Shown: piece after piece, positions 1-64,000 of the stretch
Layout: each line of letters opens with the position of its first letter
How positions within the stretch are numbered: position 1 is the stretch's first letter
Assembly (NCBI GenBank): GCA_946560065.1
Contig: CAMNUE010000002.1
Span: 142,950 to 206,949, forward strand
Source of the DNA: an uncultured bacterium
GTDB taxonomy: Bacteria; Bacillota_I; Bacilli_A; RF39; UBA660
Reading direction: 5' to 3'
Length of the DNA stretch: 64,000 nt
Position numbers and translations under genes: made by a program
Notes under the pieces: generated by a model
The model's database searches: none
Told to the model about the DNA's origin: nothing
What the model saw: the letters and a program-made list of their open reading frames with translations, nothing else

Positions 1-67
1 TAAAAAATTGTTTATATCTCTCATCATCCGAATCAATAATTTTATATCTGTCATATTTTTTATACAT
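1..67 (-). CDS. Partial CDS running off the left edge (MYKKYDRYKIIDSDDERYKQFF...), unknown product of the integrated element
   Basis: Minus strand shows AAGGAGATACAAAA-ATG followed by an open frame to the window edge; good Shine-Dalgarno; not in the ORF track because truncated. Confidence 0.6.
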   Translation of the reverse strand, partial: MYKKYDRYKIIDSDDERYKQFF

Positions 68-83
68 TTTTGTATCTCCTTTT

Positions 84-102
84 TGACTTCTTTTTGTATA
101 CC
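84..102 (+). promoter_or_regulatory. Operator-like motif copy 1, TGACTTCTTTTTGTATACC
   Basis: Near-identical to copies at 1123-1141 and 1164-1182; lies just upstream of the left-edge gene. Confidence 0.55.
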
Positions 103-209
103 ACTAACATTATGACATATATATTTAGAGATAACAAGTTTTTTTATTATCGTATTTCTACTGAGTCTCACCATATTAAAATCAGCACCAATTTTAGGTG
201 CCGACTTCT

Positions 210-521
210 TTATAAACCAACCTTGTCCATTTTTTCAATCACATCAGTCATAGCGTCTATTGTGTAATCAAGGCACCCAGGATTCTCGATCAAACTATCC
301 AAAACGCCTCTGACACATTCAATTACGCATTCATATTTAACTGTATTTTGATCCATACTCTCAATATTCTCTTCTAATGCAAGGTTCTCCATTAAAATTT
401 CATTTAGACATTCCTGTATTCGTGATGTCTCAACCTCATTTAAAACACGATTTTCTTTCTTTGCTTTGTTCAAAATTCCTTTTACTATTCTCACGTTTGT
501 TCTAACTTCCATCAATATCAA
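210..521 (-). CDS. Hypothetical small protein of integrated element
   Basis: 103 aa ORF, charged helical protein, co-directional with neighbouring small ORFs. Confidence 0.6.
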   Translation of the reverse strand: MILMEVRTNVRIVKGILNKAKKENRVLNEVETSRIQECLNEILMENLALEENIESMDQNTVKYECVIECVRGVLDSLIENPGCLDYTIDAMTDVIEKMDKVGL

Positions 522-678
522 TCTCCTTTTCTTTCATCTTTTCTATTTTATCGACACATTGCTTCAAAATCGCAAGCGTCATTTCTTTGGGTATATCACC
601 CGTTTCTAAAACTACTTTGCAATCATCAGATGGATCAACTTGAATCGTTATTTCGATCTTGGTCTTTTTTTCGTTCAT
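502..678 (-). CDS. Small hypothetical protein (58 aa, MNEKKTKIEITIQVDPSDDCKVVLETGDIPKEMTLAILKQCVDKIEKMKEKEIDIDGS)
   Basis: Read by eye on the minus strand; stop overlaps the start region of the 210..521 ORF; below the ORF-track length cutoff. Confidence 0.55.
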   Translation of the reverse strand: MNEKKTKIEITIQVDPSDDCKVVLETGDIPKEMTLAILKQCVDKIEKMKEKEIDIDGS

Positions 679-786
679 TCATTAAAACCAGTCTCTTCAT
701 GTTTACACTCCTTTCAGGTTTTGCAACCCGCAAATATTGTATAAAATGAAGATTTTTCCTTTCTACTTTTTTCCATTATTTGGATA

Positions 787-1068
787 CTATTTTTGGGAAC
801 TCAGTTCCTTTTTTTCTTCTTCGGCATATTTTTTTACTTCTTCCTCTGTTAATCCTACATATTTGAGGAGCCTTTTTGAACTGATTCCATTCAACGTTGT
901 CTTCCCTTCTTTCTGTGCATCGGACATTTCTTTCGATAAAATAAATAATGCTTTTTCATGTCCACATGGAATAAAATTTCGAACATCGCTGATAGTTGCA
1001 TATCCTTTACGGATGATAGAATATCGAATAATATTCCTTTGGGGGCTTTTTTTTGTATTCCTGCTCAC
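787..1068 (-). CDS. Putative small DNA-binding protein of integrated element
   Basis: 93 aa ORF divergent from the HTH regulator; helix-rich (GYATISDVRNFIPCGHEKALFIL...). Confidence 0.5.
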   Translation of the reverse strand: MSRNTKKSPQRNIIRYSIIRKGYATISDVRNFIPCGHEKALFILSKEMSDAQKEGKTTLNGISSKRLLKYVGLTEEEVKKYAEEEKKELSSQK

Positions 1069-1122
1069 TTTGCATAATCATCTACCTTTCTACCACAAAA
1101 TAGTAACACTTTTTCTGCCGTT

Positions 1123-1182
1123 GGTCTACAAAAAGAAGTCACTACAGTTATTACTTATTTTTCTGACTTCTTTTTATAGACC
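1123..1182. promoter_or_regulatory. Divergent promoter region with inverted operator pair: GGTCTACAAAAAGAAGTCA (1123-1141) and TGACTTCTTTTTATAGACC (1164-1182)
   Basis: Arms are reverse complements at 18 of 19 positions, between the divergent HTH gene and 787..1068. Confidence 0.65.
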
Positions 1183-1239
1183 AGTCTTATTATTTTATGA
1201 TAGAATAAGAATAGTACATTTAGGAAAGGAGTGTATCTC

Positions 1240-1575
1240 GTGAAGAATAGTCTTAATTCAAATTACGATATTCTCAATAAATATATTGAGGACTATTGTA
1301 AGGAACATGAGATTTCCAAAAGAGAATTTGTAAAAGAAATTGGAATTTCAAGAAGGCATTATTTTGACATTAAAGAAAAGAAAGTGCCAATTACTAGCTA
1401 CATGTTGAAAAAATTTTCGAATTTTCTAGGAATTCCCTACAGCTTATTAAGCAACCAAATTATTTATGACGAAGATGATACGAGCGTTTTAAATGAAGTG
1501 ATTCAATTACTGCTTGATCTGGACGATCAGCAGCTAAAAGATGTAAAAAATTATATTTTAGACAAAAAGAACTAA
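1240..1575 (+). CDS. HTH (XRE-like) transcriptional regulator of integrated element
   Basis: HTH-like segment CKEHEISKREFVKEIGISRRHYFDIK; AGGAAAGGAG Shine-Dalgarno favours the GTG at 1240 over 1231. Confidence 0.7.
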   Translation: MKNSLNSNYDILNKYIEDYCKEHEISKREFVKEIGISRRHYFDIKEKKVPITSYMLKKFSNFLGIPYSLLSNQIIYDEDDTSVLNEVIQLLLDLDDQQLKDVKNYILDKKN

Positions 1576-1636
1576 AACATCGAAAAAAACAAGGCAATTT
1601 ATCTTTCTGACCGATTAAATGAGAGGAGAGATATTC

Positions 1637-2722
1637 ATGCCAGTATACCACGACGAAAAAAGAAATACTTATTATATATCCGCCTCATACACTGTTCGCA
1701 AAGGCGTATATAAAAAACTCGTTAGACGAGGCTTTAAAAAGAAAAAAGATGCTGTCCGAATGGAAAGGATTCTGATGGCAAATATCGAAGACAATGTACG
1801 AAAAATAAACAACATGTCCATGATCCTAGATGATTTGTGGAATGACTACTCAGAGTATATGAAACTTACTGAATGGAAAGAAAAAACAACTATCACAAAT
1901 ACAAATAAATATGAAAAACATATCAAACCCGTTTTCGGTCAAAGAAATGTCCTTCAAATTGAAAAAAAGGAAATCGTAGATTTCCATACAAAGTTAATCA
2001 ACCAAGGATTATGTAAATCAACCATAAACGGCATACATTCTGTATTCAGCGGTCTTTATACGTATATCAATGACGTATACGATATTGACTATCACCCACT
2101 CAGTAAAGTTGGATTTATCAAATGTAACCAGGAAGACAAGAAAAAGGAATTTGTCATTTTAGAAACAGAAGATTTTGTTCGATTCGTTGATGCAGTCGAA
2201 GATACCAAAATGAAATTGATATTCAGAACCTTTTATTCGACAGGTCTTAGAATATCCGAACTTCAAAATCTCAAATGGACAGATTTTAAAAAGAAATCAT
2301 TATGTATCCATAAAGTCACAAAATCAAAAAACAGCTATCGAATCGTTCCGATCGACCAGGAGTTAAACGACCTTCTCACAGAATTTAAACAAAAATGCAG
2401 TAAAGAAGACAGTTATACTCCAGATGCCTACATTTTCTTCGGAAAAAGTTTTCAAAATAAAATCCCTGATTATGTAATCAGAGATGTTTTAGAAAAAGCA
2501 TTAGATGATTGCGGATTGAAACGAATGACACCTCACGATTTCCGCCACACTTTCGTATCCATCTTGATCGATGCAGGATACGATGACACAACTATCGCAG
2601 AAGTCATTGGTGATTCTGTTTCAACAGTCCGTACAGTTTATGCTCATATGCTCCCTAAGAGGAGAAAATCAATTACCGAATTTATTGATAACTGTGTACC
2701 AAAAATCAATATTTCGGTATAA
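1637..2722 (+). CDS. Tyrosine recombinase / site-specific integrase
   Basis: Catalytic motifs TGLRISEL (Arg), TPHDFRHT (His-x-x-Arg) and VYAHM (Tyr); start chosen at ATG 1637 behind GAGAGGAGAG. Confidence 0.92.
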   Translation: MPVYHDEKRNTYYISASYTVRKGVYKKLVRRGFKKKKDAVRMERILMANIEDNVRKINNMSMILDDLWNDYSEYMKLTEWKEKTTITNTNKYEKHIKPVFGQRNVLQIEKKEIVDFHTKLINQGLCKSTINGIHSVFSGLYTYINDVYDIDYHPLSKVGFIKCNQEDKKKEFVILETEDFVRFVDAVEDTKMKLIFRTFYSTGLRISELQNLKWTDFKKKSLCIHKVTKSKNSYRIVPIDQELNDLLTEFKQKCSKEDSYTPDAYIFFGKSFQNKIPDYVIRDVLEKALDDCGLKRMTPHDFRHTFVSILIDAGYDDTTIAEVIGDSVSTVRTVYAHMLPKRRKSITEFIDNCVPKINISV

Positions 2723-2828
2723 AAAAGCGATATTTTTAGTATCATATTTCGTATCACGGCTATTTGAAAGATGAATTTATGCTTATAAACATTATGTTTT
2801 AGGCATATTACTAATTATTTACAATAAA

Positions 2829-4115
2829 CTATTTTTTAAGAACAATAACTTCTTTACCACCCATATATGGTTGTAATGCTTTTGGTACTTTAATACTTCC
2901 ATCTTCTTGATAATTATTTTCAATTAGGGCAATTAATCCACGTGGAGTAGCAACTACTGTGTTATTTAATGTATGTAAGTAATATGTTCCTTTTTCCCCC
3001 TTAGCACGAATACCTAAACGTCTAGCTTGAGCATCTCCAAGTGTAGAACAGCTTCCTACTTCAAAATATTTCTTTTGCCTTGGACTCCAAGCTTCAATAT
3101 CACATGATTTAACTTTTAAATCAGCTAAATCTCCACTACAACACTCAAGTTGTCTAACCGGAACATCAAAGTTTCTAAATATTTCAACAGTAAGTTTCCA
3201 CATCTTTTCATACCATTCCATAGAATCTTCTGGTTCACAAATAACAATCATTTCTTGTTTTTCAAATTGATGAACACGATAAAGTCCTCGCTCTTCTAGA
3301 CCATGACTTCCCCCTTCTTTTCTAAAACATGGAGAATAACTTGTCATATTGATTGGTAACTCATCTCTCTTAATAATTTGATCTTTAAATTTACCAATCA
3401 TACTATGTTCACTTGTACCAATTAAGTATAAATCTTCATTTTCTATCTTATACATCATAGCTTCCATTTCAGGGAAAGACATAACTCCAGTAACAACATC
3501 ACTATGAATCATAAATGGTGGAATTGCATAAGTAAATCCAGCATCTATCATATAATCTCTTGCATAAGCAATCATCGCTTCATGAAGTCTTGCGATATCT
3601 CCTAATAAATAATAGAAACCTTGTCCAGAAGTTCTTCCAGCAGCATCTTTATCCATTCCATTTACTCTTTCAATAATATCAGCATGATATGGAATTTCAT
3701 ACTCAGGAACTACTGGCTCACCAAACTTTTGAACCTCAACATTTTCTGTATCATCTTTTCCAATTGGTACTGAAGCATCCATAATTTGTGGAATAACCAT
3801 CATTTTATCTTTAATATCTTTAGTAAGCTTTTCTTGTTCTTCTTCCAACTCAGCAATTTCAGTTGCAGTTTTGGCAATCTCAGCTTTAATAGCTTCCGCC
3901 TCATCTTTCTTACCATCTTTCATCAACTTACCAATTTCACCACTAAGTTTATTTTTATCAGCTTTTAATCCATCAGCTCTAACTTGAACTTCACGAACTC
4001 TCTTATCTAATTCGTAAACTTCATCAACAAGTGGTAACTTTTCATCTTGAAATTTCTTTTTAATATTCTCCTTTACTAAATCTCTATCTTCTCTAATTAA
4101 TTTTATATCTATCAT
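2829..4115 (-). CDS. serS: Seryl-tRNA synthetase
   Basis: Coiled-coil N-terminus plus class II motifs (SPCFRKEGGSHG, LYRVHQFEKQEM, LNNTVVATPRGLIALIENN). Confidence 0.97.
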   Translation of the reverse strand: MIDIKLIREDRDLVKENIKKKFQDEKLPLVDEVYELDKRVREVQVRADGLKADKNKLSGEIGKLMKDGKKDEAEAIKAEIAKTATEIAELEEEQEKLTKDIKDKMMVIPQIMDASVPIGKDDTENVEVQKFGEPVVPEYEIPYHADIIERVNGMDKDAAGRTSGQGFYYLLGDIARLHEAMIAYARDYMIDAGFTYAIPPFMIHSDVVTGVMSFPEMEAMMYKIENEDLYLIGTSEHSMIGKFKDQIIKRDELPINMTSYSPCFRKEGGSHGLEERGLYRVHQFEKQEMIVICEPEDSMEWYEKMWKLTVEIFRNFDVPVRQLECCSGDLADLKVKSCDIEAWSPRQKKYFEVGSCSTLGDAQARRLGIRAKGEKGTYYLHTLNNTVVATPRGLIALIENNYQEDGSIKVPKALQPYMGGKEVIVLKK

Positions 4116-4126
4116 TTTTACTCCTC

Positions 4127-5044
4127 CTAAAATAAATTCTTTTCAATATTTTTATATAAAATTTTTTCAATTTCTTCATCATTATAATTTTCTTTTAATA
4201 AATTAATTAAATCATTTTTAACACTCTTATAATTAAATACTTCTCTATCTGCAATTTCTCCATATAAGGCAGTTGCAAATGTCATATCATCAGTAGATAC
4301 TCCAACACAATCAATTCCAAGTAACTCAACAACATGATTTATGTGTTTTAAATACTCACCTTTTATATCAACAACATCTTCACTACCTACAAATACTGAA
4401 TAGGAAACAAGACCAATAACTGGATTAAATTCCTTCAAAGCAAGTATTTGTTCATCATTAAGATTTCTCTCATGACTATATAAATCATAACAATTAGAAT
4501 GACTTGCAATTACTTTAACATCTTTTCCTAAAGCCTTCTGTTCTCTAAGTAACTCGACTGTATCAAAAAAAGTTTTTTTATTCATATGCGACATATCAAT
4601 AGAAATACCTAAATCAATAGCTTTAACAAGAAATTCTCGTCCAAGTTCAGTTAAACCATAATCTCCTCTATTACCCGAACCATATCTATTAGGATTATTC
4701 CAAACAAGTAGTATATTTCTAAGCCCTAATTTATATAGTTCCTCTAACTCCTTAGTATCTTTAATGTAGTCACACCCTTCAATACTAAATAACACTTTAG
4801 TATTAGGTAAATATTTTTTAAACAACTCAGTCGAAGCTTTAAACATATCTAAAACATTAATTTCTTTGTAATTCTCTCCCAGTTCCTCTTTCATTTCTTC
4901 AGCATTCATAAAATAAAGATTTGCTAATAATCCCGAGACATTATCACTATTATAATTTTTTATCCATTCTTCCAAATAACTATAATCATTTCGCAAATAA
5001 CACTGATAAATAACTGACAGCATATCATAATGCATATCTATCAT
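4127..5044 (-). CDS. Membrane dipeptidase (M19, renal dipeptidase-like)
   Basis: MIDMHYD, FSIEGCD, GSGNRGDYGLTELG, SHSNCYD motifs. Confidence 0.85.
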   Translation of the reverse strand: MIDMHYDMLSVIYQCYLRNDYSYLEEWIKNYNSDNVSGLLANLYFMNAEEMKEELGENYKEINVLDMFKASTELFKKYLPNTKVLFSIEGCDYIKDTKELEELYKLGLRNILLVWNNPNRYGSGNRGDYGLTELGREFLVKAIDLGISIDMSHMNKKTFFDTVELLREQKALGKDVKVIASHSNCYDLYSHERNLNDEQILALKEFNPVIGLVSYSVFVGSEDVVDIKGEYLKHINHVVELLGIDCVGVSTDDMTFATALYGEIADREVFNYKSVKNDLINLLKENYNDEEIEKILYKNIEKNLF

Positions 5045-5045
5045 A

Positions 5046-5891
5046 CTATCCCTCCTTTATAAATTCTTTTACTATTGATTCAATATCATCAATATCATCA
5101 TAATAAACGATATCTGAAACATTACAACAGCCCTTTACTAATCCTGATATTTTACTACCAGTCTTAGCAATAGCCAAAATTGGTATTCCAAGATTAACAG
5201 CTTCTTGAAGTTCCATACCCTGTCCAGTTGAAGCAGTACTCATCTCCGCAATAATAAACTTAGCATCTTTAAGTAAATTCATTGCTCTTTCATATCTTTC
5301 TATATCATTCCCCTTAAACTTCATCGTATCAAGTGGACTAGAAATAATAAACTTATTAGTATCAATATATGATTCTAATTTCTGATAAGTTTCAATACTT
5401 TCCTCACTAGAAGCAAGTACAGCTCCAGTAATTAATACTCTATTCTTATCTTTATCAACATGCTTTTTTAATACTTCAATTGCTTCTTCACGATGTAATC
5501 CTTTAATTACCTCAATCTTATTATATCCATATTCAAATAATTTATCTGTATCAATTAATATTTCAGGATTATAGTTTGTATCACTATCTCTTAAAGTAGC
5601 TGCATAAACAATCCTCGATATTCCTTCATAAAGAATTGCCCCTATACACATCATACAAGGTTCACATGATGTATAAATAGTCGAACCTTTCAACTCACCA
5701 TACAAATTCATATCCTTTGAAGCACTCTCTATCGCTGCAAGCTCTGCATGAGGGAACATACTTTTCCCAATCAAAGTTTCATCATCACTTCTACCAAGTA
5801 TTTTTCCATCTTTAACAATAATTGCTCCATAAGGAAATTTAGCATGTCTAGAAATATCTATTGCTATATCAATATATTCTTCATCTTGCAT
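5046..5891 (-). CDS. Bifunctional protein: N-terminal cytidine/guanine-type deaminase, C-terminal nucleoside 2-deoxyribosyltransferase-like domain
   Basis: Zinc deaminase motifs HAELAAI and CEPCMMC; C-terminal VLITGAVLASS...ISSPLD...AKFIIAEMSTASTGQGMELQEAVNLGIPILAIA. Confidence 0.8.
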   Translation of the reverse strand: MQDEEYIDIAIDISRHAKFPYGAIIVKDGKILGRSDDETLIGKSMFPHAELAAIESASKDMNLYGELKGSTIYTSCEPCMMCIGAILYEGISRIVYAATLRDSDTNYNPEILIDTDKLFEYGYNKIEVIKGLHREEAIEVLKKHVDKDKNRVLITGAVLASSEESIETYQKLESYIDTNKFIISSPLDTMKFKGNDIERYERAMNLLKDAKFIIAEMSTASTGQGMELQEAVNLGIPILAIAKTGSKISGLVKGCCNVSDIVYYDDIDDIESIVKEFIKEG

Positions 5892-5907
5892 CTAATCCCT
5901 CCTATAA

Positions 5908-6110
5908 CAAAAAAAGAACAGCAACCTAAGGAGTGCCAAAAGCACGGTGCCATCCTTTTTTTTAACTTAATTAGATAACGGTATCAACCGGATAAATATC
6001 ATCTATAGAGTAGATAAATAAGCATTTAATAATCGTTTTCACCAACCACGATTTCTCTAAAATTAAATAATCTTATTATTAGTTCTAATAATCGATTTGT
6101 TACTATTATA
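5908..6110 (-). promoter_or_regulatory. T-box leader (probably serine-responsive) upstream of deaminase-dipeptidase-serS
   Basis: Minus strand contains AAGGATGGCACCGTGC (T-box consensus), an apical GGTTGGTGAAAACG Stem I loop, and a terminator option AAAAGGATGGCACC...GGTTGCTGTTCTTTTTTT. Confidence 0.88.
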
Positions 6111-6183
6111 TTAAATTTATAATATTTTTGCAAGTAATTAAAAGTTATAAAATAATACAAAATAAATATTAAAGTTTATTTAT

Positions 6184-7374
6184 TTATTTATTTATATGAC
6201 AACTATTCCCCTTCTCATAATCCCTACTTAATTCTTTATATTCAATAACTGTTTTTGCATCAACCAAATCAGACTGTGTTTCAGGAAAACCTTTTTCTCT
6301 ATCAGTCATAGATATATAATACTTTGTTTCTCCATTACTATTTTCTATCTTAACATAAGCCTCAATTGGTTCTCTAAGTAATTGCATAAATAAATTAAAT
6401 TCAGAACCAGCATCATTGATAGGAATATAATAAGTACCTGTTGACCTATCAAAATCCACATCATCACAACTTATTTCTCCTTTTTCAACAGATTTTTTTA
6501 CTTTTTTGATTATTTTATTTGAAGCATAAACATAATAAGAATTACCAGCATCTTTTTTTGTTGCCTCAACATCTGAAATATTTTCATAAATATAAAGACA
6601 TAACCCAATTATTAAAAATAAAATAGCAAATATAAAAGCTGTTCTTTTTCTACCATACTCTTTCTCAGTAGCATTAGGAGTATCATCTTCAAATACTCTT
6701 CCATCATAGGTCTGATTACTAAATCCAATAAACGGTATCATAACAAAACCAAAAAACATCATAAGTAATCCACTAACTTTAAATTTTTCACCTAATTTAT
6801 AAAAAATATAAAACATAAAAATCTGACCAACACCAGGAACAAGTATAAGCAATCCTAGCATCTTTTTATTGATAGCCATCTCACTTAAAATCATTACATT
6901 ATATATTGGAACAAATCCTGCCCACCATCTTTTATTAGCTTTCATATAAAAAAGTGAAAGTGAATACATATACAAAAATACTAGTGAACTAATAATAGCG
7001 ACAGATGAAAAATTATTTCTAACTAAAGAGTCAATTGAAAAATTTCCACTAAAAAAAACTGTACCTAAATTTACCAACATAAATAAAAAGTAAACACCAA
7101 ATATCACATAAAAACAAACTGTCTTACTTCCTGTATTGTTCGCAATACTCTTAATTACAGTATTACTATTACCAGAAACATCACTCAAAATAAACTTTCC
7201 AGAACCAACTTGATATGAAGAAGCCTCTTTCTGCTCTTTTCCCAACATTTTTTTCATTGAAGCGTTATCTGGGTGATCATAATTTAGATTACCACACTTC
7301 ATACAATATCTAGAAGAAGCTTTCATCTCAGCACCACATCTAGAACAATAAATAGTATAATCTTTATTATACAT
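6184..7374 (-). CDS. Zinc-ribbon membrane protein, DUF5684/DUF805-like
   Basis: N-terminal CSRCGAEMKASSRYCMKCG zinc ribbon followed by multiple TM segments. Confidence 0.6.
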   Translation of the reverse strand: MYNKDYTIYCSRCGAEMKASSRYCMKCGNLNYDHPDNASMKKMLGKEQKEASSYQVGSGKFILSDVSGNSNTVIKSIANNTGSKTVCFYVIFGVYFLFMLVNLGTVFFSGNFSIDSLVRNNFSSVAIISSLVFLYMYSLSLFYMKANKRWWAGFVPIYNVMILSEMAINKKMLGLLILVPGVGQIFMFYIFYKLGEKFKVSGLLMMFFGFVMIPFIGFSNQTYDGRVFEDDTPNATEKEYGRKRTAFIFAILFLIIGLCLYIYENISDVEATKKDAGNSYYVYASNKIIKKVKKSVEKGEISCDDVDFDRSTGTYYIPINDAGSEFNLFMQLLREPIEAYVKIENSNGETKYYISMTDREKGFPETQSDLVDAKTVIEYKELSRDYEKGNSCHINK

Positions 7375-7509
7375 AATAACCTCCTACTATATACATAATA
7401 ATTATAATTCAAACTTAACAAAAAGACAATCGTATCAAAAAGAAAAGAATAGTTAATATTAAACAATTAATGACATCACCTTTTTAATTAATTACAAATA
7501 AAAAAGACC

Positions 7510-7770
7510 TTATTTGGCCTCTATAATTAACTTAATAGCAGTTCTCTCTTCGCCTTCAATTGATATATCTTGAAAAGCTGGGATACAAACTAAATTTTTA
7601 CCACTTGGTGCTACAAAACCTCTAGCAATCGCAATAGCTTTTATTGCTTGATTAAGTGCTCCCGCCCCTATTGCTTGTATTTCTACAGTACCTTTTTCTC
7701 TAAATACATTTGCTAAAGCCCCTGCTACACTATTTGGATTTGATTTACTACTAACTTTTAATGTTTCCAT
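7510..7770 (-). CDS. spoVS: Stage V sporulation protein S family
   Basis: METLKVSSKSNPNSVAGALANVFREKGTVEIQAIGAGALNQAIKAIAIARGFVAPSG is characteristic of SpoVS. Confidence 0.95.
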   Translation of the reverse strand: METLKVSSKSNPNSVAGALANVFREKGTVEIQAIGAGALNQAIKAIAIARGFVAPSGKNLVCIPAFQDISIEGEERTAIKLIIEAK

Positions 7771-7823
7771 GTCTTTCCTCTCTTTCTATATTAAATAATA
7801 TGAAATTTATATTTCTTTAGAAC

Positions 7824-7853
7824 AAAAAAAGAATGATTATTTTTAAATCATTC
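7824..7853 (-). terminator. Intrinsic terminator downstream of the VanW-family gene
   Basis: GAATGATTTAAAAATAATCATTC followed by poly-T on the minus strand. Confidence 0.7.
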
Positions 7854-7855
7854 TT

Positions 7856-9088
7856 TTATCCTTCTGTATACCATGTAGTTGCTATTTCACTCTTATCTAT
7901 TTCTACTCCATCCTTATAAGTATGTAAAAAAGTCTTATAACCCCTTGCTCCTATCTGAACTGACTCTGTAGAATAAGTCTTTCCCTCTTTGGCATTACTA
8001 TTAGACCAAAACTCTACATGAGCTTCACCGCCATTTGCGTAAGCCTTTATATATATAGGATATTTGTATGTATTTTTAAATTGAAAGTCAACATGCCAAC
8101 CACTAGAATAACTTGCAACAGTAGCATCAAGTCCTCCATCAACATAAACACTCTTTTTAGCATGTGGATATCTCTTAACAATCTCAAGACCTCCAAGTAA
8201 GGCAGCATCATAAACAGTAGTAGCTATTTGACAAACACCATTTCCTACAAACTCATAATAGAAAACATATCCTTTTTTATTATACGGACCTGCATATTTA
8301 TAATATGAAAAAACTTCTCCTGGCTCTACAACTGCCCCATTAATATAATTTAAAGCTGTTCTAAGATTAGTTGGTCTAGTACCTTCCCAAACATTAAACT
8401 TAGTCATAAAAGATGAAGTCATTGTATCGATAGTTTGATAACTTTCATTAGTATTAGAAGCAACCAAATCTCCAATTAATTCAATCTCTTTCTTATAATC
8501 AATATTAGTTAAAAACTCATTTACAATTTTTCCACTCTCACCAACATTAAGAGCATACCCATCAACACCCTTAACATACTTAACACCATCACTAGTATCA
8601 AAATATCCATCTACTGCTACAACATCGACAGTAGCTTTAAGATTATTTAAATAATCAACTAACTTTTGATCATCTACTTTATAAATAAATTTAAATTTAT
8701 TCTTCTCCTTCCCATTAAGAAATCGAAGTTTCTTACTATAACTAAGCTTATTTTGAAATTCTTTAATGGCCTCAATAGTCTTATCTTCATCTACTGTAAT
8801 CCCTAAATCATTAAAAGAGATTTCATAAACATTTGAATTAACTTTAAATTTTATTTTTCTTGATAAAATATACTCCTTATAAAAATCTATTTTTTCACGA
8901 GAATTCTTATAAGAATAACCACTCATATCAAACTCTTCAATATAAATATTAGGTAATATTATTGAGTCATACTTTTTTAATGATTTATAGTTATAGGCAA
9001 TTAACAAGACATAAGAAAAAATAAGAACACTCAATAAAACAATAAGTATAATTAATTTACTTTTTTTATCAAATTTCTTATTTTTCAC
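7856..9088 (-). CDS. VanW family protein with N-terminal TM and peptidoglycan-binding-like domain
   Basis: FSYYKYAGPYNKKGYVFYYEFVGNGVCQIATTVYDAALLGGLEIVKRYPHAKKS VanW signature. Confidence 0.9.
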   Translation of the reverse strand: MKNKKFDKKSKLIILIVLLSVLIFSYVLLIAYNYKSLKKYDSIILPNIYIEEFDMSGYSYKNSREKIDFYKEYILSRKIKFKVNSNVYEISFNDLGITVDEDKTIEAIKEFQNKLSYSKKLRFLNGKEKNKFKFIYKVDDQKLVDYLNNLKATVDVVAVDGYFDTSDGVKYVKGVDGYALNVGESGKIVNEFLTNIDYKKEIELIGDLVASNTNESYQTIDTMTSSFMTKFNVWEGTRPTNLRTALNYINGAVVEPGEVFSYYKYAGPYNKKGYVFYYEFVGNGVCQIATTVYDAALLGGLEIVKRYPHAKKSVYVDGGLDATVASYSSGWHVDFQFKNTYKYPIYIKAYANGGEAHVEFWSNSNAKEGKTYSTESVQIGARGYKTFLHTYKDGVEIDKSEIATTWYTEG

Positions 9089-9094
9089 ATTTCA

Positions 9095-10237
9095 TCATCC
9101 CACAATTTTATCAATTTCTTTTCTTATTTCTTTATAACCATTATCATTCAATTCAACACCATTATCTGTGTAATTATCTTTTAATTTATCATCTTCACTT
9201 AAGACACTAAATAAATCTAAATAATTGATTTTTTTCTCTTTAACCAATTCTTTTATTTTATCATTAACTTCAATTATTTTTTTATTATCTATATCTTTAG
9301 AAATAATCTTATCATTATAATCATCAACATCTTTATTAATTGGATATAACGATTCAACATAAATTTCTGAATATGGTCTATTTTCATTAACTTTTTCTAC
9401 TATCTCTCTTAAATTATCTATTATCTCATCTACTGACTTATCTTCATCTAAATCAATAATTCCTAATTGAATAAATATAATTGAAGGATTATATTTATAT
9501 ATTTTTCCCTTTAAATCATCTAATGTTTTCCTAGTTGTAAGTTCTTTTTCACTAACTTTTACATAATGGTAATCATAATCATCAAAATTAAATCTTTCTG
9601 TATGAAAATCACCTATAAATAAATAATTATCATCTATTTCTGAATCTTTCTTATCCTTAGACTTTGTTTGTTTTTCTTCAATTACCTTAGTCTCTTCCTT
9701 ATCCTTTTTTTGCGTCTTTACTTCTGCATCCCTACTTCTCTTTTCATTATAACTTTCCATTACATTATAAAAGACTACGCATAATAAAGCAATAATAACA
9801 ATAGCTATAAGAAAAGAAATAATTTTTCTTACAATATCAAAGTTTATATTACTTGGCTTTTTCTCTTTTAATAATTTTTCCTTTTTATTTTTATTATTTT
9901 TTAATTTCTTATCTAATCTTCCTTCCAAAAAACTAGTATCAAGTGTTTCAAAATCATTTATCCTGTCTTTATCAATTCTAATTCTTGTTGTTTGTTCTAA
10001 ATCCACTTTCTTAGTTTTTGGAGTTTTATTTTTTACATTATTAGAAACATTCTTTTTTTCATTTTCTTTATTTATACTTTTTTCAGTTCTACTTGGTATA
10101 GTATTTTTTCTATTTTTACTAGCTGCAGCTGTTTTCATAACTCTATCAGTTGCATTGTTCTTCTTCATTCCTTTAGATTTTATAGTTCTACTTGGTGTAC
10201 TATAAGGTCTTTTGTTCTTATTATTCATAGTCATCAA
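9095..10237 (-). CDS. Membrane-anchored SGNH/GDSL-type hydrolase-like protein
   Basis: Basic N-terminal cytosolic region, single TM, then an SGNH-like domain (FIGDFHTERF ... FIQLGIIDL ... YTDNGVELNDNGYKEI). Confidence 0.65.
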   Translation of the reverse strand: MMTMNNKNKRPYSTPSRTIKSKGMKKNNATDRVMKTAAASKNRKNTIPSRTEKSINKENEKKNVSNNVKNKTPKTKKVDLEQTTRIRIDKDRINDFETLDTSFLEGRLDKKLKNNKNKKEKLLKEKKPSNINFDIVRKIISFLIAIVIIALLCVVFYNVMESYNEKRSRDAEVKTQKKDKEETKVIEEKQTKSKDKKDSEIDDNYLFIGDFHTERFNFDDYDYHYVKVSEKELTTRKTLDDLKGKIYKYNPSIIFIQLGIIDLDEDKSVDEIIDNLREIVEKVNENRPYSEIYVESLYPINKDVDDYNDKIISKDIDNKKIIEVNDKIKELVKEKKINYLDLFSVLSEDDKLKDNYTDNGVELNDNGYKEIRKEIDKIVG

Positions 10238-10350
10238 CCTTTCTTTATCAAAGTAACTTCATTATACCAAAATTTATTAATAAATAAAATATCCAAACCG
10301 AAAAAAGAAAATCAAATTATATTTAACTTGATTTTCTAACATTCTAATAG

Positions 10351-12708
10351 TTAACTAATTAATACATTTCGCGTACTAAACCTACTCCAATTATTTATAA
10401 CAAATTGTTGAGCCTTTTCATCTTTAACATATACTTTTGCTGTTGAAGGCATTTGTCTAAACATATCTATAGTATTTTCTATATTAGAAAAATCCCATGA
10501 ATCTAATCTAAGTTCAGTATCATAACACCAAGTAGCTGCACTATCAAAAATACCTTCCATATTTTTAACATTTGATATATTCCAATTTGATAAATCCAAA
10601 CTAAGCTTATCAGCATTTGCACCTACTCCATTAAATGTATTCTCCATATTAGTAACATTTGATACATCCCAATTAGAAATATTACCTATATCAAAAACAT
10701 CAGCATAAAATCCTGCTCCAGAAAACATTGATTGCATATTATTAACTTTTGATACATCCCACTTTGATAAATCTAAAATAAATTTATCCGCATAAAAACC
10801 AGCTGAATTAAACATACAATAAGTTATTGTATTATTAGAAACATTCCAATTTTCAAGACTACCAACAGTCCAAGTTTTAGAATTGTACCCAGTTCCAGAA
10901 AACATATGAGTCATATATATAACATTCGATACATCCCAATTACTAACATAAGAAATATCAAAATTAGTTGCATTTTCTCCTGCATAACAAAATGTAGCTT
11001 TCATATCAAGAACATTACTAGTATCCCAGTTAACCAAATTACCAATACTCCAATTTTTCTCTTTTGGACCAGCATAATTAAACATATACTGCATATCTGT
11101 AGCTTTCGAAACATTCCAATTATCAAGTTTACCAATATTCCAGTTATTTGCAGAATAACCTGTTAAAGCAAATGTATAAGAAAAGTTTTCTACGTTACTT
11201 GTATTCCAGTTAGATAAATCACCAACATTCCAAACTGGGGAAACATAACCACTACAATTGAACATTCCTCTCATATTTTTAACTTTTGCTGTATTCCATT
11301 TACTAACATCTATATTAAAACTTAAAGCATTATATGCTGTACTCATAAATAAATATTTCATATCAAGAACATTACTTGTATCCCAATCAGAAACACCATT
11401 CAACTGCCACTGTTTACTTTCATATCCTGTTTCCATAAAAGTTCCAACCATAGAAGTAACATTACTAGTATTTAAATCTGACACATTATATAGTAATTCA
11501 TCCGCATTATAACCAGCTTTATAAAAAGCATAATTCATATTAGTAGATAATAAAGTATTCAAATTTTTAGCATCAAATGAATTAATTCTTTCCATGATAT
11601 TACTTCCATTATCATAACTACAACTAGCACCTCCATCAGCTCCATAGATACAATGATAACTTGCAAATAAACTACTCATATCAAATGGAGCTAAAACACC
11701 TCCATCTTGTCCTATAATAAGAAGAAGATTATTATCAACTCCAACATATTCACCTAAAATAACATTTTCATTTTGATGATCAGAAACATCATAAGATGCC
11801 TTTAATCTATACTCTACACCATTATGATTAACAGTGGTATCCATCTTCTTTTTATAGGCAAACTTTAAAGCAACTTTCGAATTAGAATAATTATCACCTG
11901 AAATTAATTTATTCCAATCAATACAATACCCAGTTTGATTATCATAATAAGAATCACTATTACAACTTCTAGCTAATCTTGCCTTAGAAATCTTTATTTT
12001 AGAATCAACCCTTATTTCAGCTATTTCAAGAGCATAACTTAAACTAAATAAAGTAATCATAACTGCTCCAATAAACAATCCTAAAAAAACAAAATTGATA
12101 TGCTGCATTTCTTTAATTCCATTAATATTTAATCTATTATTCTTATGCAAATACACTAGAACAATAATTATAATCAATATCTCAATACCAAGAATAAAAA
12201 TAAATATATTCAAATTAGAATTAGTCTCAGGATTACTAGTTATAGGTAATGCCTTATTATTCTCATCAACAATTTTAATAACTAAATCACTATTTTCTAC
12301 ATAAACGCCATCTTCATATTTAGAATCATCAACTTCCTTTTTATAAGAAACTCTAACCTCAAAATCCTTGGTACTATTAGCCTTAATTATACTCTCATCA
12401 TCTTCCCAAATATAATCATAAATTACATAACCATCAGTAGTAAATGCTCCCTTATTTTCGATAAAAATATCTTCGTTACCATTATTTTGAACTGTAACTC
12501 TATAACCAATAACATCATTAATCTTTTTAAAAGTTAAATCAAATTTAACATTCATTCCTTCAAAACTAGGTTTATTAATCTCTTCTACAAAACCATCTTT
12601 TTCTACCAAATCAATAGATTTAATTGAAATATCTGATACTTTCGCTTCAACATTAATATAAGTAAAAAACACACCTATAATAGCAATTAAAAATAAAAAC
12701 TTCTTCAT
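10351..12708 (-). CDS. BspA-like / DUF285 repeat surface protein
   Basis: Signal peptide, internal TM segments, then many W(D/N)(T/V)S(N/K)VxxMxxxF repeats. Confidence 0.88.
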   Translation of the reverse strand: MKKFLFLIAIIGVFFTYINVEAKVSDISIKSIDLVEKDGFVEEINKPSFEGMNVKFDLTFKKINDVIGYRVTVQNNGNEDIFIENKGAFTTDGYVIYDYIWEDDESIIKANSTKDFEVRVSYKKEVDDSKYEDGVYVENSDLVIKIVDENNKALPITSNPETNSNLNIFIFILGIEILIIIIVLVYLHKNNRLNINGIKEMQHINFVFLGLFIGAVMITLFSLSYALEIAEIRVDSKIKISKARLARSCNSDSYYDNQTGYCIDWNKLISGDNYSNSKVALKFAYKKKMDTTVNHNGVEYRLKASYDVSDHQNENVILGEYVGVDNNLLLIIGQDGGVLAPFDMSSLFASYHCIYGADGGASCSYDNGSNIMERINSFDAKNLNTLLSTNMNYAFYKAGYNADELLYNVSDLNTSNVTSMVGTFMETGYESKQWQLNGVSDWDTSNVLDMKYLFMSTAYNALSFNIDVSKWNTAKVKNMRGMFNCSGYVSPVWNVGDLSNWNTSNVENFSYTFALTGYSANNWNIGKLDNWNVSKATDMQYMFNYAGPKEKNWSIGNLVNWDTSNVLDMKATFCYAGENATNFDISYVSNWDVSNVIYMTHMFSGTGYNSKTWTVGSLENWNVSNNTITYCMFNSAGFYADKFILDLSKWDVSKVNNMQSMFSGAGFYADVFDIGNISNWDVSNVTNMENTFNGVGANADKLSLDLSNWNISNVKNMEGIFDSAATWCYDTELRLDSWDFSNIENTIDMFRQMPSTAKVYVKDEKAQQFVINNWSRFSTRNVLIS

Positions 12709-12786
12709 ATCACACTACTCTCCTAATTATAGGATAAAGTATTTCAAACAAAAAGTCCACTAGAAAAAAAAGAAAGATTAGACTTT

Positions 12787-13929
12787 CTAAAGTTTTCCAA
12801 ATACTATATTAAGTAAGCTCTCCCTTAATAACTCAATAAAATTCAATTTTTCAATATCCTCTGATACTACTAAATCTCCTCTAGATACAACTTTATTTTT
12901 ATATAAAACCTCAATCTTACCTACAGAAGTATTTCTTTTGATAGGCAAATCTATCTCATTTAATTTTACATCAAACTTATATTTTTTATTATTAACTCCA
13001 GCATTCTCAACTACATTTAAATTATCTTTTAATTTAATATTTATAATATTCTTACTAGACTTACTAATACTAACCTTATCTACAATTTTACCTTTATTAA
13101 GAAGTCTCTTCGTCTTAACATTATTAAAACCATAATCTAGTAAAGAAATAGTTTCAGCATTTCTTACTTTACTTTCCTTTTCTCCTAAAACAATTGCAAT
13201 AAGACGCAAATCATTTCTCTTAGCAGTTGCTGCTAAACAATAACCAGCTGCATCGGTATGTCCCGTTTTTAAACCATCAGCTCCGTCATAAAAATTAATT
13301 AATTTATTAGTATTAACTAACCAAAACTTATTCTTTGTATTTTCTCGCAAATAATCTTCATAAATTGATGAAAACCTAAGTATTTCAGGATGATTAACAA
13401 CTAATTCTCTTGCAATCATTGCCATATCATAGCTACTAGAATAATGTTCATCAGTATCAAGTCCTGTACAATTAGTAAAGTGTGTATTCTTAAGTCCAAG
13501 TTCTTTTACTTTAGCATTCATTTTTGCAACAAATTTCTCTTCAGTACCACTAATCACCTCTGCCATCGCAACTGTTGCATCATTACCACTAGCAACACTT
13601 ATACCTTTCATTAAGTCTTCTATAGATATCTTTTCACCTTCTTCTAAGTAAATTTGCGATCCACCCATGCCACTAGCATTCTTACTAACAGTAACCATAT
13701 CAGTCCATTTAATATGTCCTTTTTCTATTTCCTCTAAAATAACAATTTGAGCAACCATCTTAGTCATAGAAGCAATACTAACTCTTTCGTCCTTATTCTT
13801 TTCAAAAATGATTTTACCACTATCAGCCTCAATCAATATTCCACTAACTCCATTAGGAATAAGTTCATCCTTCGCACAAACTTTAAAAGGTAATAATAAA
13901 ATAATAAGTAATATTAAAACTTTCTTCAT
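12787..13929 (-). CDS. D-alanyl-D-alanine carboxypeptidase (DacA/DacF-like, low-molecular-weight PBP)
   Basis: SXXK as SMTK, SGN motif (ASGNDATVAMAE), KTG (GLKTGHTDAAG), signal peptide. Confidence 0.93.
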   Translation of the reverse strand: MKKVLILLIILLLPFKVCAKDELIPNGVSGILIEADSGKIIFEKNKDERVSIASMTKMVAQIVILEEIEKGHIKWTDMVTVSKNASGMGGSQIYLEEGEKISIEDLMKGISVASGNDATVAMAEVISGTEEKFVAKMNAKVKELGLKNTHFTNCTGLDTDEHYSSSYDMAMIARELVVNHPEILRFSSIYEDYLRENTKNKFWLVNTNKLINFYDGADGLKTGHTDAAGYCLAATAKRNDLRLIAIVLGEKESKVRNAETISLLDYGFNNVKTKRLLNKGKIVDKVSISKSSKNIINIKLKDNLNVVENAGVNNKKYKFDVKLNEIDLPIKRNTSVGKIEVLYKNKVVSRGDLVVSEDIEKLNFIELLRESLLNIVFGKL

Positions 13930-14019
13930 ATAATCCTCCTACTTTTTTTTATGTAAAGTATACAGATTTTATTCATAAAAAATAAGAATTAATGATATTA
14001 TATAATTAGGTGATAATAT

Positions 14020-14946
14020 ATGGGAACAATAAGAAAAAGAAAGTTAAAAATCAAAAAGAAAAACTTTACTATTTTCTTAATCTGTCTAATTTTAATCACA
14101 CTTGGAATAGTAAAAGGCGTAAATCGAATAATTAAAATCGTTCAATCACCTAAAGAAATAAAAGAAGAAAAGAAAACAAATAATAGTACTGATAATAATA
14201 AAGTAAAAGATGAAAGACTAAATAAACTAAACAATGTTGATAAAAAAATCGACTATTTTAACTACGATTATGTTGATAGATATATATCATACAAGGAAAA
14301 AAATAAAGATATAGATGATATTCAAATAGTAAAAGATGTTAATATGAATGTTGATAAAAATCAATATGAAAATCCAACAGAAGCAACCAAATTAAATGAA
14401 AATATTATCCTAGTAAATAAATTTCATTATTTAAAAAAAGATTATATACCAAAAAATCTTGAAGAAATTAATAAAAATTATGCTCTAAGTGGAATGAAAT
14501 TAGTAAACTATGCCAAAGAAGCATTTGAAGAACTTGCCAAAGATGCAAAAAAAGAAAAACTAAATATTGTCGCAATGTCTACTTATCGCAGTTATGATTA
14601 CCAAGTAGATTTGTACAATCGATATGTTAAATCGGACGGGAAAGAAGCGGCAGATACTTATTCAGGTAGACCTGGTCATTCTGAACATCAAACTGGATTA
14701 GCAGTTGATGTATTTAACAACAATGAAACATATACAAACTTTGAAAAAACTAAAGAATTTGAATGGATGCAAGAACATGCCCATGAATATGGATTCATCT
14801 TAAGATTTCCGAAAGATAAAGAAAAAGAAACAGGTTATCAATATGAATCATGGCACTACAGATATGTTGGTAAGGATATTGCAAAGTACATAAAAAATAA
14901 AAATATTTCTCTTGAAGAATACTATGTTACTAAAATTAAAGACTAA
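14020..14946 (+). CDS. VanY-type D-Ala-D-Ala carboxypeptidase
   Basis: STYRSYDYQVDLYNRYV, GRPGHSEHQTGLAVDV, GFILRFPKDKEKETGYQYESWHYRYVG. Confidence 0.93.
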   Translation: MGTIRKRKLKIKKKNFTIFLICLILITLGIVKGVNRIIKIVQSPKEIKEEKKTNNSTDNNKVKDERLNKLNNVDKKIDYFNYDYVDRYISYKEKNKDIDDIQIVKDVNMNVDKNQYENPTEATKLNENIILVNKFHYLKKDYIPKNLEEINKNYALSGMKLVNYAKEAFEELAKDAKKEKLNIVAMSTYRSYDYQVDLYNRYVKSDGKEAADTYSGRPGHSEHQTGLAVDVFNNNETYTNFEKTKEFEWMQEHAHEYGFILRFPKDKEKETGYQYESWHYRYVGKDIAKYIKNKNISLEEYYVTKIKD

Positions 14947-14950
14947 AAAA

Positions 14951-14974
14951 GAAAAGTATTTCAAAGTACTTTTC
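14951..14974. terminator. Bidirectional terminator between vanY-like and TM protein genes
   Basis: GAAAAGTA-TTTCAAAG-TACTTTTC flanked by A and T tracts. Confidence 0.7.
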
Positions 14975-14977
14975 TTT

Positions 14978-15550
14978 TTAATCATATTTATTTTTAAAAA
15001 ACTTATATAAGTGATAAAAACCAGTAAATACTAACCATAATACTAAGATAAAATTACTTATTTGTACTAAAGATAAAATAACTTCATTTTGATAAAGTCT
15101 ACTAACATCAACTAAATCAACAGAATCATATGCAGCAAGTGCTATAAAAGACATAAAAAAGAAATAAAGTACACTAAAGAACAAATAATTAATTATTTTC
15201 TTAAACTGTGTCATTTTCTTACTAAATAACGTATAAAGAATTAGTACAGTAACAAATATTATTATAAAGAAATAAACAATCGTAGATGGAAAATAAACAT
15301 AATTCATAATTGCTTTAACAAAAGAATCTACACAAGTTTTAACATAAGTACTATAACTTATTAAAATTCCTATTACAAAACCTATATACACACCTATCGC
15401 AATCATTTGAACTAAATGATTATTTCTTTTAAGATTTACAATTAAAATCAAAAACAAAAGAAGGCTTAATATGAACATTTCTATCGATAGAAAAGATGAA
15501 AATATATATTTAAATATCATTTCAAATTTTCCTATTAAAGATAAATCCAT
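14978..15550 (-). CDS. Hypothetical multi-pass membrane protein downstream of sortase
   Basis: 190 aa with about five hydrophobic segments; co-directional with sortase. Confidence 0.65.
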   Translation of the reverse strand: MDLSLIGKFEMIFKYIFSSFLSIEMFILSLLLFLILIVNLKRNNHLVQMIAIGVYIGFVIGILISYSTYVKTCVDSFVKAIMNYVYFPSTIVYFFIIIFVTVLILYTLFSKKMTQFKKIINYLFFSVLYFFFMSFIALAAYDSVDLVDVSRLYQNEVILSLVQISNFILVLWLVFTGFYHLYKFFKNKYD

Positions 15551-15564
15551 ATTATCACCTTCTT

Positions 15565-16215
15565 CTAGCCTACTAATTCAGAAATATAAACAGTTTGTGT
15601 AGAATCATTATCCTTAGTACATGTAATCATCGTTAACGAAGTCCTATCATAATTTCTTTGTATTCTAACTAATCCAGTCTTAGGAACTTCATAAATATTA
15701 ACAATATGATATTTATATTTATAACCATTATAAGTAACATAGGCATAGTCACCTACATTTAATCTGTATAAATACGCAAAGTATGAGATATATGCATCAC
15801 CAGAATGAGCCATTAATATTAAATTACCATTAACAACATCTGGTAAGCTAGACCCTTCAACCATCGTTACATTGTACTGAATATTATTATATCTTGAACC
15901 AATATTATAAAAACCCCTCTTTAAACCTATCTTAGGTATTTCTAAAACTCCCAAATATTTACTATAATCTATAACATAATTTTCCTTACCCTTAGAATCA
16001 TCACTTACATTATCAGCTACTGGTGTATCAGATATGTAATTATTAGTAACTTTAGTATCATCTCCTGATGTATCCATCATCGCAATCTTCATATCCGAAT
16101 ATACTTCATCCTTCATTTTAAGTAAATAATTCCAAGATAAAGATACAATTCCTATAAAAATAAGTAAAGAGCCAATTAGCAATGAATGGCTCTTTTTAAA
16201 TTTATTGTCTTGCAT
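15565..16215 (-). CDS. Sortase
   Basis: LEIPKIGLKRGFYN, LMAHSGD (catalytic His), LTMITCT (catalytic Cys), RNYDRTSLTM; ATG at 16215 overlaps the adhesin stop. Confidence 0.88.
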   Translation of the reverse strand: MQDNKFKKSHSLLIGSLLIFIGIVSLSWNYLLKMKDEVYSDMKIAMMDTSGDDTKVTNNYISDTPVADNVSDDSKGKENYVIDYSKYLGVLEIPKIGLKRGFYNIGSRYNNIQYNVTMVEGSSLPDVVNGNLILMAHSGDAYISYFAYLYRLNVGDYAYVTYNGYKYKYHIVNIYEVPKTGLVRIQRNYDRTSLTMITCTKDNDSTQTVYISELVG

Positions 16216-17377
16216 CAACTGGTTTAGCATTTGCATAAACAATACCTACACCACACAACAATACTATTAAACCAATAAAGTAAATTGTTTGAGCAGTATT
16301 CATTCCAGTATCAGGAGCACCTACTATTTCTATTGAAAGTCCACCAGAAACATCCATAGTATCTCCAGTAACTGTAACCACTTTTTGTAAATTACCACTT
16401 TCAGCATGATATTCATGCCCTGTTAATGTTTTAAAATGACCAGTTACTCCTACTTGTAAATTTTGAACTTTATCAGTAACTTTGTCACTTGGAATTCTAA
16501 CATAGAATTTCTTACCAGGAGCAACATTAGTTAAAGCTAACTCAGCTCCATTTTCATCTACCGCAATTGCTCCCTCAATTCCTGATAAACTAATATCATA
16601 ACTAATTAAATCGCTTGATGGATCTCCAACAACAGTAATTAATGTAGTTTGATAGAATTTTCCATCATCTGTCTTAAAAATCTCACCATCAGCTTTAGTA
16701 ACAGATATTTGTTTAAAATTAGAAGCAGCCATTGCTCTATTAACCAATGGTTCTATATAATTGTCATAAATACTCTCTCCAAAGTCACAATCAACGTTCT
16801 CTTCACCAACCTCAGTTAAAACGCTTGTTTTAGTTGCTGCTTTAATCGCAGCCATCTCTTCATTACTAATAGCATTCAAACTATTTTCTGGTTTTGTTTT
16901 ATATAAATAAACCCAAATTGCAACTTGAGTAGCCCAAGCCTCAGAATACTTATTTGTATCAGGATCTGCTATAATATTCTTATTATTTACAAAACTATTA
17001 TTTAACAAATATAGTAGTCCATAATCAGTAATTTGATTTTTTTTACTATAAGCAACATTATCATTTACTTCAGCTTTATGTTCTATACAAAACACTGGCT
17101 TTGTAAAAGCTGAATCAGCATAATACAAAGGAACCGAAAAAGTTTGTCCATCAGTATCATTCTTACCAATAACACTAAGCAGACGACCACCAGAATTTTT
17201 TCCTTGATAAAAAGTTATATTGTCATCTAAAACTGGCGCTGCATAACTAACTCTATCAAATCCCGCAGCTATCAATGAAAATACTGCAAAAAAAGCAACT
17301 GCGAAAGATAAAACAATAGAAAAATCTACAACACTTTTTCTTTTTCTCTTATTTTCTTCCATATAAATCTTTTCCAT
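16202..17377 (-). CDS. Sortase-anchored thioester-domain surface protein
   Basis: Signal peptide, FCIEH ... ATQVAIWVY thioester-domain signature, C-terminal APDTG + TM + charged tail. Confidence 0.82.
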   Translation of the reverse strand: MEKIYMEENKRKRKSVVDFSIVLSFAVAFFAVFSLIAAGFDRVSYAAPVLDDNITFYQGKNSGGRLLSVIGKNDTDGQTFSVPLYYADSAFTKPVFCIEHKAEVNDNVAYSKKNQITDYGLLYLLNNSFVNNKNIIADPDTNKYSEAWATQVAIWVYLYKTKPENSLNAISNEEMAAIKAATKTSVLTEVGEENVDCDFGESIYDNYIEPLVNRAMAASNFKQISVTKADGEIFKTDDGKFYQTTLITVVGDPSSDLISYDISLSGIEGAIAVDENGAELALTNVAPGKKFYVRIPSDKVTDKVQNLQVGVTGHFKTLTGHEYHAESGNLQKVVTVTGDTMDVSGGLSIEIVGAPDTGMNTAQTIYFIGLIVLLCGVGIVYANAKPVDARQ

Positions 17378-17437
17378 AAATTCACCCTACCTTATAAAAA
17401 TATTATACCATAATTTGTATAAAATCAAACACATTTT

Positions 17438-18664
17438 TTAATTTATCTTAAAAATATCATCAATATTAAATTCTGGAATATCACCTTTTATATATAAAGT
17501 TGCTAAAACATCACCTTTTTTAACTGTATCTCCAACTAACTTATTTAACTTTATCCCAACTGTGTAATCAATTTCATCTTCTTTACTAAGTTTACCCGCT
17601 CCTAGAGCTAAAGAAAGTTTTCCAAGTTCTAAAGCATTAATTTTTTTAATAGTTCCTGAAACAGAAGATTTAATTTTATATGTATCATCGCTAATACATA
17701 CTCCTTGAATATCTCCTCCCTGCAAACCAATCATTTCCAAGAATTTATTATAAGCAGCTCCACTATTTATACTATCTAATACTAAGTTGTATGCCTCTCC
17801 TTTGTTAATCTCTTTACCCATACTTACCATTTCTGTCGCAAGTTCATAGCAAAGTTCTACCAAGTTATTATCTTTTTCTCTTCCTTTTAATACTTCAATA
17901 GCTTCCAAAACCTCTAAACTATTTCCAATAGCATATCCCAGAGGAACATTCATGTCACTTATTATTGTTCTAACCTCAACATGATAAACCTCTCCTATTT
18001 TAATCATTAACTCACTAAGTTTTTTAGCCTCAGCTTTAGTTTGTAAAAGAGCTCCATTTCCAACTTTAATATCAATGAGAATTTTATCAGCGCCACCTGC
18101 AATCTTCTTACTCATTACACTAGATGCAATAAGCGGAATTGATGAAACAGTACCAGTAACATCCCTTAACGCATAAATCACTTTATCCATTGGTACTAAT
18201 TCTGCAGTTTGACCAGTAACCACAAGATTAATTTTATGAACCTGATTAATTATCTCCTCATCACTTAAATCAATTCTAAATCCAGGAATACTTTCTAACT
18301 TATCAATTGTACCTCCAGTATAACCTAAACCTCTACCACTCATCTTAATAACTGGTACTCCAATAGATGCAACAATTGGCGCAATAATAAGCGTAGTTTT
18401 ATCTCCAATACCACCAGTTGAGTGTTTATCTACTTTAATTCCAGGAATATCACTAAAATCTAAAACATCTCCGCTATCAATAAATATCTTAGTAAGTGCA
18501 AATATCTCTTCATCAGTCATTCCATTAATACAAATAGCCATCAATAAACTAGACATTTGATAATCGGCAACTTTACCATCTAAATAACCATTAAAGAAAT
18601 AATCAAGTTCCTTATAACTCAATTCTTCTCCAAGTCTTTTTTTATTAATAATATCTAATATCAT
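17438..18664 (-). CDS. pdp: Pyrimidine-nucleoside / thymidine phosphorylase
   Basis: KHSTGGIGDKTTLIIAPIVASIGVPVIKMSGRGLGYTGGTIDKLESIPG. Confidence 0.95.
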   Translation of the reverse strand: MILDIINKKRLGEELSYKELDYFFNGYLDGKVADYQMSSLLMAICINGMTDEEIFALTKIFIDSGDVLDFSDIPGIKVDKHSTGGIGDKTTLIIAPIVASIGVPVIKMSGRGLGYTGGTIDKLESIPGFRIDLSDEEIINQVHKINLVVTGQTAELVPMDKVIYALRDVTGTVSSIPLIASSVMSKKIAGGADKILIDIKVGNGALLQTKAEAKKLSELMIKIGEVYHVEVRTIISDMNVPLGYAIGNSLEVLEAIEVLKGREKDNNLVELCYELATEMVSMGKEINKGEAYNLVLDSINSGAAYNKFLEMIGLQGGDIQGVCISDDTYKIKSSVSGTIKKINALELGKLSLALGAGKLSKEDEIDYTVGIKLNKLVGDTVKKGDVLATLYIKGDIPEFNIDDIFKIN

Positions 18665-19062
18665 ATTAACTCCTTTCTAAAAACAGTGGTCTCTCTAACC
18701 GAAAAACCTAACTTTTCATATAACTTATGAGCAGCAACTCTACTAGAATTCGAAGTGAGCTCTAAATAAGCAATATCAAGTTCCCTACAAATTTCAAATA
18801 CTTTTAAAAATAAAGCCTTTGCTATTCCTTGATTTCTATGTTCTTCTTTTACACATACATAATTAACATAAAAATAATTTTTACCAGAAAGAGTATCAAC
18901 GCACTTATTTAATGCCAAATAACCAACAACCTCATTATTATTAACCATAATAAGTTCAAAGTCATCAGATATACTCTTATAAGTTTTATAAACTCCAAAT
19001 ACTTCCTCCAATAAGCAATTCAAAGAATCAAAATATTTATCCTCATAATAAACAACTTCCAT
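18661..19062 (-). CDS. GNAT family N-acetyltransferase
   Basis: VCVKEEHRNQGIAKALFLKVFEICRELDIAYLELTSNSSRVAAHKLYEKLGF. Confidence 0.9.
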   Translation of the reverse strand: MEVVYYEDKYFDSLNCLLEEVFGVYKTYKSISDDFELIMVNNNEVVGYLALNKCVDTLSGKNYFYVNYVCVKEEHRNQGIAKALFLKVFEICRELDIAYLELTSNSSRVAAHKLYEKLGFSVRETTVFRKELI

Positions 19063-19116
19063 ACCATCACTACCTTATCTATATAATACCAAAAAAAAAA
19101 TACTAATTCTAGTACT

Positions 19117-19731
19117 TTATTTTTCCATAAATGACCTAATAAACTTTTCTAATGCATCAGCAAGTAACATAAAATTAGATATATTTAAATCACGATACTT
19201 TCTATTTATCTCAATCTGAATAACATCAACTAAAGTTTCAGAATAAACTTTCTTAGTAATACCGCCACCTTTAAAAGGATTATTAACATTAACTTTTAAG
19301 ATTCCATTTTCTATAAATGCCTCTTTTAATTCCTTAATAGTTGAGTAATCAGCAGATAAATTATTAAGAGTTCCAAGTTCCACATCAAATTCTCGCTTAA
19401 GAGAAGCACCATGTAAATCTAAAACTAACTTTATATTATTTCTCTTAATATACTTAATTAACTCATTTTTATATTCTTCATCCTTTTCACTATTAGAATC
19501 AATTCCAGTATCAAAGTTTTTCACAAAACAAGTACAATTAAGTCTTTTTTGTAAATATAAAGCCAAAGCTTTAGTATATGGTTCAGAGGCTTTTATTGTT
19601 CCATCATCTCTCATTTGATTCATAGTATGTGGCGCACTTAAAACTACTGGCATATACCCCTCAATAATTGTAAAGTCATCAGAAAATTCTTTATTTTCTA
19701 ATCTATCTATTTCATTTCTTAATTCATTCAT
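19117..19731 (-). CDS. N-formylglutamate amidohydrolase-like protein
   Basis: VVLSAPHT...LVLDLHGAS...VIQIEINRKYRD. Confidence 0.7.
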   Translation of the reverse strand: MNELRNEIDRLENKEFSDDFTIIEGYMPVVLSAPHTMNQMRDDGTIKASEPYTKALALYLQKRLNCTCFVKNFDTGIDSNSEKDEEYKNELIKYIKRNNIKLVLDLHGASLKREFDVELGTLNNLSADYSTIKELKEAFIENGILKVNVNNPFKGGGITKKVYSETLVDVIQIEINRKYRDLNISNFMLLADALEKFIRSFMEK

Positions 19732-19777
19732 TTAAATCACCTAACCTATTATACCATAAAAAATAAAACAACTGAAA

Positions 19778-20125
19778 TTAATCAGCTGTTCCATTTTTTT
19801 CTTCTTTAGTATGGCTAGATAAGAATGTTACCTTTTCTGCTATGATTTCCATAGTATTTTCCTTTTTATCTTCTTTTTCAAGTAGTCGAGATTGAATTCT
19901 TCCCTTAACTCCAACAATATCACCTTTTCCACAATAACCACTAGTATTTTCAGCAATACTATCAAAAGCTACACAATCAATAAAATCAGTATCATAATTA
20001 CCTTCACTATTTTTAAAACTACGAGGTACTGCTAAAGAAATAGTTGCAACTTTTATACCTTTATCTGATTTATTGACAACAACATCACGAGTAAGTCTTC
20101 CTACAATAATTATTTGATTAAGCAT
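19778..20125 (-). CDS. ssb: Single-stranded DNA-binding protein
   Basis: MLNQIIIVGRLTRDVVVNKSDKGIKVATISLAVPRSF; AGGAGGTGG Shine-Dalgarno before ATG 20125; the upstream 48 codons of the ORF are probably untranslated. Confidence 0.92.
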   Translation of the reverse strand: MLNQIIIVGRLTRDVVVNKSDKGIKVATISLAVPRSFKNSEGNYDTDFIDCVAFDSIAENTSGYCGKGDIVGVKGRIQSRLLEKEDKKENTMEIIAEKVTFLSSHTKEEKNGTAD

Positions 20126-20213
20126 AAACCACCTCCTTTCGAAGGCTATATTAATCCAAATAAAACACTTATGCAAACAACCAAAAATTAAAATCAAACA
20201 CAAGAATAACAAC

Positions 20214-20243
20214 AAAAAAAGAAATTTTCTAACAGAAAATCTC
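20214..20243 (-). terminator. Terminator downstream of suf operon
   Basis: GAGATTTTCTGTTAGAAAATTTC followed by T7 on the minus strand. Confidence 0.7.
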
Positions 20244-20281
20244 CTTTTCAAGTATCTTTTATAAAACAAATCCCATCTTTA

Positions 20282-21598
20282 CTACAAATTTCTTTTTATA
20301 AGTTGATTTAATTCAACTGCATATTCCATAGGAAGTTCTTCTCTAAATTTTTCAATAAATCCAAGAATTATTAAATCCATTGCTCTTTCTTTAGATATCC
20401 CTCGACTCATCATATAAAATAAATTATCTTCACTAATTTTTGAAACAGTTGCTTCATGTTCAATTGAACTAGAAAGATTAAAACATGAGTTTACAGGAAT
20501 TGTATCGCTCTTAGATAATTCATCTAATATTAAAGTATCACACTTAACATTAGCAATACTATTAAGTGCACCACTATTAATTAAAACTTTTCCTCGGTAT
20601 GTGGCATTTCCACCATTTCGTGCAATACTTTTAGAAATAATATTACTCTTAGTATTTTTTCCTAAGTGAATCATCCTGGCTCCCGTATCTTGTTCTTGTC
20701 CAGTACCTGCTACACTAATAGTAATACAAGTTCCCTTTGAATTGTCTCCTTTTAAAACACAACATGGATACTTCATTGTAACCTTACTTCCAATATTGCC
20801 ATCAATCCATTCCATAGTACCATCATCATCAACCATGGCTCTCTTTGTAACTAAATTATAAACATTATTAGCCCAATTTTGAACTGTTGAATAACGACAT
20901 TTGCTATTTTTACCTACATATATCTCAACAACTGCTGCATGAAGAGAAGATTCACTATAAGTCGGCGCTGTACAACCTTCTATATAATGTAAATCACTAT
21001 TATCATCAACAATTATTAAAGTTCTTTCAAACTGGCCCATATTACGACTATTTATACGAAAATAACTTTGTAATGGTCTATCAAGCTTTGTATTAGGTGG
21101 AACATAAATAAAACTACCTCCACTAAATACTGCCCCATTTAAAGCTGCAAACTTATTTTCATTATTATTTACAATCTTCCCAAAATATTTCTTAACAAGT
21201 TCAGGATATTCTCTCATCGCAACCTCAATTGAAGTAAAAACAACGTGTTTTTCTTCTAGTTCTTTTATCATACTATGGTATATTACTTCACTCTCATATT
21301 GAACTCCCATACCACCCATATGTTGTTCTGACTCTAATACTCCCAAAGAATCAAGTTCATTAACAACTGGTTTCAATACACTGTTCCAATCGCTTTGAAT
21401 TTTATCATCTTCTTCACTTGACTTATAATAAATAACTTTAGAAAAATCTATTGTCGCATCAGGTCCAAAAGAAGGCATATCTAACTTTTCGAATTTTTCA
21501 TAACTATCTAAGCGATAATCTAAAATCCAAGTAGCCTCTTTTTTCCTTTCTGAAATAGCTCTTATCTTTTCATTATCTATTCCAACGATTTCCATCAA
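20282..21598 (-). CDS. sufB: Fe-S cluster assembly scaffold SufB
   Basis: SSLHAAVVEIYVGKNSKCRYSTVQNWANNVYNLVTKRA, CISVAGTGQEQDTGARMIHLGKNT. Confidence 0.95.
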   Translation of the reverse strand: MMEIVGIDNEKIRAISERKKEATWILDYRLDSYEKFEKLDMPSFGPDATIDFSKVIYYKSSEEDDKIQSDWNSVLKPVVNELDSLGVLESEQHMGGMGVQYESEVIYHSMIKELEEKHVVFTSIEVAMREYPELVKKYFGKIVNNNENKFAALNGAVFSGGSFIYVPPNTKLDRPLQSYFRINSRNMGQFERTLIIVDDNSDLHYIEGCTAPTYSESSLHAAVVEIYVGKNSKCRYSTVQNWANNVYNLVTKRAMVDDDGTMEWIDGNIGSKVTMKYPCCVLKGDNSKGTCITISVAGTGQEQDTGARMIHLGKNTKSNIISKSIARNGGNATYRGKVLINSGALNSIANVKCDTLILDELSKSDTIPVNSCFNLSSSIEHEATVSKISEDNLFYMMSRGISKERAMDLIILGFIEKFREELPMEYAVELNQLIKRNL

Positions 21599-21599
21599 A

Positions 21600-22121
21600 T
21601 CACCTTACTTTTTGTAATTGTACGCCTCTTTCTCCAAAAAAAGCTAACATCTTTTCTTCTAATTTCATATCAGCTAAACCAATAGAGATTGCTTCAATCG
21701 GATGTTTTTCAATTCTTTCTTTTAAAAGATATTTTCTATCTTTAAAATATTTTTTACTTTTAAACATATATTCTTTAAGTTCACCTATAGTTACAGATTC
21801 CTCTTCAAACACTTTGCTAATATCTTCATTACTATATGAAACATAACAAGGCCCACTCTCATCGATGTCATTAACTAAAATAACTTTACATCCATAATCT
21901 TCCCAATTACTAGATAAACTAGTATTACTATATGGCACTGATTCAAATACTGGATACATCTCTAACGGATTAAAAGGATTAATATACACACCTTCTCTTA
22001 CTTTTACTAAAAAAGAATAAGATAACGCCTCTGTAAATTCTACCCCACTATCTTCCTTACTATAATATTTCAATGCTACTAATCTTAAATTATCAACCAA
22101 AACTTTTTCATTTTCATTCAT
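21600..22121 (-). CDS. Hypothetical protein embedded in suf operon
   Basis: 173 aa ORF tightly packed between sufU and sufB; no family recognised. Confidence 0.7.
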   Translation of the reverse strand: MNENEKVLVDNLRLVALKYYSKEDSGVEFTEALSYSFLVKVREGVYINPFNPLEMYPVFESVPYSNTSLSSNWEDYGCKVILVNDIDESGPCYVSYSNEDISKVFEEESVTIGELKEYMFKSKKYFKDRKYLLKERIEKHPIEAISIGLADMKLEEKMLAFFGERGVQLQKVR

Positions 22122-22542
22122 TTTCTAATTCCCCTAACATTTTATTAACCGCAACACTTGGTAACAATGCGCAATTCTTTCTATTAGGCTGCTTACATAT
22201 TGTATCATAAACATTAAGCTCACCTAAAATATTTTCATCATACTCTTCTTCATTAATCATCTTTTGATAGTTAATTAATATTTTCTTAACATCTTCAATT
22301 TTTTTACCAATTAAGCTTCTAATCATAATTGAAGTTGCTGAAGTACTAATAGCACAAGCCTCACCATCGAATCTTATATCTTTTATAACTCCATTTTCAA
22401 CCTTCATCATAAAATCCAAATTATCAATGCAACTCTCACTACTAGTATTTACTTTTAAATAACTATCATCAGCAATTAAACCTCTATTCATAGGATCTTG
22501 ATAATTATCAAGTATAATCTCTCTTCTCAAATTCTCGTCCAT
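22114..22542 (-). CDS. sufU: SufU-type Fe-S assembly protein
   Basis: ILDNYQDPMNRGL, GEACAISTSATSIMIRSLIGK, C-terminal NRKNCALLP. Confidence 0.92.
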   Translation of the reverse strand: MDENLRREIILDNYQDPMNRGLIADDSYLKVNTSSESCIDNLDFMMKVENGVIKDIRFDGEACAISTSATSIMIRSLIGKKIEDVKKILINYQKMINEEEYDENILGELNVYDTICKQPNRKNCALLPSVAVNKMLGELENE

Positions 22543-22550
22543 AAATACTC

Positions 22551-23744
22551 CTATAATACAATATTAAATATATCTTTACTATTCTTAAGTACTTCTACCA
22601 ATCGATTAATATCCTCATAATTATTATAAAGATACATACTAACCCTAACAGTGTTTTTAATATTTATCTCATCTTTTAACATCTTAGCACAATGGTTTCC
22701 TGCCCTAACCGCAATGTTATAATGATTTAAATAAACTGAAGTATCCTGAGCAAATACTCCATCTATATTAAAAGCAACTATTCCGCTATCACTGTTTTTA
22801 TTGTAAATTATCAAATTGGGAATATCTTTAATACTATCTATCAAATACTTCTTAAGTTTCATTTCATGCTCATGGATTTTATCCATTCCAATATTCATTA
22901 AATACTTAATAGCTTCTCCAAGTCCAATAACTTCTGCTATTGCAGTAGTACCAGCTTCAAATCTCGTTGGAACTGGTTTAAGTTCATATGAATTATCTTC
23001 TTCAAAAAAACTATTCATTCCACCACCATACATTAATGGTTCCATTTCTTCAAGTAATTCTCGTTTACCAACCAAAACACCAACTCCAGTAGGTCCACAC
23101 ATCTTATGTCCAGAAAAACTTAAAAAATCTATATTACTTTTCTTAAAATCAACTTTCATATGTGGAACACCTTGAGCTCCATCTACATTGAACAAAATAT
23201 TATTTTCATGACAGTATTTACCAATAGCATCTATATCACGAACATCACCAACAACATTACTAACATGCGCAAGTGATATAACTTTAGTCTTTTCAGTAAC
23301 CTTTTTCTTAATATTATCTAAAGTAAGTTCATAATCTTCATTTAAAGGAACATACTTAATAACAATTCCAATCTCTTCACTTAACTTAATCCAAGGTAAA
23401 GCATCACTTGCATGCTCTGCTTTATTAAGTAAGACTTCGTCACCCTTCTTTAAATGATGTTTCATATAACCAAAAACAACCATATTTAAAGACATTGTAC
23501 TTCCGCTCGTAAAAATACACGTATTAGGCTCAGTATTAAGAAATTCACCCACAATATTACGAACATTATCATATAAATTATTAGTTATAATTGCGGCATC
23601 ATAATCTCCTCTATGTATATTAGAAGTATGTTCTAAATAATATTTATCCATAACATCAACAACACACTTAGGCTTTAAAGTAGTTGCTCCATTATCAAAA
23701 TAAACAATTCCTGACTCCAACATTGGAAAATCATCACGATTCAT
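22551..23744 (-). CDS. sufS: Cysteine desulfurase SufS
   Basis: YFDNGATTLKP, NIHRG, FSGHKMCGPTGVGVL, RAGNHCAK. Confidence 0.95.
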   Translation of the reverse strand: MNRDDFPMLESGIVYFDNGATTLKPKCVVDVMDKYYLEHTSNIHRGDYDAAIITNNLYDNVRNIVGEFLNTEPNTCIFTSGSTMSLNMVVFGYMKHHLKKGDEVLLNKAEHASDALPWIKLSEEIGIVIKYVPLNEDYELTLDNIKKKVTEKTKVISLAHVSNVVGDVRDIDAIGKYCHENNILFNVDGAQGVPHMKVDFKKSNIDFLSFSGHKMCGPTGVGVLVGKRELLEEMEPLMYGGGMNSFFEEDNSYELKPVPTRFEAGTTAIAEVIGLGEAIKYLMNIGMDKIHEHEMKLKKYLIDSIKDIPNLIIYNKNSDSGIVAFNIDGVFAQDTSVYLNHYNIAVRAGNHCAKMLKDEINIKNTVRVSMYLYNNYEDINRLVEVLKNSKDIFNIVL

Positions 23745-23755
23745 AAAATCACCTC

Positions 23756-24349
23756 CTAAATCTTATCAATTTCACCAGCAAATTCAAGTATCTTTTCTAA
23801 TTCAATACTATCACTATTAATTAAAAACCCCCGAAGTAATAGCCTATTAGCCATACTCCTAGATATACCACGACTCATTAAATAGAATATTTCTTCATCT
23901 CTAAATTTCCCAATATATGCTGAATGATTACTATCAACATCATAATTATCAATTAGAAGTATTGGAAGAATTGTACTTTTACCATTATCCATATTAATAA
24001 TTTGATTTTCTTGATTGCATATACATTTACTGCTTTTTTTAGGAACACTACCATCAACATAATAAGTAAGTTTATTTACTAAAACATTAACTCCATGATT
24101 AAATAATTCACTATGCGTATTATCTTCCATATGATTAACTTTTATTTTAAACTCATTATTATCGTAATTAATATTATTATAATAATAGTATAAAGTAACA
24201 CCCTCAGTAACTAAATTAACTTCTACTTTACTACTACTGTTAATTGAAAAATGATAAATAATAGTATCTTCACATATATTATATTTATATTCACTTTTTT
24301 CGTTATTGTCTAATACATATAATACTTTACTCATCACTATCATTTCCAA
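23756..24349 (-). CDS. sufD: Short, divergent SufD-like protein
   Basis: Position in suf cluster; AYIGKFRDEEIFYLMSRGISRSMANRLLLRGFL resembles the SufB/SufD C-terminus; only 197 aa. Confidence 0.75.
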   Translation of the reverse strand: MEMIVMSKVLYVLDNNEKSEYKYNICEDTIIYHFSINSSSKVEVNLVTEGVTLYYYYNNINYDNNEFKIKVNHMEDNTHSELFNHGVNVLVNKLTYYVDGSVPKKSSKCICNQENQIINMDNGKSTILPILLIDNYDVDSNHSAYIGKFRDEEIFYLMSRGISRSMANRLLLRGFLINSDSIELEKILEFAGEIDKI

Positions 24350-25091
24350 TCACTTTATTAATATTAGTATATCCATTTTTTTCTATTTCTAAAGCCAAAG
24401 TCATATCACCAGTTTTTTTAATATTACCGTCTTTAAGAATATGAACATAGTCGGGTTTTAAGTATTCTAAAATCCTTGGATAATGTGTAATTATAAGTAA
24501 TGATGCTTCTTTATTCTCTTCCAAATAATTATTAATATTATCACAAACTATTTTTAAACTATCTACATCAAGTCCAGAATCCAATTCATCTAAAATAATA
24601 TATTTTGGTTTCAAGAATTTCATTTGAAGAATCTCATTTTTTTTCTTTTCTCCACCACTAAATCCCATATTTAAAGAACGGTGTAACATATTAGAGTCAA
24701 GTCCAACATCACTCATAGCACTTTCCATATCTTTAATGAAAGTATAAAGATTTACCTTTTCTCCTGTAATTGATCCTCGAGCAGTTCTTAGAAACTCACT
24801 ATTACTAACCCCCTCTATCACTGTAGGGTCCTGCATACAAAGAAATAAGCCACACTTAGCCCTTTCATCTACATCCAAATCCAAAATGCTTTCCCCATCA
24901 AGTAAAATATCACCAGCATTAACTTCATATTTATAATGGCCCATAATTACTTTTGCTAAAGTACTCTTACCAGTGCCATTAGGTCCCATAATTACATGTA
25001 CTTCTCCTGGATTAATTTTTAAAGAAAAATCTTCTAATATTTTTATCTCACTATCTTTAATAGAACAATCAATATTTTTAATCTCCAACAT
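24327..25091 (-). CDS. sufC: Fe-S assembly ATPase SufC
   Basis: IMGPNGTGKSTLAKVIMGHYKYEVNAGDILLDGE, FSGGEKKKNEILQM, LDELDSGLD. Confidence 0.96.
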   Translation of the reverse strand: MLEIKNIDCSIKDSEIKILEDFSLKINPGEVHVIMGPNGTGKSTLAKVIMGHYKYEVNAGDILLDGESILDLDVDERAKCGLFLCMQDPTVIEGVSNSEFLRTARGSITGEKVNLYTFIKDMESAMSDVGLDSNMLHRSLNMGFSGGEKKKNEILQMKFLKPKYIILDELDSGLDVDSLKIVCDNINNYLEENKEASLLIITHYPRILEYLKPDYVHILKDGNIKKTGDMTLALEIEKNGYTNINKVIGNDSDE

Positions 25092-25294
25092 CTAGTTCAT
25101 CTCCATCCCTAAAATCATTATTATTTTACCACAAAAGTACCAATTATACAAAAATAATCAGCCATAAGATTAATTATTTTTAAATCAACTATTTACGTCA
25201 ATTATATATAGAAACATCACTTCTAATATTTTTTATCAAATTTAATCACAAAAAAAGAAGGTTTACAAAACCCTCTTTCAAAAACATCACTTCA

Positions 25295-27745
25295 CTACAT
25301 TCTTGTATAAGAATCTCCATAATCATAACCGTATGAAGTATCTTGTCCAAGAATAAGTTGAGCATCAGCCAAAACCTTAACTAAGTCTTCTTTTCCTGCA
25401 AGCTGTGGTCTTAAATCATCAATTTCACGAGCTTGAGCAACTATCAATTTTTCTTGATCACGAACTTTACTTTCTAATGATTGACTCTTAGATTCTGCTT
25501 TAGCAAGTGCAGCTTCCATAGTTCTAATTTTACTAGTTAAGACTTCAATTTTTTGTTCTTGAATTTCAGCCTTATCAGCAATACTTCTTCTTGAAGCATT
25601 CAATTTTTCATATCTATCTTGATATCTACTAATCAAATTCTTCTGTTCTTTATTTTGTTTAATTAGATTTGCCATTGAATTAGCAACATCCATCATAATA
25701 TTATCTCTAGTAGTACGACGTGTTACTGAATCAAAAGTACTTCTATCAAAAGAATCTCTATAATCACTAACTATCTTATCAGCTTTTAAGATTGAATCTT
25801 TAAACAATGTCTCATCTAAATCATCATATTTAGAGAAAACATCCTCAGTATTCATTTTCATATCATCAACATCGCCCATAAAATCATCTGCTTGATTATC
25901 ATCATCTAAATCAGAAAATTCATCATCATTTTTTAACTCACTGTCAGAAGCACTACCAAATAATTCAGCGTCAATTTTATCAAAATCAATATTCAATTCA
26001 ATTTCACCGTCATCTTCTTTTATATCATCAGACTTATCTTCATCTTTGTCACCAGTTGACTCTTCAGTTTCCTTTGAAGAATCTTCTTTTTCTTCTATTT
26101 CAGTAGATTCTTCCTCTTTTGTTTCTTCATCTACTTCATCATCAGACTTATCTTCACCTTTGTCATCAGTTGACTTTTCAGTTTCTTCTGAAGTCTCTTC
26201 TTTTTCTTCTATTTCAGTAGATTCTTCCTCATTCGTTTCTTCATCTACCTCATCATCAGATTTATCTTCATCTTTTTCATCAGTTGACTCTTCAGTTTCT
26301 TCTGAAGCCTCTTCTTTTTCCTCTATTTCAGTAGATTCTTCCTCTTTTGTTTCTTCATCTACCTCATCATCAGATTTATCTTCATCTTTTTCATCAGTTG
26401 ACTCTTTAGTTTCTTCTGAAGCCTCTTCTTTTTCCTCTATTTCAGTAGATTCTTCCTCTTTCGTTTCTTCATCTACTTCATCATCAGATTTATCTTCATC
26501 TTTGTCGTCAGTTGACTCTTCAGTTTCCTCTGAAGTCTCTTCTTTTTTATCTTCTTCATCAACCAAATTAGTTAATCCGCTAATAAAATCTTGTGAAAAA
26601 TCATCCTCTAAATCATCTTTCGCCTTTGCATCATTTACCTCTGACTCATCATCAGATTTATCTTCATCCTTTTCATCATTCTCTTCAATAGCATCTGAGT
26701 TCTCATCTTCTTTTGTAGATTCATCAATAACACCAATCATAGTTTCATCAAGAGCACTAGTTAAATCTTGTGAAACAGATTCCATCTTATCATCACCTAA
26801 ATTAGCAACATCTGGTATTTCATCTGCAGTTGGTGTAAATCCAGTTTTTTCATCAGTATTATCTTCCACTTCATCATCAGCAGAAATACTTGGTATTTCA
26901 ATATCACCAATGCTAACACCACTTTGAACTGGAGAATCAACCACCTCATTAAATGCCTCTTCTGCAACTTCAGGAGCTATACCAGCAACAGCAATACTAT
27001 CACTAGGGACATTTATCTCATCAACTTCTTCTTTTACTTCATCTTGTGAAACATTTCCAGTTAATGCATCTTCAACAATTTCCTTAGGAACTTCAACACC
27101 ACTTACATCAATCTCATTAGTATCATTAGTTGGCGTAATATCACTTTGTACTTCTGGTGGTAAAATAGAATATTCAGTTATCTCACTATCTACAGTATTT
27201 TTACTAAAATATAATTTTCCATTACCCATTCCAATAAAACTAAAATACTCATTATTAACCAAATTATTTCCATTTATATCACAAACAGTAGCTTCAGAAA
27301 ATTGATCATTAAAGAAATAACGACCATCAACTCCCATCTTAGAATTCAAGCGTTCCTTAATAGTAGCTGGAGTAGAAACTAACTGAGTAGCAAATGATGG
27401 ATCATTTTTAAGAGCAATTGCATCAGTAACACATTTGCTAACTGGTTGAGCCTTTTCAACTAAAATGATATCGTCATTGATTTGCTTAATAGATTTATTA
27501 TCAAAAGGAATTATAATATTACCACTTTCGTCAATAACACCTACATTGCTAGCTTTAACCATAGGATCGATAGCTTCAACTAATAAAGTACTTGCAATTC
27601 TATTACCATTACTAAACTTTTTAGTATCTGTTTCGTCTAAAAAATAGTATTGCTTACCATCTTCTGTTACCCCATACATGCAATTAATATCACTACGATC
27701 TTTATATTTTACTATACCCTTTTGTATTTGCATATAAAACACCAC
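25295..27745 (-). CDS. Large acidic-repeat protein with C-terminal coiled coil
   Basis: 816 aa; central D/E/S/T-rich tandem repeats; C-terminal heptad-like region. Confidence 0.8.
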   Translation of the reverse strand: MVFYMQIQKGIVKYKDRSDINCMYGVTEDGKQYYFLDETDTKKFSNGNRIASTLLVEAIDPMVKASNVGVIDESGNIIIPFDNKSIKQINDDIILVEKAQPVSKCVTDAIALKNDPSFATQLVSTPATIKERLNSKMGVDGRYFFNDQFSEATVCDINGNNLVNNEYFSFIGMGNGKLYFSKNTVDSEITEYSILPPEVQSDITPTNDTNEIDVSGVEVPKEIVEDALTGNVSQDEVKEEVDEINVPSDSIAVAGIAPEVAEEAFNEVVDSPVQSGVSIGDIEIPSISADDEVEDNTDEKTGFTPTADEIPDVANLGDDKMESVSQDLTSALDETMIGVIDESTKEDENSDAIEENDEKDEDKSDDESEVNDAKAKDDLEDDFSQDFISGLTNLVDEEDKKEETSEETEESTDDKDEDKSDDEVDEETKEEESTEIEEKEEASEETKESTDEKDEDKSDDEVDEETKEEESTEIEEKEEASEETEESTDEKDEDKSDDEVDEETNEEESTEIEEKEETSEETEKSTDDKGEDKSDDEVDEETKEEESTEIEEKEDSSKETEESTGDKDEDKSDDIKEDDGEIELNIDFDKIDAELFGSASDSELKNDDEFSDLDDDNQADDFMGDVDDMKMNTEDVFSKYDDLDETLFKDSILKADKIVSDYRDSFDRSTFDSVTRRTTRDNIMMDVANSMANLIKQNKEQKNLISRYQDRYEKLNASRRSIADKAEIQEQKIEVLTSKIRTMEAALAKAESKSQSLESKVRDQEKLIVAQAREIDDLRPQLAGKEDLVKVLADAQLILGQDTSYGYDYGDSYTRM
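26040..26560 (-). repeat. In-frame tandem repeat, unit about 114 bp (38 aa: ESTDEKDEDKSDDEVDEETKEEESTEIEEKEEASEETE)
   Basis: At least four near-identical consecutive units in the translation. Confidence 0.9.
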
Positions 27746-27885
27746 CCAATTATTCCTCTATTCTAATCTATTTAATAATATAACACAAAAAGTAAATCGA
27801 AACAATAGCTTTTTTAAAATAAAATTAACATAATTATAAAATTGCAATCTTCAGCTTAATAAGATAAAATAAAGATGGTGGTAAA

Positions 27886-28641
27886 ATGAAAAAGCAAAAT
27901 AATTTATTAATAGCAAGAACAATATTCTACCTAATAGTCTTTGTTTCACTAGGACTAATTGTTGTAAATGAAAAATCTAGTTCTCTATTAATGCCTAAAA
28001 TAAAAAAAGAAATTGATACTTACATAAAAAATAATTATAGTAGTATCGAAAATAGTCTTAATATAGATAAAATTGAATATAAAAATTCTACATATTCAGT
28101 TAAAGCAACATCTAAAGATAATAAAAATCATTACTTCTACATTTATTATACAAAGAAAAAAATAACTGACACTTATAAAAAAGATTATCTAAATGGAACA
28201 AATCTCTTCTCTAATTTAGAAAAAAAATTAAAAAAAGAAATAAATGAAAAAACATCTACTGATTGTAATATAGAAATACTATCAACCCTAGATAATTATA
28301 CAACTAAAGTTCAAGAAAGAATTTTAAATGAAGAAGACTTACTAAGTCTAAAGTTTTATATCATTAAAGAAGAATTAATTATAGATAACTGGTCTAGTAA
28401 AGAAATAACTAAAGCAATAAATAGTTTTTTAACCAAAATAAATTCTATAAATATTATTCCAAAATACTATGAAATTATAATAACTAATAAGAATGATATT
28501 ACTGAATCCATAAAAATATCAAATTTAACTGCAGATTTTATAACTAATCCATACCAAGAACAGATTATAAATGATATAATAAACGACAACAATTCAATAA
28601 TTTTAAAACAAAGTAAAATTGAATATGAATATTTAAATTAG
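27886..28641 (+). CDS. Hypothetical exported/membrane-anchored protein
   Basis: N-terminal hydrophobic signal/anchor; GGTGG Shine-Dalgarno. Confidence 0.6.
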   Translation: MKKQNNLLIARTIFYLIVFVSLGLIVVNEKSSSLLMPKIKKEIDTYIKNNYSSIENSLNIDKIEYKNSTYSVKATSKDNKNHYFYIYYTKKKITDTYKKDYLNGTNLFSNLEKKLKKEINEKTSTDCNIEILSTLDNYTTKVQERILNEEDLLSLKFYIIKEELIIDNWSSKEITKAINSFLTKINSINIIPKYYEIIITNKNDITESIKISNLTADFITNPYQEQIINDIINDNNSIILKQSKIEYEYLN

Positions 28642-28651
28642 GAGGAATATT

Positions 28652-29047
28652 ATGAAAGATTGTTTATTTTGTAAAATTATAAAAGGTGAAATACCTTCAA
28701 AAACTATTTATGAAGATGAAATGTGTAAAGTATTTTTAGACATAGATCCAAAAACCAATGGGGATTTACTTATTGTCACAAAGAAACATCAAGAAAATCT
28801 TTTAGAGATTGACGAAGAATTTATAACTCATGCTTACCGTCTAGCAAAAGAAAAATTTTATCCTCTTTTAAAGGAAAAATTAAGTTGTGATGGTCTAACT
28901 ATTGTTCAAAATAATTTTTATGGTCCTATGGTTCAACATTTTCATTTTCATCTAACTCCTCGTTATAAAAATGATGAGTATAAAGAAATCTCAAATAAAG
29001 ATTTATTAGAAGACATAGATGAAATATATACTAAATTAACCAAGTAA
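28652..29047 (+). CDS. HIT family protein
   Basis: CLFCKIIKGEIPSKTIYED and MVQHFHFHLTPRY histidine triad. Confidence 0.95.
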   Translation: MKDCLFCKIIKGEIPSKTIYEDEMCKVFLDIDPKTNGDLLIVTKKHQENLLEIDEEFITHAYRLAKEKFYPLLKEKLSCDGLTIVQNNFYGPMVQHFHFHLTPRYKNDEYKEISNKDLLEDIDEIYTKLTK

Positions 29048-29525
29048 AAATAGCATCAATTAAATGAATGCCAAGTAATATTATTGTTAATATTCTTGGT
29101 ATTTTTTTTATATAAACATCTATTAATGGTTTTAATTCCCAAACAAATAATAATGAAAGAAATCCCCATAATAAACTCATTTCAATTGATATATAAGGCC
29201 CTATATTAAATCTTTTACTTTCATAGCTCCAAAATGTTCTATGAAAGACTTTTTCTATTAGTAAACCCCCTGCCTCTTCAACTATCGTTATTGTTATAAA
29301 AAGAATCAGAAAGGATAAAATAAATTTAGAAGGAGTTTTAATCTTTAATCTAAATATTTTATTCGTAACAAAACTTGCAAGTACTATACCAAAACCATAT
29401 ACAGGAATCCATGGTCCATATAAAATACCATTATTCATTGATGGTATAAAGAAATTCTTCATAGTAGTTTCAAGGATATATCCTAAAAAGCAACCTATAA
29501 AATACATATCTATATAATAAAACAT
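29031..29525 (-). CDS. Putative ABC-transporter type IV (CmpB-like) membrane protein
   Basis: GCFLGYILETTMK...NGILYGPWIPVYGFG...EEAGGLLIEKVFHRTFWSYESKRFNIGPYISIEMSLLWG. Confidence 0.75.
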   Translation of the reverse strand: MFYYIDMYFIGCFLGYILETTMKNFFIPSMNNGILYGPWIPVYGFGIVLASFVTNKIFRLKIKTPSKFILSFLILFITITIVEEAGGLLIEKVFHRTFWSYESKRFNIGPYISIEMSLLWGFLSLLFVWELKPLIDVYIKKIPRILTIILLGIHLIDAIFTWLI

Positions 29526-29573
29526 CAAATCACCATTATTATTATTAACCAAAAGAAAAAGAGGTATACCCTC

Positions 29574-29714
29574 TTAATAAAATAATGCTCCTCCAATTAT
29601 AATAGCTAACAAGATGTATAAAATAATAACTACTAAGAAACCATTTCCTGTACCCTTACTGCTATTATTTGTAGTGCAACAAGTTGTTGTTACTGTTTCT
29701 TTAGGGCAAGACAT
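29574..29714 (-). CDS. YjcZ-like small hydrophobic protein (46 aa)
   Basis: Read by eye: MSCPKETVTTTCCTTNNSSKGTGNGFLVVIILYILLAIIIGGALFY; AGGTGTG upstream; not in ORF track. Confidence 0.65.
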   Translation of the reverse strand: MSCPKETVTTTCCTTNNSSKGTGNGFLVVIILYILLAIIIGGALFY

Positions 29715-29727
29715 TCATCACACCTCC

Positions 29728-29832
29728 TTAAATCCAAGCTCCAAGAATTATGATTAAAAGTATAAATAACACAAGTATAATCGCTGCTGATGAACCACAA
29801 GATGTTCCACAAGATGATCCACAATTAGTCAT
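29728..29832 (-). CDS. YjcZ-like small hydrophobic protein (34 aa)
   Basis: Read by eye: MTNCGSSCGTSCGSSAAIILVLFILLIIILGAWI; AGGAGG Shine-Dalgarno; not in ORF track. Confidence 0.7.
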   Translation of the reverse strand: MTNCGSSCGTSCGSSAAIILVLFILLIIILGAWI

Positions 29833-29963
29833 GCTCATTCCTCCTTTTTATTTGCTTTCATCATATTCTATGGCAAAGTACCAAAATATGTGCTTATATA
29901 TATCATATTTATTGCACTAAATTCTTTTTTTTGTTATTATTTAAATGTATGGGAGGAATTTAA

Positions 29964-30974
29964 ATGAAAAACAAAAAAATTATTATATGCTTAAGTTCTT
30001 TACTTGCAATATCATTAATCGCAACTGGATGTGGTAAAGAAATTGAAGTAAAAAACGGTTCAAAAGTAGCAGCATCTCTAGATGATTCTAAATTTACAGC
30101 AACAGAATATTATAATGAAATTAAAAAAGATAATATTTCAAAATTAATCGATATGATGGATTCAAGTATCCTTGCTAAAAAGTATAAAAATAGTAAAGAT
30201 GAAGATGAAGCTGTAACAAAACAAATCGATCAAATAAAATCAAATTATGGTTCAGATGAAGATGCCTACAAAAACATTCTTAAACAATATTTTGGTGTCG
30301 AAAGTGAAAAAGAACTTGAAGAAAAATTAAGATTAGAATACAAAAGAACAAACGCAGTTAAAGACTACGTTAAGAAAAATCTTAAAGATGATGAAATAAA
30401 AAAATACTATGAAGAAAATATTTATGGAGATATGAAAGCAAGCCATATCTTAATAACAGCTGATGTTAAAGATGATGCTACTGATGAAGAAAAAACTGAA
30501 GCTGAAAATAAAGCTAAAGAAGAAGCAGAAAAAATAATTAAACAACTTGATGAAGGAAAAAAATTCGCAGATCTTGCTAAGAAAAATTCTAAAGATGAAT
30601 CAAATGCTTCTAATGGTGGAGACTTAGGATACTTTAGTTATGACGATATGGTAGAAGAATTCAGTAAAGCAACTAAAGAATTAAAAGTTAACGAATATAC
30701 AAAAGAACCAGTTAAAACAGAATATGGTTATCATATCATTTTAAAAACAGGTGAAAAGAAAAAACCAAAACTAGATAAAGTAAAAAAAGATATTAAAGAA
30801 AAACTTCAAGAACAAAAATTAAATGATGACCAAGGCCTATATTACGAAGCACTATTAGAAATCAGAAAAGAAAACAAAATCAAATGGAACGATGATTCAT
30901 TAAAAAAAGCATATAATGATTACATGAATAATTTAATTGAAACAGCAAGAACACAAAGCAATAATATTCAATAA
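29964..30974 (+). CDS. prsA: PrsA-like lipoprotein foldase (parvulin PPIase)
   Basis: Lipobox SLIATGCG; parvulin motifs ASHILI...FADLAKKNSKDESNASNGGDLGYFSYDDMVEEF...EYGYHII. Confidence 0.93.
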   Translation: MKNKKIIICLSSLLAISLIATGCGKEIEVKNGSKVAASLDDSKFTATEYYNEIKKDNISKLIDMMDSSILAKKYKNSKDEDEAVTKQIDQIKSNYGSDEDAYKNILKQYFGVESEKELEEKLRLEYKRTNAVKDYVKKNLKDDEIKKYYEENIYGDMKASHILITADVKDDATDEEKTEAENKAKEEAEKIIKQLDEGKKFADLAKKNSKDESNASNGGDLGYFSYDDMVEEFSKATKELKVNEYTKEPVKTEYGYHIILKTGEKKKPKLDKVKKDIKEKLQEQKLNDDQGLYYEALLEIRKENKIKWNDDSLKKAYNDYMNNLIETARTQSNNIQ

Positions 30975-30976
30975 AG

Positions 30977-31013
30977 AAAAGACTAATTCATAAGTAAAAG
31001 AATTAGTCTTTTT
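30977..31013. terminator. Bidirectional terminator between convergent genes
   Basis: AAAAGACTAATTC...GAATTAGTCTTTT hairpin with flanking A/T tracts. Confidence 0.85.
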
Positions 31014-32430
31014 CATTAACCTTTTTATAAAAAATCAACTTATCATTTTTATATAAAACATCATAATTATCATTATATTTCAAATAAGTATTAATAGGAT
31101 ATTCCTTATCAACTAAAAAATAATCAAAATCATATTTATCAATCAATTTAACATAATCAGACTTTAATACTGAGATATTTAAATAATCCTTATAATTATA
31201 AGCTGTATATAAATCTGCTCTTCCATCGATAAACACTTTTATATCATTATAAATTAATTCTCCACCATAATCATACATATTAAACAATCTCTTAGGATTT
31301 TCTTTTTTTATAATCTCAATAACTTCACTATTTAAAAATTTTTGATACTTACTATCGATAGCGCTTTTTATATTGACAATAAACATTCCAACCAATATTA
31401 CACATAATAACATAATACTCTCAAAAGTACCCTTATCAATTTTTCTTTCCTTAATATAGAAAAATATAATATAAGACATAACAATATAAGTATAAAACCA
31501 AAATCTAATACTCTTTAAACCCAAATAAGTAACTACACCAAATAATATTAAATCCATAAACTCAATTTTTTTATCACTAAATAGAAAAATCATAACAATA
31601 ATAATCAAAAAAATAAAATAAATGTAATGATAAACTTCACTTAAAGAAGTACCTCTCCATTCAGATATATTACTAAGCATAGTTGCATCTAACATATTTA
31701 AATAAGGGTATATAAACATTTTAAAACCATGTAAATTTATACATACACATAAAATACATAAAATCATAACAACAAAATATTTTAGAAGTTGTTTCTTAGT
31801 CATTCTCTTAGCTTCTATTTTCTTTTTTCTAAATGAAAATAACCCACCTATTAGAAAAATCAAACAAAATAAATAAGGTAAATTACTACTTCCACCATGA
31901 ACATTTGCCCAAATAATTGTAATTAAAGGTAAAAAATAAATTTTTTTTGAATCCTCATTTTTATATAAATCATAAAGAAATGATATAGTAAGTGCCAACA
32001 AAGAAAAACTAATCATATGAGGTCTTACCTGAATAAAAGTAAGCATCATAATAAAAAAGACTAGATACCAAATTAAAGTAAATGGGATATTCTTCAAATA
32101 ATTTTTTTTATTTGTTAAAAATAAAATAAAAATCAAACTACCTATCGTAAGTAATCCATATATAACCATATGATACCTTCCAAATAAAACCTTAAGTCCA
32201 TAAATAATTACATCAAACAACCATTCATGACTCATCCAATACTTTGATTCTAAAAACCAAGAAAAAACATCTCTTTTTAAAAGTCCATTATGAAACATAT
32301 ATTCTCCAGCTTTTATATGCCAAAAATAATCAGGATCAACTCTTATAAAAGTTACTAAAAATAAAACTAAACAAAAAGTCAAAATACTTAATCCAATAAA
32401 TAACTTGCTTTTAATATTCTTCTCCTTCAT
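31003..32430 (-). CDS. Polytopic membrane protein, GT-C-like glycosyltransferase fold
   Basis: RVDPDYFWHIKAGEYMFHNGLLKRDVFSWFLESKYWMSHEWLFD plus many TM segments. Confidence 0.6.
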   Translation of the reverse strand: MKEKNIKSKLFIGLSILTFCLVLFLVTFIRVDPDYFWHIKAGEYMFHNGLLKRDVFSWFLESKYWMSHEWLFDVIIYGLKVLFGRYHMVIYGLLTIGSLIFILFLTNKKNYLKNIPFTLIWYLVFFIMMLTFIQVRPHMISFSLLALTISFLYDLYKNEDSKKIYFLPLITIIWANVHGGSSNLPYLFCLIFLIGGLFSFRKKKIEAKRMTKKQLLKYFVVMILCILCVCINLHGFKMFIYPYLNMLDATMLSNISEWRGTSLSEVYHYIYFIFLIIIVMIFLFSDKKIEFMDLILFGVVTYLGLKSIRFWFYTYIVMSYIIFFYIKERKIDKGTFESIMLLCVILVGMFIVNIKSAIDSKYQKFLNSEVIEIIKKENPKRLFNMYDYGGELIYNDIKVFIDGRADLYTAYNYKDYLNISVLKSDYVKLIDKYDFDYFLVDKEYPINTYLKYNDNYDVLYKNDKLIFYKKVNEKD

Positions 32431-33166
32431 ACTTCAAACCTTTCTGGAACAGTTTCTCCCTAATTTTACTTTCAAGTTCTCTACCACTATATTTTCTACT
32501 TAATCTTCTATACAATTTATCATATTCTCTTTTCGCAATATCCGAATCATTTTCAAAGGTATAGTTATTAATAACTGAATTGATTAACAAATTATCATAC
32601 CCAAGTAATTTTAAATCATTATATATCTTTTGTTTTAAAATATTCCCTCCTCTAGTTCTATTACTCTTTAATCCCTTATTAACAATCTTAGTAATCTTTT
32701 CTTTTTGCGTATCTTCATCAAAAATATTCATCTCTTCATTAATAATATTACTATCAATTTTCTTATCAAGTAATTCTCTTTCTAATTTCAAAGGTCCTTT
32801 ACTAGTTGTAATCATTTGATTATTAATATAACTTCTCGCATAACTTCTATCGTTAAGATAGCCTTGCTTCATTAGCTTTTCAATTGCTTTATCAATCAAA
32901 TCATTAGGGTACTCTTTCTTCTGCAAAAAAAGAGTCAAGTCATAAGTACTTTTAAATCTAGCCTTAATATTATTAAGCGCAACGTAATAAACATCACATT
33001 CTAAATTATAATCATTTATCTCTTTTAAATCGACATCTAGTATTTCTTTCTTTAAAAGCAATTCAAATTTTAATATAACCTCTTCATATAAAGATAATAC
33101 CCTTCCATCTTCAAGTTCAACTTTATATATACCTTTAGCACCTTTTTTATATTTAATTATTTTCAA
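32411..33166 (-). CDS. recX: Regulatory protein RecX
   Basis: YDLTLFLQKKEYPNDLIDKAIEKLMKQGYLNDRSYARSYI. Confidence 0.9.
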   Translation of the reverse strand: MKIIKYKKGAKGIYKVELEDGRVLSLYEEVILKFELLLKKEILDVDLKEINDYNLECDVYYVALNNIKARFKSTYDLTLFLQKKEYPNDLIDKAIEKLMKQGYLNDRSYARSYINNQMITTSKGPLKLERELLDKKIDSNIINEEMNIFDEDTQKEKITKIVNKGLKSNRTRGGNILKQKIYNDLKLLGYDNLLINSVINNYTFENDSDIAKREYDKLYRRLSRKYSGRELESKIREKLFQKGLKYEGEEY

Positions 33167-33261
33167 ATAAACATCACCTAACCAAAGTATAACATATCAA
33201 AAACTTAAAACAAAATAAATATTGAATTATCAAATATCAAAGAGAATATAAAAAAAGAGGA

Positions 33262-33468
33262 TTAATCCTCTCTTTGTTTCACCTCGATTAAGCCTTCAGA
33301 AACTTCCTCAAGGGCCCTCCCAATATTCTTTTTACTTTTGTAGTCGGATTCAGGCATTTGTAAATATCCTTCTCTTGAAATTTGTTTACTTCTTCTAGCT
33401 GCAATATGAACAAGTTCATACTTAGAATCCACAATGTTAAGTAACTTATCGATAGATGGATAAATCAT
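33262..33468 (-). CDS. rpoZ: RNA polymerase omega subunit
   Basis: MIYPSIDKLLNIVDSKYELVHIAARRSKQI; true start at ATG 33468. Confidence 0.88.
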   Translation of the reverse strand: MIYPSIDKLLNIVDSKYELVHIAARRSKQISREGYLQMPESDYKSKKNIGRALEEVSEGLIEVKQRED

Positions 33469-33585
33469 TAATATCACACTCCCTATTATAAGAATAAACT
33501 TATCAATGTAAAATATCAAGTAAAGTGACATAATTAGACATCATTGTTTACAATAAAAAAATCCAGACCTAAGTCTGGAACAATA

Positions 33586-33912
33586 CTACCTAAACTGACA
33601 ACAAGAACCACACTGAACATTGCTTACTGTATTTTCTTCACTACAAGTATATTGTGGTCTATAAGTATGTTTGTAAACATGATGATTAATAATTCTTGTA
33701 TGAATAGGACAAACATGTGGAACTTCATGGAAAAAAGTTCTATGAACACATTTTTCTTGAACACCCTCATTTACAGGTGAATTCATAGGTCCAGCACCAT
33801 TACCATAATTCATCATATTAACATCAACGTTCATATCATTGTTAATATAATTATTATCTCCCGAAACATTGTTTTCCATATTCATATTTTGAAATAATTC
33901 ATTACTAAACAT
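33586..33912 (-). CDS. CotD-like spore coat protein
   Basis: EKCVHRTFFHEVPHVCPIHTRIINHHVYKHTYRPQYTCSEE resembles the CotD family His/Cys motif. Confidence 0.75.
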   Translation of the reverse strand: MFSNELFQNMNMENNVSGDNNYINNDMNVDVNMMNYGNGAGPMNSPVNEGVQEKCVHRTFFHEVPHVCPIHTRIINHHVYKHTYRPQYTCSEENTVSNVQCGSCCQFR

Positions 33913-34003
33913 TATAATACCTCCTAGAATATCATATGTAGATTATATTTTTTTTCCACATAAAAAGCCCAAAAAAAGCACTAATGTGCTTTTTAATAAA
34001 TTT

Positions 34004-34540
34004 CTATAATATAAATGAAGTGTTATCTGCCAATTGAGAAGTTGCCTCATCAACCATTGAAGAAAGTATATCAACTTTTTGATTAAGCAAAACTTGTGCA
34101 ATACTATCAAAAGAAATACCTATTTCAGTTAATACTAAAGAAATATCTCCTTTAGCTAGATTAATATCATTAAATTTAAGTTTCTCATAGCAATCATCCA
34201 TAGCCTTAACATTATCAAAGGCAATATAAGTATATGAATTATCAGCATTGTCCCACGATAATAATTGATTATAGCTAATACCATCACTACTTTGCACCTG
34301 CTTGATAACTACACAATCATCTAATACCACACCTCTAGACTTTGTAACTATTTCTTCATTTTTACTCTCTGTTTCAAATTCTAATAACCCTAAATCATCA
34401 AAAGAAAATTGAATATCAGCTGTTCCTAAATAAGCATTCATAGAACAACTACCATTCTTATTTACTAAATCATTCAAAACTCCAACTTCTCTTTGTCTTT
34501 CAACCCCTAAATAGCTATTTGTAACTTCATTTATATTCAT
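34004..34540 (-). CDS. Hypothetical protein
   Basis: 178 aa ORF immediately downstream of ffh; no family recognised. Confidence 0.6.
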   Translation of the reverse strand: MNINEVTNSYLGVERQREVGVLNDLVNKNGSCSMNAYLGTADIQFSFDDLGLLEFETESKNEEIVTKSRGVVLDDCVVIKQVQSSDGISYNQLLSWDNADNSYTYIAFDNVKAMDDCYEKLKFNDINLAKGDISLVLTEIGISFDSIAQVLLNQKVDILSSMVDEATSQLADNTSFIL

Positions 34541-34550
34541 AATTTTCTCC

Positions 34551-35858
34551 TTAAAACGGTAATTTCATATTACCATTAGTAACTTGTTTCATCATTTTTT
34601 TCATTTGGTCAAATTGCTGAAGCAATTTATTCACTTCTTGCACAGAAGTTCCAGAACCATTTGCAATTCTAGTTTTTCTACTTGCTTTTATAATTTCTGG
34701 ATTTCTTCTTTCTTTTGGAGTCATTGATAAGACAATTGCTTCTACATGTGCCATTTGTTTTGGATCAATCTTGATGTCAGTAAGTCCCATTTTTTTAGCA
34801 CCTGGAAGCATTTTAATAAGATTTTCTAGTGGTCCCAATTTTTTTACTTGTTTCATTGTTGATAAAAAGTCTTCTAAATCAAATTTGCCTTGCTGCATTC
34901 TTTTAGCTGCTTTTTCTGCTTCCTTTTCATCGATAACATCCGTTGCTTTCTCAACAAGTGAAATAATATCTCCCATTCCTAAAATTCTTCCAGCCATACG
35001 TTCTGGATCAAAGGAATCTAAGCCATCTAACTTTTCGCTAACACCAATAAACTTGATTGGTACATTAGTTAAATGTCTAACAGATAATGCAACTCCGCCT
35101 CTAGTATCTCCATCTAATTTAGTAAGTACAACACCAGTTAATGGAAGTTTATCATTAAATCCAGTTATTACATTAATAGCATCTTGTCCCATCATTGAAT
35201 CTATAACTAATAATATTTCATCTGGATTAATATTATTCTTAATATTATCAAGTTCATCCATTAATTCATCATCAATATGAAGTCTACCAGCAGTATCAAT
35301 TAGAACATAATCATAACCATTTTCGTTGGCATAGTTAATTGCATTCAGAGAGATTTCAACAGGGTCTTTTTTTCCTTCTTCATAAACCTCAATATTCAAC
35401 TGTTTTCCAAGTTGTTTCAACTGATCAATAGCCGCAGGTCTGTACACATCACAAGCTACAAGTAACGGCTTTTTAGCGTGCTTTTTTCTTAAGAAATTAG
35501 CAAGTTTAGCAATTGTTGTTGTTTTACCAGAACCCTGTAAACCTACTAACATCAAAGTAGCAGGTCTACCTTTCAAATTTAATGGTTCACTCTCACCACC
35601 TAAAAGCTCTGTAAGTTCATCTTTAACAATTTTTACAAATAAGTCACCTGGATTAATACTAGAAGCAACCTCTTCACCAAGAGCCTTTTCTTTTACTGTA
35701 TTAGTAAATTCTTTTACAACTTTATAATTAACATCAGCCTCCAACAAAGCAAGTCTGATTTCACGCATCATTTCAGATATATTATCCTCAGTAATCTTTC
35801 CATAACCTTTTATTTTATGTAAAGCATTCTGTAATCTATCTCCTAAACTTTCAAACAT
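34551..35858 (-). CDS. ffh: Signal recognition particle GTPase Ffh
   Basis: GLQGSGKTTTIAKLA, DVYRPAAIDQL, DTAGRL, TKLDGDTRGGVALS, M domain. Confidence 0.97.
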   Translation of the reverse strand: MFESLGDRLQNALHKIKGYGKITEDNISEMMREIRLALLEADVNYKVVKEFTNTVKEKALGEEVASSINPGDLFVKIVKDELTELLGGESEPLNLKGRPATLMLVGLQGSGKTTTIAKLANFLRKKHAKKPLLVACDVYRPAAIDQLKQLGKQLNIEVYEEGKKDPVEISLNAINYANENGYDYVLIDTAGRLHIDDELMDELDNIKNNINPDEILLVIDSMMGQDAINVITGFNDKLPLTGVVLTKLDGDTRGGVALSVRHLTNVPIKFIGVSEKLDGLDSFDPERMAGRILGMGDIISLVEKATDVIDEKEAEKAAKRMQQGKFDLEDFLSTMKQVKKLGPLENLIKMLPGAKKMGLTDIKIDPKQMAHVEAIVLSMTPKERRNPEIIKASRKTRIANGSGTSVQEVNKLLQQFDQMKKMMKQVTNGNMKLPF

Positions 35859-35932
35859 AATATCACCTAGATTTTATTATAACAAATAACAATTTTTTAT
35901 ACAAAGAAAAATAGTGAAAACTCACTATTTTT

Positions 35933-38254
35933 TTAACTAAAATCTGGCCCAAAATCAGAAACACCATCATCGTCATCATCATCAGTAATTTCTAAAACTG
36001 GTTGCTCAGAAGAAACTTCATTTGTAATTTTTGGAACATCATTAATAGCAGTCATTCCATTATCACTTAACTCAACTGATGTTATCTCAGGAATAGCAGT
36101 CGCTGAATCAAAAGATGAAACGTCACTACTACTAGAAATACTCGGAGTACTGATACTTAGATTATTCAAACTGCTCACATTAGAATCAGTAGAAACTGCA
36201 GCTGGTGAAACAGCAGAATTAGAATCAATTACAAATGAATCATCAAATTTTTCTTCTTCTCCAATATTCAATATCGAATTTAGATTATTAGAAGCACCAG
36301 TAGAATTTGTCATAACAGGGGCCTCGTCACCATTAACCATAAGAACTGGAGTTTGAGCTTCTTCAGTAGGATTACTTTCAATTTTAGGAATCTCTATACT
36401 TATAGAGCTAACTGACTTCTCAGGTACAACAGAAACATCACTAACAGCCACCGTATTAGTAGAAGGTCCAACTGGATTTGTTACACTAATAGAATTGTCA
36501 GAACCACTCCAAATATTAACAACATCACAGTTACTACTAAGTGGAGAAGGATTAGGCATTTCCATTTTTACAATTAATGGTATTTTGAAACCAAGTCCAA
36601 ATCCTAAACAAGTTCCAGCTTGTAAGGACTTTTGTTTTTCAACAATCTCGTCAGTTATATTAGGTACCATCTTACGAATGTATTCAACGTCAACTGGATG
36701 GTTTATCTTAAATATTAAGAAATTTGTACATTGCGAAATAACTGTATCGGAAATCTCAACTGGTCTTTGTGAAATAAGACCAAGTATTACACCATACTTA
36801 CGTCCTTCCTTAGCAATTCTTTCAAATATATTATATCCGAATAAGAATCTATCAGTATCACTTTGGATATATCTATGAGCTTCTTCAAGAACTATATGAA
36901 AAGGAATACTTCCTCTATTTTTTAATCCCTTTGCAAAATCAAATATCAATCTAGAGTAAATTTTAGTAAGTACTTTGGCAAAATCATCATCTATATCATT
37001 AAGATTTACATTAACAACCTGATATTTACGACCATCAGTGATTAACATTGATGACAAATATGACTCTAAAGAAACATACTCTTTAACATCAAAATACTTA
37101 GCATTATCCCCAACAATCAAAGCATGCAATCTAACTCTAATAGTAACAGAATCACCATAAGTTTGCTCATTTCTTAACCAACCTTCACTAATAAGTGTAA
37201 AATTAAGCGCTTTCTCAAGAGTTTGTAAATCATAGTAAACACCAGCATGAGGCTCATAATTATCATATTCTTCCTTAATAAATGAATTTATATACTCAGT
37301 AAGTAAAACACTTTCAGTAAAGTTACCAGAATTATCAATTAAGAAACACTCTCTAAATTTACGAGTATAACCCACTCCTTGAATAGGAGCTTCTAAATTA
37401 AATTCATCAGTTGAACAACTTGCAAGTATTGAAAATATTTCATTTCTTTTATTAGGAGCTGTTTCATTAGTATATAAAATAGTCATTATAGCTTTTGCAA
37501 TCAAATGGTTCTTATAAGCATTAGAGTCCATATCATTTTGACTAAATACTAAAGCCAATTTTAACATTCTCTCAATTATTGGTAATTGTGAATGGGAAGT
37601 ACATTGTAATAATAACGCCAAATCATCTTTATTAAGTAAATATATTGGTAAACGTAATTTCTCACCAATTCCCTCAACTTCATTTGTACTATAAAAACGA
37701 TAATTATAATTAGAATTAATCTGACTTAAATTATTAAATGCATTATAATACTCTCCCGAAGAATCAAAAATTAAAATATTTGCTTTATATGGATTTAATC
37801 TTTGATCATGAAACATATTTTGAAATAATCTCGATACACCACAAGATTTACCTGATCCTGTATTACCAAAAATCGCAAAGTGATTACTAAAGAAATTATT
37901 AACATCTAAAAATACTGGAAAATCATCATAAAAGGGACTAACACCTAATTTCATAAATCCTTTAGTATCTGTACCTGTAATTAAAGGTACTTCAGACTTA
38001 TCTATAACTCTAATCTTAGCATCCAATGAAGGCTTTCTAATAGTACCACCAATTAACCTATCTCCAACTATTTCTCCTAAAAATCTAGCTTTAACAATAT
38101 TTCCATCTAAGTCATCTACTTCTCCTAATACTTTTTTAGTATCATCTTCAAAAACTAAATGCAAATTCATCAAGTTCATTGTAACTTCTGCATCTTCTTT
38201 TAACTTAATATTAGCAGATTGATCACTTATATAAACAATTCTATCAAACATCAA
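35933..38254 (-). CDS. HerA-like ATPase with long low-complexity acidic C-terminal tail
   Basis: FGNTGSGKSCGVSRLFQNM, ILIFDSSGEY, FHIVLEEAHRYI, GLISQRPVEISDTVISQCTNFLIFKI. Confidence 0.87.
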   Translation of the reverse strand: MMFDRIVYISDQSANIKLKEDAEVTMNLMNLHLVFEDDTKKVLGEVDDLDGNIVKARFLGEIVGDRLIGGTIRKPSLDAKIRVIDKSEVPLITGTDTKGFMKLGVSPFYDDFPVFLDVNNFFSNHFAIFGNTGSGKSCGVSRLFQNMFHDQRLNPYKANILIFDSSGEYYNAFNNLSQINSNYNYRFYSTNEVEGIGEKLRLPIYLLNKDDLALLLQCTSHSQLPIIERMLKLALVFSQNDMDSNAYKNHLIAKAIMTILYTNETAPNKRNEIFSILASCSTDEFNLEAPIQGVGYTRKFRECFLIDNSGNFTESVLLTEYINSFIKEEYDNYEPHAGVYYDLQTLEKALNFTLISEGWLRNEQTYGDSVTIRVRLHALIVGDNAKYFDVKEYVSLESYLSSMLITDGRKYQVVNVNLNDIDDDFAKVLTKIYSRLIFDFAKGLKNRGSIPFHIVLEEAHRYIQSDTDRFLFGYNIFERIAKEGRKYGVILGLISQRPVEISDTVISQCTNFLIFKINHPVDVEYIRKMVPNITDEIVEKQKSLQAGTCLGFGLGFKIPLIVKMEMPNPSPLSSNCDVVNIWSGSDNSISVTNPVGPSTNTVAVSDVSVVPEKSVSSISIEIPKIESNPTEEAQTPVLMVNGDEAPVMTNSTGASNNLNSILNIGEEEKFDDSFVIDSNSAVSPAAVSTDSNVSSLNNLSISTPSISSSSDVSSFDSATAIPEITSVELSDNGMTAINDVPKITNEVSSEQPVLEITDDDDDDGVSDFGPDFS

Positions 38255-38379
38255 TATCCCCTCTTTACAAATCTTCCTATTATAAAATAATTATACTAAT
38301 AATAAATACTTTTTTCAAGCAACATTTACAAAAGTATTAGAAAGTGTTAAAATAACAAGAAATTTTAGGAGGAAAAATC

Positions 38380-39231
38380 ATGGAAGATAATTTAAAAAGA
38401 ATGATAGAAATTATGGATAACTATCAAAAAAAGAAAAAAACAAATAAGAATGACTCCCAACAATTAAAATTAAATGCTAAAAATAGTATTATTGAAATCA
38501 TAAACAATGAAATAGAGTTTGAAGAAAGTAATGAAAGATTACAAATGTATTTAGAAAATACTAATATAACTGATTTAAACTTTTTATATCGAAGTTTAGA
38601 ATACATGCGTGGTAATAATCAAGATGGACGCTTATCATTTGAAAGATTTGCTTTTCTAGATGAAGATATAAGAAATCTCATCAATAGTTACGATATCTTT
38701 ACAGAAGCGGACCTTTTTGAAGTAATATTTTTCTTCTCACGAGGATTACACAATCCACTCTTAAATGATGAAGAATTTATTAATTTTTGGAACAAAGCTC
38801 ATAAATTAGCCTATCTAGATATTTTTTTTAAGAATACTAATAATTGTCTTGCATACCAAGGTTCTTATACAACATATAAATATGTAAAAAAATACCTAAA
38901 AGAGATTTTAAAAGAAGATAGCCAAGAAAAAGATAAAGATTTAGTATATAAAGATATAAACAAGAAATTAAATATCGTAACAGAAAACCTAGTTCCAATT
39001 GCAAATGAACTTTTAACACTAAGAAATCAAGTTCCAGAATCAAGAATATCCGTTTGTAATCAAGGTCTAAAGAAAACCACAGTAAAAAAAGAAAATTCTC
39101 CAATTACCTTCGAACAACAAATATTTATTAATGCTATAGCCTTCGGTACTACACTTGAAAAATTAAAAGATAGAAACTATGAAGATGCCAAACAACTACT
39201 TTATCTACCTCATCAAAGAATAACAAAATAA
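38380..39231 (+). CDS. Hypothetical protein
   Basis: 283 aa ORF with AGGAGG Shine-Dalgarno; no family recognised. Confidence 0.65.
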   Translation: MEDNLKRMIEIMDNYQKKKKTNKNDSQQLKLNAKNSIIEIINNEIEFEESNERLQMYLENTNITDLNFLYRSLEYMRGNNQDGRLSFERFAFLDEDIRNLINSYDIFTEADLFEVIFFFSRGLHNPLLNDEEFINFWNKAHKLAYLDIFFKNTNNCLAYQGSYTTYKYVKKYLKEILKEDSQEKDKDLVYKDINKKLNIVTENLVPIANELLTLRNQVPESRISVCNQGLKKTTVKKENSPITFEQQIFINAIAFGTTLEKLKDRNYEDAKQLLYLPHQRITK

Positions 39232-39242
39232 AGGAGAAAAAT

Positions 39243-40151
39243 ATGTATAAAAGTAATATTAACTTAAATCTCTATAAAACATTCTATGAAGTTGCAAAAT
39301 ATGGAAGTATTTCTGAAACAGCAAAAAAAACCTACTCCTCTCAACCAGCAATTAGTAAATCTATTAAAAAATTAGAAAGTGACCTAGGAGTCCAATTATT
39401 TTTTAGAAATCTTTCGGGAGTAGAACTAACAGAAAAAGGAAAAGAATTATTATTTTATGTTGAGAAATCATACAATAATCTTATTATTGCAGAAAGAAAT
39501 ATGTTAGAAACACAAACTCTAAATCGTGGAAAGCTTTCTATTGGTATGCCCTCGAATATTGGCTCGTTTTATCTATTCGATAAGATAATTGATTTTCATA
39601 AAAAATATCCAAATATTGAAATATCTATTATGACAGGAGGAACATCAACTCTTATAGGTTTATTAGAATCACATCAAGTAGATTTTATAATAGACACAGC
39701 ACCAGTCAACATTAAAAATAATAATTTAAAAATTAAAAAAATGACGACTGTCAATTACTGTTTCATAATTAATAAAGATTCTAAGATTATTAACAGTAAA
39801 GAAATAACTTCTCTAAAAGATTTAGAAAATAAACCACTAATACTTCCACTATTAAATACTGCTAATAGAAATGATTTAGACTCTTTATTATTTGATTTAA
39901 ATATTGAAATTAAAAATGTTTTAAATATTCATACTAGTGAAATGATTATATCTGCCGTAAGAAAAGATTTAGGAATTGGCTATGTCATAGAAAATCTTGT
40001 TGAAAAAGAAATTGAAAATAATGAAATTGAAATACTAAATATTAAGGAAAAGCTTCCTAATGTTGATATAGAATTTATCTATGAACCAAATTACCTAACT
40101 ACTGCACCAAACATTTTTATAAAAGAGTGGTTAAAAGATATTACTATTTAA
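39243..40151 (+). CDS. LysR family transcriptional regulator
   Basis: FYEVAKYGSISETAKKTYSSQPAISKSIKKLESDLGVQLFFR. Confidence 0.93.
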   Translation: MYKSNINLNLYKTFYEVAKYGSISETAKKTYSSQPAISKSIKKLESDLGVQLFFRNLSGVELTEKGKELLFYVEKSYNNLIIAERNMLETQTLNRGKLSIGMPSNIGSFYLFDKIIDFHKKYPNIEISIMTGGTSTLIGLLESHQVDFIIDTAPVNIKNNNLKIKKMTTVNYCFIINKDSKIINSKEITSLKDLENKPLILPLLNTANRNDLDSLLFDLNIEIKNVLNIHTSEMIISAVRKDLGIGYVIENLVEKEIENNEIEILNIKEKLPNVDIEFIYEPNYLTTAPNIFIKEWLKDITI

Positions 40152-40271
40152 TATCCCCTCTATAACCTTAAATTATACTCATAATATAATTGAATAAAGT
40201 TTATGAAAAATAGATATTTGAACATTATATCTATTTTTTTTATACTGAATTTAGAAGAAAGGAAGTTTAAT

Positions 40272-41291
40272 ATGAGAAGTTTAGGAACATTTAAAGATAA
40301 AAAAGATAATTCATTAAAATCAGTTTTTGACTGTGGAGAAAATAAAATTATAGAAATGACTCTACTATTTAATAAGGAAAAACTAGATGTAGTTTGTGCT
40401 CCTACTCATCACTTTTGCAATTTAGGCTGTAAAATGTGTCATTTAACTAATAATAAATTAAATAAAAAGATGACTCCAATTACTGTAGATAACTTTATTG
40501 AAGCACTTATAAGCACAACAACCAGAGATAACAAAGAAAGAATAACTAACAAAGACAGATTATTAATATCTTTTATGGGTGTCGGAGAACCCCTATTAAA
40601 TTTAAAATTAATTGAAGAAATTTATGACAGAGAAGAAGAAATAAAAGAAACATTAGGTTATAAAGAAATAAGCTATGCTCTAGCAACAATGATGCCAAAT
40701 AATAATATTGAAAAGTTAAGAGAAATTGTAATAAAGAAAAAAATTCCTCTTAAAGTTCACTTTTCCATGCATACACCAATTGACGAGGACAGAAAAGAAT
40801 TAATCCCATCAACTAATGTTTCAGTAGAAGAAGCATTAAAATATTTAAATGATTATCGTAAAGCTGTCTGTAACGATTCAGATATTATAAAAAAATATAT
40901 AAATTTTCATAGAACAGCAGATCCTATAGAAATCCATTATACTTTAATAGAAAATGTTAATGACAAAAAAAAAGAATTAGAAAGAATTTGCTTATTATTA
41001 AAGAAATATCAAGTACCTATTAAATTTATAAGATTTAATCCTATCAATGAATTAAAAAGAAGTGAAAATGAAGAAATCTGGTTAGAAGTGATAAAAAGTA
41101 AAATCCCAGATTTAAGAGTCAAAACATACTCACCTCCCGGAAGAAATATTGGTAGTTCTTGTGGAGAATTCACAAAACATTACTATCACGAAGAAATTGA
41201 AACTGAAAAACAAAAAAAAGAATTTCTAGAATGGAAAAAAGAATATCAAATAGATAAAATGACAGATAAAACTCTTTATAAAAAAAGATAA
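40272..41291 (+). CDS. Divergent RlmN/Cfr-like radical SAM enzyme
   Basis: CX3CX2C as CNLGCKMC; SFMGVGEPLLN; C-terminal SSCGEF resembling the methyl-carrier Cys of RlmN/Cfr; start at ATG 40272 after GAAAGGAAG. Confidence 0.75.
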   Translation: MRSLGTFKDKKDNSLKSVFDCGENKIIEMTLLFNKEKLDVVCAPTHHFCNLGCKMCHLTNNKLNKKMTPITVDNFIEALISTTTRDNKERITNKDRLLISFMGVGEPLLNLKLIEEIYDREEEIKETLGYKEISYALATMMPNNNIEKLREIVIKKKIPLKVHFSMHTPIDEDRKELIPSTNVSVEEALKYLNDYRKAVCNDSDIIKKYINFHRTADPIEIHYTLIENVNDKKKELERICLLLKKYQVPIKFIRFNPINELKRSENEEIWLEVIKSKIPDLRVKTYSPPGRNIGSSCGEFTKHYYHEEIETEKQKKEFLEWKKEYQIDKMTDKTLYKKR

Positions 41292-41293
41292 CT

Positions 41294-41322
41294 AAAAAGA
41301 AAGTTAAAAAACTTTCTTTTTT
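41294..41322 (+). terminator. Intrinsic terminator after radical SAM gene
   Basis: AAAAAGAAAGTT-AAAA-AACTTTCTTTTTT. Confidence 0.75.
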
Positions 41323-41351
41323 AGTACAGATAATTTGTATTCAAATACCTC

Positions 41352-41645
41352 TTATATTAATTCTTCTAATTTTTCTTTCAGTTTACTATCAGATACTTCA
41401 TCAAGTAATTTAGTAAATTTTTCTTTTTTCTCATATAATTTTAATTTATTTTCATACTCAACTAATTTATCAATAACAATATGCAATTGCTTAAAAATAG
41501 CATTCCTACTTACTTCATAATTTTCAGCCATTTCTGCAAGACTCAAATTATTAAAATAATAATCTTCAAAATATTCTCTCTGTTTATCAGTCAATAAACA
41601 ACCATAACAGTCATAAAGATTATTATAATAAATTACATCTTCCAT
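41352..41645 (-). CDS. ylxM: YlxM-type HTH protein
   Basis: LYDCYGCLLTDKQREYFEDYYFNNLSLAEMAENYEVSRNAIFKQLH. Confidence 0.92.
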   Translation of the reverse strand: MEDVIYYNNLYDCYGCLLTDKQREYFEDYYFNNLSLAEMAENYEVSRNAIFKQLHIVIDKLVEYENKLKLYEKKEKFTKLLDEVSDSKLKEKLEELI

Positions 41646-41920
41646 TATAAAACACCTGCCAATCTTAAAATGTTAAAGATAATTAGTAATAATCCAAATA
41701 CCAAATATAAAAAAGTAAACTTACTCTTCTTATATACTCTACTACTGAGAAAGGACATAAACAATAAAGTTATTCCGAGACACATTTGTAATATTGTAAG
41801 CATTTCCCTATTAAATAAATACATTATAAATACTATTCCTGTAATAATTGCCAACACTATTTGAACATATACTAAAAAAATTGTAAACCCATTTACTGTA
41901 TTTTTAACTTTATTTTCCAT
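41645..41920 (-). CDS. Hypothetical small membrane protein
   Basis: 91 aa, hydrophobic, between ftsY and ylxM. Confidence 0.6.
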   Translation of the reverse strand: MENKVKNTVNGFTIFLVYVQIVLAIITGIVFIMYLFNREMLTILQMCLGITLLFMSFLSSRVYKKSKFTFLYLVFGLLLIIFNILRLAGVL

Positions 41921-43300
41921 TTACATCATATCCTTAAATAATCCATAAATATATTTTTCAATATCAAATACTTGTAAATCATCCTTAGTCTCACCCAAAC
42001 CAATATATTTAACCGGAATACCTACACTCTCTTTTATTGCAAGTACAATTCCACCTTTGGCTGTTCCATCTAGCTTAGTCAAAACTATTCCTGTAATATT
42101 TGTAATCTCTTTAAAGGATTTAGCTTGACTTATACCATTTTGACCTGTTGTAGCATCAACAACTAATAATGTTTCTGTAGCACCACCTTCAATTAAACCA
42201 TCAATTACCTTATTCATTTTTTCTAATTCTTTCATCAAATTTACTTTGTTTTGTAATCTACCAGCAGTATCTACTAAAACAACGTCATAATTTTCTTCTT
42301 TTGCTTTTTCTATTCCATCATATACAACACTAGCTGGATCACTCTCTTCTTTACCAAAGAAACCTACATCTACTTTTTTACTCCACTCTTTAAGCTGATT
42401 AACAGCTCCAGCCCTAAAAGTATCAGCACCAACTAATAAAACCTTCTTGCCTTCATCCTTTAACTTATTCGCAATCTTACCAATAGTAGTAGTCTTTCCA
42501 ACTCCATTAACACCAATAAATAATATAACTGTTGGTCCATCTTCATTATAATTAATCTTATTACTTAATACCTCATCATCAACATAAATAATAAATAATT
42601 CATCAACAATCATTTCTTTTAATTCACTAGGATCAGAAACTCCTTCCTTTTTTACTCTATCTCTTAACCTATCCATAAAATCCATAACTGTATTTACACC
42701 AATATCAGCCATAATAAGAATTTCTTCTAATTCTTCAAAGTAATCTTCAGTTATCTTATTATATTTACTAGTTAAATTAACAAGTTTTGAAACAAATCCG
42801 TGTCTCGCTTTAGTAAGTCCCTTTTCATAAACTTTAATAGACTTTTTGAAGTCTTCTTTTTCCTCTTCAGTTACTTCATCTTCATCAGACTCATCTACTT
42901 CGCCATCATCATCTTCATCAGACTCATCTTCTTCCTCATCATCATCTTCATCAGACTCATCTTCTTCCTCATCATCATCTTCATCAGACTCATCTTCTTC
43001 CTCACCATCATCTTCATCAGACTCATCTTCTTCCTCACCATCATCTTCATCAGGCTCATCTACTTCGCCATCATCATCTTCATCAGACTCATCTTCTTCC
43101 TCATCATCATCGTCACTGGATTCATCTTCTTCCTCATCATCATCGTCATCGAACTCATCTTCTTCATTTTCAACATCAGATTCATCTTCACCAATATCTT
43201 TATCAAAGACTTCAGTTAATTCAGTATCTTTAACCTCTTCCTCATCTTCATTAACTGCATTATTTTTTAACATTTTTTTAATTTTATTAAAAATTCCCAT
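41921..43300 (-). CDS. ftsY: Signal recognition particle receptor FtsY
   Basis: GVNGVGKTTTIGKIANKL, DTFRAGAVNQL, DTAGRL, TKLDGTAKGG; acidic N-terminal A domain. Confidence 0.96.
   Translation of the reverse strand: MGIFNKIKKMLKNNAVNEDEEEVKDTELTEVFDKDIGEDESDVENEEDEFDDDDDEEEDESSDDDDEEEDESDEDDDGEVDEPDEDDGEEEDESDEDDGEEEDESDEDDDEEEDESDEDDDEEEDESDEDDDGEVDESDEDEVTEEEKEDFKKSIKVYEKGLTKARHGFVSKLVNLTSKYNKITEDYFEELEEILIMADIGVNTVMDFMDRLRDRVKKEGVSDPSELKEMIVDELFIIYVDDEVLSNKINYNEDGPTVILFIGVNGVGKTTTIGKIANKLKDEGKKVLLVGADTFRAGAVNQLKEWSKKVDVGFFGKEESDPASVVYDGIEKAKEENYDVVLVDTAGRLQNKVNLMKELEKMNKVIDGLIEGGATETLLVVDATTGQNGISQAKSFKEITNITGIVLTKLDGTAKGGIVLAIKESVGIPVKYIGLGETKDDLQVFDIEKYIYGLFKDMM
42880..43170 (-). repeat. 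Acidic tandem repeat in FtsY A domain (11 aa / 33 bp unit DESDEDDDEEE)
   Basis: Consecutive TCATCTTCATCAGACTCATCTTCTTCCTCATCA-type units. Confidence 0.9.
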
Positions 43301-43382
43301 AATATCACCTACAAATTAGTATATCAGATTATCAAAACTGATTAAAGTAAAAAATACCAAGAAAAAAAGACCTTTCGATCTT

Positions 43383-44765
43383 TTACTTATGTGATTCTGA
43401 AATATTTTCATTTTGAAGAACAGAATTTTTCTTAATTCCATCCAACATATCTTCAATAATTCTTCCAAATTGAGGACCTTCATAAACTGAATAATCATCA
43501 TTTGCTCTTCTTTCTTGAACACCAACTAATTCTTTATATAACGCATACTTTTCATTCAATGCATCCCACTCTGAAACATTGTCATATACATAATTTGGTT
43601 CTCTTTGCTTAGTATCCCAAATATAAAAATAAATTGCTGCAACCTGACATAAAATTTCTTTCTTTAAATTATCAACTTGAGAATCTTCTGAAATATAATA
43701 TCCACCTACAGCAGAAGCATTAGCTAATTCATTCATGAAAGCTCTTGCTGTTGGATCACTAAAAAACTGGTGATTTCCCCTCAATTGCATCATTTGATAT
43801 ATTCCCTCTTGAACATCTCTTACATCTTGATTAACCACAGCTATCTCATAATTACTTGCTTCTCTTCCTTCATCTTCAATTATTGGATAGCCATTTCTAT
43901 TATAATAACTAGCGAATTGTGATATTAACTTACCATACTCTATAACAGAATCAACCATCTCTCTAAAGTTAGGAACAGTATTCATATTATCCTGAATATA
44001 ATTATTTATATTTTTATACGAATTCTTTAAATTATAAGCTCGAAAGTTTAAATCATAAAGTTCTGAACCCCTAATATCTTGATTTCTTTCAACAAAATCA
44101 TTCATAATTTTATTTTTCTCAACTCTATCCATCATTTCTTCAATTATATTTCCAAACTGTGGACCTTCATAACTACTTCCATCATCTTTTTGAACTTGCT
44201 CTTCTATACCAACAGCATTTTTATATGTTTCATAATTACTTTTTAAAGCATTCCATTCGGACACATTATCATAAACATACTCAGGTTCTCTCTGTTTAGT
44301 ATCCCAAGTATAAAAATAAACTGAAGCTAAAGTAAATAAAACCGACTTCTTTGCTTCCTGAATAGATCTTTTTTCTGGTTGATTGTATTGTGCAGTCGTA
44401 GCACTATACAATAACTCATTCATAAATCTTTTTGCAGTTTCATCTCTAAACAATTCTGAACCAGCTCTAAGATTAACCATTTCCTGTAAGTTATCTCTAG
44501 CAACTCTCATTTCCGGAAAAACTAAAGGCAATTCATTACTTCCATCACTTCTATTAATATCATATCTTGGCAAATCATATTTCTTATAAAATTCATCATA
44601 CTTTGCAGACAACTCACCATATCTAGCAATACAATCAGTAAGTTCTGCAAAATTAATATTTGAAGCCGGATGAGACTTAATCCAATTATTTATTCTTTCA
44701 TAATCCTTTTCCAATTGATAAACCAGTTTATTCAATACATCTAATGAATCTCTATTCACAATCAT
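43383..44765 (-). CDS. Hypothetical protein with two homologous halves
   Basis: YFYTWDTKQREPEYVYDNVSEWNAL / YFYIWDTKQREPNYVYDNVSEWDAL and YEGPQFGNIIEEM / YEGPQFGRIIEDM. Confidence 0.8.
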   Translation of the reverse strand: MIVNRDSLDVLNKLVYQLEKDYERINNWIKSHPASNINFAELTDCIARYGELSAKYDEFYKKYDLPRYDINRSDGSNELPLVFPEMRVARDNLQEMVNLRAGSELFRDETAKRFMNELLYSATTAQYNQPEKRSIQEAKKSVLFTLASVYFYTWDTKQREPEYVYDNVSEWNALKSNYETYKNAVGIEEQVQKDDGSSYEGPQFGNIIEEMMDRVEKNKIMNDFVERNQDIRGSELYDLNFRAYNLKNSYKNINNYIQDNMNTVPNFREMVDSVIEYGKLISQFASYYNRNGYPIIEDEGREASNYEIAVVNQDVRDVQEGIYQMMQLRGNHQFFSDPTARAFMNELANASAVGGYYISEDSQVDNLKKEILCQVAAIYFYIWDTKQREPNYVYDNVSEWDALNEKYALYKELVGVQERRANDDYSVYEGPQFGRIIEDMLDGIKKNSVLQNENISESHK

Positions 44766-44895
44766 CCCTCATTTCTATCACTAGTTAGTATACCAACATC
44801 AATAAAAAAATACAAGTTATAGACAAAATTCAAAAAATATAGTATAATTTCATAGTTAGTTCTTTATAAAACTTATAAAAAAGAAAGGAGATTTT

Positions 44896-46572
44896 ATGAA
44901 TACAAAAGAAACCAATGAAACAAAATTAGTTGTTTTAGGTGGTTTAGGAGAAGTCGGAAAAAATATGTATTGTGTAATGCATAAAGACGCAATTGTTATT
45001 ATCGATGCCGGGGTTAGTTTCCCAGAAAGTGAACTTATGGGAGTGGACTATGTTTTACCAGATTTTACTTTTTTAAAAGAAAATGAAGACAAAATTAAAG
45101 CACTTTTAATTACTCATGGACATGAGGATCATATTGGAGGTATTCCATTCTTATTACAAAGTATTAATATTCCTGCAATTTATGCTCCAAATCATGCTAA
45201 AGAATTAATTGCTGTCAAATTACAAGATAGAAATATCAGATATGACAACTTGTTTGTATATACCGACAAAACTAAACTTAAATTTAAAGAAATAGAGATT
45301 GAATTTTTTAGAATAACTCACTCTATTCCAGATTCTCATGGTATAAGCATTAAAACACCAGATGGAAGAATCGTTACTACAGGAGATTACAAATTTGATT
45401 TAACTCCAATCGGACCTATGGCTGACTTATATAAAATGGCCTCTTTAGGAGAACAAGGAGTAGACTTATTAATCGGAGATTCTACAAATGCTTTAAATGA
45501 AGGATTCTCTAATAGTGAATCAGTTGTTGATGAAACATTAAATGAAATGTTTGATAAATGCAAAAATAGTAGAATAATTATCGCAACATTCGCATCAAAC
45601 ATTTATAGAGTTAAACATATCTTCGAGACATGTTATAAACATAATAGAAAAATTTGTATTTTTGGTAGAAGTATGGAAAATAACATTAATATATCCTTAA
45701 ATGGAGGTTATATCGACCATAAAGAACTACTTATTTCTCCAGAAGAAGCAAATAATCTAAAACCAAATGAGGTTACAATTCTTTGCACTGGTAGTCAAGG
45801 CGAACCACTTGCTGCCCTATCAAGAATTTCAAATGGAACACATAAGCAGATAAAATTAAGACCTGATGATGTTGTAATCTTCTCATCAAGTGCAATACCA
45901 GGAAATGCTTTAAGTATATCTAAAACAATTAATAAGTTATACCTAAAAGGAGTTAAAGTTTACACAAATAATGTTCTTGCAGATTTACATACATCTGGTC
46001 ATGCCAATGAAGAGGAAATTAAATTATTAATTAGATTATTTAGACCTAAATATTTAATGCCTTTCCATGGTGATTATAGAATGTTAAAGAAACAAGCCAA
46101 TATTGGAATAAACTGTGGAATACCAAAAGAGAATACATTTATTCTAAAGAATGGCGATACTTTAAACCTTAAAAATCATATAATTACTCGAGGAGAAAGT
46201 AAATCTGGTGCAGATATATATGTTGATGGTAACAGAATTGGAGAAATTGGTGGAGCTGTAATTAAAGATAGAAAAATAATGGCGAATGACGGAATACTAG
46301 TTGTAATTGTTAATGTTGACATGAAAAAAAGAGAACTATTAATAAAACCAAATATTACTACAAGAGGTTTTATTCTAGTCAATGAAAATGAAGAACTAAT
46401 TCATAAGATTGAAAATAAAGCAGAACAAACAATAACAAATGCCTTAACTAATCCAAAATCAACATTCGCAAGCTTAAAAAATGATATAACTGATACATTA
46501 TATCCTTATATAAATAATCTTACAGGAAGAAAGCCAATTATCCTTCCAATAATATTAGATATTAAAAAATAA
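44896..46572 (+). CDS. rnj: Ribonuclease J
   Basis: ALLITHGHEDHIGGIPFLL, GISIKTPDGRIVTTGDYKFD, LHTSGHANEEEIKLLIRLFRPKYLMPFHG. Confidence 0.95.
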   Translation: MNTKETNETKLVVLGGLGEVGKNMYCVMHKDAIVIIDAGVSFPESELMGVDYVLPDFTFLKENEDKIKALLITHGHEDHIGGIPFLLQSINIPAIYAPNHAKELIAVKLQDRNIRYDNLFVYTDKTKLKFKEIEIEFFRITHSIPDSHGISIKTPDGRIVTTGDYKFDLTPIGPMADLYKMASLGEQGVDLLIGDSTNALNEGFSNSESVVDETLNEMFDKCKNSRIIIATFASNIYRVKHIFETCYKHNRKICIFGRSMENNINISLNGGYIDHKELLISPEEANNLKPNEVTILCTGSQGEPLAALSRISNGTHKQIKLRPDDVVIFSSSAIPGNALSISKTINKLYLKGVKVYTNNVLADLHTSGHANEEEIKLLIRLFRPKYLMPFHGDYRMLKKQANIGINCGIPKENTFILKNGDTLNLKNHIITRGESKSGADIYVDGNRIGEIGGAVIKDRKIMANDGILVVIVNVDMKKRELLIKPNITTRGFILVNENEELIHKIENKAEQTITNALTNPKSTFASLKNDITDTLYPYINNLTGRKPIILPIILDIKK

Positions 46573-46595
46573 AATGCATTAAAAAATGCATTTTT
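46571..46595. terminator. Intrinsic terminator after RNase J gene
   Basis: AAAATGCATT-AAAA-AATGCATTTTT. Confidence 0.75.
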
Positions 46596-46618
46596 ATTTT
46601 TTCCACAATCATTTATTC

Positions 46619-46966
46619 CTATATTCTATAATAAATTTTATTCTCAATTACACTTCTTAAATCAGTATACTTAAAATTACAAAATAAAGACAAATAGAAA
46701 TAAAAATAACAAACTTTTTTATTGTTAAGTTTTAAAAGTTCTCGATAACTATCCCAATCCAAATCATTCATATTATCTATAAATATTGGAAAATATAAAT
46801 AAAATTTTTTCATAAAAATAATATTCTCGTATGAAAACATTGAACTATTACCAAAATAATAAGCTAAATAAGAAGAACATTTTTTTGTTATATTCTCACA
46901 CATATACTTTTTTTCCACAGTAAATTTACCAACTTTCCAAAAAAAATTTAACTGCCGTTTATTAAT
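46619..46966 (-). CDS. DUF1016_N (YhcG N-terminal)-like stand-alone small protein, apparent ATT start
   Basis: INKRQLNFFWKVGKFTVEKK...MFSYENIIFMKKFYLYFPIF; AGGAGG 7 nt upstream of in-frame ATT (46966-46964). Confidence 0.6.
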   Translation of the reverse strand: MNKRQLNFFWKVGKFTVEKKYMCENITKKCSSYLAYYFGNSSMFSYENIIFMKKFYLYFPIFIDNMNDLDWDSYRELLKLNNKKVCYFYFYLSLFCNFKYTDLRSVIENKIYYRI

Positions 46967-47011
46967 AAAATCACCTCCTATTTTATTATTCGATAAAAAT
47001 AAAAATAAGTA

Positions 47012-47037
47012 CAAAAAAAGAAGCATTACTTTGCTTC
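47012..47037 (-). terminator. Intrinsic terminator overlapping the 3' end of rny
   Basis: Minus strand GAAGCA-AAGTAA-TGCTTC followed by T7. Confidence 0.75.
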
Positions 47038-48579
47038 TTCAACTGCCCTTGTTTCACGAACAACAGTAATTTTAATTGTTCCTGGATATTTAAGATTAGC
47101 TTCAATCTTCTCTTTAACTTCACGAGCAATACGATGCGCTTCTAAATCATCTACTTCTTCTGGCTTAACAACTACACGTAATTCTCTACCAGCCTGAACA
47201 GCATAAGTTTTTTCCACACCTTTAATTTCGTTACCAACTTCTTCAAGTTGTGATAATCTTTTAATATAATTTTCTAAAGAATCATTTCTAGCCCCAGGTC
47301 TTGATGCAGACAAAGCATCAGCTATAGCAACAATTGTCGAAATGACACTAGTAGCAGGAGCATCTCCATGATGAGAAGCGATTGCATTCACAACAACTTC
47401 ATTCTCATGAAATTTCTTCGCAATATCTACTCCAATATCAACATGGCTTCCCTCTATTTCATGATCAATTGCTTTTCCAATGTCATGAAGTAGTCCCGCT
47501 CTTTTAGCAAGATTAACATTTTCACCTAATTCACCAGCAAGTAATCCAGATAATTCTGCAACTTCTTTAGAATGTTGTAGTGCATTTTGCCCAAAACTAG
47601 TTCTAAAATGTAATTTACCAATTATCTCAATCAACTCTGGATCAAACTTAGTCAATCCTAACTCAAAAGTTATATCTTGACCATACTCCATAATTTTTTG
47701 TTTCATATCTTTACAAACTTTATCATAAAGTTCTTCAATACGAGTTGGATGAATACGTCCATCTTTAATTAAACTCTCTAAAGTTACTCTAGCAATTTCC
47801 CTTCTCAAAGGATCGAAACTTGATAGTACTACAGCCTCAGGAGTATCATCAATAATTAAATCAACACCTGTAATAGCTTCTATCGTACGAATATTTCTTC
47901 CTTCTCTACCAATTATTCTACCTTTCATTTCATCATTAGGTAAATCAATAACTGTAACTGTTTGATCACTTGCAATATCAGCCGCATACTTCTGCATTGA
48001 AGTAACTATCATTTCACGAGCTTTCTTATCTGCTTCCAATTTAGCCTCATTTTCACGTTCTCTAATATACTCAGATATTTCTTTAGTCATATTCTCTTTT
48101 ACTTTACTCATGACTAATTCACGTGCCTTTTCTTTACTAAATCCAGAAATCTTTTCAAGTAAATCTAATTGTTCTTTTTTTATTTCCTCCACTTTACTTT
48201 TTTCATTTTGGATTTCTTCTTGTTTTTCAGAAAGTTTATCTTCACGTTCATCTAAAGCAAGTTCACGTTTCTGATACATTTCATCACGTTTATTAATGCT
48301 TTCTTCACGTTGTAATAATCTATTCTCACTTTCTTTCAATTCATTTTTCTTTTCTCGAATTTCCTTATCTAAATCCAACTTCAATCTATGAGCCTCTTCT
48401 TTTTGCTCAATTGCCGCATCTCTTTTTAATTTATCAATCTCTTTTTTAGTCTGATTAATAAGATTTTCAGACTTTTTAGATGCCAAATTACCTCTTATAT
48501 AATTAATTATAAAGGATACAACGATACCTACAACTAGGCCGATTACAACAAGTAAAATGGAGAACAAAATCTTTTCCAT
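47026..48579 (-). CDS. rny: Ribonuclease Y
   Basis: TM + coiled coil, KH ([29 protein letters not shown]) and HD ([21 protein letters not shown]) domains. Confidence 0.97.
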
Positions 48580-48681
48580 ATAATTCCTCCATCTAGATTA
48601 GAATATAAACCTCTAATCTAACTCTATTGTAATTTTATTTTATAACCTTGTCAAGAAAAAGAAAAAGACCTATTACAAAGT

Positions 48682-50064
48682 TTAATTAGCAAAATATTTC
48701 TCAACAACTTCATAATCACAATAAGGAACTTTCTCATTATTTATTGCCATATAATTATCTCTTCCTTTTCCAAGTATTAGCACTATATCATCTTTATTAG
48801 CAATACTTAAAGCATGATTAATAGCTTCTTCTCTATCAATAAATCTTAAATAATCTTTTCTACTTCCAACCATCTGATCAATTATATCAGAAACATTTTC
48901 ATCTCTAGGATCATCCATAGTAAATATAGCGATATCACTTTTATCCATAACAAGATTCCCTATTATATTCCTTTTACTTTTTTCCCTTCCTCCAGCACAT
49001 CCAACTACAGTAATAAGTTTTCCACAAGTACTAAATGTGTCAAGAATATTCTTTGTGCCATTGATAGTATGAGCATAATCTAAAATAATTTTATAATCTT
49101 GTCCGAAATCTAATTCTTCACATCTACCACGAACATACCCAATCTTTTCAATTCGCTCAATCAACACATTCTTATCGATTCCAAACAATAAACCTATTAT
49201 AAAAGCCATTACTATATTGTAAACATTATGCTTACCTTTTAGTGGACTCTTAATCTCAAATATTTCCTCTTTATATTTTACAGATATTTCTGTAAAATTA
49301 GACAAATAGTTTACATTAAATATTTGGTAATCATTGTTTTTATCAAAACCAAAAGTCGACATATTTTGACAAGTGATATTTTGTAAAATTTTGTCATCTC
49401 CATTTACAACGATATATCCATTCTTTTTAACTAAATCAAGTAATTTAAACTTACATTTTACATAATTGTCAAAAGAACCGTGTACATTCAAATGATCACC
49501 TGTTACATTTGTAAATGCAACAATGTCAAATTCAAAATTCTTTACTCTATCGTGCAATAAAGCTTCACTTGATACCTCCATAACTGTAGTAGCACAATAA
49601 TCTTTAATATATTTCAAATTAGCATATAATTCATCAACACAAGGAGTAGTATTTTTTGTTGGAAATGTTTTATCCACAACACTTAAACCATTAGTACCAA
49701 CATATGCTGCATCACCAATTATCTTTTTCACTAAAGTAGCAGTAGTTGTTTTACCATCTGTACCCGTTATTCCAATAAAATGATAATCATCCAAACAAAT
49801 ATCATAAAACTTCATACATGCTTCTACAAAAAAATTATTAATATCTAAAACTTTTATATAAGGTATATCTACATCAATATCCCTATCACAAACAATAAAT
49901 GAGCAACCTCTTTCTACTGCATCATCGATATAATCATAATGATCCACATTAAAACCTCTAGTTGCAACAAATAAATATCCTTTTTTTACATTTCTGGAAT
50001 CATCAGTAATACCTGAAATATTTATATCATAGTCACACTCAATAATATCTTTTATTTTTTTCAT
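48682..50064 (-). CDS. murE: UDP-N-acetylmuramyl tripeptide synthase (MurE-like)
   Basis: GITGTDGKTTTATLV, AFTNVTGDHLNVHGSFDNYVKCK, LDYAHT, DDPRDEN; start at ATG 50064. Confidence 0.92.
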   Translation of the reverse strand: MKKIKDIIECDYDINISGITDDSRNVKKGYLFVATRGFNVDHYDYIDDAVERGCSFIVCDRDIDVDIPYIKVLDINNFFVEACMKFYDICLDDYHFIGITGTDGKTTTATLVKKIIGDAAYVGTNGLSVVDKTFPTKNTTPCVDELYANLKYIKDYCATTVMEVSSEALLHDRVKNFEFDIVAFTNVTGDHLNVHGSFDNYVKCKFKLLDLVKKNGYIVVNGDDKILQNITCQNMSTFGFDKNNDYQIFNVNYLSNFTEISVKYKEEIFEIKSPLKGKHNVYNIVMAFIIGLLFGIDKNVLIERIEKIGYVRGRCEELDFGQDYKIILDYAHTINGTKNILDTFSTCGKLITVVGCAGGREKSKRNIIGNLVMDKSDIAIFTMDDPRDENVSDIIDQMVGSRKDYLRFIDREEAINHALSIANKDDIVLILGKGRDNYMAINNEKVPYCDYEVVEKYFAN

Positions 50065-50142
50065 ACCCTCATCTCCATTAAATAATATGTTAAAATATTT
50101 TATCCACAACTAAAAATACAAAATAAATAAAAAGAAAAAGAT

Positions 50143-51204
50143 TTATTTCTTATCTTCTTCTTTCTTAGACGATTTTTTTGTACCAGTAGCAACTTTGTCT
50201 TCTAAGGCTATATCATAGTACTCTCTAACCTTAAATTCAATTTCATCTCTAAGTTCTGGATTATCCTTAAGAAGCAGTTTGACATTTTCTTTACCTTGTC
50301 CAAGTTTCTCTCCTTGATATGAATACCAAGCCCCAGTTTTCTCAACAATTGCTGCCTCTGCTGCCAAATCAAGAACTTCTCCTTCTCTAGAAACTCCTTC
50401 TCCATACATAATATCTACAGTAGCTGTTTTAAAAGGTGGCGCTACTTTATTTTTTACGACTTTAATTGTTGTTTTATTTCCAACAACACCGTCTCCCATT
50501 TTCAATTGCTCATTACGTCTTATATCTAATCTAATAGTAGAATAAAATTTAAGTGCTCTACCACCTGGAGTTGTTTCTGGGTTACCAAACATGACCCCAA
50601 CTTTCTCACGTAACTGATTTATAAAAATACATGTAGTCTTTGTCTTGTTAATTGTTCCAGACAACTTACGTAATGCTTGAGACATAAGTCTTGCCTGCAA
50701 TCCAACATGAGAATCTCCCATTTCACCATCAATTTCAGCCTGTGGAACAAGTGCCGCAACAGAATCAATAACAACAATACTCAAAGCCTCACTTCTAACC
50801 AAGGCTTCACAAATTTCAAGAGCCTGTTCACCTGTATCTGGTTGAGAAAGTAAAAGATCATCTATATTAACACCCAATCTCTCAGCATAAACTGGATCTA
50901 AAGCATGCTCAGCATCAATGAATGCAGCTCTTCCTCCAGCCTTTTGATGTTCCGCTATAGCCTGAAGAGCAAATGTTGTTTTACCAGAAGACTCTGGACC
51001 ATATATCTCAATAATACGTCCTTTAGGATAACCTCCAACACCCAAAGCAATATCAAGTGATAAACACCCACTTGAACATACATCAACCTTCATATGTTTA
51101 TTGTCGCCCAATTTCATTATTGAACCTTTTCCAAATTGTTTTTCAATATCATTTAATACTTGTTCTAAAGCTTTATCCTTAGAAACTTCCTTACTTAAAG
51201 CCAT
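50143..51204 (-). CDS. recA: Recombinase RecA
   Basis: [39 protein letters not shown]. Confidence 0.98.
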
Positions 51205-51321
51205 GTTTTTCCTCCTCGTAAATAACTTACAATATCATTGTATACTAATATTTTTCAAATTGCAAGATATTTGCGAACAATTGTTTTATTAAAATAGAAA
51301 GTTTCCTTATAATAAAAAAGA

Positions 51322-51350
51322 AAAATTCTCTTAGCAAAAAAGAGAATTTT
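51322..51350 (-). terminator. Intrinsic terminator downstream of pgsA
   Basis: AAAATTCTCTT...AAGAGAATTTT hairpin. Confidence 0.75.
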
Positions 51351-51369
51351 AAAGTCAATTTTATCTTAA

Positions 51370-51972
51370 TTATAAAACTTCACTTTTAGTAAAAATAATA
51401 TCTTTATTTAAAGTAAAATACTGAACTGCACTAATAATAGACATGATACTTGCAAAATATAACAAGAATAAATCAACTCTGATATTTATAAATTCAAATG
51501 GAATATTGTAAAAGAAAACTAATACCAAGCCAACCATCATTGAAGCAGTTTTCAATTTACCGGATTTAATTGCCGCAACCACTTTACCCTTATTAGCAGC
51601 CTCCATTTTTATTGCATCTACTATAATATCTCTTGAAATAATAATAACTGGAATTATTGCATTAATAAATCCATTTGCTGCCAAAATAATCAATATTGGG
51701 TTAACCAAAACTTTATCTGCAATAGCATCAAGCATTTTTCCAGTATCTGTAACTTGATTATTTTTACGAGCAAGATAACCATCTAAGAAATCTGTTAAAC
51801 TAGCAATTATAAAAATAACTCCTGCAATGATATAATTTAACTCTACCGCAACACCATTCACATCATACTTTGGAAAATTAAATCCAAAGAACGAAAATGG
51901 TATACACAATAATGCTACAATCACGATTGTTAAAAAAAGTCTCAAAACAGTAATTTTAGTTGGTAAATTCAT
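51370..51972 (-). CDS. pgsA: CDP-diacylglycerol-glycerol-3-phosphate 3-phosphatidyltransferase
   Basis: CDP-alcohol phosphatidyltransferase motif DFLDGYLARKNNQVTDTGKMLDAIADK. Confidence 0.93.
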   Translation of the reverse strand: MNLPTKITVLRLFLTIVIVALLCIPFSFFGFNFPKYDVNGVAVELNYIIAGVIFIIASLTDFLDGYLARKNNQVTDTGKMLDAIADKVLVNPILIILAANGFINAIIPVIIISRDIIVDAIKMEAANKGKVVAAIKSGKLKTASMMVGLVLVFFYNIPFEFINIRVDLFLLYFASIMSIISAVQYFTLNKDIIFTKSEVL

Positions 51973-52453
51973 AAATACTTTTCTCCTTTCCCACATAAGC
52001 TTTTAATTCATCAACTCTACTTGGCGCTTTATTAATATTACTAACAACTAAATAAATTATTAATGCAAGCAATAAAACACCAATTATAACATAAACAAAA
52101 GGCCACAAGTTAATTTTCTCTTTATGTTCTATAGTATATGGAGATTTTATTTTTTTCTCTTCACTCTCTTTTTTCTTTTGAGCACTTCTAATGTCATCAA
52201 GTGATATTTTAGACGTATGTTGAAATAAAAAATCATTAAATTCATCAACAACTTTATCTGGATCAAGCCCCAAATATTTAGCATATAACTTCACTGATTC
52301 TCTAAGTTCATAAACATCTTTAAAAGCTCTTACATTACCACTTTCTATATTTTCCAAATGTGATGTTGATAGTTCAAGATCTTCGCAAGCTTCAGTCAAG
52401 CTAACACCATTACCAATACGTGTTTTCTTTAAATACTCACCTAATTCCTTCAT
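51956..52453 (-). CDS. RodZ-like HTH membrane protein
   Basis: HTH (LGEYLKKTRIGNGVSLTEACEDLELSTSHLENIESGN) then single TM; true start ATG 52453. Confidence 0.82.
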   Translation of the reverse strand: MKELGEYLKKTRIGNGVSLTEACEDLELSTSHLENIESGNVRAFKDVYELRESVKLYAKYLGLDPDKVVDEFNDFLFQHTSKISLDDIRSAQKKKESEEKKIKSPYTIEHKEKINLWPFVYVIIGVLLLALIIYLVVSNINKAPSRVDELKAYVGKEKSIYEFTN

Positions 52454-52477
52454 ACAACACCTCATTCTTTTTAACAA

Positions 52478-52836
52478 CAATAAATATAAATAAGCCATGT
52501 TCTGTTCCTGTTTCCAGGCGACAAACATTTATCTACCAATATATTATATTAGTCCTTAACTTGATTCGTTTCTCTTGTTAAGACTCCCCTACCAAATTTG
52601 GGTTTCTCACTCGCGGGGTTTACCACGTTTCACTCTTTTGTTTCCAAAAGCATCGTCACTGCGGCACTTTACGGATTATTCCATATTAAAAACTTAGGAA
52701 TAATATCCGCCGTTAGTATAAACTACCCTAGGTTATTTTTTCCCTAGGCACGAACACTACAATCATCACAGACTGTGTGAGCATGGACTTTCCTCAAGAG
52801 TAATAAGTACTCCAGCGTTTGTCTATATATTAATTG
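52478..52836 (-). ncRNA. rnpB: RNase P RNA, class B
   Basis: GAGGAAAGTCCATGCTCACAC, TAGTGTTCGTGCCTAG, GTGCCGCAGTGACG, GTGGTAAACCCC...GAGAAACCCAAATTTGGTAGGGGA, ACAGAACATGGCTTA; P1 from CAATTAATATA and TATATTTATTG. Confidence 0.97.
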
Positions 52837-53180
52837 TCATTTTCTCCATCGTTAGATCTAACACCATAAACCATTTTTTCAAGTTGTGATAGTCTTCTCA
52901 TAATATCAACATTGGTTACTTCTCCACCAGTTCTGTTATTAGATACAACTTCCATACTCAATTTTGAATTACGAAGCTCCTGCTTAAGATTCATAATTTC
53001 CCCAAGTAATTCAGCCTTCTCTTTTTCCAAATTATTTATAATTTCCAAAAACTGTTCGTAGTCACCAATGATAACATCCAAAAATTGATCAACCTCCTTA
53101 AGACGATATCCCCTAGTATCAATTTTAAAATCTTTATCTAGGATATCTTGAGGCATAAGAGTAATTTTATTTTGATACAT
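52830..53180 (-). CDS. gpsB: GpsB/DivIVA-like cell division protein
   Basis: MYQNKITLMPQDILDKDFKIDTRGYRLKEVDQFLDVIIGDYEQF. Confidence 0.92.
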   Translation of the reverse strand: MYQNKITLMPQDILDKDFKIDTRGYRLKEVDQFLDVIIGDYEQFLEIINNLEKEKAELLGEIMNLKQELRNSKLSMEVVSNNRTGGEVTNVDIMRRLSQLEKMVYGVRSNDGENDN

Positions 53181-53218
53181 AATTATCACCAATCCCTTAT
53201 ATTAGTATTATGTCATTA

Positions 53219-53338
53219 TTAACCATTTTTGTCAATTGCTAACCCTTTATTTATAAGAGATACATTTAAATCTATACTCCCAACTCTCGCATTATCAATC
53301 ATTTTATTTAGTATTCTGTTAACTTCTAAAAAATTCAT
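53219..53338 (-). CDS. Small hypothetical protein (39 aa, MNFLEVNRILNKMIDNARVGSIDLNVSLINKGLAIDKNG)
   Basis: Read by eye upstream of gpsB; GGGTGATAAAAT before ATG; below ORF-track cutoff. Confidence 0.5.
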   Translation of the reverse strand: MNFLEVNRILNKMIDNARVGSIDLNVSLINKGLAIDKNG

Positions 53339-53557
53339 ATTTTATCACCCATTAAAATTATAATATAAATTAAAGAAAAAATCAGAAATATGACACAATA
53401 AGAAAAATACCTACAAAAAATAATATAAAAACTCATTTTTTTTAAATCTAAACCATATAAAAAAGAAATTGTATAATTAAAAAAAGATATATTCTTATAT
53501 ATAAAAATTTATGGTAAAAATAGTAATAATATAGTATAATTGATGATAGGTGATGAG

Positions 53558-54148
53558 ATGAACTATCCAAGTGGAGTAAAAAAAACTATCAATAATAGTG
53601 ATATAAGTTCGATAAAATCAAAAATGAGTCACAAGAACAGAGGAATGACTTTAGAAAGCGAATTAAACGTTTCTAATGAATACTACAGAGAAATAGATAA
53701 AGCTTACATTTATAAAAAACCAACACCTATAAAAATAACAAAAGTTGATTATCCTTCAAGAGATAAAACAGTTATTAAAGAAGCATTTTTCACTGTACCA
53801 TCAACCACTGACTATAATGGCTTATACAAAGGAAAATATATTGACTTTGAAGCAAAAGAAACAAAAAGTAAAACTGCTTTTTCTCTAACCAATATTCATC
53901 CCCACCAAATTAGACATTTAGAAAACATTTATAACCATTCTGGTATTGCTTTTCTAATAGTAAGATTTACAAGCTTAAATGAAACCTATCTTCTCTTTGC
54001 AAAAGATTTTTTAAACTTTATAAATGCTACTGATAGAAAATCTATACCAATTAGTTTTTTCAGAGAAAACGCATATTTAATAAAAGATGGCTATAAACCA
54101 AGAATCGATTATTTAAGAATAATTGATAACATTATTGGAGGTATATAA
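53558..54148 (+). CDS. recU: Holliday junction resolvase RecU
   Basis: NRGMTLESELNVSNEYYREIDKAYIYKKPTPIKI...GKYIDFEAKETKSKTAFSLTNIHPHQIRHL. Confidence 0.95.
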   Translation: MNYPSGVKKTINNSDISSIKSKMSHKNRGMTLESELNVSNEYYREIDKAYIYKKPTPIKITKVDYPSRDKTVIKEAFFTVPSTTDYNGLYKGKYIDFEAKETKSKTAFSLTNIHPHQIRHLENIYNHSGIAFLIVRFTSLNETYLLFAKDFLNFINATDRKSIPISFFRENAYLIKDGYKPRIDYLRIIDNIIGGI

Positions 54149-54149
54149 A

Positions 54150-56906
54150 ATGCAAAAAAAAGAAATAAAAAGAAGAAAGCCTAATAATAAAAGTAGTGAC
54201 AAAAAAAGTAGTTCTTCATCAAATTCTTCAAAAAATATTAAAAAAAGAGTTTCTAAGAACAAAAAAATGGATACCAATTTAAAAATAGCTATGGTTTTAG
54301 CTTGTATTGCTATACTACTAACGTCATATCTAATATTAGGAATCGAGTTAACTATCATTGTAGGTATAATGCTAGTTATCATTGGTGGCATAGCTTGGTT
54401 ACTAAAAAGAGCAGGCAATAAAACCAAACAAAGAAAAATAATAAATATTATCCTGATTATAGGTTTGATAATTGGAATAATCTGCTTAATTGCTTTTAGC
54501 GTTTTCCTAGTCTACGTTAAAACTCAAGCAGATCCAAAATTTGAAACAGTAAAACTTAATACTGCCGAATTAACAAGAATCTTTGATAAAGATGGTAATG
54601 AAATTGCAAAATTAGGATCAGAAAAAAGAGAAAAAGTTACTTATGATAAATTACCTGAAGTTCTAGTCGATGCAATCATCGCAACAGAAGATTCTAGATT
54701 CTTCCAACATAATGGTTTTGATGCACCAAGATTTTTAAAAGCAACAGTTGGACAAGTCCTAGGAAATTCCAACGCAGGTGGGGCCTCTACTTTATCAATG
54801 CAAGTTGTTAAAAATAGTTTTACCGATAAATATGGTCAAAAAACATCTGGATTAGCAGGAATTACCCGTAAATTTGAAGATATTTATCTTGCAGTATTCA
54901 AATTAGAAAAAAAATATAGTAAAGAACAAATAATTGAGTACTATGTTAATAACCACTTCTTAGGTGGAAATATTTATGGTGTTGAAGAAGCATCTAAAGC
55001 ATACTTTGGTAAAAGTGTAACTGATCTTAATCTAAGTGAAGCTGCTATACTAGCAGGGATGTTTAAATCCCCTAACTACTATCGTCCAACAGTAAATCCT
55101 AAGAATGCTACTGAAAGAAGAAAAACAGTACTATATTTGATGAAAAGACATGGCTATATTACAGAAGAAGAAGAAAGAGTTGCCAATGCAATTCCAGTTG
55201 AATCATTAACATCTGAAACAATTACAGCATCAGATAATAAATATCAAGGATACATTGATACTGTTGTTGATGAAGTAAAAGATGTTTATGGAGTTAATCC
55301 TTACACAACTCCACTACTTGTATACACAAACTTAGATACAGCAAAACAAGATGCAGTAAATTCTGTATTAAGTGGAGAAAATTATTCTTGGATAAATGAT
55401 GTTGTTCAAACAGGTGTAGCTGTTCTAGATTCTGAAACAGGAAAAATCCTAGCAATCGGAAACGGAAGAAATATTGGTTCTAGAAATAACAGCACAGCTG
55501 ATCAAACAAACTATGCAACCGAAATAGAAAGACAACCTGGATCATCAGCAAAACCACTATTTGATTATGGGCCAGGAATTGAATATAATAACTGGTCTAC
55601 ATACCAATTATTTGATGATTCAAAGTACACATATTCTAATGGACGTTCAATAAAGAACTGGGATAATGGATATTTTGGAACTATTACCTTAAGAAGAGCA
55701 TTATCAACATCACGTAATATACCTGCACTTAAAGCATTCCAACAAGTTGATAATGATAAAATAAAAGAATTTACTACTAATTTAGGATTAAACCCAGAAC
55801 TTTGTACTTCTGGATACAAATATAATAAAGAAACAGATAAATGTGTAAATATCAAAAATTCAAGTGATACAAAAGCACCTGCAAAGATTCATGAAGCTCA
55901 CTCAATTGGAGCCTTCACTGGTACTAACCCATTACAAATGGCTGGAGCTTATGCAGCATTCTCAAATGGGGGTTACTACAATGAACCATATGCAGTAAGT
56001 AAAGTTGTGTTTAGACAAACAGGCGAAACAAAAGAACACAAATCTGATAAAAAACAAGTAATGTCTGATGCAACTGCATTCATGATATCAAGTGTTTTAC
56101 AAGATGTTGCCCTAACTGGTGGAACACCTAAAAATGTTGCTTGTAAAACAGGAACTACAAACTATGATTCGACTGTTATGGACAGATATCACCTACCTGG
56201 AGACGCAATCAGAGATTCATGGGTTGTTGGATATTCGACAAAAACAGTTATTGGTATGTGGTATGGTTACGATTATCTAGACAAAAATGGTGAATATGTC
56301 CTACATAATGTACCAGCAACAATTCAAAAAGATAAATTATTTAACGCATTAGTTAACTCTGGAGCAATGGAATCAAATCGTGAAGAATTCAAAGAACCAT
56401 CAAGTGTTGTAAAAGTTGCTGTAGCGCCAGGAAGTAATCCTGCTAAATTAGCAGTACCTGGAGGCGGAGCAATTTATGAATACTTCAAAAAAGGCTATGA
56501 ACCAACAGAGTATGATACAAGAAATTATAAAATTAATGCCCCAGGAAATTTAAGAGTTACAGAATCCGGAAATAGAGTTTCCCTATCATGGTCAGATGTT
56601 GACCCAGGAGCATTAAAAAATGACTCTCTAGGAAAATGGGGATACAATATATATAAAGATGGTGTATTTATTAGTTGGACAGACAAGACATCTTATAGCT
56701 TCACACCTGATGGAAGTATCTATGGAACATATAAAGTTGTTGGAAGCTATAAATCATCAAGCGAAGTTCAAAGTGAAGCTGCAACCAAAAGATTAGAAAA
56801 AGCTAAAGAAGAAGAACCTAAACCAGAAGAAACAGAAAAACCAACTCCTACTCCATCTCCAAAACCAAGTGATGACCCAACAACAAAACCTACTGGAACA
56901 CCGTAA
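54150..56906 (+). CDS. Class A penicillin-binding protein
   Basis: Transglycosylase ATEDSRFFQHNGFD, GGASTLSMQVVKN; transpeptidase QPGSSAKPL, STSRN, KTGTT. Confidence 0.96.
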   Translation: MQKKEIKRRKPNNKSSDKKSSSSSNSSKNIKKRVSKNKKMDTNLKIAMVLACIAILLTSYLILGIELTIIVGIMLVIIGGIAWLLKRAGNKTKQRKIINIILIIGLIIGIICLIAFSVFLVYVKTQADPKFETVKLNTAELTRIFDKDGNEIAKLGSEKREKVTYDKLPEVLVDAIIATEDSRFFQHNGFDAPRFLKATVGQVLGNSNAGGASTLSMQVVKNSFTDKYGQKTSGLAGITRKFEDIYLAVFKLEKKYSKEQIIEYYVNNHFLGGNIYGVEEASKAYFGKSVTDLNLSEAAILAGMFKSPNYYRPTVNPKNATERRKTVLYLMKRHGYITEEEERVANAIPVESLTSETITASDNKYQGYIDTVVDEVKDVYGVNPYTTPLLVYTNLDTAKQDAVNSVLSGENYSWINDVVQTGVAVLDSETGKILAIGNGRNIGSRNNSTADQTNYATEIERQPGSSAKPLFDYGPGIEYNNWSTYQLFDDSKYTYSNGRSIKNWDNGYFGTITLRRALSTSRNIPALKAFQQVDNDKIKEFTTNLGLNPELCTSGYKYNKETDKCVNIKNSSDTKAPAKIHEAHSIGAFTGTNPLQMAGAYAAFSNGGYYNEPYAVSKVVFRQTGETKEHKSDKKQVMSDATAFMISSVLQDVALTGGTPKNVACKTGTTNYDSTVMDRYHLPGDAIRDSWVVGYSTKTVIGMWYGYDYLDKNGEYVLHNVPATIQKDKLFNALVNSGAMESNREEFKEPSSVVKVAVAPGSNPAKLAVPGGGAIYEYFKKGYEPTEYDTRNYKINAPGNLRVTESGNRVSLSWSDVDPGALKNDSLGKWGYNIYKDGVFISWTDKTSYSFTPDGSIYGTYKVVGSYKSSSEVQSEAATKRLEKAKEEEPKPEETEKPTPTPSPKPSDDPTTKPTGTP

Positions 56907-56910
56907 AGTA

Positions 56911-56940
56911 AAAGAAGAATCAAATTAAAGATTCTTCTTT
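56911..56940. terminator. Bidirectional terminator between PBP and nth
   Basis: AAAGAAGAATC-AAATTAAA-GATTCTTCTTT. Confidence 0.8.
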
Positions 56941-57554
56941 TTTTCTTTACAAATATCAATCAGTTTACACTTACTGCATTCAGGCTTAATAGCTTTACAA
57001 TGATACCTGCCAAAAAGTACCATTTGCAAATGTCTCTTAGCCCACTCCCCCTTAGGAAACTTTTTCATAAGTTTCTTCTCTATCTTTAAAACATCATCAT
57101 TTCTATAAGCTAATCCTAGACGTTTAGAAATCCTCTCAACATGCGTATCAACGGCAATTGCAGGCTCCTTATAAAATTCACTTAAAAAGACATTTATAGT
57201 TTTTCTCCCTACTCCAGGAAAAGTACTTAAAATTTCTCTATCTCTAGGAACAACACCAGAATATTCAGAATATAAAATTCGAGCAATCTCCTTAACATAA
57301 AAAGCTTTCCTTCTAAAAGAACCAACTGGTCTTATAATAGCTTCTAAGTCACTAAGAGAAGCATTCTTAAGTTTTTCTAATGTATTATACTTACCAAAAA
57401 TAATAGGAGTAACTGAATTAACTCTTTTGTCAGTAGATTGTGCGCTAAGTACAACCGCAATCAATAATTCATAATCATTATTATATAGAAGTTCACACTT
57501 TGGATTAGGAAATAGCTCATCTAAATATTCACCAATTCTATTCGTCATCATCAA
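56925..57554 (-). CDS. nth: Endonuclease III
   Basis: VVLSAQSTDKRVN, FPGVGRKTINVFLSEF, VDTHVERISKRLGL, CKAIKPECSKCKLIDIC Fe-S motif. Confidence 0.95.
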   Translation of the reverse strand: MMMTNRIGEYLDELFPNPKCELLYNNDYELLIAVVLSAQSTDKRVNSVTPIIFGKYNTLEKLKNASLSDLEAIIRPVGSFRRKAFYVKEIARILYSEYSGVVPRDREILSTFPGVGRKTINVFLSEFYKEPAIAVDTHVERISKRLGLAYRNDDVLKIEKKLMKKFPKGEWAKRHLQMVLFGRYHCKAIKPECSKCKLIDICKEKKKNL

Positions 57555-58209
57555 ACCAATTCCATTCTACAATATCTAAATCAATATCACTATCTTTTTC
57601 TTTAGCTACATTTCTCTTACGTCTATTTTCTTCTACATCTTTAACAGTCTTAATACCAGCTTTTCCCCATTCATATAAAATCTTATCTATATATCTTAAT
57701 GTCGTAACTCCACTTAGAGTAGCCTCTTTTATAGCCTCTCTAATTAATTCTTCACTCATATTATCTTCTAACCAAGCTCTTATAATCTCATATTCAATTG
57801 GACTTAATGTTCGACCAAATTCCTTTTCTATTGTTTCAAAAATGTTAGAATTAACACTATTATCTTCCTTATTAACTTCATCAATTGTCAGTAAAGCAAT
57901 CTTATTAAAAAAGTCTTCCATTATGACAACTTCTTCCATTAAACCTTTTTCATTTTTTAAAACTTCAACTCTAATAAATTTCTTTTCAGTTAAAGAACTT
58001 ATATATCCCATAACTTCAGTAAAATCTATATTTAAAGATTCAGAAAACTTAGTAGGATCAAATAAGAATTTATCTCCAAGATTATATAAATACATAAGAA
58101 ATATAAATTCATGAATTTCTAATTTCAATTTATCTAAATTTTTAAGCAAATATATTGGTATTACAATATTACCATTCTTAAAAATATCTATTAATTTCGA
58201 ACTTTTCAT
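57538..58209 (-). CDS. dnaD: DnaD-like primosomal protein
   Basis: FGRTLSPIEYEIIRAWLEDNMSEELIREAIKEATLSGVTTLRYIDKILYEW. Confidence 0.9.
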   Translation of the reverse strand: MKSSKLIDIFKNGNIVIPIYLLKNLDKLKLEIHEFIFLMYLYNLGDKFLFDPTKFSESLNIDFTEVMGYISSLTEKKFIRVEVLKNEKGLMEEVVIMEDFFNKIALLTIDEVNKEDNSVNSNIFETIEKEFGRTLSPIEYEIIRAWLEDNMSEELIREAIKEATLSGVTTLRYIDKILYEWGKAGIKTVKDVEENRRKRNVAKEKDSDIDLDIVEWNWFDDDE

Positions 58210-58277
58210 TTTATCATCTCCATTAACACACCTATAATATCACAATTTTAATAAATTTCAAAACAACAAAAAAGAGT

Positions 58278-59567
58278 CTATTTAAAAAACTTAGACAAAT
58301 CAGACTCTTCTCCATTTTTATTAGTAGTATTATTATTAGAACTCGAATTTGTATTACTAGTAGAATTAAAACTATTAAAATCAAGTCCTCCAGAACTTAT
58401 AGCAGTTCCAGAATCGCTACTCAAATTATCATGATTGCTTGATTCTTGAATACTACTATTCAAAAGACCACCAGAAGCATCACTATAACTCAAATCAACA
58501 ACATCATCTTTATTTACTTCTTCAACCAAACTATTATCTACTTGTCCATTAAAGAAACTATTATCACTGCCTGCACTATTACTAATATTAGTAACAGAAG
58601 TATTATTAATATTATTTCTCAAATTATTAGTATTTTTTATTGAAGAATCGTAATAAAATAAATCATACTTTTTAGTAATTAATTTAACAATCACAATTAC
58701 AAAAGAAATAATTGTAAGAAGATTAACTGCTTTTAATAGAATGGAAATACCTACCAAAGATAAAACACCAGATACTAAAAGACCAATTAAATAAATATTA
58801 GCAACCATTTGTCCAAAAGACAATTTCACTGATACATAATTACAACCTATAGGAAGATAAGCTAAAACTGTCTTTTTAGCATACATTCTCTTATACAAAG
58901 CATTAAGTATCATTCCATTAATAATAAATAATGCAAAGACAATTACAAGAACAATAAGAACTATCAAAAAAAACATACCATTATCTGAAAAACGATTCAA
59001 AAACGAAAAATCCATATCATTACTACTAGAACTAGAAGTAGAAGAACTAACTTTTCCATTGCTTATTTCAGAAATTGTTAAACCAGCATATTTAGTATAT
59101 CCACCTATTTGACAATACTTATTATCATCATAAACTGCAATATACTTAACATCACCAGCCAAATTATTACCTGCAAAGTAACGTTTAGTTACATTAATTG
59201 AAAATGGACTAGCTTGTAAAGAAGCCAATCTAACTCCAGAATAATCAGTATCTAAATCTTTCTTAGAGCAATAAGTCAAAAAACCTATATTTTTTTCATC
59301 TTTATCAAACAATAAAATATTAATACTTACATATTCCTTATCACTACTAATATTTTTTATTGAATTAAAAGTAATAACACTGTTTCCCTTTGAGTCAACT
59401 GCTGAATTATAAACAAAATCTTCATACAAAAATATGTCAGTAGAAACCGTAGCAGCAGAATCAACAGGAATCAACTCTTTAGTATTATAATCTTGAGCAT
59501 TAACATCAATTCTCCAATAAAAAGTTACTCCAAATATTAATAGTAAATAAACAAATAATTTCTTCAT
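58278..59567 (-). CDS. Hypothetical exported membrane protein with Ser/Asn-rich tail
   Basis: Signal peptide, extracytoplasmic domain, several TM segments, low-complexity C-terminus. Confidence 0.65.
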   Translation of the reverse strand: MKKLFVYLLLIFGVTFYWRIDVNAQDYNTKELIPVDSAATVSTDIFLYEDFVYNSAVDSKGNSVITFNSIKNISSDKEYVSINILLFDKDEKNIGFLTYCSKKDLDTDYSGVRLASLQASPFSINVTKRYFAGNNLAGDVKYIAVYDDNKYCQIGGYTKYAGLTISEISNGKVSSSTSSSSSNDMDFSFLNRFSDNGMFFLIVLIVLVIVFALFIINGMILNALYKRMYAKKTVLAYLPIGCNYVSVKLSFGQMVANIYLIGLLVSGVLSLVGISILLKAVNLLTIISFVIVIVKLITKKYDLFYYDSSIKNTNNLRNNINNTSVTNISNSAGSDNSFFNGQVDNSLVEEVNKDDVVDLSYSDASGGLLNSSIQESSNHDNLSSDSGTAISSGGLDFNSFNSTSNTNSSSNNNTTNKNGEESDLSKFFK

Positions 59568-59575
59568 ATCACACC

Positions 59576-60676
59576 TCATCCTTTATATTTCTCAATGATA
59601 TAACTACATATTTTATCCCTTTCATTAGAAAGCCTTCTATATAATATTTCTCTTTCAATATCATCGTAAATATCTTTCAGATACTTTCCAGGAGCCTTAT
59701 CAAGCAATTCCATAATTAATTCAGAATCAATATCAATATCATCTCTACATTTTATTACTAACGAAGAATAAGACTCTGTTATATTTTTAATATCTTTTCC
59801 CTTTATTTCTGCAGCTACACTGTTAACATATAAACCATATCTATATAATGCCATAGGATCCATATTATTTAAAATTAAAGCTGACTTGATATCTCCAATA
59901 AGTTCTAATTCATTTTTATTAAATGGATACTTATCTTCAACATCCAAAACACTCCAGATTCCAATTGAACTAGTAGTTTCCATATTAAGAATCTTATACA
60001 AATTAGGTATATCTAAATCAATATCTAATCCTAAATCTAATAATAATTGTATACCATTTTTCCTATTAGGACTAGTAAAAATTTTATCTAATTCACACTT
60101 TTTTCTATAAAATGATAAATTTCTAACTAAATGCTTTGTTTCTTTTATTGCGGAAACAATTTCATCACTTAAATCAAAATTGAAAATTGTTGCAAAACGT
60201 ACTGCTCTAAGTATTCTTAAACTATCTTCAGAAAACTTTTCATAGGCAGGACCAACAGTTCTAATTATTCTATCTTCTATATCTTGTCTTCCAGCTAAAT
60301 AATCTAGTATTTGCCCATTCTCATCCATACAAATAGTATTAATGACAAAATCTCTTCTGAGTAAATCTGCAGATAAATCATCAATATATTTAATCTCAAC
60401 TGGTCTTCTATTATCATCATACTCTATTTCTTTTCTAAAAGTTGTTATTTCAAATCTAATACCCATTTTTTCGACAATAACCGAACCATAGTCTTCATTA
60501 GGTAAACAACTATCATCAAATATTTCTTTTAACTGTTTAGGAGTAGCATTAGTAGCAATATCTATATCCTTTGACTCAATACCAATAATATAATCTCTAA
60601 CAAACCCTCCAACTATATACGCTTTATATGAATGACTCGTTATTTCTTTAAGTACTTTCAAAGAGACATCTAGCAT
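59576..60676 (-). CDS. cca: CCA tRNA nucleotidyltransferase
   Basis: AYIVGGFVRDYIIGIESKDIDIATNATP, RRDFVINTICMD, RILRAVRFA. Confidence 0.94.
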   Translation of the reverse strand: MLDVSLKVLKEITSHSYKAYIVGGFVRDYIIGIESKDIDIATNATPKQLKEIFDDSCLPNEDYGSVIVEKMGIRFEITTFRKEIEYDDNRRPVEIKYIDDLSADLLRRDFVINTICMDENGQILDYLAGRQDIEDRIIRTVGPAYEKFSEDSLRILRAVRFATIFNFDLSDEIVSAIKETKHLVRNLSFYRKKCELDKIFTSPNRKNGIQLLLDLGLDIDLDIPNLYKILNMETTSSIGIWSVLDVEDKYPFNKNELELIGDIKSALILNNMDPMALYRYGLYVNSVAAEIKGKDIKNITESYSSLVIKCRDDIDIDSELIMELLDKAPGKYLKDIYDDIEREILYRRLSNERDKICSYIIEKYKG

Positions 60677-60714
60677 TTAATCACCACCTAATTATATTAT
60701 AACACACCAAAAAG

Positions 60715-60740
60715 AAAAGAACCCAAATTAAGGTTCTTTT
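60715..60740 (-). terminator. Intrinsic terminator downstream of hup
   Basis: AAAAGAACC...GGTTCTTTT hairpin with T tract. Confidence 0.75.
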
Positions 60741-60755
60741 TTTATAACTTCTAGA

Positions 60756-61028
60756 CTAGTTTACAGCATCTTTTAAAGCAGTTCCAGCCTTGAAAGTAAC
60801 AGCATTTCTAGCAGCAATTGTAACTGTTTCACCAGTTCTAGGATTACGTCCTTCACGAGCAGCTCTCTTAGAAACACCAAAAGTTCCAAATCCAACTAGT
60901 GGTACTTTATCTCCCTTTACTAATGCTTCAGTAATAGCAGCAAAAGTAGCATCAATAGCTCTAGTAGAGTCAGCTTTAGTTAATCCAGTAGCAGTTGCTA
61001 CAGCTTCTACTAATTCAACTTTTTTCAT
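60756..61028 (-). CDS. hup: HU family DNA-binding protein
   Basis: MKKVELVEAVATATGLTKADSTRAIDATFAAITEALVKGDKVPLVGFGTFGVSKRAAREGRNPRTGE. Confidence 0.97.
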   Translation of the reverse strand: MKKVELVEAVATATGLTKADSTRAIDATFAAITEALVKGDKVPLVGFGTFGVSKRAAREGRNPRTGETVTIAARNAVTFKAGTALKDAVN

Positions 61029-61112
61029 AATTTATTTACCTCCCTATTTTTAATTAAGCATGTGTTATGCTTACATATTAAAATTATCATGTTTTATAAC
61101 AAAATGCAAGAA

Positions 61113-61463
61113 TTATGCACTAAATTTACCAAGTTTTTCATTAATTCCACTAAGTAAAGCAATAACATGTCCTATTGCAAAGATAATTATTGATACTAAT
61201 AAGCTAACAAACCAAATAGAAAGCATCAAAGAAAAATTAAATTCATTTACCAAGCACGTATCAGAATAATAATAAGATGTAGCCTCACATGTAGAAAATA
61301 AATTACCAAATATAATTCCCAAAAAGAAGAAAACAATAAATAAACCAATAGCAAACATTTGATAAAAGTTGAATTTATGCTTTTTTACTTCTTTAGATAT
61401 AGTACTTACACTTACTTTAGGAAAATCCTCTTTTTCCTTTGTTATTTCATCAAATAAATCCAT
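61113..61463 (-). CDS. Hypothetical small membrane protein
   Basis: 116 aa with two hydrophobic segments; adjacent to 61464..62726. Confidence 0.6.
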   Translation of the reverse strand: MDLFDEITKEKEDFPKVSVSTISKEVKKHKFNFYQMFAIGLFIVFFFLGIIFGNLFSTCEATSYYYSDTCLVNEFNFSLMLSIWFVSLLVSIIIFAIGHVIALLSGINEKLGKFSA

Positions 61464-62726
61464 CTATTTACTATCTCCTTTCTTAGAACTTTCATTTCTA
61501 TTATTACTTTTATTTTTTGTTTTTTCTATATCATTTCTATTTCTTTTTTCCTTAGAATTATTTCTTCTCCCATTATTATTACCATTTCTACCAGTTTTTT
61601 TATCAACTGAACTCCTCTTTATATTTTTAGAAACATTGTCTTTTAATTCATTAGTACCTTCAACAACTTTATCCTTAATATCTGAAACCTTCTCATCAAT
61701 TTCATTTTCCTCAATAAAGTCATTTACTTTATCTTTTAATTCATTAGTACCTTCAACTACTTTATTTTTTATATCTGAAACCTTCTCATCAATTTCATTC
61801 TCCTCAATAAAGTCATTTACTTTATCTTTTAATTCATTTGTACCTTCAACAACTTTATCCTTAATATCCGAAACCTTCTCATCAATTTCATTCTCCTCAA
61901 TAAAGTCATTTACTTTATCTTTTAATTCATTTGTACCCTCAACTACTTTATCCTTAATATCTGAAATTTTCTCTTCTATTTCATTTTCTTCAATAAAGTT
62001 ACTAACTTTATCTTTTAACTCATTTGTACCTTCAACTACTTTATCAGTAACATCATCCACTGTTTTCTTGATATTTTCTCTTATTTCATCAAAATTACCT
62101 TTATTGTTTACATCCTTCTTTTTATAATCAAGATATTCTCTATACAAGAAGATGTATCTACCAAACAAAACAATATAAATAGTATCTAAAATAGAAATAA
62201 CTACTCCACCAATAACAACAGTAGAAATTAAATTAACTGCTAATAAAATTAAACTAATCACTATTAAAGTATAAAAATACCATTCATTACTTAACTCATT
62301 AAAAGGAGATTCTCCTAAATTAAAATCCTTCCAAATTCTTGTATCTCTAAACATAGTATGAAACAAGTATATAAGAAAGACAAAATTCAAAATAAATGTT
62401 AATGTTGTATTTAATGAAAATGATTGAACTAAAGTTAAAAGCGATGTAACAGTAACAAGCAAGTATATAAACATTAAGAATACATTCAAATAATTAAAAT
62501 ATCTCTTTCCAATACGTAACTTTAAAAATATAAAATATATAACAACAAGTAAATAGACACTATTATGATTGATTATACTTCCAAATAAAACTAATGTACT
62601 GTCACTACTAACTGCAAAAGACTGACTACAAATAATTATTAATGCAATTACACCCACAATTAAACTGGTAATAATATTACCACTTTCATACCATTTAAGT
62701 TCTTTTTTATTACTTTTTTCTTTCAT
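61464..62726 (-). CDS. Polytopic membrane protein with C-terminal amphipathic repeat domain
   Basis: N-terminal TM segments then repeats DKVVEGTNELKDKVNDFIEENEIDEKVSDIK. Confidence 0.75.
   Translation of the reverse strand: MKEKSNKKELKWYESGNIITSLIVGVIALIIICSQSFAVSSDSTLVLFGSIINHNSVYLLVVIYFIFLKLRIGKRYFNYLNVFLMFIYLLVTVTSLLTLVQSFSLNTTLTFILNFVFLIYLFHTMFRDTRIWKDFNLGESPFNELSNEWYFYTLIVISLILLAVNLISTVVIGGVVISILDTIYIVLFGRYIFLYREYLDYKKKDVNNKGNFDEIRENIKKTVDDVTDKVVEGTNELKDKVSNFIEENEIEEKISDIKDKVVEGTNELKDKVNDFIEENEIDEKVSDIKDKVVEGTNELKDKVNDFIEENEIDEKVSDIKNKVVEGTNELKDKVNDFIEENEIDEKVSDIKDKVVEGTNELKDNVSKNIKRSSVDKKTGRNGNNNGRRNNSKEKRNRNDIEKTKNKSNNRNESSKKGDSK
61630..62055 (-). repeat. In-frame tandem repeat, 31 aa / 93 bp unit, about five copies
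   Basis: DKVVEGTNELKDKV(N/S)(D)FIEENEI(D/E)EK(V/I)SDIK repeated consecutively. Confidence 0.9.
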
Positions 62727-62844
62727 CGTATCACCTTCCTAAGAAAATTATAACACCATTTAAATCCTTATAAAATAAGAAAACAATTTTTCTTTTAAAC
62801 TTTACAATATTATGCTATAATATTGCTGAATTGGAGGGGATATT

Positions 62845-64000
62845 ATGAAACTACCAACTGTTGCCTTGGTTGGAAGACCTAATGTCGGAAAATCAACATT
62901 ATTTAATAAGATTGTTGGTCGTCAAATATCAATAATTGAAGACCTACCAGGAGTTACTAGAGATAGAATCTACCAAGAAGCAACATATAACAAGAAAAGA
63001 TTTTATCTAATAGATACTGGTGGAATTGATACAACAAAAATGGATTTTAACAATGAAATAAAAATGCAAGCAGAAATTGCTATCGCTGAAGCTGAAATCG
63101 TAGTATTTATAGTGGATGGTAAAGAAGGACTAACGACTAATGACTTAATTGTAAGAGATATCCTTAGAAAAACAAATAAAAAAATAATTGTTGCAATCAA
63201 CAAAGTTGATGTTAAAGAAGCAAATAATAACATTTATGATTTTTATGAATTAGGTTTCGATACTTATATTCCAATTAGTAGTATTCATAATACAGGCTAC
63301 ATTGAATTAATGGATACAATTACTATGAATTTTAAGGAAAATGAAGAAATAGAAGACACAAGAACTAAATTTTCAATCATTGGTAGACCTAACGTTGGAA
63401 AAAGTTCTTTAATGAATGCCTTACTTAATGAAGAAAGAGTTGTCGTTTCCAATATTGCAGGAACAACACGTGATTCTATTGACTCAGTATTAAAATATCA
63501 TAATGAAGAATTTGTAATGATTGACACTGCTGGTATGCGCAAAAAAGGAAAAGTTTTTGAGTCTGTTGAAAAATATAGTTTATTCAGATCCTTAAAATCA
63601 ATTGATAGAAGTGATATTTGTCTTGTTGTAATAAATGCTGAAGAAGGAATTAAAGAACATGATAAACATATTGCTGGATATGCAATTGAACGTGGTAAAG
63701 GTTTAATATTTGTAATCAATAAATGGGATACAGTAAAAGACACTACAATCCAAGAATTTGAGAAATTAATGCGTGCAGAATTTCAATTCGCAACATATGC
63801 CCCTATCGTCTTCCTATCAGCTCTTACAAAGAAAAGAATACATACATTAATGCCAGAAATAGTAAAAGTAAAAGAAAATATCAAAAAAGAAATAAAAACA
63901 AGTATTTTAAACGAAGTAATTCAAGATGCTTACCAATTAAATCTACCTCCTTCATATAAAGGTAAAAGACTAAAAATTTACTTTACATCACAAACAGGAA
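62845..64000 (+). CDS. der: Ribosome biogenesis GTPase Der/EngA, 3'-truncated by window edge
   Basis: Two GTPase domains: VALVGRPNVGKSTLFNKIVGRQISIIEDLPGVTRDR and IIGRPNVGKSSLMNALLNEERVVVSNIAGTTRDS; GGAGGGGA before ATG; not in ORF track. Confidence 0.97.
   Translation, partial: MKLPTVALVGRPNVGKSTLFNKIVGRQISIIEDLPGVTRDRIYQEATYNKKRFYLIDTGGIDTTKMDFNNEIKMQAEIAIAEAEIVVFIVDGKEGLTTNDLIVRDILRKTNKKIIVAINKVDVKEANNNIYDFYELGFDTYIPISSIHNTGYIELMDTITMNFKENEEIEDTRTKFSIIGRPNVGKSSLMNALLNEERVVVSNIAGTTRDSIDSVLKYHNEEFVMIDTAGMRKKGKVFESVEKYSLFRSLKSIDRSDICLVVINAEEGIKEHDKHIAGYAIERGKGLIFVINKWDTVKDTTIQEFEKLMRAEFQFATYAPIVFLSALTKKRIHTLMPEIVKVKENIKKEIKTSILNEVIQDAYQLNLPPSYKGKRLKIYFTSQTG

Follow-up and report, generated by a model that had tools for sequence, protein, structure and literature searches.

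Sortases are taught as His-Cys-Arg enzymes that act alone. Thioester domain (TED) adhesins, dedicated sortases and sorting signals other than LPXTG are already known. In TEDs a (Y/F/L)C motif provides the thioester Cys, and the Gln that is its partner belongs to the C-terminal motif PhiQ(polar)PhiPhi. The TQxxPhiW helix motif also contains a Gln, but this one is non-essential; class II TEDs are frequently without an obvious Gln motif (Walden et al. 2015, PMC4450167). The class II adhesin TIEpLS20 of plasmid pLS20 has no sortase and no sorting signal (PMC8092201). All sortases are said to share His-Cys-Arg, and an Arg mutant was found to be inactive (PMC13257024).

The locus described here lies in a 64,000 nt stretch of DNA (the window, here meaning the whole stretch that was analysed) from a 1.98 Mb draft genome in 25 contigs (96% complete, 6% contamination), whose nearest named relatives are uncultured gut Bacilli, recorded as Erysipelotrichaceae, Bacillales or Tenericutes, and Candidatus Faecimonas. 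Contamination is an unlikely source, as the locus recurs, with its gene order unchanged, in a congeneric genome that is 1% contaminated (L032). A first-pass annotation had placed an adhesin, a sortase and a membrane protein on the minus strand, and the positions and strand of all three reading frames were confirmed. The features, all on the minus strand, are:

17378..17437, minus: gap between the stop of the deoA-like gene and the TED adhesin start, from direct reading of the sequence
16202..17377, minus: class II TED adhesin of 391 aa, from Pfam, AlphaFold2 and Foldseek
17087..17089, minus: codon of Cys97, the predicted thioester Cys (FCIEH), from the homologue alignment
16385..16387, minus: codon of Gln331, the predicted thioester Gln (NLQKVV), from motif and conservation
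16304-16318, minus: sorting motif APDTG, from the family consensus
15565..16215, minus: sortase of 216 aa, from PF04203
15805..15807, minus: codon of the catalytic His (AHSGD), a His in 162/162 clade members
15619..15621, minus: codon of the catalytic Cys (MITC), a Cys in 162/162 clade members
15595..15597, minus: codon of the Gln at the catalytic-Arg position (STQTVYI), from the clade alignment
14978..15550, minus: predicted five-TM membrane protein of 190 aa with no family match, from the AlphaFold2 model and adjacency

The gene order on this strand is deoA-like gene, TED adhesin, sortase, membrane protein, followed by a convergent VanY-like gene and a D-Ala-D-Ala carboxypeptidase gene (DacA); we assigned the names deoA-like and VanY-like by reading the sequences ourselves. 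Most relatives with this locus (type A) have it in the same chromosomal surroundings, so type A is an inherited chromosomal locus and not a mobile one. The gap upstream of the adhesin gene contains an extended -10 element, TGGTATAAT, at 17402-17410 and a ribosome-binding-like stretch, GGTAGGGTG. This -10 is absent from the listing of a consensus scan that demands spacers of 16-18 nt, and the gap is suggestive of a likely promoter belonging to the adhesin gene set itself. The 14 nt overlap of adhesin and sortase genes given in the first-pass annotation is exact if the sortase starts at the ATG at 16215 (reverse strand: ATGCAAGACAATAA), but alternative in-frame ATGs are present at 16236 and 16230, and the true overlap is perhaps 29 or 35 nt. 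Elsewhere in the window (10351-12708) a DUF285/PARCEL-repeat surface protein carries two hydrophobic segments midway along its length, much as a fusion of two genes would.

The adhesin is composed of a signal peptide (about residues 1-46), the TED, a beta hairpin and the sorting signal. It scored 30.1 bits against PF08341 (cut-off 22), a family that was also matched by 56 of its 68 homologues (E up to 0.01). When the AlphaFold2 model (pLDDT 89.4, built from 68 sequences) was compared to known structures by Foldseek, the best matches were EfmTIE86 (6fwy, E 3e-12) and BaTIE (6fwv, E 5e-12); matches to these solved class II TEDs spanned E 3e-12 to 1e-11, whereas the class I TED 5a0l reached only E 0.05. 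The model thus bears out the TED fold that had been proposed from motifs. The thioester Gln had been sought in ATQVAIW, and this assignment has to be corrected, since that residue belongs to the TQxxPhiW helix motif, whose Gln is non-essential, while the thioester Gln lies elsewhere (PMC4450167). Most likely Gln331 is the partner of Cys97: the surrounding NLQKVV fits PhiQ(polar)PhiPhi, Gln331 is conserved in 67/68 homologues, and both residues are retained jointly in 66/68.

The N-terminus of the adhesin, MEKIYMEE (window 17354-17377), is highly conserved across the 68 homologues, which is unusual for the n-region of a signal peptide. Tandem TED adhesin genes precede the sortase in four loci (L135, L175, L192 and L196; L045 is the same locus), and in L196 the copy adjoining the sortase (4803-5978) has lost the Cys, the Gln and the PxTG motif.

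After APDTG the chain continues as a hydrophobic helix and ends in a weakly basic tail. Against the LPXTG anchor model TIGR01167 the adhesin scored 11.8 bits (cut-off 15.9): the layout is present, with APDTG as its motif and a tail that is only weakly basic. The non-canonical motif noticed in the first-pass annotation is real, but it is not a one-off APDTG; the family-wide consensus across the loci compared is (V/A/S)P(D/N)T(G/A/S/N).

The second gene encodes a sortase whose only TM helix is at the N-terminus and which scored 55.6 bits against PF04203 (cut-off 26.6). It reached none of the NCBIfam class cut-offs: the best score was for class C (64.9 bits, cut-off 160), followed by SrtD (41.5/140), class D (29.9/165), class E (25.9/160), class F (12.4/166) and GN (11.8/158); its matches included no model for class A or class B. 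This sortase belongs to a distinct clade that has Gln in place of the catalytic Arg, a feature that had gone unseen in the first-pass annotation. Among 162 distinct clade members, 129 of them linked to the membrane gene and 33 unlinked, 160 have Gln in this column and two have His; the three class C-type sortases of the host genome, used as controls, all have Arg there (3/3). MAFFT, hhalign and phmmer agree on the assignment of the column to the Arg of class C- and D-type sortases, the phmmer check being an alignment of related Gln-type sortases to the solved chains 2kw8 and 4d70. Since the His and Cys never vary and the Gln hardly does, the active site is under selection. Another conserved Arg (codon 15655-15657) occurs in 124/129 linked members but is absent from the three class C-type controls; as a speculation, it might take over part of the role of the catalytic Arg, e.g., binding of the Asp of PDT. 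The possibility that the missing Arg comes from the membrane protein was also considered and was rejected because related sortases without the membrane protein have Gln as well.

A plasmid search with the window sortase and with a mobile-element sortase retrieved no close relative of either; all matches were below 60% identity, and most of those listed had an annotation as a sortase of class A, C or D. Two class B-type sortases of the host genome (L113:7375-8109 and L115:7479-8318) apparently have Lys at the expected catalytic-Arg position (EKLVMHAKL and EKLVLHAKL), and the one in L113 passes the class B cut-off. Across this 2 Mb draft, the sortase family was matched above the Pfam cut-off thirteen times and the TED family six times.

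For the product of the third gene, the AlphaFold2 model (pLDDT 87.4, pTM 0.58) predicts an N-terminal lateral helix followed by five TM helices, plus a second lateral helix. The earlier estimate of about five TM segments agrees with these five helices and two lateral or amphipathic ones. No Pfam, NCBIfam, PHROGs or PADLOC family was matched above cut-off, and the fold had no match in the PDB (best E 5.5) or among viral structures (best E 4.1). Positive charge is found on loops 1 and 3 and at the C-terminus, so an N-out/C-in topology is likely. Strongly conserved residues are S18, S19, E24, Y69, Y84-S89, Y153, N155, Q163 and N166; if the predicted topology is right, we would place most of them near the outer face of the membrane. 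Lys8, in the outer N-terminal helix, is nearly invariant. A long C-terminal tail is absent from the window's protein and from 94 more of the 130 homologues. Of the 35 long tails, 24 have a motif in common, of the form (L/F)(T/S)xxDYKxxxxLL / LTxDDYKLLLxLL (e.g., L052:6159-7508 and L060:2838-4058), perhaps a cytoplasmic docking site.

The membrane protein occurs in 99 of 289 sampled genomes of the bacterial family, about a third, and nowhere credible outside the family in 397 genomes of the class, where the two matches were fragments with E about 9e-4. Its co-conservation with the TED-sortase pair, the lack of which was to refute the first-pass annotation, is very strong, so the annotation stands on this point. 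The membrane gene lies directly downstream of the sortase in 80/80 of the closest sortase loci in named genomes, and a TED-type gene lies directly upstream in 79/80, the remaining locus being at a contig edge. An arrangement kept in 80/80 named relatives is far beyond chance. When the search was started from the membrane protein, a sortase adjoined it in 60/61 loci. Of the 72 membrane genes in a set of 147 genomes from the family, 69 are adjacent to a sortase; in the same set the membrane gene stands beside 68/69 sortases scoring above 213 bits versus 1/27 of the next-best ones below, a line that was drawn after the data were seen. Because of this post hoc line, the sortase tree is the fairer statement of the pairing. 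One branch of it (support 99/97, 64 rows) contains all 60 membrane-linked sortases, and only four of its rows are unpaired. In L278 a contig end cuts the sortase, and a membrane gene truncated in the same way is present in that genome (L297); for L296 the membrane gene is elsewhere in the same genome (L071); L285 and L293 are possibly genuine exceptions. L285 has a 191-aa membrane protein in a similar place, but this looks unrelated, fails the profile and was excluded from the counts.

The membrane-linked branch divides into two old types that often coexist in a genome. Type A is the one seen in the window; in type B the adhesins have SpaA stalks and the membrane proteins have long tails. The host genome itself has a second set, an old duplicate with the order kept, in which the adhesin combines a TED and a SpaA stalk with a VPDTA signal and the membrane protein is long-tailed. 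A short reading of this adhesin gene as SpaA-only was wrong, since an upstream start reveals the TED. Two further TED-sortase pairs of the host genome (L107, contig C1:205000-220000; L109, contig C20:1-14000) have Gln-type sortases and no five-TM protein; ParB-like, SSB and VirB6-like genes surround them, as in conjugative elements. Such mobile-element-like pairs recur across the bacterial family (L276-L306). As they do without the membrane protein, it is dispensable for this chemistry generally.

Taken together, we favour the view, with a probability of roughly 0.6, that the trio is a self-contained adhesin-display module with an accessory membrane protein. According to established biology, the adhesin would be secreted by Sec and held in the membrane by its C-terminal helix. 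The sortase Cys would then cut xPDTx between Thr and Gly (or Ala, Ser or Asn), working via His-Cys-Gln, in which the neutral Gln would make the hydrogen bonds normally made by Arg, and an amine of the wall (or another amine) would receive the cleaved adhesin. In its displayed state the adhesin could bind amines on host or neighbouring-cell surfaces covalently through the Cys97-Gln331 thioester. Most likely the five-TM protein has an accessory role in anchoring, either keeping the sortase close to its substrate and the acceptor or positioning the machinery in the membrane, and the long-tailed paralogues may add a cytoplasmic docking motif. At matched catalytic identity, the sortase TM helix and the substrate helix showed no extra conservation in membrane-linked versus unlinked pairs, and the alignments therefore give no sign of intramembrane contact. 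For the same reason no support was found for a reading of the sorting-signal helix by the membrane protein, an idea that came from the high conservation of this helix. More tentatively, and in our view rather doubtfully, the Gln-type enzymes may form a sortase class of their own, mechanistically distinct through its His-Cys-Gln active site, and within it one branch would act as an obligate complex with the five-TM subunit, specialised for the display of thioester adhesins.

Other roles of the membrane protein have to be weighed against an accessory one. It might sense or report the status of adhesin or sortase, signalling to the cytoplasm via its C-terminus, with no part in anchoring. The motif shared by 24/35 long tails is predicted to be cytoplasmic, and invariant residues lie on both membrane faces, which favours this reading; yet the window's protein and the 94 other homologues lack the long tail, and no regulator was seen among the conserved neighbour genes examined, so we regard signalling as unlikely. 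The protein could also be the acceptor itself, with the sortase joining the adhesin to its outward amine (e.g., the N-terminus or Lys8) to give a membrane-held adhesin. The predicted N-out topology and the nearly invariant Lys8 would suit this speculative idea, which we take to be highly improbable: Lys8 is not universal across the wider family, and wall-metabolism genes adjoin the locus, so wall acceptors should be available. That the membrane gene is a mere neighbour through chromosomal order would explain the conserved synteny of type A (deoA-like gene upstream, VanY-like gene and DacA downstream), but type B lies at another site with the same sortase-membrane gene pair, and weaker sortase relatives are without the membrane gene. 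With the pairing holding at two loci, this explanation is nearly refuted.

Dead enzymes seldom retain their nucleophile, and His and Cys are kept in all 162 members across the family, with its two old paralogous loci and mobile-element branch. This speaks against a Gln-type sortase that is dead or a mere carrier, with another sortase of the host genome anchoring the adhesin. We consider this distinctly unlikely, even though there are a dozen other sortase matches in the genome and Arg was reported to be indispensable in other sortases (PMC13257024). The earlier proposal that the sortase is dedicated to this adhesin is supported.

Neither Arg-less sortases nor this membrane protein were found described in the open-access literature, which is weak evidence as most subscription journals lay outside the scope of the search. 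Within that literature, the Gln-type active site and the tightly linked five-TM partner appear undescribed. A family-wide Gln-for-Arg clade offers a direct test of the purpose of Arg, and as a dedicated partner of a sortase, a membrane protein almost confined to the side of this one would be a rarity. The module is distributed across mostly uncultured gut Bacilli and suggests a possible covalent hold on host or neighbour surfaces; the sortase is a possible new ligation enzyme for xPDTG-type tags.

The adhesin resembles the class II TED adhesins BaTIE, EfmTIE86, SaTIE and TIEpLS20 in fold, the Cys of the (Y/F/L)C motif, the C-terminal Gln and the signal peptide, and, like BaTIE, has a C-terminal sorting signal. 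It differs from them by its short length of 391 aa, the lack of a SpaA/CnaB stalk, its own adjacent sortase and the PDTG motif. The streptococcal AbpA-SrtB locus likewise pairs a single adhesin with its own sortase and has a sorting signal of a new type, but there the sortase is of class B, and the abstract of that report mentions no membrane partner (PMC4974636). From sortase-assembled pili the locus is set apart by having usually one adhesin gene and a sortase below the class C cut-off. The TED-sortase pairs on conjugative elements of the same bacterial family are part of the same wider Gln-type family, with an adjacent TED and VP(N/D/S)T signals, but have no five-TM protein, mostly longer adhesins, and SSB- and ParB-like genes nearby. 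The sortase itself is like those of classes C and D, its nearest classes by NCBIfam score, in profile and in its His and Cys, and is distinguished from them by reaching no class cut-off, by Gln in place of Arg and by a TM helix at the N-terminus only.
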